Source of the DNA: Bacteroidota bacterium
GTDB taxonomy: Bacteria; Bacteroidota; Rhodothermia; Rhodothermales; Rubricoccaceae
Assembly (NCBI GenBank): GCA_012960515.1
Contig: DUBD01000003.1
Coordinates: 1-33,209, forward strand
Direction: 5' to 3'
DNA: 33,209 bases
Shown here: piece by piece, positions 1-33,209 of the stretch
How positions within the stretch are numbered: position 1 is the stretch's first letter
How the letters are laid out: each line of letters starts with the position of its first letter
Program-made: the position numbers and the translations under genes
The notes under the pieces: generated by a model
What the model saw: the letters and a program-made list of their open reading frames with translations, nothing else
Database searches by the model: none
Told to the model about the DNA's origin: nothing

Positions 1-250
1 CGAAATCGGTCTCGCAGTTGACCTCCACCATCGCGGCAGCGGCGCCGTCGTCGGTGGTCGCCGTCGCGACGACGCCCTCGGTGGCGTCCCGGTCGGCGCG
101 CTTGGCCGCGACCTTCTCGCCCTTCTTGCGGAGGATCTCGATGGCGGCGTCGAAGTCGCCGTCGGCCTCGGTGAGGGCCTTCTTGCAGTCCATCATGCCA
201 ACGCCGGTGGCCTCGCGGAGGCGCTTGACGTCCTGTGCAGTGATCGCCAT
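1..250 (-). CDS. tsf: Elongation factor Ts, N-terminal part (runs off window edge)
   Basis: Minus strand from CAT at 248-250 translates [54 protein letters not shown]...; classic EF-Ts N-terminus; follows rpsB. Confidence 0.95.
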
Positions 251-271
251 GTCAGTAGTGGGGTTTGTCAG

Positions 272-293
272 GCTGGCGGACGCTACCGCCAGC
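272..293. repeat. GCTGGCGG inverted pair, rpsB-tsf spacer
   Basis: GCTGGCGG-acgcta-CCGCCAGC. Confidence 0.8.
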
Positions 294-384
294 GGGAAGG
301 GGGGTGCAGTTACGAAAACGGGGAAACGAGGCGGACCCCGCTTCCCCGTTGGATGGGGCGCCCCACGTGGAGGCGGCCGGGTCC

Positions 385-1215
385 TTACGCGTCGTCGGAG
401 GGGGTCTCCTTCTCGGCCTCCGCCATGGACTTCGGCGCCTCTTCGGGCTTCTCGTCCGGCTGGGCGGCCTCCTTCACCTCGTCCGCGAGACGGCTCTCCG
501 CCTCCGCCTTGGCGGCGTCGGCTTCCATCTTGGCCGTGCTCGCGCCCTCGGCGACGGCGTCCGCGATGACGCGCGTGAAGAGCGCCACGGAGCGCATGGC
601 GTCGTCGTTGGCCGGGATCGGGTAGTCCACGAGGTCCGGGTCCACGTTCGTGTCCACGAGCGCGATGACCGGGATGCCGAGCTTCTTCGCCTCGTCCACG
701 GCGATGTGCTCGCGCTTGACGTCCACGACGAAGAGGGCGCCCGGGAGCTTGGCCATGTCAGCGATACCGCCGAGCACGCGGTCCAGCTTCTCCAGCTCGC
801 GGGAGCGCATGAGCCGCTCCTTCTTCTTGAGCTGCGCGGTGGTGCCGTCCTGCTCCTGGCGCTGGAGCGTCTCCATGCGGCGGATGCTCTTCTTGACCGT
901 CTGGAAGTTGGTCAGCATGCCGCCCTGCCAGCGGTCCACGATGAAGGGCATGCCGGCGCGCTGCGCCTCCTCCTTCACCACGGCCTGCGCCTGCTTCTTC
1001 GTGCCAACGAAGAGGATGGTCTTGCCACGCTTCGCGAACCGAGCGGCGACGTCCGCGGCCTCGTCCAGGAGCGCCTGGGTCTTCTTCAGGTCGATGATGT
1101 GGATCCCGTTGCGCTGCATGAAGATGTACGGCGCCATCTTCGGGTTCCAGCGGCTCGTGAGGTGCCCGAAGTGGGCGCCCGCACGGAGGAGGTCTTCGAT
1201 CGATGCTTTGGGCAT
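385..1215 (-). CDS. rpsB: 30S ribosomal protein S2 with acidic C-terminal extension
   Basis: [46 protein letters not shown]...; start ATG at 1215 chosen inside the longer ORF 385..1407. Confidence 0.97.
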
Positions 1216-1290
1216 GGGGGTGCAGGCCGTGCCTGCGGGTGGGCGCGAGGCCGGGCCTCGCGCGGGTTGAAACCGCCCCCGCCGTCTGCC

Positions 1291-1348
1291 GCGCTGGCGA
1301 TCCCCACCGGCGAGGCCGTGGCCTCGCGAGGGGGACACCCGCCAGCGC
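1291..1348. repeat. Nested GCTGGCG-type inverted repeat, rpsI-rpsB spacer
   Basis: GCGCTGGCG (1291-1299) / CGCCAGCGC (1340-1348) enclosing TCCCC...GGGGA and GCGAGGC-cgtg-GCCTCGC. Confidence 0.75.
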
Positions 1349-1445
1349 GTCGGGCGGGGTGGGAGATGGAGGGGTCCCGGGTCCCGGGCGGTCCCGAGTT
1401 GAGCCAACCCGGACGCGCTCGGGGCGCGGGAGTCCGCGGAGCGGC

Positions 1446-1835
1446 TTAGCGCTTCGAGAACTGGAACTTCTTGCGGGCCTTCGGCTGACCCGGCTTCTTC
1501 CGCTCGACGGCACGCGGGTCACGCGTGAGGTAGCCGGCGTCGCGGAGCGGCTTGCGGAGCGCCTCGTCGTACTCCACGAGGCAGCGCGCGATGCCGAGCT
1601 GCGTGGCCTCGGCCTGGCCGGTGAGGCCGCCGCCCTTCGCGTTCACGAGGACGTCGAACTGGCCGCGGAGCTCGGTGAGCTCCAGCGGGGCGACCGCTGC
1701 GCGCTGACGGATCTCCGTGGGGAGGTACTCCGAAAGCGGGCGCTTGTTGATGACGATGTTGCCGGAGCCGGGGCGGAGGTAAACCCGCGCGGTCGAGGTC
1801 TTGCGACGGCCGACGGCCTGGTACTGAGTAGGCAT
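1446..1835 (-). CDS. rpsI: 30S ribosomal protein S9
   Basis: 129 aa; [29 protein letters not shown]... and C-terminal [17 protein letters not shown]. Confidence 0.97.
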
Positions 1836-1853
1836 AGGAGGGGGTCGCTAGAG

Positions 1854-2303
1854 TTACGCGTCGAGGTCGAGCGGCTGCGGGTTCTGCGCCGCGTGCGGGT
1901 GCTCCGCGCCGGCGTAGACCTTGAGCTTCTTGGCCATGGCGCGGCCGAGGCGGTTCTTCGGGAGCATGCCCTGGATGGCGCGCTCGAGGATCCGCTCGGG
2001 GTACTTCTCGCGGACCTCGCGGGGGGTCTGCGTGGTCACGCCACCGGGGTAGCCGGAGTGCCGGAAGTAGGTCTTCGCGGTCTCCTTGTTGCCGGTGAAC
2101 CGGACCTTCTCCGCGTTGACGATGACGACGAAGTCGCCGGTGTCGACGTGGGGGGTGTACTCCGGCTTGTGCTTGCCGCGGAGGATGGCCGCGACTTGTG
2201 CCGCCAGTCGGCCGACGACCTGGTTGTCGGCGTCGACGAGATGCCAAGCGTGCTCGACGTCCGCCGGGCGGGCGCTGAACGTCTTAAACGAGTTGGTGTC
2301 CAT
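1854..2303 (-). CDS. rplM: 50S ribosomal protein L13
   Basis: 149 aa; [47 protein letters not shown]...; upstream of rpsI. Confidence 0.97.
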
Positions 2304-2594
2304 GATGGAATCGCGTGGATCGGGGCGCGGGAAGTGGGCCGCCTGCGGCGGGACCTCCGGGGCGCAAAAAAACGGGCGACCGGACTGGCCGCGCCGCCAC
2401 CGACTGCGCTCGTCCGCTGAGGGGCATCATCTCGCGAGGGCGGAACGCAGGCTGAGCCGTCGAAACTAGAGGGCCCAGGCAGCGAGAGTCAACGCGCCGG
2501 CACCCGCATGTGCCCCATTTGCGCCACGTTCGCGGATTCTTCCCCTCGCACTTCCGCTATCTTGCGCGGCTTCCGCCGGGAGGACCGCCCCCTT

Positions 2595-3269
2595 ATGCCC
2601 CCTGACGACCTCGCCCGCCTCGACGCCGTCGCGCGTCACCTCCCGTTCGACGTTCGGGACGTGGACGCTGCCAACGACGCGTTCGCCCGCTGGCGGGAGA
2701 CGGGCGAGGGCCTTCGCGAGGTGGACCTCTGGGCCTACTGCTACGTACAGCGCTACTTCCTCGCGCAGTTCGTCCGCGAGCGGGGCGCCGCCAGCGACGT
2801 GGACGCCTGCATCACGAACACCTTCGAGCGCGTGCGCCGGAAGTACGACGCCATCGACCCCAAGCGGTTCGCCTCCTACGTCTCGGTCGCCTGCAAGAAC
2901 GCCCTCCGCAACCACCGGCGCGACCGGAAGAGCGAGACGGAGCTACCGGAGCAGCTCCCCGGCCGCCAGCCGGCCGCCCACGCCGCGGACCTCGATGCGC
3001 TCCTCATCCGCGAGGTCATCGCCGCCGCGCTGGCGGCGCTCCCCAGGGCCGTCGCGGAGGTGGGCACGATGCGCCTGCTGCACGGGATGGAGTACGCCGA
3101 GATCGCCGAACGGCTGGGAGCGGCGCTCCCTACCGTGAGGACCTACGCCTCCCGCGCCGTGGCCCGGCTCCGGAAGGACCCCCGCCTCCGCTCCCTGTAC
3201 TACGACGACCTCCTCCCACCGGGCGCCCTCCCAGATGACTCCGTTCGCCTCGGTGAAGACGAGAGTTAG
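2595..3269 (+). CDS. RNA polymerase sigma factor, sigma-70/ECF-like
   Basis: Region-2-like FERVRRKYDAIDPKRFASYVSVACKNALRNHRRDRK and region-4-like HTH LLHGMEYAEIAERLGAALPTVRTYASRAVARLRKD; ATG at 2595. Confidence 0.8.
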   Translation: MPPDDLARLDAVARHLPFDVRDVDAANDAFARWRETGEGLREVDLWAYCYVQRYFLAQFVRERGAASDVDACITNTFERVRRKYDAIDPKRFASYVSVACKNALRNHRRDRKSETELPEQLPGRQPAAHAADLDALLIREVIAAALAALPRAVAEVGTMRLLHGMEYAEIAERLGAALPTVRTYASRAVARLRKDPRLRSLYYDDLLPPGALPDDSVRLGEDES

Positions 3270-3335
3270 CCCGCGCAAGTTGTTACGCCAGACACCGCGA
3301 CGTGTCTAGCGCCCCGAACGCCCGCCACCTCCCCG

Positions 3336-4199
3336 ATGCCCTCCGTCCCGCTCCACGAGCGACTCCGCGAGTACGCTGCCCTGACCGCCGCCGAGCGGGC
3401 AGAGGTAGACGCCCTCGTTGAGTCCCGCCCCGACCTCCACGATGCGTGGACCGAGGCCCGGGCCCTCGCGGCGGTGATCGACGCCGCCCGAGCACCCGAC
3501 GACCTGGCGGCGCAGGTCGTGGACGAGAGTCTCGGGCTCGGCCGGGACGCACCGCCTGCGCCGGACGAGCGAGCCGCGCTGGAGCACATCGCGGAGGAGT
3601 TGGAGGACCCGCTCGCGCAGTTCGAACGGCTGACCGGCCACGCGTTGCCCCCCCCCCTCGATGACCATAGCGGCGACGGCCGCCCGGCTGAACGGCCCGC
3701 TCGGCTGGCGGGAGACCGCGGCGCGGTGCAGGCGAGACCTCGCCTGAGGCGAGGTCTCGCCCTGGCCCTCGTGGCCGTCGTGGGGCTGTACGGGGCCGCG
3801 TTCGCCACGTCCTCTCTGACGACGCCGGAGCGCGTCCGCGTGGCCGAGGTCTCGGACGTGAGCACGGCGTTCCGCCCGGTCCGGGGTGCGGAACTCTCCG
3901 ACCGCTACGCCGAGGCCGTCTCCCTTCTAGAAGGCGCGCAGACCTCCACGCTCGGACTTTTCCCCCGGACGGACGCGGACCGCTTGGACGCCGCCGCCGA
4001 TGCCTTCGCGGAGATCGCCCGCGAGGCTCCCGACGACGGATTCGGCAAAGAGGCCGCGCTCGCGCTCGGGCGAATCCGCCTGCTCCAGGGCCGCGACGAG
4101 GAGGCGCGCGTCGCGCTGGACGCCGTGATGGCGCAGGGCGGCTACCGCGCCCCAGACGCCGCCCGCCTGCTGGACTACCTCGACGAGCAGGCGCGGTGA
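3336..4199 (+). CDS. Single-pass membrane protein, candidate anti-sigma/TPR-like partner of the upstream sigma factor
   Basis: 287 aa; cytoplasmic acidic N-terminus, one TM segment (GLALALVAVVGLYGAAFATS), helical TPR-like C-terminus; co-directional with and 66 nt after the sigma gene. Confidence 0.6.
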   Translation: MPSVPLHERLREYAALTAAERAEVDALVESRPDLHDAWTEARALAAVIDAARAPDDLAAQVVDESLGLGRDAPPAPDERAALEHIAEELEDPLAQFERLTGHALPPPLDDHSGDGRPAERPARLAGDRGAVQARPRLRRGLALALVAVVGLYGAAFATSSLTTPERVRVAEVSDVSTAFRPVRGAELSDRYAEAVSLLEGAQTSTLGLFPRTDADRLDAAADAFAEIAREAPDDGFGKEAALALGRIRLLQGRDEEARVALDAVMAQGGYRAPDAARLLDYLDEQAR

Positions 4200-4224
4200 C
4201 GCCCGCCCATCGGCACCGCTAGCG

Positions 4225-4641
4225 TTACAGCATCCGCCGCCGCTCGGCCTCCGTGGGGAGGCCGCAGACGTCCTTCGTGCCGAACCACCGGTAGCGGTTG
4301 CGCGCCACCCAGCGGTAGATCGCCTCGCGCGCCGGGCGGGGCATCCACCGCCCGACAGCCGACAGCGCGGGCCACGGCTGGCGGAGCCTCCGCATGAGCA
4401 CGAGCGCGGCGTCGGAGCCCGTCAGCGTCTGCTCGGGACCGACGAGGACGACGCCTTCGAGGTAGTCCGGCGGCAGGCCGGAGGCCTCCAGCAGCGGCTT
4501 CGCGGCGTCGTCCTGCAACGACCCGAACCGGAGCGGCGACGCGTCTTCCCGCTCGTTGTCCAGGATGAAGCGGGTCGCGCCCTCGCAGAGCGAGCACACG
4601 CCGTCGATCAGGAGGACGGGAACGTCGGGGCGCTTAGGCAT
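4225..4641 (-). CDS. DCC-family (DUF393) thiol-disulfide oxidoreductase
   Basis: VLLIDGVCSLCEGATRFILDNERED...RFGSLQDDAAKPLL; DxxCxxC signature of DUF393/DCC proteins. Confidence 0.88.
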   Translation of the reverse strand: MPKRPDVPVLLIDGVCSLCEGATRFILDNEREDASPLRFGSLQDDAAKPLLEASGLPPDYLEGVVLVGPEQTLTGSDAALVLMRRLRQPWPALSAVGRWMPRPAREAIYRWVARNRYRWFGTKDVCGLPTEAERRRML

Positions 4642-4707
4642 GGCGAACAAAAACGCGGGGACGTGCCGACGCACGCCCCCGCGGGAGGTTCTGAGCCGGA
4701 GGCCGCG

Positions 4708-5844
4708 CTAGGCGGCGTACGTGTTGAGCATCACCGGCATGATGAGCATCAGCACGTCTTCCCCCTCCAGCGGCTCCGCGGGCGAGACGACGCCGGCGCG
4801 GTTGGGCGAGGAGAACTCGAAGACCGCGTCCTCTGCGTCGAGGTTCTGGAGCACCTCCGTGAGGTAGTTGGCGTTGAAGCCGATCTCCATCTCGTCCGCG
4901 TCGTACTCGCAGAGCACGCGCTCCTTGGCCTCCGAGGCCCGCTCGATGTCTTCGGCGGAGATCTCGATGAGGTCCTTCTTGAGCGAAAGCCGCACCTGAT
5001 GCGTCATGCTGGAGGAGTACAGCGCGACGCGCTTGACGGCGTTGAGCAGTGCCTCGCGCTGGACCGTCAGTTGCTTCTCGTTCTCGACGGGGATGACGGC
5101 CTCGTAGTTGGGGTACTGCTCGTCGATCATGCGCCCGATGACCGTGGTCTCGCCGAGGTTGAACTCCACGTAGCCCCCGCCCACTCGGACGGTGCAGTCG
5201 CCGTCGCCGGCGGCTTTGCCCGCCAGCGCGAGGGCCTTCTCCGGCGCGATGAACTCCATCGCGGGCTCCGCGGTGATCGCGTCCATGGTGAGACGCACGA
5301 GCCGGTGGCCGTCCGTGGCGACGATACGCGCGTTCTCCGGGCGGACCTGGAAGAGCACGCCCATCATGGCGGGCCGGAGCGCGTCCTTGGAAACCGCGAA
5401 CCCGGTCTTGTCGATCGCGCGGCGGATCACGGCGGAGGGCGCCGTCACGGTCTGGGCGTCCTCCAGGCTCGGCAGCGCGGGGTAGTCCCCACCGTCGAAG
5501 CCGACCATCTTGTAGCGGCCCTGGTCCGTGGTCAGCTCCACGGTATGCTCCGTGTCCGTCTGGACCGTCACCGGCAGGCCGGAGGGCAGCGCGCGGACGG
5601 TGTCCAGCAGGCGCTTGGCCGGGACCGCGATCCGCTGCTTGGCGTCGGTCCCGTTGGTCTCGAACTGCACCGGCAGCGCCTGCACGATGGAGATGTCGAG
5701 GTCGGTCGCGGCGATGCGCAGGGTGTCCTCGTCGCGCTCGAAGAGGACGCACTCGAGGATGGGGAGCGTGGCCTTGGAGGGGACGGCGCCGCTGACCGTC
5801 GCGAGGGCGCGCTGGAGGTCCTGGCTGTTGACGGTGAACTTCAT
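4708..5844 (-). CDS. dnaN: DNA polymerase III beta sliding clamp
   Basis: MKFTVNSQDLQRALATVSGAVPSKATLPILECVLFE...; 378 aa; C-terminal LIMPVMLNTYAA; next to dnaA. Confidence 0.96.
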   Translation of the reverse strand: MKFTVNSQDLQRALATVSGAVPSKATLPILECVLFERDEDTLRIAATDLDISIVQALPVQFETNGTDAKQRIAVPAKRLLDTVRALPSGLPVTVQTDTEHTVELTTDQGRYKMVGFDGGDYPALPSLEDAQTVTAPSAVIRRAIDKTGFAVSKDALRPAMMGVLFQVRPENARIVATDGHRLVRLTMDAITAEPAMEFIAPEKALALAGKAAGDGDCTVRVGGGYVEFNLGETTVIGRMIDEQYPNYEAVIPVENEKQLTVQREALLNAVKRVALYSSSMTHQVRLSLKKDLIEISAEDIERASEAKERVLCEYDADEMEIGFNANYLTEVLQNLDAEDAVFEFSSPNRAGVVSPAEPLEGEDVLMLIMPVMLNTYAA

Positions 5845-5850
5845 AACCGG

Positions 5851-5963
5851 GGCGGACCGAGCGCCCGCTAGAGCTGTCGTTTCAGGAAAAGACGATGACG
5901 CAGTATCGGGAGAACCCGTTCCGCAATCAACCGCTGCGGGACGCTCTCCCGATGGCTTCACCG
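5851..5963 (-). repeat. 113-nt leader repeat, copy 1 (immediately upstream of dnaN)
   Basis: Aligns without length change to 6352-6464; most of the 14 mismatches fall in a hairpin; ends 6 nt from the dnaN ATG. Confidence 0.9.
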
Positions 5964-6027
5964 CCCCGCCCTCGCCCCGCTGGCGGAGGTCGTCAGCAGG
6001 CGGGGCAAGGCGAGCCAAGGGTGCGGA

Positions 6028-6345
6028 TTACAACGTTAGTATTGCCGTGATCGCACTGGCTGCGGAGGCGAGGGCGATCGCGAGAGCAACGAGCCTCCGC
6101 GTCACCTCACGCCCGCGCTGAATCTCCAGTGTCATCGCTCGTTGCTCTCGGCGCTCTTCAATTGTCTCCGCCAGCGGGACAACCGTGCTGTCGCCCACCA
6201 TCAACACGAGCGGTTGACGTGATCCCGGTTGACGATCAGGTGGTTGCAGGTCTGCCTTGAAGAGAGCCTGGCTATCAGTGTTTAGGGCTTCACTATGTGT
6301 CCTGGTTCTAGCGCCCAAAGCTTGGCGCAAGTAAAACAGCTTCAT
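6028..6345 (-). CDS. Small (105 aa) protein with C-terminal TM segment, inserted between dnaA and dnaN
   Basis: MKLFYLRQALGARTRTHSEALNTDSQ...RREVTRRLVALAIALASAASAITAILTL; AT-richer local composition than neighbours; preceded by leader repeat copy 2 at the same 6-nt spacing as dnaN. Confidence 0.55.
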   Translation of the reverse strand: MKLFYLRQALGARTRTHSEALNTDSQALFKADLQPPDRQPGSRQPLVLMVGDSTVVPLAETIEERREQRAMTLEIQRGREVTRRLVALAIALASAASAITAILTL

Positions 6346-6351
6346 GTTTGA

Positions 6352-6464
6352 GGCGGACCGAGCACCCGCTAGAGCTGTCGTTTCAGGAAAAGACGATGAC
6401 GCAGTATCGGCAGGACTCGTTTGGCAATCAACAGCCAAACGTTGCTCTCCCGATGGCTTCACCG
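6352..6464 (-). repeat. 113-nt leader repeat, copy 2 (upstream of small ORF, downstream of dnaA)
   Basis: Same length as copy 1; shared core GGCGGACCGAGC(G/A)CCCGCTAGAGCTGTCGTTTCAGGAAAAGACGATGACGCAGTATCGG and CTCTCCCGATGGCTTCACCG. Confidence 0.9.
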
Positions 6465-6465
6465 T

Positions 6466-6506
6466 CCGGCTGGCGGACCGTCCCGCCGAGGCCTCCCGCC
6501 AGCCGG
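6466..6506. repeat. GCTGGCGG inverted pair at the 3' end of dnaA
   Basis: CCGGCTGGCGG (6466-6476) / CCGCCAGCCGG (6496-6506), 11-bp stem. Confidence 0.8.
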
Positions 6507-6527
6507 GAGGCGCCTACCGCTCGCGCC

Positions 6528-8066
6528 CTACCGCGTGTGCAGCTCCAGCTTCTTCCGCACGCGCTCCACCGTCTCGCGGAAGAGCGGGTCCGTGTCGATC
6601 TGGTCCTCCACGCTCCGCACGGCGTGGATCACCGTGGAGTGGTCGCGCCCGCCGAAGCCCTGCCCGATCGTCTTGAGCGAGTGCTTCGTGAGCTGCTTGC
6701 AGAAGTACATCGCGATCTGGCGCGCCTGCACCACCTCGCGCTTCCGGGTCCGGGCGCGGACGAGGTCCTCGGGGATGTCCAGCACCTCGCAGGTGACCGT
6801 CTGGATCTGCGGGAGCGTGAGCGCCGCGCGCTGCTCCTTGATGAGGTCGCGCAGCCCATCGCGCGCCATCTCCAGATCGATCTCCCGGTTCTGCAGCGCG
6901 CCGTACGCGGAGAGCCGGATGAGGGCGCCCTCCAGCTCCCGGATGTTCGCCGTGACGTGCGTCGCGATGTACTCCAGCACGGCGTCCGAGACCTTCGTGC
7001 CGTCGTCCTCCGCGCGGCGGCGGAGGATCGCGATTCGGGTCTCCAACTCCGGCGCCTGCACGTCCGCCACCAGTCCCCACTGGAACCGCGAGACGAGCCG
7101 CTCTTCCAGCCCCTCGATGTCCTTCAGCGGACGGTCCGAGGAGAGCACGATCTGCTTCCGTTGGAGGTGCAGCTCGTTGAAGATGTGGAAGAACTGCTCC
7201 TGCGTCTTCTCCTTGCCGCCGAAGAACTGGACGTCGTCCACGATGAGCACGTCCACGCTCTGGTAGAGCTCCGCGAAGGCGCCTGCCGCGTTGTTGCGGA
7301 TGGCCCGGACGAACTCCGACGTGAACTGCTCGCTGGAGGTGTAGCGGACGGTCCGCGCGTGACCGTGCGTCCGCGCGTAGTTGCCGATGGCCTGGATCAG
7401 GTGCGTCTTCCCGAGCCCCACGCCGCCGTAGATCAGGAACGGGTTGAACGCCGTCTCGCCCGGCTGCTGCGCGATGGCCCACGCCGCGCTCCGCGCCAGC
7501 CGGTTGCAATCCCCCTCGATGAAGCGGTCGAACGTGAGGAGCGGGTCCAGGTGCGGGTCCACCTCGCGGCGGACGCCCGGGATGGCGAAGGGGCTCGTGC
7601 CGTGGCCGTTCGGCGCCTGCGCTGGCGGACGGGCCGGGCCAGGCTGAGGCGCGGGATAGCCTCGGTGTGGGGCGTGTCCGGACGGAGCGCCAGCCTGCGG
7701 CGAGGTGTCCACGGAGCGGGCGCGGCGCCCGGGCACGAGCGCGTCCGGGCGGGCCGGAAGCTGCATGGAGGCACCGGGCCGCTCCGCCTCCGTGTCCTCC
7801 CGCTCGATCACGATATCGTAGAAGAGGCGGCCCGTCGGGCCGAGCACCTTCGTGATCGTCTTGCGCAGGAGCGCGAAGTAGTGCTCCTCCAGCCACTCGT
7901 AGTAGAACCGGCTCGGAAGCTGAACGGTCAGCTTCGGGACGCCGTCCTCTTCTTCGAGCGCCACCGCGCGGAGCGGGTCAAACCAGGTGCGGTAGCTCTG
8001 CCGGCTGATGTTGTCTCGGATGATCGCGAGACACTCGTCCCAGACCTCGTCGGGGGTCCTGTTCAT
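6528..8066 (-). CDS. dnaA: Chromosomal replication initiator DnaA
   Basis: MNRTPDEVWDECLAIIRDNISRQSYRTWFDPLRAV..., NPFLIYGGVGLGKTHLIQAIGNYA (Walker A), DVLIVDDVQFFGGKEKTQEQFFHIFN (Walker B), C-terminal GGRDHSTVIHAVRSVEDQ. Confidence 0.98.
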   Translation of the reverse strand: MNRTPDEVWDECLAIIRDNISRQSYRTWFDPLRAVALEEEDGVPKLTVQLPSRFYYEWLEEHYFALLRKTITKVLGPTGRLFYDIVIEREDTEAERPGASMQLPARPDALVPGRRARSVDTSPQAGAPSGHAPHRGYPAPQPGPARPPAQAPNGHGTSPFAIPGVRREVDPHLDPLLTFDRFIEGDCNRLARSAAWAIAQQPGETAFNPFLIYGGVGLGKTHLIQAIGNYARTHGHARTVRYTSSEQFTSEFVRAIRNNAAGAFAELYQSVDVLIVDDVQFFGGKEKTQEQFFHIFNELHLQRKQIVLSSDRPLKDIEGLEERLVSRFQWGLVADVQAPELETRIAILRRRAEDDGTKVSDAVLEYIATHVTANIRELEGALIRLSAYGALQNREIDLEMARDGLRDLIKEQRAALTLPQIQTVTCEVLDIPEDLVRARTRKREVVQARQIAMYFCKQLTKHSLKTIGQGFGGRDHSTVIHAVRSVEDQIDTDPLFRETVERVRKKLELHTR

Positions 8067-8163
8067 CGAGCCGGAAGCGGTAGCGGTGGGAGGGAAGCGA
8101 AGAGCGTCAAGATCCGACAACGGAGGGATCCGTGCGAGGGAGGCACGGAGGGGACCCGTGGGG

Positions 8164-8382
8164 TTATCCACAGCCCAACCGAACGCCGCGTGGGGTCAGG
8201 GGCCGGGGACTCCCGGGGACACTCGCGCTATCCACATCTTTTCCACGTTGTGGAAAAGGGGAGCTATCCCCTTGCGGTGCAACGCCGTCGGATCCAACAG
8301 AGAAACAAACAGGCGCGGTGGCACCCTCGAAGTGAAGCGCGCGCGGGGCGAGCGGTTCGGGAACGGGGTGGACTTTTCCACA
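8164..8382. promoter_or_regulatory. Candidate oriC / DnaA-box cluster upstream of dnaA
   Basis: TTATCCACA 8164-8172 (consensus), CTATCCACA 8228-8236, TTTTCCACG 8239-8247, TGTGGAAAA 8249-8257 (reverse TTTTCCACA), TTTTCCACA 8374-8382, in the non-coding gap between dnaA and the DUF177 gene. Confidence 0.7.
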
Positions 8383-8737
8383 TCTCCACCAACGGAGTGC
8401 GAGAGGAGGGGATCCGCCCATCCCCGGGCCTCGCCAACGCGGGCGCTGGCGGCTCGCGCGGAGGGACGAGCGTCCGGCTCCGGCCCGGCATGGTAACCGC
8501 GCCTCCGCCGGTGGGGCAACGGCCGCCGAGCCCATCCGCCAGCCGAACGGAAGACTTCACACGAAGGCCGCCCGCCCGCGCGGGGATGCGCCCGGCGCGA
8601 GCGAAGGTCGTGAGGAGGCCGCGCGAAGGGCCATGCAAACATCCCGGGAAGCCTTGCGGAGGCTCCTGGGCGCCGTCTAGCTTCCGGGTTCCGTGCGCCT
8701 GCACCGCGCGCGTAAGACGACGCCGCTCCTTGACCTC

Positions 8738-9220
8738 ATGCTCCGGGTAGACCTCACCGCGCTCGACGACGGGCTCCACGAAATGGAGCTCACGCCCAGC
8801 CCCGCCGACCTCGACCTCGACCCCGAGGTGTTCGCCGACATCGCCGTCGCGCTGAGCCTCGACGTGGCCGAGCGGCGGGTCCGCGCCACCTTCGCCACCC
8901 AGGCGACGGCGACGCTCGAGTGCGACCGCACCCTCGTGGAGTACCAGCAGCCGATCCACGGCTCGCACGAGGTGCTCTTCACCGACCGCCCTATCGGGGA
9001 GGACGACGAGGACATCTACCCGCTGCCCGATCACCCGCCCGAGGTGGACCTCACGGAGCCCGTCCGTGACACCATCCTCCTCTCGCTCCCGCTCCGGCGC
9101 GTCGCGCCCGAGGCAGAAGGAGCCGAGATCCCGACCCGCTTCGGCGGCCCCGCCGAGGGCGAGCCCGCCGACGATCGCTGGGAGGCCCTCCGCCGCCTCC
9201 GCGACGCCGACTCCGACTGA
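8738..9220 (+). CDS. DUF177/YceD-family protein
   Basis: MLRVDLTALDDGLHEMELTPSPADLDLDPEVF...; typical position directly upstream of rpmF. Confidence 0.8.
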   Translation: MLRVDLTALDDGLHEMELTPSPADLDLDPEVFADIAVALSLDVAERRVRATFATQATATLECDRTLVEYQQPIHGSHEVLFTDRPIGEDDEDIYPLPDHPPEVDLTEPVRDTILLSLPLRRVAPEAEGAEIPTRFGGPAEGEPADDRWEALRRLRDADSD

Positions 9221-9256
9221 CCACCCCGCGCTCCGGCGCGACACCCGACACACCCC

Positions 9257-9445
9257 ATGGCCAACCCGAAGCGCCGCCACTCCAAGGCCCGCACCGCCAC
9301 CCGCCGCGCCCAGTACAAGGTGCGCTCGATCCCCGTCACCCACGAGTGCTCCAACTGTGGGAGCGGGAAGGTCCTGCACCGCGCTTGCCCGAACTGCGGG
9401 CACTACCGCGGCCGCGCCGTCGTCGAGCGCGAGGAGCGCTTCTAG
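9257..9445 (+). CDS. rpmF: 50S ribosomal protein L32 (four-Cys form)
   Basis: MANPKRRHSKARTATRRAQYKVRSIPVTHECSNCGSGKVLHRACPNCGHYRGRAVV. Confidence 0.97.
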   Translation: MANPKRRHSKARTATRRAQYKVRSIPVTHECSNCGSGKVLHRACPNCGHYRGRAVVEREERF

Positions 9446-9486
9446 CGGCACCCCTTGCTCGCTCCGGCCCGCTCGGAGCGGCCTCA

Positions 9487-9533
9487 GACGCCCGTGCCAA
9501 GCCCCCGCCCCGCGGGAGCCGCGCACGGGCGTC
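9487..9533. terminator. Strong hairpin between rpmF and plsX (terminator or attenuator candidate)
   Basis: Perfect 11-bp inverted repeat GACGCCCGTGC (9487-9497) / GCACGGGCGTC (9523-9533); only a weak T-rich stretch follows. Confidence 0.5.
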
Positions 9534-9606
9534 CGTCGTATCTGTTCGTCCCGCAGGGCACGCGCCCGTACCTTGCGGCCCCTCTCCGCCTCCCCTCTCC
9601 ACGCCC

Positions 9607-10650
9607 ATGTCTTCCGAGTCCGCCCGGCCGATCCGCGTCGCCCTCGACGCCATGGGCGGCGACCACGCCCCCGGCGTCACGGTTGAAGGCGCCGTCCGCG
9701 CGGTCCGCGAGGCCGACGGCCGGCTGGCGGTGCTCCTCGTCGGTCGCGAGGCCGACCTCCGGGACGCCCTCGCCGCGCACGACGTCAGCGGCCTGCCGAT
9801 CGAGGTGCTCCACGCGCCCGAGGTAATCGGGATGGACGAGAGCCCCTCGTCCGCGCTCAAGGGCAAACCGCAGTCGTCCATCCACGTCGGCCTCGGCGCG
9901 CACAAGGCCGGTCACGCCGACGCGTTCGCCTCGGCGGGCAACACCGGCGCCGTCATGGCCGGCGCCACGTTCCTGCTCGGCCGGCTCCCCGGCGTCCTCC
10001 GCCCCGCCCTCCCCGGCTACTTCCCGACCGTGGACGGCATGTGCATCTGCGTGGACGTGGGCGCCAACGTGGACGTCCGCAGCGACCTCCTCGTGCAGTT
10101 CGCGAAGATGGGCCGCGTGTTCGCCCAGACCGCGCTGCACAGCGAGAACCCGAGCGTCGCGCTCGTCAACGTGGGCGAGGAGCCCGGCAAGGGCACTGAG
10201 GTGGTCAAGGAGACCTACCAGAAGCTGAGCAGCGAGGACGACCTCCACTTCATCGGCAACATCGAGGGCCGCGACATCTTCCACCACGGCGCGGACGTCG
10301 TCGTGTGCGATGGGTTCGTGGGCAACGTGATGTTGAAGCTCGGCGAGAGCTTTTCCACCATCCTCCCGCACCTCTTCGGGCAGGAGATCCAGAAGCAAGG
10401 GCTCGGCCCCGAGATCGCGGCCGGCGTCAAGCAGGTGCTCCGCGGCGTGGCCGGCACCTTCGATTACGAGAACTACGGCGGCGTCCCCCTCCTGGGCGTG
10501 GACGGCACGGCCATCATCGGGCACGGCGGCTCGTCTGCCCGCGCCATCGCGCGGATGGTGACGCACGCCGCCGAGCTCGTCTCCGATGGCGTGACCGACC
10601 GCGTCGCCGAGGCCATCGCGCGCCCCCCCGCCGACCCCGTTTCCGCCTAA
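9607..10650 (+). CDS. plsX: Phosphate acyltransferase PlsX
   Basis: RVALDAMGGDHAPGVTVEGAVRAVRE...; FASAGNTGAVMAGA; follows rpmF. Confidence 0.96.
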   Translation: MSSESARPIRVALDAMGGDHAPGVTVEGAVRAVREADGRLAVLLVGREADLRDALAAHDVSGLPIEVLHAPEVIGMDESPSSALKGKPQSSIHVGLGAHKAGHADAFASAGNTGAVMAGATFLLGRLPGVLRPALPGYFPTVDGMCICVDVGANVDVRSDLLVQFAKMGRVFAQTALHSENPSVALVNVGEEPGKGTEVVKETYQKLSSEDDLHFIGNIEGRDIFHHGADVVVCDGFVGNVMLKLGESFSTILPHLFGQEIQKQGLGPEIAAGVKQVLRGVAGTFDYENYGGVPLLGVDGTAIIGHGGSSARAIARMVTHAAELVSDGVTDRVAEAIARPPADPVSA

Positions 10651-10659
10651 GCGCTTCGC

Positions 10660-11706
10660 ATGAGCGACCCCCCCCGCCGCACGGCCGCCATCACGGCCGT
10701 CGGAGCCTACCTCCCCGAGGACCGGCTCACCAACGCCGACCTCGAGGCGATGGTGGACACCAACGATGAGTGGATCCGCACCCGCACGGGCATCCGCGAG
10801 CGCCGCATCCTTCGCGATCCGGACAAGGCCACGGCCTTCATGGCCACCGAGGCCGCCCGCCAGTGCCTCGAGCGCCGCGGGCTGGCGGCGGAGGACGTGG
10901 ACCTCATCATCGTCGGCACGGTGACGCCGGACATGCACTTCCCCGCGTCCGCGAACCTCGTGCAGGACGCGCTCGGCGCGACCAAAGCGTGGGGCTTCGA
11001 CCTCTCGGCGGCGTGCAGCGGCTTCCTCTTCGCGCTCACCACAGCGGCCCGCATGGTGGAAGCCGGCAGCGCCCGCAACGCGCTCGTCATCGGTGCGGAC
11101 ACGATGAGCCGCATCATCGACTACACGGACCGCACGACGTGCGTGCTCTTCGGCGACGGTGCCGGCGCGGTCCTCCTGGAGCCCAACACGGAGGGCCTCG
11201 GCGTGCTGGACGCCGTCCACTACACGGACGGATCCGGGGCCGACTCGCTGAGCCAGCCCGCGGGCGGCAGCCTCCGCCCGCCCACGCACGAGACCATCGA
11301 CGCCCGCCTCCACTACGCGCAGCAGGACGGCCGCACCGTGTTCAAGCGGGCCGTCGTCGGCATGGCGGACGCGGCGGCGGAGATCATGGAGCGCAACGGG
11401 CTCACCGCGGACGACGTCCGCTACCTCGTCCCGCACCAGGCCAACCTCCGCATCATCGACGCGACGGCTCGGCGGATGGGGCTCTCCGAAGACAAGGTCA
11501 TGCTCAACATCGAGCGCTACGGCAACACGACTGCGGCCACGCTCCCGCTCTGCCTCTGGGACTGGGAGAGCGAGCTCAAGCGCGGCGACAACCTCGTGCT
11601 GGCGGCCTTCGGCGGCGGGTTCACGTGGGGCGCCACCCACCTCAAGTGGGCCTACGATGGAACGGGCGAAGGCGGAACGCAGAACGCGGAAGGGGCCCCA
11701 GAGTAG
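10660..11706 (+). CDS. fabH: 3-oxoacyl-ACP synthase III
   Basis: [37 protein letters not shown]; active site [31 protein letters not shown]. Confidence 0.97.
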
Positions 11707-11772
11707 AGACCTCGCAGGCGGCTGCCCCTTCGCCGTCCTGCATTCGCATCTGCATTCGCACTTCTGAATTCG

Positions 11773-12708
11773 ATGGTCGCTTTTCTCTTCCCCGGCCAGG
11801 GCTCCCAGTACGCCGGCATGGCCGCCGATCTCGCCGAGCGCTTCCCCGAAGCCCGCGAGGTGGTAGACCGCGCCGACGCGGCCCTCGGCTTCTCCCTCTC
11901 CGAGATCATGTTCTCGGACGGCGACGAGGCCGCCGAGCGCCTCCGCCAGACGGAGAACACCCAGCCGGCGCTCTACGTCCACAGCCTCGCCGCCCACGCG
12001 GTCCTCGCCGCGCGCGGGCTCTCGTGCGACGTGGCCGCGGGCCACAGCCTCGGAGAGTGGAGCGCGCTCGCCGCGATGGGCGCGGTCTCCCTCGAAGACG
12101 GCCTGCTGGCGGTCCGCCGCCGCGGCGAGTTGATGGCGCAGGCGGGCGACGTCCGCCCCGGCACGATGGCCGCCGTTCTCGGGCTGGAAGCCGCGGACCT
12201 GGAGCGCGTCTGCCAACACGCCACCGACGCCGGCGACGGCGTAGTGGTGCCCGCCAACTACAACGACCCCGGCCAGATCGTGATCTCCGGCGACCGCCCA
12301 GCGGTGGAGCGCGCGAGCGAGGCCGCCAGCGGGGCAGGCGCCCGGCGCGTGGTCCCACTCCCGGTCAGCGGCGCCTTCCACAGCCCGCTCATGGCCTTCG
12401 CCCGCGAGGGGCTGGCGGCGACGCTGGAGACGCTCGAGATCTCCGAGCCGCGCGTGCCCGTCGTGCTCAACGTCACGGCGGAGCCCACGACCGACCCCGA
12501 GACGATCCGCGAGAAGCTGCTGGAGCAGCTCACCGCGCCCGTCCGCTGGGCGCAGAGCCTGGAGGCCATGTCCGGCATGGGCGTAGAGCGGTTCGTGGAG
12601 GTCGGCGCGGGCAAGGTGCTCTCTGGCCTCGCGAAGCGGACGCTCGGCCGCCGGACCGAGACCGCCACAGCCGGCACCGCATCCGACATCGAGGCGCTAG
12701 CGGCGTAG
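11773..12708 (+). CDS. fabD: Malonyl-CoA:ACP transacylase
   Basis: MVAFLFPGQGSQYAGMAADL...AAGHSLGEWSALAAMGAVS. Confidence 0.96.
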   Translation: MVAFLFPGQGSQYAGMAADLAERFPEAREVVDRADAALGFSLSEIMFSDGDEAAERLRQTENTQPALYVHSLAAHAVLAARGLSCDVAAGHSLGEWSALAAMGAVSLEDGLLAVRRRGELMAQAGDVRPGTMAAVLGLEAADLERVCQHATDAGDGVVVPANYNDPGQIVISGDRPAVERASEAASGAGARRVVPLPVSGAFHSPLMAFAREGLAATLETLEISEPRVPVVLNVTAEPTTDPETIREKLLEQLTAPVRWAQSLEAMSGMGVERFVEVGAGKVLSGLAKRTLGRRTETATAGTASDIEALAA

Positions 12709-12761
12709 ATCGGCGGGCGGACTGCGGCGCGCTACTTTGAGCGCGCCCCCCGCCGTCGCGT

Positions 12762-13565
12762 ATGTCCCGCCAGTTCACCGAGGCCGAAGCCCAGCGCATC
12801 TTCGCGCGGATGGCGGAGATGCAACGCGCCGACGCGGCCCGCACGCCCGGCGCGCTCTCGCGCGAGGACCTGGAGGAAGCCGCCGCAGCCGCCGGACTCG
12901 ATCCGCGCTACGTCGCACAGGCCGTCGCGGAGTTGGACGCGGCGCCGGCCCGGACCCGGACGCTCCTCAGCGCCCCCGTCGAAGTCGTCCGCCAGCGGGT
13001 CGTGCCCGGGCCCCTCACCGATGACACCTGGGCCGCGATGGTGGAGGCCCTCCGCCAGCACACCGGCCAGCAAGGCATGGCGGGGCAGATCGGCCGTCTG
13101 CGCGAGTGGACCGGCATCCGTCACGGCACCAAGAACGGTATCGTCACGCGTCTCTCCGCGGAGCCGACCGAGGGCGGCGTCCGGCTGATGGTCACGGAGT
13201 CCGTGCGCGAGATCGTCAAGGGGCTCTCCATCGCCGCCGTGCTCACGGCGCTCGTGGGTTTGTTCGTGCTCGGCGAGGCCACGCTCGGCGCAAGCCCCGA
13301 CGCCCTCGTGGGCGTCGCGCTGATGGCGCTGATGGTCGTCGGTTTCACCCTCGGCGCGCAGGGGTGGTCCCGCTGGTGGGCGCGAGACCGCGCCGAGCAG
13401 TTCGACGCCCTCCTGGACCGGCTCGAACTCGTCGCGCGACAGGCGCAGACCGGCACCCCGGACCTCGCCGGCGGCGACCGCCAGCCGCTCCTCGACCTCG
13501 ACGCGCTGGCGGAGGCCCCGGACGAGTCCGAGACCCGCGGCCCGCGCGAACGGATCCGCCCGTGA
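12762..13565 (+). CDS. Conserved hypothetical membrane protein
   Basis: 267 aa; two adjacent hydrophobic segments (IAAVLTALVGLFVLGEA / ALVGVALMALMVVGFTLGA); sits between fabD and fabG. Confidence 0.75.
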   Translation: MSRQFTEAEAQRIFARMAEMQRADAARTPGALSREDLEEAAAAAGLDPRYVAQAVAELDAAPARTRTLLSAPVEVVRQRVVPGPLTDDTWAAMVEALRQHTGQQGMAGQIGRLREWTGIRHGTKNGIVTRLSAEPTEGGVRLMVTESVREIVKGLSIAAVLTALVGLFVLGEATLGASPDALVGVALMALMVVGFTLGAQGWSRWWARDRAEQFDALLDRLELVARQAQTGTPDLAGGDRQPLLDLDALAEAPDESETRGPRERIRP

Positions 13566-13614
13566 GGCCGGAGCGCGTCGGTAGCTTCCCGCCCCGATCC
13601 CCTCTGAGCCTCTC

Positions 13615-14361
<747 letters not shown>

Positions 14362-14401
14362 GTGACGGCGTATCCTCGGGGCACGATTCGCCTCTGCCCC
14401 G

Positions 14402-14989
14402 ATGGTCCGTTCCCTCCTCCTCGCCCTGCTGGCGGTCTCGCTCGGCGGCACCGCCAGCGCGCAGGACGTGCCCGTCGTCCTCCCTGCCGAAGAGGCCCAG
14501 ACCTCCGCTCTTTCCCCAGTGACCTCCTTGCCTCTCTCCGGCGGGGAACGCGCGGTGGTGTACCTCAGCGGCGTTGCCGGAGGCGTCATCGCGCCGATCC
14601 TTCTGGGAAGCACCCTGAACGAAGGGTGGGTCACGGTCGTCTCCGTTCCAGTGGGCGCGGCGTTCGGCGTGCACGCCGCGAGCCAGTTGTACGGTCTCGA
14701 GGGTGAGATCACGGGTGCCCTCGGGAACGCTGCCCTCGGGTTCGGAATCGGTGCCGGGGCAGGCGTCTTGTCTGTGGTCGTCCTCTGCAGCGATGGGGGG
14801 TGCCCCTTCGGGTCGGACTCGCCCCGACTCCACACCGCGGCATTGGTCGGATTAGGCCTCGCGACGGTGACGCCGGGCCTCGTTGCGGCGCACCGGCGAA
14901 TCGGGCTCAACGCGCGCCTCACGCCCGCCGCGCTGGCGGCGCCGACCGGCGAGACCGTGGCGGGCCTCTCCCTCCGCGTGGGCCTCTAG
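14402..14989 (+). CDS. Signal-peptide-bearing hypothetical membrane protein
   Basis: MVRSLLLALLAVSLGGTASAQDVPVV... signal peptide; Gly/Ala-rich hydrophobic segments. Confidence 0.65.
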   Translation: MVRSLLLALLAVSLGGTASAQDVPVVLPAEEAQTSALSPVTSLPLSGGERAVVYLSGVAGGVIAPILLGSTLNEGWVTVVSVPVGAAFGVHAASQLYGLEGEITGALGNAALGFGIGAGAGVLSVVVLCSDGGCPFGSDSPRLHTAALVGLGLATVTPGLVAAHRRIGLNARLTPAALAAPTGETVAGLSLRVGL

Positions 14990-14991
14990 CG

Positions 14992-15026
14992 GCTGGCGGA
15001 TGGCCTCGCCGAGACGGTCCGCCAGC
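14992..15026. repeat. GCTGGCGG inverted pair 3 nt after a stop codon
   Basis: GCTGGCGGA-tggcctcgccgagacgg-TCCGCCAGC. Confidence 0.85.
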
Positions 15027-15177
15027 GCCACACGGACGGGAAGCTCTGCGGAAGACCCCGAGCGGGAACACGAGCGCCGCCGTGCGCGAGTATCCTGGTC
15101 GCTGACGTGGACCGCGTCCGGATGAGTGACGACGCGGTCAGGAGCCCGACTCCCGGGCCAACCGCACCCCTACTCCT

Positions 15178-16797
15178 TTGGCGTACTCCCTCCAGATTGA
15201 TCTCACGAGCGCCGCGCAGAAAAAAGAGCGCGACGACTCCCCCATCCAGACCCCCTTCGAGGACCCCGACGACGCGGTCGAGCCCGCCTCCCGCGAAACG
15301 GTCCCGGACAGCATCCGCCAGGCGCTGGACTCCCTCGGCTGGGCGGACCTCATGCCCGTCCAGCAGCAGGCCCTCCCCTACCTCCTCGACGGCCACGACG
15401 TCGTCGTGCAGAGCCGGACGGGCTCCGGCAAGACCGGCGCCTTCCTCCTCCCCCTCCTCGAACAGCTCGACCGCCAGTCGGACGGGACGCAAGCCCTCGT
15501 GCTCTGCCCCACCCGCGAGCTGGCGCTCCAGATCCACGGCGAGTTTGAGAAGATGACGGCGGACATGCCGGCCGACGAGCGCGTCCGCGCCGTGCCGGTC
15601 TACGGCGGCACCGCCTACGGCCCCCAGATCGACGCCTTCAAGAACGGCGTGGAGCTCGTCATCGGGACGCCGGGCCGTGTGCTGGACCACCTGGAGCGGC
15701 GCTCGCTCCGGCTGGACACCCTCCGCGCCCTCATCCTGGACGAGGCGGACGAGATGCTCTCCATGGGCTTCTACCCGGACATGCGCAAGCTCAAGCGCTT
15801 CCTCCCGCGCGAGCGCACGAGCGCCATGTTCTCCGCCACCATGCCCTACGCCGTGCAACGCGTGGGCAAGGAGTTCCTGACGGACCCCGTCTTCCTCGCG
15901 CCCGCCGGCAAGCGCATCCACGTGGACCTCATGACCCACCGCGCCGTGGAGGTGGAGCCGATGGGCAAGGACCGCGCCCTCGCCAAACTCATCGAGTGGG
16001 AGAACCCGAGCGCGGCCATCGTCTTCGCCAACACCCGGCGCGAGGTGGAGTACCTCGCCACCTTCCTCCGCAACTTCGGCTACGACGCGGACGGCATCTC
16101 GTCTGACCTCACGCAGAAGGCCCGCGAGAAGGTCATGGGCCGGCTCCGCAGCGGCGACCTCCGTATCCTCGTCGCCACGGACGTGGCCGCCCGCGGCATC
16201 GACGTGAACGACCTCTCGCACGTCTTCCAGTACGACGTGCCGCAGGACAAGGAGTACTACGTCCACCGCTCTGGCCGCACCGCCCGCGCGGGCAAGAGCG
16301 GCACCAGCATCACGCTCTACTTCGCCCACGAGAAGAGCGCGATCAAGGACATCGAGAAGAAGTACGACATCCCGATGGAGCGGCGCGAGCTGCCCACGGA
16401 CGACGAGCTGGCGCGCCGCGTCGGCGAGCGGCTCACCAACAAGCTGGAGGACCGCATGCGCGATCGCTCCGCGCTGGACAAGGAGCGCGCGGCCCGCTTT
16501 GTGCCCGTCGCCCGCCAGCTCGTGGAAGAGGGCGAGCCCGAGATCCTCGCGATGCTGCTGGACGAGGCCTACCGCGCCAGCCTCCACGGCCCCGCGGACG
16601 CCCCCGTTATGGTGGCCGAGCACGAGCGCGAGGAGGACGCCCGCCCGGACGAGGCCCACAGCGACGCCCGCGACGACGTCTCCGAACCGGACACGAACGA
16701 AGCGGACGTGGACTCCGATTCCGACGACTCCGGCGACGACAAGCCGAAGCGCTCGCGCCGCCGCTCCCGTTCGCGCTCCCGCCGCAAGGACAGCTAA
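15178..16797 (+). CDS. DEAD-box ATP-dependent RNA helicase (DeaD/RhlE-like)
   Basis: QSRTGSGKTGAFLLPLLEQL, PTRELALQ, LDEADEML, SATMP, ATDVAARGID, HRSGRTARAGKSG; Arg/Ser-rich tail; TTG start (stop TGA in frame at 15127 and no earlier ATG/GTG). Confidence 0.95.
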   Translation: MAYSLQIDLTSAAQKKERDDSPIQTPFEDPDDAVEPASRETVPDSIRQALDSLGWADLMPVQQQALPYLLDGHDVVVQSRTGSGKTGAFLLPLLEQLDRQSDGTQALVLCPTRELALQIHGEFEKMTADMPADERVRAVPVYGGTAYGPQIDAFKNGVELVIGTPGRVLDHLERRSLRLDTLRALILDEADEMLSMGFYPDMRKLKRFLPRERTSAMFSATMPYAVQRVGKEFLTDPVFLAPAGKRIHVDLMTHRAVEVEPMGKDRALAKLIEWENPSAAIVFANTRREVEYLATFLRNFGYDADGISSDLTQKAREKVMGRLRSGDLRILVATDVAARGIDVNDLSHVFQYDVPQDKEYYVHRSGRTARAGKSGTSITLYFAHEKSAIKDIEKKYDIPMERRELPTDDELARRVGERLTNKLEDRMRDRSALDKERAARFVPVARQLVEEGEPEILAMLLDEAYRASLHGPADAPVMVAEHEREEDARPDEAHSDARDDVSEPDTNEADVDSDSDDSGDDKPKRSRRRSRSRSRRKDS

Positions 16798-16801
16798 CGC
16801 C

Positions 16802-17653
16802 ATGCTCCGCACGCTCCTCCTCTGCATCCTCGCGCTCGCCGTGACCGCCAGCGCCTCGGCGCAGGATTCCCTGGACGTGACCGTCCTCTCCCGCGACGGT
16901 CACGCCGCCACGCTGGCGGACGTCGTCAACGCGATGGCAGAGGCGGACGTCGTCTTCCTCGGCGAGCAGCACGACGACTCGCTCGGGCACGTGGCCCAGC
17001 ACCACCTCCTGCGGGCCGCGCAGGAGGCGTACGGCGAGCAGCGGCGCGTCGTGCTCGGGCTGGAGATGTTCGAGACCGACGTGCAGCTCGCCCTGGACGA
17101 GTACGCCGCCGGTCTCATCCGCGAGCGGGACTTCCTGGATGCGGCGCGGCCGTGGGGCAACTACGCCCGCGACTACCGCCCCCTCGTGGAGTACGCCATC
17201 GCCGAGGGCCTGCCCGTCGTGGCGACGAACGCGCCCAAGCGCTACGTCTCCCGCGTCTCCCGCGAAGGCGGGCTGGACGCGCTGGCGGCCCTTTCGGAGG
17301 CCGGACGCGCGACGATGCCGGCCGAGATCATCGCCCCCTCGGAGGCCATGTCCGAGGCGTTCCTCGCGCTGATGGGCGGGGCCGCCAGCCACGGCAGCAT
17401 CCCCGGGATGCCGAGCGTGGACGGCATGCTCGCCGCCCAGAACCTCCGCGACGCCACGATGGCGTGGGCGCTCCACCGCGCGATGGAATCCGGTGACCTC
17501 GCCCTCCACCTGGACGGCGCGTTCCACTCGGACGGCGGCATCGGCATCCCGGAGCACCTCGCGCGGATCGCGCCGGAACTCCGCGTGGTGACCGTCACCA
17601 TCGGCCCGGAGGCCACGCCCGGCCGCGACGCCTTCGCAATCGTCACGCGCTGA
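16802..17653 (+). CDS. ChaN-family (haem-binding uptake, Tiki superfamily-like) secreted protein
   Basis: Signal peptide; VVFLGEQHDDSLGHVAQHHLLRAA; VVLGLEMFETDVQ; AMSEAFLALM...DATMAWALHRAM. Confidence 0.8.
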   Translation: MLRTLLLCILALAVTASASAQDSLDVTVLSRDGHAATLADVVNAMAEADVVFLGEQHDDSLGHVAQHHLLRAAQEAYGEQRRVVLGLEMFETDVQLALDEYAAGLIRERDFLDAARPWGNYARDYRPLVEYAIAEGLPVVATNAPKRYVSRVSREGGLDALAALSEAGRATMPAEIIAPSEAMSEAFLALMGGAASHGSIPGMPSVDGMLAAQNLRDATMAWALHRAMESGDLALHLDGAFHSDGGIGIPEHLARIAPELRVVTVTIGPEATPGRDAFAIVTR

Positions 17654-17661
17654 CCCCGCAC

Positions 17662-17698
17662 CGCTGGCGGTGGCTCTCGCCGAGCCCGTCCGCCAGCG
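17662..17698. repeat. GCTGGCGG inverted pair after the ChaN-like gene
   Basis: CGCTGGCGG-tggctctcgccgagcccgt-CCGCCAGCG; loop shares CTCGCCGAG with 14992-15026. Confidence 0.85.
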
Positions 17699-17740
17699 CA
17701 CGGCGCGGATCCCGGCTCGGCCTCGCGCGGTTCGGGCCCC

Positions 17741-18205
17741 ATGGACCGCACCCACCTGTTCACGACTTCGATGCACCTCCCGCTCCCCCGCGAGGAGGTG
17801 TTCTCGTTTTTCGCCGAGGCGGCGAATCTGGAACGGATCACGCCGCCGGAACTCGGCTTCCGCATCACGACGCCGCCCCCCGATGGCATCCGCCAGGGCG
17901 CCCTTATCGAGTACCGGCTGCGGCTCTACGGCGTCCCGTTTGGCTGGCGGACCGAGATCGCGGAGTGGGACCCGCCGCGCCGGTTCGTGGACCAGCAGTT
18001 AACAGGGCCGTACCGCGTCTGGCACCACACCCACACCTTCGCGGAGGAAGACGGCGGCACCCGCATCGACGATGCCGTGCGGTACGGGCTTCCGCTCTGG
18101 CCCGTCGGGCAGATCGCGCTGCCTCTCGTGAGCGCGCAGGTCCGGCGCATCTTCGCCTACCGCGAGCGTGCCATCCGGCAGATCCTCCTCCGAGAGGCGG
18201 CATGA
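17741..18205 (+). CDS. SRPBCC-family ligand-binding protein
   Basis: [35 protein letters not shown]...[36 protein letters not shown]. Confidence 0.85.
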
Positions 18206-18260
18206 TGGGGACCCGCACGCGGGGTCTGGCGGTATCCTCCGCGCGCCTTCCCCACCGCCT

Positions 18261-18722
18261 ATGACCCTCGCCGAACTCATCCAGCAGTCCGAGTTCGAGT
18301 CCCCCGCGCTCGAATCCCTGCTCAACGTGGTCGTCACGGCCTCGTGGATGAATGGAGAGATGAACGCGGCGCTGTCGCCCCACGGCATCACGCAGGCGCA
18401 GTACAACGTGCTCCGCATCCTCCGCGGACGCCACCCGGGCTGCTACACCTGCTCGGACATCGGCTCGCGCCTGCTGGACCGGACGCCGGACGTGACGCGG
18501 CTCCTGGTCCGCCTGGAGCAGCGCGGCCTGATCGAGCGCGAGCGCGCGGAGTACGACCGCCGCGTGGTGGAGGTCACCATCTCGGAGGCCGGGCTTGCGC
18601 TCCTCGCCGACCTGGACGAGCCGGTCCGCGAGGCGACGCGGCGCATCGGCCGGCACCTCTCCGACGACGAGCACCGCCAGCTCTCGGCGCTGCTGGAGCG
18701 GCTGCGGACGGACCAGGAGTAA
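18261..18722 (+). CDS. MarR-family transcriptional regulator
   Basis: GITQAQYNVLRILRGRHPGCYTCSDIGSRLLDRTPDVTRLLVRLEQRGLIERERAEYDRRVVEVTISEAGLALL. Confidence 0.9.
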   Translation: MTLAELIQQSEFESPALESLLNVVVTASWMNGEMNAALSPHGITQAQYNVLRILRGRHPGCYTCSDIGSRLLDRTPDVTRLLVRLEQRGLIERERAEYDRRVVEVTISEAGLALLADLDEPVREATRRIGRHLSDDEHRQLSALLERLRTDQE

Positions 18723-18735
18723 AGGGCGCGGCGCG

Positions 18736-18795
18736 CTGGCGGTTGCCCCGAGCGGGGAGGCGTAGCGCTCGGCTCCCCCACGCGGACCGCCAGCC
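18736..18795. repeat. GCTGGCGG inverted pair with larger structured loop after the MarR gene
   Basis: GCTGGCGGT (18736-18744) / ACCGCCAGC (18787-18795). Confidence 0.75.
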
Positions 18796-18892
18796 GGGCA
18801 TGGACATGGGGCGGAGCTAGAAGATGGCGTGAGCCGGAAGCGCTTCAGCGGGAGCGGGCGTAGCCTCCCGAACTGGCTTCCCACACCCCCGC

Positions 18893-21760
18893 ATGGCCGC
18901 CTCCGCCCGCCCCTTCGCGCACCCCGACCGCTTCGTGGACCGCCACCTCGGCCCCTCTGCCGACGAGCGCCGCGAGATGTTGGATTTGCTCGGCTTCGAC
19001 ACGCTGGACGCGCTGATCGACGCCGCCGTACCGGACGCCATCCGCATGGAGGGCGACCTGAACCTCCCCGCCCCCCTGAGCGAGCGCGACCTGCTCGACC
19101 TCGCGCACCGCCGCGCGGGCGAGAACGAGGTCTTCCGCTCGTACATCGGGATGGGGTACTACGGGACGGTCACGCCGCCGGTCATCCTCCGGAACGTGCT
19201 GGAGAATCCCGGCTGGTACACGCAGTACACGCCGTACCAGGCGGAGATCGCGCAGGGCCGCTTGGAGGCGCTGCTCAACTTCCAGACGGTCGTGAGCGAC
19301 CTCACGGGGCTGCCCGTCGCCAACGCATCGCTCTTGGACGAGGGCACCGCCGCCGCCGAGGCCATGAGCATGTTCGTCGGCGCGAGCCGCGGCAAGCGCA
19401 CGCGGTTCTTCGTGGACGCGCGGTGCCACCCGCAGACCCTCGAGGTGGTCCGCCAGCGCGCCGAGCCCCAGGGCATCACCGTGGAGACCGGCGACTGGCG
19501 GAGCTTCTCGCCGGGCGCGGACTGCGCGGGCGCGCTCGTGCAGTACCCCAACACGGATGGCGAGATCGAGAGCTACGGCGCCTTCGCCGACGCGCTCCAC
19601 GAGGCGGGCGCCAAGCTCGCCGTGGCGACGGACCTCCTCGCGCTGACGCTCATCGAGGCGCCCGGCGTCTGGGGCGCGGACGTGGCCGTGGGCAACAGCC
19701 AGCGCTTCGGCGTGCCGATGGGCTACGGCGGCCCCCACGCCGCCTTCTTCGCCTGCACCGACGAGTTCAAGCGCAAGATCCCCGGCCGCATCATCGGCGT
19801 GAGCGTGGACGCCCACGGCGAGCCCGCGCTGCGGATGGCGCTCCAGACGCGCGAGCAGCACATCCGCCGCGAGAAGGCCACGAGCAACATCTGCACGGCG
19901 CAGGTCCTCCTCGCGAACGTGGCCGGCTTCTACGCCGTCTACCACGGCCCCGAGGGGCTCACCGCCATCGCGCGGCACACGCACCGCGCCACCGCCGCGC
20001 TGGCGGAGGCGATCGGCGCGGCCGGGCACGAGGTGCTCACCGAGCGCTTCTTCGACACGATCCGCGTCCGCCCCAGCGGCGACGCCGCCGCGCTCCTCCA
20101 GACCGCCCGCGACGAGTACCGCATCAACCTCCGCGACTACGCCGACGGCACGGTCGGCATCGCGCTGGACGAGACCGTCCGCGAGCAGGACCTCGCGGAC
20201 CTCGCCGACCTCTTCAACGCCGACCTCTCCGACCCGCTCCGCCAGCAGGACGGGGACTACGCCGGCGGCCTCGCGCGCGAGACGGACTTCCTCACGCACC
20301 CCACCTTCCACGCGCACCGCAGCGAGCACGAGATGCTCCGCTACCTCAAGGCGCTGGAGAACAAGGACCTCTCGCTCGTGCACAGCATGATCCCGCTGGG
20401 GTCCTGCACGATGAAGCTCAACGCGACGGCGGAGATGATGCCGATCACCCTCCCGGGCTTCGCGCACCTCCACCCGTTCGTCCCGGCGGACCAGGCCGAG
20501 GGCTACCGCCAGGTCATCACCGAACTCCACGACTGGCTGGCGGAGGTCACCGGGTTCGCGGCCGTCTCGCTCCAGCCCAACTCCGGCGCGATGGGCGAGT
20601 ACACCGGCCTCCTCGCCATCCGCGCCTACCACCAGGCCAACGGCGACGAGGGCCGCACCGTCTGCCTCATCCCCACGAGCGCGCACGGCACCAACCCCGC
20701 CAGTGCCGTGATGTGCGGCATGAAGGTGGTCCCCGTCCAGGTGGACGACCAGGGCAACATCGACCTGGACGACCTCCGCGCGAAGGCGGACAAACACCGC
20801 GACGCGCTGGCGGCGCTCATGGTCACCTACCCGAGCACGCACGGCGTCTTCGAGACGACCATCCGCGAGATCGCGGACATCGTGCACGAGGCGGGCGGGC
20901 TCGTCTACATGGACGGCGCCAACATGAACGCGATGGTCGGCCTCTGCCGCCCGGGCGACTTCGGGATGGACGTGTGCCACCTCAACCTGCACAAGACGTT
21001 CGCCATCCCGCACGGCGGCGGCGGCCCCGGCATGGGCCCCATCGGCGTGAACGAGAAGCTGAAGCCGTTCCTCCCCGGCCACCCGGTCGTGCCCACTGGC
21101 GGCGAGCAGGCGACGGGCCCCGTCGCGGCGGCGCCGTACGGCAGCGCGCTCGTGCTCCTCATCTCGTGGGCCTACTGCGCGATGCTCGGCGCCGAGGGCC
21201 TCCGCCAGTCGAGCAAGACGGCCATCCTGAACGCCAACTACATGGCCAAGCGGCTGGACGGCCACTACGACGTGCTCTACCGCGGCCCCGGCGGCCTCAG
21301 CGCCCACGAGTTCATCCTCGACGTGCGCCCCTTCCAGAAGGCGGGCGTCGGCGCGGAGGACATCGCGAAGCGGCTCATCGACTACGGCTTCCACGCGCCC
21401 ACGATGTCCTGGCCCGTGACCGGCACGCTCATGATCGAGCCGACCGAGAGCGAGTCCAAGGCGGAGCTGGACCGGTTCTGCGACGCGATGATCTCCATCC
21501 GCACGGAGATCCAGGAGCTGGAGCTCGGCACCGCCGACGCCGAGGACAACGTGCTCAAGAACGCGCCGCACACCGCCGCGCACGTCTCCGCCGACGAGTG
21601 GGCGCACCCGTACTCCCGCAGCCAGGCCGCCTACCCGGCGCCGTGGTCCCGCGAGGCCAAGTTCTGGCCGTCCGTCGGCCGCGTGGACAACGCCTGGGGC
21701 GACCGCAACCTCGCGTGCACCTGCCCGCCGATGGAGGCCTATGCCGAGGAGGCCGCATAG
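18893..21760 (+). CDS. gcvP: Glycine dehydrogenase (decarboxylating), single-chain P protein
   Basis: 955 aa; [66 protein letters not shown]-lysine region [18 protein letters not shown]. Confidence 0.98.
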
Positions 21761-22505
21761 TCTCAGGCACCGGCACCGCCAGTCTGCCACGCTCGGGCTG
21801 GCGGTGCTCCTCGCCGCGTGCGGAACGCTGCCCCCGCCGGCCACACCCGCCAGCGGGACGCGGCTCGTGGGCGAGTGGGTGAGCGTGGACACGGTGGAGG
21901 TGACGGCACAGATCGAGGAGACCGGCGAGGTCTTCTTCTGGACGCACCTCCGCACGCACCTCGCGATCACGGACTCGACGTGGACCGAGACGAGCGTCAC
22001 CCTGTCGAACACGCGCCTGGAGGGCTCGCGAACGGCGGTGCCCTACCGCATCGCGGGCGACTCGGTGGTCTCCGATCACGGTCTCCGCGCCGCCGTCTCC
22101 CTCCAGGGCGACACGCTCACCCTGACCTCACCCGGAGACGACGCGGTCCGCTACGTGCGCGGCACGATGGGCGAGGTCCCGCCGGACCTCCTCCGCCTGT
22201 GGGTCGGGCTCTCGCCGCCGGACGCGGCGGGCGTTCCCGCGGAGTTCGGCTTCCGGTTCAACGCGGACGGGACGTTCGACAACGGATGGGGCGAGCCCAG
22301 CGGCACGTACGTCGTCTTCGGCCCCTACCTCCTGCTCCGGGAAGGCCTCGCCTCTCCCGACCCACGGAACGGGATGACGCCCTTCCGGTCGGTCCTCGAA
22401 ATGGAGAGCGGCCCGGCTCTGGAAGGACCGGCAGACGCCCGCTACCCGGTCCTTCGGCTACGCGGCGGTCCCGAGGAGCCGCTCCTCACGCTGTACGGCC
22501 GGTAG
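21741..22505 (+). CDS. Hypothetical lipoprotein
   Basis: Signal peptide ending in lipobox LLAAC; overlaps the gcvP 3' end by 20 nt. Confidence 0.65.
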
Positions 22506-22508
22506 CCA

Positions 22509-22549
22509 CCCGCTGGCGCTCGCGCTCGGCGAGGACAGCCGCCAGCGGG
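22509..22549. repeat. GCTGGCGG-type inverted pair after the lipoprotein gene, opposite loop orientation
   Basis: CCCGCTGGCG-ctcgcgctcggcgaggacagc-CGCCAGCGGG; loop contains CTCGGCGAG, reverse complement of CTCGCCGAG. Confidence 0.8.
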
Positions 22550-22688
22550 ACGGAGGATCCCGGCGACCGGAGAATCGCGCGTGCGTCAGGCGCGAAGAGA
22601 CCGCGAGAGCGTAGAGGCGCCCCGGCGGTTCCGGAACTCCCAGCGCGCATCGCCGGGTTCGAGAGCCGTTTCACACTCCCGTTCCGAC

Positions 22689-23378
22689 ATGAACGTCCTG
22701 ATGGTTCTCACGTCCCACGACCAGCTCGGGGACACCGGCGAGAAGACCGGCTTCTGGCTCGAAGAGTTCGCCGCCCCCTACTACGTCTTCAAGGACGCCG
22801 GCGCGACGATCACGCTCGCCTCGCCCGAAGGCGGCCAGCCCCCGCTGGACCCCAAGAGCGACGCCCCGGATGCGCAGACCGACGCCACCCGCCGCTTCCG
22901 CGAGGACGACGAGGCGCAGGCGGCCCTCGCCTCCACCGAGCGCCTGGACACGATCGACGTCACCGCGTACGACGCGGTGTTCTACCCCGGCGGCCACGGC
23001 CCGCTCTGGGACCTCGCGGAAGACGCCGCCTCCATCGCGCTGATCGAAACCGCCATCGGACAGGGAACGCCTGTCGCGGCGGTCTGCCACGCGCCCGCGG
23101 TGCTCCGCCACACGAAGGCCGCCGACGGCTCCCCCCTCGTCTCCGGGAAGTCCGTCACGGGCTTCACCAACTCCGAGGAAGAAGCCGTCCAGCTCACCGA
23201 CGTGGTCCCCTTCCTCGTGGAGGACATGCTGAAGGAGAACGGCGGCACCTTCTCCCGCACCGAGGACTGGGGCGTGCACGTCGTCCGCGACGGCCTCCTC
23301 ATCACGGGTCAGAACCCGGCATCGTCCGAGGCCGCCGCTGAGGCGCTCCTCAAACTCCTCGCCGAGACCGAGGCGTAA
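22689..23378 (+). CDS. DJ-1/PfpI-family type 1 glutamine amidotransferase-like protein
   Basis: MNVLMVLTSHDQLGDTGEKTGFWLEEFAAPYYVFKDAGATITLASPEGGQPPLDPKS...YDAVFYPGGHGPLWDLA...VAAVCHAPAVL. Confidence 0.93.
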   Translation: MNVLMVLTSHDQLGDTGEKTGFWLEEFAAPYYVFKDAGATITLASPEGGQPPLDPKSDAPDAQTDATRRFREDDEAQAALASTERLDTIDVTAYDAVFYPGGHGPLWDLAEDAASIALIETAIGQGTPVAAVCHAPAVLRHTKAADGSPLVSGKSVTGFTNSEEEAVQLTDVVPFLVEDMLKENGGTFSRTEDWGVHVVRDGLLITGQNPASSEAAAEALLKLLAETEA

Positions 23379-23386
23379 CGCCGCCC

Positions 23387-23421
23387 GCTGGCGGTCGTGC
23401 TCGTCCGGGCCGACCGCCAGC
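23387..23421. terminator. GCTGGCGG inverted pair between convergent DJ-1/PfpI and sspD-like genes (bidirectional terminator candidate)
   Basis: GCTGGCGGTC-gtgctcgtccgggcc-GACCGCCAGC; 10-bp perfect stem filling the convergent gap. Confidence 0.75.
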
Positions 23422-23424
23422 CGG

Positions 23425-24318
23425 TTAGAGGTGGCAGATGCTGCAGCCGGCGTCCGGGTCCTCCAGATCGCGCGCCTCGTCCAGCAGCCCGCTCTCCGGG
23501 AAGAGCTGCGCGAGGAGCGTCGGCCCGACGCGGGTTTGCTCCAGCCGCGCGAGGCGGTCGGCGGTGCGCTGCTTGATCTGGGCCACGCGCTCCGGCTGCT
23601 TCAGGTCCACCAGGGGCTCGGCATCGCCCCAGGTGTAGCGCTCGCCCGTTTCGGGGTCCTCGCGCTCGTAGGCCATCGCGCGCTCGAACAGCTCCGGGTG
23701 GTTCTCCAGGAGCCCTACCCACTCGCTCCGGCGCTGGAAAAAGCAGAAGTAGCAGCCCGAGCGGCTCCGCCAGTCGTAGTAGGCCGGCCGGCCCATCCCG
23801 GAGTCCTCCAGAATGCGGTACACGTCCTCCTTCACGATGCCGTCCTCCTTGAACGGGAAGACGGTCTGGATGGTGGGCTTGGTGGAGATGTAGCCCACGC
23901 GGTCCGGCTCGTCCGCCCGGATGCCGACGTACGAGATCACCGGGTCATCGCCGACGTGGCGCTCGTACGGCTCCAGCTTGAGCTTCCGCGTGCACCACCG
24001 CATCTGCGGGCTCGGGAGGAAGCCGCGGTACAGCTTGAGGTAGTGGTCGAACGGCGTCTCGCCGGGCGGGGCGTCGGCGGCGAGGCGTTGGATAGGCGTC
24101 CCGAGGTACGTCTCCAGCCGGTTGAGGTAGTCGTAGGTCTCCTCCAGTTCGGTCCCGGTGTCGCAGAAGACGTACTCCGGCGCCTCCAGCGGGGCGCGCG
24201 GCGGCAGCCCCGTCTTGCCCAGCGCGCGCCGCCAGCGCTCGGGATCGTGGAGGTAGATCGCGAGGGCGGACGAGTCCTTCCCCCCGGAGAAGGCGACGAC
24301 GTGGCGGGGCTCAGGCAT
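23425..24318 (-). CDS. sspD: PAPS-reductase-family ATP pyrophosphatase, SspD/DndC-like
   Basis: PP-loop HVVAFSGGKDSSALAIYL; MRWCTRKLKLEPYE; SGCYFCFFQRR; C-terminal AGCSICHL; start overlaps the stop of the upstream ATPase. Confidence 0.8.
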   Translation of the reverse strand: MPEPRHVVAFSGGKDSSALAIYLHDPERWRRALGKTGLPPRAPLEAPEYVFCDTGTELEETYDYLNRLETYLGTPIQRLAADAPPGETPFDHYLKLYRGFLPSPQMRWCTRKLKLEPYERHVGDDPVISYVGIRADEPDRVGYISTKPTIQTVFPFKEDGIVKEDVYRILEDSGMGRPAYYDWRSRSGCYFCFFQRRSEWVGLLENHPELFERAMAYEREDPETGERYTWGDAEPLVDLKQPERVAQIKQRTADRLARLEQTRVGPTLLAQLFPESGLLDEARDLEDPDAGCSICHL

Positions 24319-27300
24319 CGGGCGAGGGGTCGGAGAGAGACGCGAGGATCTCGGCGAGGTCGCCGGAGCGGCCGGCGCGGCGTTCGAGGAGCGCGAGGGA
24401 GAGCTGGCCGAGCGCCGCGAGCTGCACGTCCACGTCGGCCTCACCGAGGGCGCCGAGCATGGAGGCCGCCAGCTGGCGGACCGTTTCAGCGTCTTCGGGG
24501 TGGACGTGGACGACGGCCTCGCGTTCCTCCTCGTGCGTGGCCGTCACGCCGAGGCGGAGCTTCTGCGCGTGCCGCGTGCGCTCCGTCGGCGCCTCCGCCG
24601 TGAAGGCGACAGCCTCACGGTGGGCGAACGTCCGCGCCACGTCGCCGAGGGCGGTCGCGAACCGGGCGCGGTCCTCATCGCCCCACTGGTTGGGCGGCCG
24701 CCGCGTGAGCAGCGCGCCGATGGACTCCAGCCACCCGCGGGCGTCCAGCAACTCGTCCCCGGCGCGGACGATGAACGCGCGGAGCGTGCCGTCCACGGCC
24801 TCCCCCGCGAGGGCACGCGCGCGCTCCCCGAGTTCGCTCCGCCTCTCCTCGCGCGAGGCCGAGCGCAGCCCGAACGCCTCCGCCAATTGGCGGTCGAGAT
24901 CCGTGAGGAGGTCGTCGTAGGTGCGGGAGAGCTCCGCGAGCGCATCGCCGAGAACCTGGACGTAAAGCGTCGCGCGGTCCTGCGCCGTCTCGGGCGCCTC
25001 GTCCTCGAACGGCTCCACGCCGCAGGCGAGCGGGAGCTCGCGGAAGAGCAGTGAGGCGGGCTCTTTCGCGCGGACGAGCGTTTCGCGGACCTGCGTGGCC
25101 TGATCGCTCATCGTGGTCGTTTTGCGGACGTACGGCGGCAGCGCGCTCACGCCGCCCAGCACGCGCGCGACGACCGGCAGCGGCTTGTGCCCGCCCGCCG
25201 GCTCCGCCAGCCCGACGCGCGCGCCGAGCGCCCGCAGCGCCACCTGCTGCGCCTCGGTCGCCTCCACCCACTGCACCGTGAAGTCCGCCGGGCCGCGAAG
25301 GAGCCGCTCCACGGCTTCGTAGGAGAGCCGCTGCTGGAACACGCCGTTCTCGAACACCGCCACGCGGTCGCCGTGCCGCACGAGTTGGGAAAACAGCAGG
25401 ATGGGCAGCAGCCCGTCGCGCACGCCGTAGGGCGGCTGGCGGAGCCGGTCGTAGAGCGCGGGGACGCCGACGGGCGCGGTGCGGGCCTCGCGGAGCGCCG
25501 CGTCCAGCGCGCCGATGGCAGCCTCGGTACCTGGCTCCGTCGGCGAGGCGAACCGCCAGCCAGCGGCGGTTTCGCGGTGGAGGCCCGTCCGTTGCAGGAC
25601 GGAGGCGTAGATACCGTATTCCGCAGGCGTCCCCTCGATGCCGAGGCGCGGCTCGTGGGGGTGCTCGGTCATCGCGCGGAGCAGGCCTTTCGTGGCGCGG
25701 ACGGCGCTGGAAGACGGCGCGTGCCGGTTGACCAGCTCGTTCCAGATGCGCGGCGCGTGCGGGAAGACGTCGTCGCAGACGGCGGAGAGGGCGGGCTGGA
25801 GCGCGTCCACCCGTTGCGGCTCCCCGGCGCGGAACCACGCAGCCCCTTCGGGCGCGAGGGCCTCCGCGACACGGGCGTCCACCTCCGCGCCCAGCGCGGC
25901 GTGCTGGGCGTCCACCTCCTGCCGCGCGACGCGGTCCCCGGCGAGCGAATCGGTGTGGGCGCGGACCCAGTCCAGGCACGCGAGGTCTCGCGCGAGATCG
26001 CGCAGGCCGCCGAGTCCGCGGACGAGCGCCACGAGCGTCCGCGCGTCCGACTGGCGGACGGCCTGGAAGAGCTCTGCTGTGGGCGCCTCGTCCGGGAGGA
26101 CGTAGACGACGCGGCCGTCTGTCTCTGGTGGCGCCGCGAGGAGGCGGGCGAGGTCCGTGCCATCCGAGTAGACCACCTCGAACACGCGCGAGGTGCCCGT
26201 CTCGAACGCGTGCCGTCGGGCGACGAGCGGCTGCGGCGGCCGCGACTGGCGGAGAAGCTCAGCAAGCGGGGTCCAGCCGGGGATGGCCTCGCGCGCTTCC
26301 GCCAGCGCGGCGGAGAGGTCGAAGTCGCTCCCTTCCCAGACGCGGTACTCGTCGTGGAACGGGCGGTAGGCCACGGCGCGGGCCTCGCGGAGCGCCCCCA
26401 GCGCCGCGCGGGTCTCGGCCTCGGGCGCGCCGGAGGTCGCGAGGAGCACGCGCTCGGACGGCGGGAGCCCCGCCAGCGCCCCCGCGAAGGAGAGCACGGC
26501 AACCTGTTTCAGCAACTGCTCCTGCATCTCGTCCCCGCCGATGCGCGAGAGCGCGGCCTCGGTCTCGGCCCAGAGCCTCGCGCCCGCGCCGCCCGCCAGC
26601 GCGACGCCGAGCGTGCCGGTGAGGTAGTCGTAGAGGTGGTCCGGGCGGTAGATCGCGCCCTCGGCGGAGACGGCGAGGAAGCTGCCGGGCTCGCCCGAGG
26701 CGAGGAAGGAGAACAGCGAGCGCTCTTTCTGCGCGAGGCGCCGGAACAGCGGCCCCACGAGCAACGCGACCGCCGGGTGCAGCGGCCACGCCTCCGCCAA
26801 GTGCGCGCGGACCTGCTCCGCGTCCATCCGCGCCGGGAGCGTCGCGGCCTCGACGGTCGCCTCCGCCAGCCGGGCGGGTTCATCGGCGGGCCGGGCGTCC
26901 GCGTCGATGGCGGCGGCGAGGAGGCGGAGCGTCTCCCCCACTGGCTCCACCCAGCCCACGTCCGCGTAGCGCCCCTGCACCTTGCGCCATTCGTCGCGAC
27001 GGGAGGACGAGAGGCCGGTCGCGTAGCGCTCGAACGCCTGATGCAGAACCGTGACGGCGAGAAGCGGCGGGGCACCGGGCGCGGCGGCGCGCTCCGCGAG
27101 AAGCTGGAGCACGTAGAGATCGCCCGCGTCGGGGTGGACGGCCGCGTATTCGAGGTGCTTGCCGAGTTCGTCCAGCACGAGAAACAGCCCGCCGCCCGTG
27201 CGCGCGTGGACGAGCGCGGCGGCCTCATCGTACGCCGCCATCACCTCGCCCTCGGTGTCCGACTGGCGGACGCGCTCGGCGAGGGCAAGGGCCGCGGCGG

Positions 27301-27736
27301 ACGTATCGGCTTTCCGGCCCTTCCCCTTCGGCACGTCGGCGGCGAACGCCTCCATCGCTCGGCCCAGACCGTCCGCAAGCGCGGAGAGCACGGGGCCGCG
27401 CGAGCCGACCACGAGGACGGGGCAGAACGCACCGCCCGAGGCCTCGCGCAGCCGGTCTGCCAGCGGGTCGTCCGCGGCGCTCAGGTGCGCGTGGGCGTCC
27501 GCGTCTCGGCGGAGCAGGCGCGAGGCGAACAGCGCGAAGGAGCTTTTGCCGCCGCCGTACGGCCCGGAAACGGACCACGCCCGGGAGGCGCCCGGCGTCT
27601 CCAGTGCGTCGGCGATCTGGCCCAGCGTCTCGCGCGCCTTCGCGGTGACGACGTAGCCCTCCAGCCCGCGCGCACTGTAGAAGTCGCGCACGAGGTGCAC
27701 GCTCCGCTGAAACTGGCCGTGGACGCGAACGGGCAT
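24311..27736 (-). CDS. sspC: Large P-loop ATPase, SspC-like
   Basis: 1141 aa; Walker A SGPYGGGKSSFALF, Walker B GGLFLVLDELGKHLEY; sandwiched between the DUF4007 and PAPS-reductase genes. Confidence 0.78.
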   Translation of the reverse strand: MPVRVHGQFQRSVHLVRDFYSARGLEGYVVTAKARETLGQIADALETPGASRAWSVSGPYGGGKSSFALFASRLLRRDADAHAHLSAADDPLADRLREASGGAFCPVLVVGSRGPVLSALADGLGRAMEAFAADVPKGKGRKADTSAAALALAERVRQSDTEGEVMAAYDEAAALVHARTGGGLFLVLDELGKHLEYAAVHPDAGDLYVLQLLAERAAAPGAPPLLAVTVLHQAFERYATGLSSSRRDEWRKVQGRYADVGWVEPVGETLRLLAAAIDADARPADEPARLAEATVEAATLPARMDAEQVRAHLAEAWPLHPAVALLVGPLFRRLAQKERSLFSFLASGEPGSFLAVSAEGAIYRPDHLYDYLTGTLGVALAGGAGARLWAETEAALSRIGGDEMQEQLLKQVAVLSFAGALAGLPPSERVLLATSGAPEAETRAALGALREARAVAYRPFHDEYRVWEGSDFDLSAALAEAREAIPGWTPLAELLRQSRPPQPLVARRHAFETGTSRVFEVVYSDGTDLARLLAAPPETDGRVVYVLPDEAPTAELFQAVRQSDARTLVALVRGLGGLRDLARDLACLDWVRAHTDSLAGDRVARQEVDAQHAALGAEVDARVAEALAPEGAAWFRAGEPQRVDALQPALSAVCDDVFPHAPRIWNELVNRHAPSSSAVRATKGLLRAMTEHPHEPRLGIEGTPAEYGIYASVLQRTGLHRETAAGWRFASPTEPGTEAAIGALDAALREARTAPVGVPALYDRLRQPPYGVRDGLLPILLFSQLVRHGDRVAVFENGVFQQRLSYEAVERLLRGPADFTVQWVEATEAQQVALRALGARVGLAEPAGGHKPLPVVARVLGGVSALPPYVRKTTTMSDQATQVRETLVRAKEPASLLFRELPLACGVEPFEDEAPETAQDRATLYVQVLGDALAELSRTYDDLLTDLDRQLAEAFGLRSASREERRSELGERARALAGEAVDGTLRAFIVRAGDELLDARGWLESIGALLTRRPPNQWGDEDRARFATALGDVARTFAHREAVAFTAEAPTERTRHAQKLRLGVTATHEEEREAVVHVHPEDAETVRQLAASMLGALGEADVDVQLAALGQLSLALLERRAGRSGDLAEILASLSDPSPDA

Positions 27737-27790
27737 GAGAGGCGCGAGGGGAAACGCGGGAGGATCGGGGCGGACAGTGCCGGGGGCGCG

Positions 27791-28681
27791 TCAGGCGGGG
27801 AGCGCGAGGCCCAGCTGGCGGTCGTGCTCGGCAGGCGGAACGGGCGCGTCGCGGTAGAGCTGCTGCACGCCCGCGGTGCTGTCGAACCGGAACGCGGCCT
27901 CCGGCTCCGCCTCGATGGCTTCGATCAGCTCGAACGCCTGGTCCTCGCCCAGCCCGAAGACGCGGCCGGGCGAGGCGGGCGCGCTGAGCACGTCCGAGAT
28001 GGCGAGCGTGCGGGAGGTCGGCGCCGTGCGGGCCCAGAAGTCCAGGACGGCGTCCGCGAAGACCTCGGGGGTGAGCCCGGTCCGCCGGCCCCGGCGCAGT
28101 ACGAGGGCGCCCGCCGAGCGCTCCACGAGCCCCAGCCCCGCGAGCGGCGAGAGCGCCGCGTCTTCGGCGTCTTGCCGGGTAAGGGGGGCATAGGTCCCGG
28201 CGAGGCAGGTCAGATCGCGCCGCAGGGTGGAGCGCTTGGGTTGGGCGTCGGCCGCGCCCTGCGCGTCCAGCCACTCGCCCAGACTGTGTGCCAGCCCGTC
28301 GAGGTCGGCGGTGTGGCCGCGGAAGTGGCCGAAGAGGAAGTGCCAGAGCGTGGCCCGGTCGGCCTCGCGGCAGAGCCGCCAGTGGAGCCGCCAGCTCGTC
28401 GCGAGGTGCTCGCAGTAGGGGTCCGCGCCGCCCTCGCCGAACGTCGCCAGCCCCCACGCCGTCGGGACGATCGCGCCGCGTGTTTCCCCTTCGCGGAGGG
28501 CGCCCGTCGCGAGGCCCCAGTGCCGCATCGCGCGGACCATGTTGCGGCCCACGCCGAAGGTGGCGATGGCCTCGCCGGAGCGGAAGACGGCCGGGTCCTC
28601 TGCCGCCGCTCGGACGGCCTTCGGCAGCCACAGAAAGCGGAGCGGGAACGTCTCGTGACCGGAGAACGAGAGCGTGGGCAT
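27791..28681 (-). CDS. sspB: DUF4007-family protein, SspB-like (candidate phosphorothioation nickase component)
   Basis: MPTLSFSGHETFPLRFLWLPKAVRAAA...IATFGVGRNMVRAMRHWGLATGAL, typical DUF4007 N-terminus; first gene of the cassette. Confidence 0.8.
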   Translation of the reverse strand: MPTLSFSGHETFPLRFLWLPKAVRAAAEDPAVFRSGEAIATFGVGRNMVRAMRHWGLATGALREGETRGAIVPTAWGLATFGEGGADPYCEHLATSWRLHWRLCREADRATLWHFLFGHFRGHTADLDGLAHSLGEWLDAQGAADAQPKRSTLRRDLTCLAGTYAPLTRQDAEDAALSPLAGLGLVERSAGALVLRRGRRTGLTPEVFADAVLDFWARTAPTSRTLAISDVLSAPASPGRVFGLGEDQAFELIEAIEAEPEAAFRFDSTAGVQQLYRDAPVPPAEHDRQLGLALPA

Positions 28682-28762
28682 CGGCAGGCTGGCGGCCGCG
28701 ACCAGCGGGGGTGGGAGGACGCCCAAAGGTACCGACGGCGCCCCCCGGCCTCTATGCAGAAT

Positions 28763-28791
28763 GGCCCCGCCAGCGGTGCGCTGACGGGGCC
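28763..28791. terminator. Hairpin between the amidase 3' end and the ssp-like cassette
   Basis: GGCCCCGCCAGCG-GTG-CGCTGACGGGGCC, 13-bp stem with one mismatch. Confidence 0.65.
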
Positions 28792-28832
28792 AGACGACCA
28801 GGCCGACCGGTAGCCTGCCGAGGTGCGGGGCG

Positions 28833-30404
28833 CTAGCGAATGCGCACGGCGTCCGCGATGACGACGTAGCCGCTCGTGGTCCAGCGCGAGAGCATCACGC
28901 GGTTCCAGCCCGCCGTGAAGGTGTACGTCCCGAGCGTGTTCCACTTGCCGCCGTTCGACTGCATGTTGACGGTCGTGGAGCCCACGCTGGAGCCACTCGC
29001 GTTGTACATGATGAAGGGGGCGGACGGCGCGCGGTTCGAACCGGCCACCCACCACGCATCGATGGTCTTCGTGCCGCCGGTCGGGAGGTAGAACCAGAAC
29101 GAGGCGCCATCGGAGACGGCCGCGGTCTGCGCCCACCAGTAGCCCGTCTGGTAGTCCGTGCTATGGCTGGAGGCCGTCCAGTTGGAGGACACGTCGATGT
29201 AGCCCTCGCTCGTGTTGTTGAGGTTGTTGTTGCTGTCCACGATGATCTCCGAGCCGCCGCCACTGGAGCCGCACTCCGTGTTGATGCGGTTGAGGTAGTC
29301 CGTCCACGGCCAGTTCGGGCCCGGGTCCGTGCGGTTGTACGGCTGGAGCGTCCCGTGCGCCACGAAGTGGTACTGGTCGCGCGGGATGTTGTGGTCCTGG
29401 CTGATGTCGCAAGAGAGCTCCGCCGAGGTCTGGATCATCCCCGTGTTGAAGGAGGACTGCGAGGCGTAGCCCGCGTGCTCGATCCCGATGGTGAAGTTGT
29501 TCGAGCTCTGGCCGTTCTTGCTGCACTGCGTGCTGCCGTTGAGCGAGCAGTCGTAGCTGGCGCCGATGTGCCACGCCTTCTTGTCCTCGCGGACGAGCTG
29601 CGAGATCTCGGAGCCGGTCTCGTTGACCACGTAGTGCGCGCTCACGCCCGCCTGGGAGTTGGTGAGCCAGCCCCAGCAGCCGGAGTACGAGCCCTCGCAG
29701 GTGTGGATGATGACCATGCTCGGCGAGGTCCCGGAGGGGCGGGAGCTGTAGTTCGGCGAGGACCGCCAGATGGCCGGGCCGTAGTCCGCGCTCCGCTGGT
29801 ACGTCGGGTCCTCAGCGATGGGCTCGATGGCGGTCGCGTGCGCGGCGATGGAGCCCAGCTGCGTGCCGTCCGGCCCTTCCACGACCACGCCCTCGCGGAG
29901 CGCGCCGTAGACGCCCTCGCGGACGTAGTGGTCGCGGGCGGCTTCCGCCTCGATCCCGCTATAGCGCGCGACGACGGGCGCCCAGGCGTCCAGGTCCGCG
30001 CGGTCGATGCCGGCCTCGTCTGCCCACTGGCGGAGAAGCGCGGCGGCGGCGAGCACGTTGGCTTCGGGGCGAGTACGGACGTCGGCTTCGGAGAGGCGCG
30101 CCAGCTGGGCGCCTTCGGTGAGGCGTTCCCCACGGAGCGCCATCAGGCCGTAGGCAGGGGCGACGCCCTCGAACTCCTCATGGCCTTCCACCATCTCCCA
30201 CCGGGTCTCGGTGTAAGCGATGGAAGCGAGAAGGTCCGCGGGCACGTCGTACTGCTCGGCGGCCCCTTCGAAGAGGTCGGCGGAGACGGGAGCGTTGCCG
30301 GGAGCCTCGGGGGCGGCGGAGCCCATCGGGTTCTCACCGCAGCCTGCGGCGAGGAACGCAACGACGAGCGTCGCGAGGGAAAGGCGGTACCAAGGGTAGG
30401 TCAT
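28833..30404 (-). CDS. Lipoprotein with lysozyme-like region, Amidase_2 (N-acetylmuramoyl-L-alanine amidase) domain and golvesin-like C-terminal domain
   Basis: Lipobox [19 protein letters not shown]...[17 protein letters not shown]...[10 protein letters not shown]...[19 protein letters not shown]-terminal [49 protein letters not shown]. Confidence 0.85.
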
Positions 30405-30449
30405 GACGGGTACGGGTGGTGGTGAGGGGGCTGAGAGGGTGCGGGTCGG

Positions 30450-31478
30450 TCAGAGGGGCAGCCAGAGCGGCCGGGTTTCCACGCCGGGCGAGGAGGTGAG
30501 CCGGGTGAGGCCGGTGCCATCGGCGCGAAGGAGGAAGAGGTCGGGGGAGCCGTGTCGGTCGGAGACGAAGGCGAGGGCGGAGCCGTCCGGGCTCCAGGCG
30601 GGGTCCCAGCCTTCCGCCAGCCGCCGGTGCTCTCGCGTCTCCACGTCCACCACCCAGACCGTGCGGGCGCCGCTGCGTGCGAGGGTGACGTAGGCGAGGC
30701 GGCGGCCGTCCGGGTGCCAGACCGGCGAGGTCTCCAACACCTCCTCCGCGCCGGCCGTCTCGCGCGTGGCGCCGAGGCGCTGGCGGTCCAGGCCATCGGG
30801 CCGAGCGAGGATGAGTTCGTCGATCCCGCGCTCGCGCGTGAGGAGCACGAGACGCTGCCCATCGGGCGAGAGGCGGGGCGCCCATTCATCGCGCGGGGAG
30901 CCCGGCAGCCGCGTCTGCCCCGATCCGTCGGCCTGCATCCGGTACGTCTCCGCGTTCATGTCGCGGCTGGAGACGAAGAGGACAGCGCCGCCCGGGGCCG
31001 CGTGCGGCTCGTAGTTGCCCTCCGGGTTGTCCGTCAGACGCTCCACGTCTCCCCCGTCCCGCGCGATGCGGAACAGGTCGCTCGTGCTGGCGAGATCCGA
31101 CTCGAAGGTGATCCACCGGCCGTCCTCGCTCCAGGCGGGGTTGCGGGCGCGGCGCGTCGGGGGCGTGAGGGTGCGGAGGCTGTCGCCGTCCAGCAGCACG
31201 AGTTGCTCCAGCGCGTGCTCCCCTTCGCCCACCGCCCGGCCGATCACCAGCCCCGCCCCGTCGGGAGACACCGCCAGCGGGACCTCGTCCTGGTCGGGGC
31301 CGCTGAGCCGGGTGGACCCCGTCGCGAGGTCCAACCGGTAGGCGCCTCGCGTGCCGCTGGCATCGGATTCGTAGACGAGGCTGGGAAGGGCGGCCCGCTC
31401 CTCTGCGGAGAACGTCGGCGCCTCCGCGCCGCCGCATCCGGCGAGCGCCACAAGGAGACTGAGTGAAGCGATGCGCAT
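30450..31478 (-). CDS. TolB-like/PD40 beta-propeller lipoprotein
   Basis: Lipobox LVALAGC; repeated blades such as RNPAWSEDGRWITFESDLAST, WAPRLSPDGQRLVLLT, SPVWHPDGRRLAYVTL, WDPAWSPDGSALAFVSDRHGSPDLF. Confidence 0.92.
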   Translation of the reverse strand: MRIASLSLLVALAGCGGAEAPTFSAEERAALPSLVYESDASGTRGAYRLDLATGSTRLSGPDQDEVPLAVSPDGAGLVIGRAVGEGEHALEQLVLLDGDSLRTLTPPTRRARNPAWSEDGRWITFESDLASTSDLFRIARDGGDVERLTDNPEGNYEPHAAPGGAVLFVSSRDMNAETYRMQADGSGQTRLPGSPRDEWAPRLSPDGQRLVLLTRERGIDELILARPDGLDRQRLGATRETAGAEEVLETSPVWHPDGRRLAYVTLARSGARTVWVVDVETREHRRLAEGWDPAWSPDGSALAFVSDRHGSPDLFLLRADGTGLTRLTSSPGVETRPLWLPL

Positions 31479-31788
31479 AAGGGCGAGGTAACCACCGAAG
31501 CCTCACCTGCGCCATGGCGAACCGGTAATGGAACGCTAACGGCACCACTTTCAGAGAGAAGAGGACAGGGTGACACGGTGTTCGTCCTACACACCCCCTC
31601 TCCACCGGGCGGCTGCGATGCTCCCAATCTCCCCGCCTGCGGGCTGGCGCGCCCGCGCGCCGTGCGCCATCCGACGTAGTACTCCGCGACTAGTCCGTTG
31701 CGCGAGAACGACTTCGCCGCCTCGCGCCCTCGCCCGCTCGAATGACCGCTCCGTGCAACGGCCGGGCCACCCGATTCGTGCCCGCCCC

Positions 31789-33209
31789 TTACCCGCTGGA
31801 GCCCTGTTCCGTCTGGGGCGCCTCCCCGCGGAGCACGTCGGAAAGGGCCGCCAGCCGGAAGGGCTTGGCGAGGAACGCGTCCATCCCCGCCTCGAAGCAC
31901 GCCTCCCGGTCCGCGGCCATGGCGCGGGCGGTCAGCGCGATCACGCGCGGCTGGCGGTCCTCGGGGAGCTCAGCGCGGATGCGGCGGGTGGCCTCCAGCC
32001 CGTCCATCTTCGGCATCATCACGTCCATGAGCACGATGGAGTACGGGTGCTGGCGGATGCGGTCGAGCGCTTCCTCACCGGTGGTCGCAACCTCGGCCTC
32101 GTAGCCGAGCAGCCGCAGCATCCGGATCGCGAGGAGCTGGTTATCGGGCTCGTCTTCCACGAGGAGGATCGGCGAGCGGCTCGATGGCTCCGCGCCGGTC
32201 CCGGTGCTCAGTTGCACGTTGGACGTCGCGCCGTCGCCTTCGGCTGGCCCCCCGACACGAGTGGTGGCCGGTTCTGGCGCCTCGGCAGTGTCCGGCCCCG
32301 GGTCCAGCGTGTGGAGCGCCCGCACGAGGAGGTCGTGTAGTTCGGACGGCGAGATGGGCTTGCAGACCGTAGAGACGACGAGGCCCGGCGCGTGCCGCGC
32401 CTCCGGCTCCGACGACAGGATGACGAGCGGCAGCACCTCCGGCCCGACGCGCTGGCGGATGGCGGCGGCGAGTTGGAGGCCGTCCACCTCCGGCATCATC
32501 ATGTCCAGCACGCCGATATCGAACCGGTAGCCCTCGTCCAGCCAGCGGAGCGCCTCGTGCGGGTCCGCCGTCTCGGAGACCGTCATCCCCCAGCGGCGGA
32601 AGTGCCCCGCCAGCATCGTGCGCCCGGCGTCATCGTCGTCGACGAGGAGGACGGAGCACCCCGCCAGCGAGGTCGTGGCGACGCTCAGGACCACCCGCTC
32701 GGAGCGTTGCTGAGGGGCGGCGGTCAGCGGAATCTGGAGCGTGAACGCGCTCCCCTGCCCCGGCGTGCTGGCGGCCGTGAGCGATCCGCCCATCGCCTCC
32801 GCCAGCCGGCGCGAGATGGCCAGCCCGAGGCCGGTCCCGCCAAAGCGGCGCGAGGTCGCGGAGTCTGCCTGGACGAACGCGTTGAAGACCGTCTCCAGCC
32901 GTCCCTCGTCGATCCCGATGCCGGTGTCCCGCACGGTCACCGCCAGCGCGCCGTCTTCCATCCGGGCGGTGAGCTCTACGCCCCCCGCCTCGGTGAACTT
33001 CACGGCGTTGGAGAGGAGGTTGGCGAGGATCTGCCCGAGCCGCTTCGGGTCGCCGACGAACTGGCCGGGCACGTTCTCCGCGATCGTGTAGGCGAGTTCG
33101 AGCCCGCCCTTCGCGGCGGCTGGCGCCACCTCGTGCATCGCGTCCACGATCAGCGCCTCCGTCTCCACCGTCCCGACCTCGATCTGGAGGTGGCCGGCTT
33201 CGATCTTGG
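31789..33209 (-). CDS. Hybrid sensor histidine kinase, C-terminal part: HATPase plus two receiver domains (N-terminus beyond window)
   Basis: Reading continues to the window edge (KIEAGHLQIEVGTVETEAL...); GDPKRLGQILANLLSNAVKFT, FGGTGLGLAISRRLAEAMGG; REC1 LLVDDDDAGR...LDMMMPEVDG...CKP; REC2 LLVEDEPDNQ...LMDVMMPKMDG...AKPF. Confidence 0.93.
   Translation of the reverse strand, partial: KIEAGHLQIEVGTVETEALIVDAMHEVAPAAAKGGLELAYTIAENVPGQFVGDPKRLGQILANLLSNAVKFTEAGGVELTARMEDGALAVTVRDTGIGIDEGRLETVFNAFVQADSATSRRFGGTGLGLAISRRLAEAMGGSLTAASTPGQGSAFTLQIPLTAAPQQRSERVVLSVATTSLAGCSVLLVDDDDAGRTMLAGHFRRWGMTVSETADPHEALRWLDEGYRFDIGVLDMMMPEVDGLQLAAAIRQRVGPEVLPLVILSSEPEARHAPGLVVSTVCKPISPSELHDLLVRALHTLDPGPDTAEAPEPATTRVGGPAEGDGATSNVQLSTGTGAEPSSRSPILLVEDEPDNQLLAIRMLRLLGYEAEVATTGEEALDRIRQHPYSIVLMDVMMPKMDGLEATRRIRAELPEDRQPRVIALTARAMAADREACFEAGMDAFLAKPFRLAALSDVLRGEAPQTEQGSSG

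Follow-up and report, generated by a model that had tools for sequence, protein, structure and literature searches.

A duplicated dnaN promoter region around an orphan open reading frame between dnaA and dnaN in a Rubrivirga-like bacterium

Why does a small open reading frame (ORF) separate dnaA from dnaN in this genome, and why does nearly the same stretch of DNA precede both the ORF and dnaN? The locus belongs to a Bacteroidota bacterium (Rubrivirga-like, Rubricoccaceae; GCA_012960515.1), whose assembly is a draft of 298 contigs and 92% completeness. The window, that is, the whole 33,209-nt stretch of contig DUBD01000003.1 that was analyzed, lies inside a 50-kb contig. It was compared with a genus-mate (G004), further genomes of the family Rubricoccaceae, and 114 genomes of the order. 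Read along the minus strand, the features are dnaA, a REP-like palindrome, the upstream unit (u1), the ORF, a G+C-rich hairpin, the dnaN-proximal unit (u2), and dnaN (Table 1).

Table 1. Features of the dnaA-dnaN region, in window coordinates
Feature	Coordinates	Strand	Remark
dnaN (beta sliding clamp)	4708..5844	-	88% identical to G004 dnaN
u2, dnaN-proximal copy of promoter/5'UTR unit	5851..5963	-	appears to keep ancestral letters (G004 comparison)
dnaN -10 element GATACT (u2)	5902..5907	-	GATACY in most family members examined
u2 palindrome ATCGGGAGA...TCTCCCGAT around promoter	5905..5953	-	DNA fold z -3.3
dnaN -35 element TTGATT (u2)	5925..5930	-	kept in G004; TTGAYY in other family members
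G+C-rich hairpin 3' of ORF, with degenerate REP-like palindrome	5965..6014	-	possible terminator (fold)
Orphan ORF, 105 aa, GC3 60%	6028..6345	-	possible tail-anchored membrane protein (composition, hydropathy)
u1, upstream copy of dnaN promoter/5'UTR unit before small ORF	6352..6464	-	probably derived; 99/113 identical to u2
u1 -10 element GATACT	6403..6408	-	place and spacing as in u2 and G004
u1-specific palindrome CGTTTGGC-N8-GCCAAACG spanning -35	6418..6441	-	unique in genome at ≤2 mismatches
u1 -35 element TTGATT	6426..6431	-	place and 17-nt spacing as in u2 and G004
REP-like palindrome GCTGGCGG-N19-CCGCCAG, 3' end of dnaA, abutting u1	6469..6503	.	strong hairpin; 155 forward genome copies
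dnaA	6528..8066	-	upstream neighbor; 80% identical to G004 dnaA, order same

The two units and the promoter that they contain

The units are each 113 nt long and align without gaps at 87.6% identity. Thirteen of the 14 mismatches, spread from unit position 22 to 54, lie inside one 38-nt palindromic stretch, and the remaining 75 nt hold a single difference, at position 101; clustering as tight was reached in 0 of 20,000 random placements. In an ungapped search, the repeat reaches 131 nt at 84% and is the longest close direct repeat of the window. Six nucleotides separate each unit from the same two codons (TCAAAC-ATGAAG after u1, CCGGTT-ATGAAG after u2). The initial annotation had described two 113-nt units, near-identical outside one hairpin, that each end 6 nt ahead of an ATG; on the reverse strand, its coordinates and lengths are exact, and both the near-identity and the placement were borne out. 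Its suggestion that a leader-plus-cargo unit is dispersed must be rejected, because a search with the 113-nt unit returned no further copies from this genome, and none from the 114 genomes of the order save the single promoter copy of G004. Among the close direct repeats elsewhere in 0.97 Mb of the genome, the part of the pairs that was inspected lay in coding sequence or carried the REP-like palindrome, which argues against promoter duplication around small ORFs being a recurrent feature here.

Both units contain TTGATT-N17-GATACT, with 57 nt from the end of the -10 element to the ATG. The two hexamers thus lie upstream of a gene and 17 nt apart, within the 16-18 nt of sigma-70-type promoters. 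In G004, TTGATTGCGGAACGGAAACCGCCGATACTG lies at the same distance (57 nt) before the dnaN ATG, and G004 also carries CCCGGTTATGAAG. A TTGAYY-N16/17-GCCGATACY-like element precedes dnaN in G005, G006, G001 (L067/L149), and a Rubrivirga metagenome-assembled genome (L066), GCC standing before the -10 element in the versions of the family members; the more distant G028 has a similar element in weaker form. Both position and sequence are therefore kept in relatives. The motif was not evident before dnaN in G002, G003, and G008. The strict promoter pattern occurs four times in 0.97 Mb of the genome (u1, u2, and two more sites), each time shortly before an ATG. A scan with the strict consensus, which is that of E. 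coli, did not flag TTGATT-17-GATACT.

Because this element sits at a like place before dnaN in relatives, and because its strict form precedes ATGs, we read the core of the unit as the dnaN promoter and the whole unit as a promoter and 5'UTR with an upstream palindromic part particular to this genome. The initial annotation's term, leader, is too narrow, since the unit appears to be mainly the dnaN promoter with the 57 nt downstream of it. A structured RNA leader was considered and rejected on three grounds: the unit has no Rfam match at E values up to 5, the palindrome is missing in G004, and there is no in-register covariation between the two copies in their inner arms.

The palindromes hold nearly all of the difference between the copies. 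When the 49-nt core was folded as single-stranded DNA, the z scores were -4.6 for u1, -3.3 for u2, and -0.4 for the equivalent stretch of G004. Each hairpin has 27 pairs, 16 of which are common and almost unchanged, and the loop of both holds the common GTTGATTGC. The inner arms are different sequences that pair in different registers, so that their differences do not amount to in-register covariation; a hairpin is real in both units, as previously noted, but it is not one and the same hairpin. Ordinary drift after duplication cannot have put 13 differences into the palindrome and a single one into the other 75 nt; template switching, replacement of a patch, and import of a different promoter allele are the candidate sources. 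Template switching at quasi-palindromes is a known source of substitution clusters that make or perfect hairpins in one event (PMC8794818, PMC7202029), and it might apply to the inner arms of u1 and u2. Unlike in the known cases, both inner arms of u1 differ from those of u2, and no nearby template was found for either; a single simple switch thus does not explain the cluster. Copying of the u1 hairpin arm from nearby sequence was likewise rejected, as the local template search was empty. Use of the u1 palindrome as an operator elsewhere was also rejected, because it occurs once in the genome (≤2 mismatches).

The empty site in the genus-mate and the orphan ORF

The genus-mate has the same gene order, fabD-fabH-plsX-yceD-dnaA-dnaN onward, with a dnaA-dnaN gap of 199 nt that contains one promoter copy and no ORF; the site is thus empty in a close relative with kept synteny. 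In the first 30 loci of the order that were examined, dnaA and dnaN are neighbors 29 times; their gap is widest in this genome (683 nt, followed by 343 and 334 nt). Since the site is empty in G004 and the gap here is the largest of the 30, the extra DNA was most simply gained in this lineage. That dnaA and dnaN are normally adjacent, as the initial annotation had it, holds for 28 of the 29 other loci, with gaps of at most 343 nt, but not for G006 and G008. In these two genomes (loci L017 and L148, respectively), the 1.5 kb upstream of dnaN yielded no dnaA; what looks like a methyltransferase gene, oppositely oriented, seems to occupy this stretch in G006.

Where u1 and u2 differ and can be aligned with G004, u2 agrees with G004 at positions 32, 42, 43, and 48, and u1 agrees with it at position 54. 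The CCGGTT before the ATG is also common to u2 and G004. This comparison suggests that u2 is the old dnaN promoter and that u1 is mostly the altered, derived copy. An origin of replication in the dnaA-dnaN gap was considered and rejected, as near-consensus DnaA boxes are absent there; three such boxes occur upstream of dnaA, at 8164-8382, which suggests that oriC lies there rather than between dnaA and dnaN.

The ORF between the units has a GC content of 58% and a GC3 of 60%, compared with a GC3 of 94-96% in dnaA and dnaN. Its C terminus is hydrophobic (19-residue mean hydropathy up to 2.4 from residue 85), and a structure model made from the single sequence, with a mean pLDDT of 63, places a hydrophobic C-terminal helix after a charged stretch. 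The AT-richer 105-aa ORF with a C-terminal transmembrane segment that the initial annotation reported is thus recovered, the transmembrane helix being possible. Codon positions are coding-like (first-position T 9%, second-position G 19%). A frame that stays open for this long could arise by chance in DNA of such composition, with a probability of 3.7% in a fixed frame and 32% in any frame, so the ORF remains putatively coding. Segment 5964-6027, which holds the post-ORF hairpin, has a fold energy of -32.8 kcal/mol.

Searches of 117 genomes from the class, 396 from the phylum, viral, plasmid, and phage collections, and a collection of 84,980 genomes yielded no clear relatives of the ORF; the scans of genome contigs and of viruses detect close relatives only. 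Profile searches of Pfam, PHROGs, and NCBIfam gave no match, nor did a PDB structure search with the low-confidence model. With the exception of a marginal match in G419 (E 0.003, 36% over 78 residues), the ORF is therefore without homologs in the collections searched, and the comparison of synteny in relatives that had been proposed earlier gave a consistent result: G004 lacks the small ORF, and no clear homolog appears in the other genomes searched. A decayed dnaN or dnaA was rejected as its source, since the alignment with dnaN was no better than with shuffled sequences and that with dnaA was similarly low.

A local gain behind a copied promoter, and the alternatives

We consider it probable that the locus arose by one lineage-specific insertion at the dnaN promoter. 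A segment with the dnaN promoter, 5'UTR, and first codons (ATG AAG) would have been duplicated, leaving between its copies ∼0.4 kb of lower-G+C DNA with the 105-codon ORF and, at its end, the G+C-rich hairpin. The proximal copy u2 would go on driving dnaN, and the distal copy u1 would act as a dnaN-type, sigma-70-like promoter for the ORF. As u1 has the same 57-nt spacing from the -10 element to the start, the ORF would yield a short mRNA of its own at the same times as dnaN is expressed, and this message would probably terminate at the hairpin at 6014-5965. Transcription from u1 is thus predicted from the anatomy of the locus, and the ORF may be translated as a small tail-anchored membrane protein. 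The insertion would have come about by illegitimate recombination rather than through a transposase or integrase.

What this reading builds on can be seen in the DNA itself: the duplication, the empty site in the genus-mate, the conservation of the promoter, the orphan status, and the deviant composition. The initial annotation's proposal that a foreign gene was captured with duplication of the leader agrees with the single promoter copy and missing ORF of G004 and with the lack of a clear homolog; as to foreignness, composition is what suggests it, and no donor was found. Counting against an insertion that created a promoter-driven gene are the chance that the insert is open by accident, the mismatch cluster, and position 54, which favors u1 as ancestral.

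The first of these points leads to a reading that we hold to be unlikely, though it deserves some weight, in which the duplication is real and the ORF is non-coding: chance-open inserted DNA, a spacer, or a decaying fragment with a promoter copy, and at most a proto-gene. The length of the frame, not rare for its composition, speaks for this, as do the absence of a homolog from all searched collections and the weak structure model; yet the ATG of the ORF is placed relative to its unit exactly as that of dnaN, the codon positions are coding-like, and a hydrophobic C-terminal helix follows a charged stretch. Misassembly at the dnaA-dnaN gap is unlikely. In particular, we regard it as improbable that the 298-contig draft misjoined versions of the dnaN promoter region from different strains. 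The assembly is fragmented and 92% complete, and two promoter alleles differing in a short patch could derive from two strains, but the contig spans 50 kb with dnaA-to-dnaN synteny intact on both sides, two alleles would not put a 0.4-kb ORF between themselves, and the longest exact runs common to the copies are just 21 and 46 nt.

It is similarly improbable that unit and ORF form a small mobile cassette, recognized by an integrase or through its hairpins, with u1 and u2 as copies of its attachment site. Direct repeats do flank the cargo, both hold strong palindromes with the common loop sequence, u1 adjoins a dispersed REP-like palindrome and u2 a degenerate form of it, and the genome has one Y1-type transposase gene. 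Against this, a second copy is absent from this genome and from the 114 genomes of the order, the 105-aa ORF stands alone between the units with neither recombinase nor transposase, the u1 palindrome has no second occurrence in the genome, the repeats correspond to a promoter already present in G004, there without the palindrome, and phage, plasmid, and viral collections gave no matches. Integron cassettes with their attC sites likewise have related imperfect palindromes flanking cargo; in contrast to those, there is no cassette array here, each unit has a promoter ahead of its ORF, and visual inspection of the unit ends revealed no attC core motifs (GTTRRRY / RYYYAAC). More improbable still is that promoter and ORF together represent a class of integrating cassettes, of which this would be a rare member present in single copy, that carry a mimic of the promoter and start codon of their target gene, the variable palindrome serving as recognition site; if so, insertion before an essential gene would be harmless.

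Given that the promoter was copied and that the orphan ORF between the copies occurs in no other searched genome, the locus seems to record not a novel type of mobile element but the recent gain of a gene, made locally and with a borrowed housekeeping promoter. The event, a lineage-specific ORFan insertion with promoter duplication, is of a known kind, and its layout is unusually informative. Like other bacterial ORFans and lineage-specific inserted genes, the ORF is short, deviates in composition, lacks relatives, and occupies a site where the genus-mate has no insert; unlike them, it came with a 113-nt duplication of its neighbor's promoter, 5'UTR, and start codons. Proto-genes in the E. coli long-term evolution experiment recruited promoters principally from transposable elements (PMC11101190). 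As in those, a sequence that was absent or silent gains (here putative) expression behind an existing promoter; the difference is that the promoter here is a duplicate of a housekeeping one, of which the donor gene keeps its own copy. On this reading, the locus is a clean natural example of an orphan ORF that gains, through duplication, the promoter of an essential housekeeping gene, which retains its own copy; the corresponding site in the genus-mate is empty. The birth or fixation of orphan genes would become testable at one locus, and expression of the new gene would be tied to that of the replication clamp; otherwise, this would be an ordinary local insertion.

REP-like palindromes and other features of the window

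The REP-like palindrome that abuts u1 also occurs at 14992-15026, 17663-17697, and 23387-23421, and genome-wide. It often holds CTCGSCGAG and, in the window, lies mostly at gene ends. Forward copies number 155 in this genome (1 for a control pattern), 0 in G004, and 21 in G008, and the spread looks like a lineage-specific burst. The Y1-type transposase gene (PF01797; G000:C191:73706-74014), single in the genome, is a candidate for its mover. Positions 23425-28726 hold SspB-SspC-SspD-like genes (DNA phosphorothioation defense), with PADLOC matches to SspD (9.5e-105), SspC (4.5e-295), and SspB (4.2e-76) and with DUF4007 and PAPS reductase domains. Positions 28833-30404 encode a protein with SLT transglycosylase, Amidase_2, and golvesin C-terminal domains.
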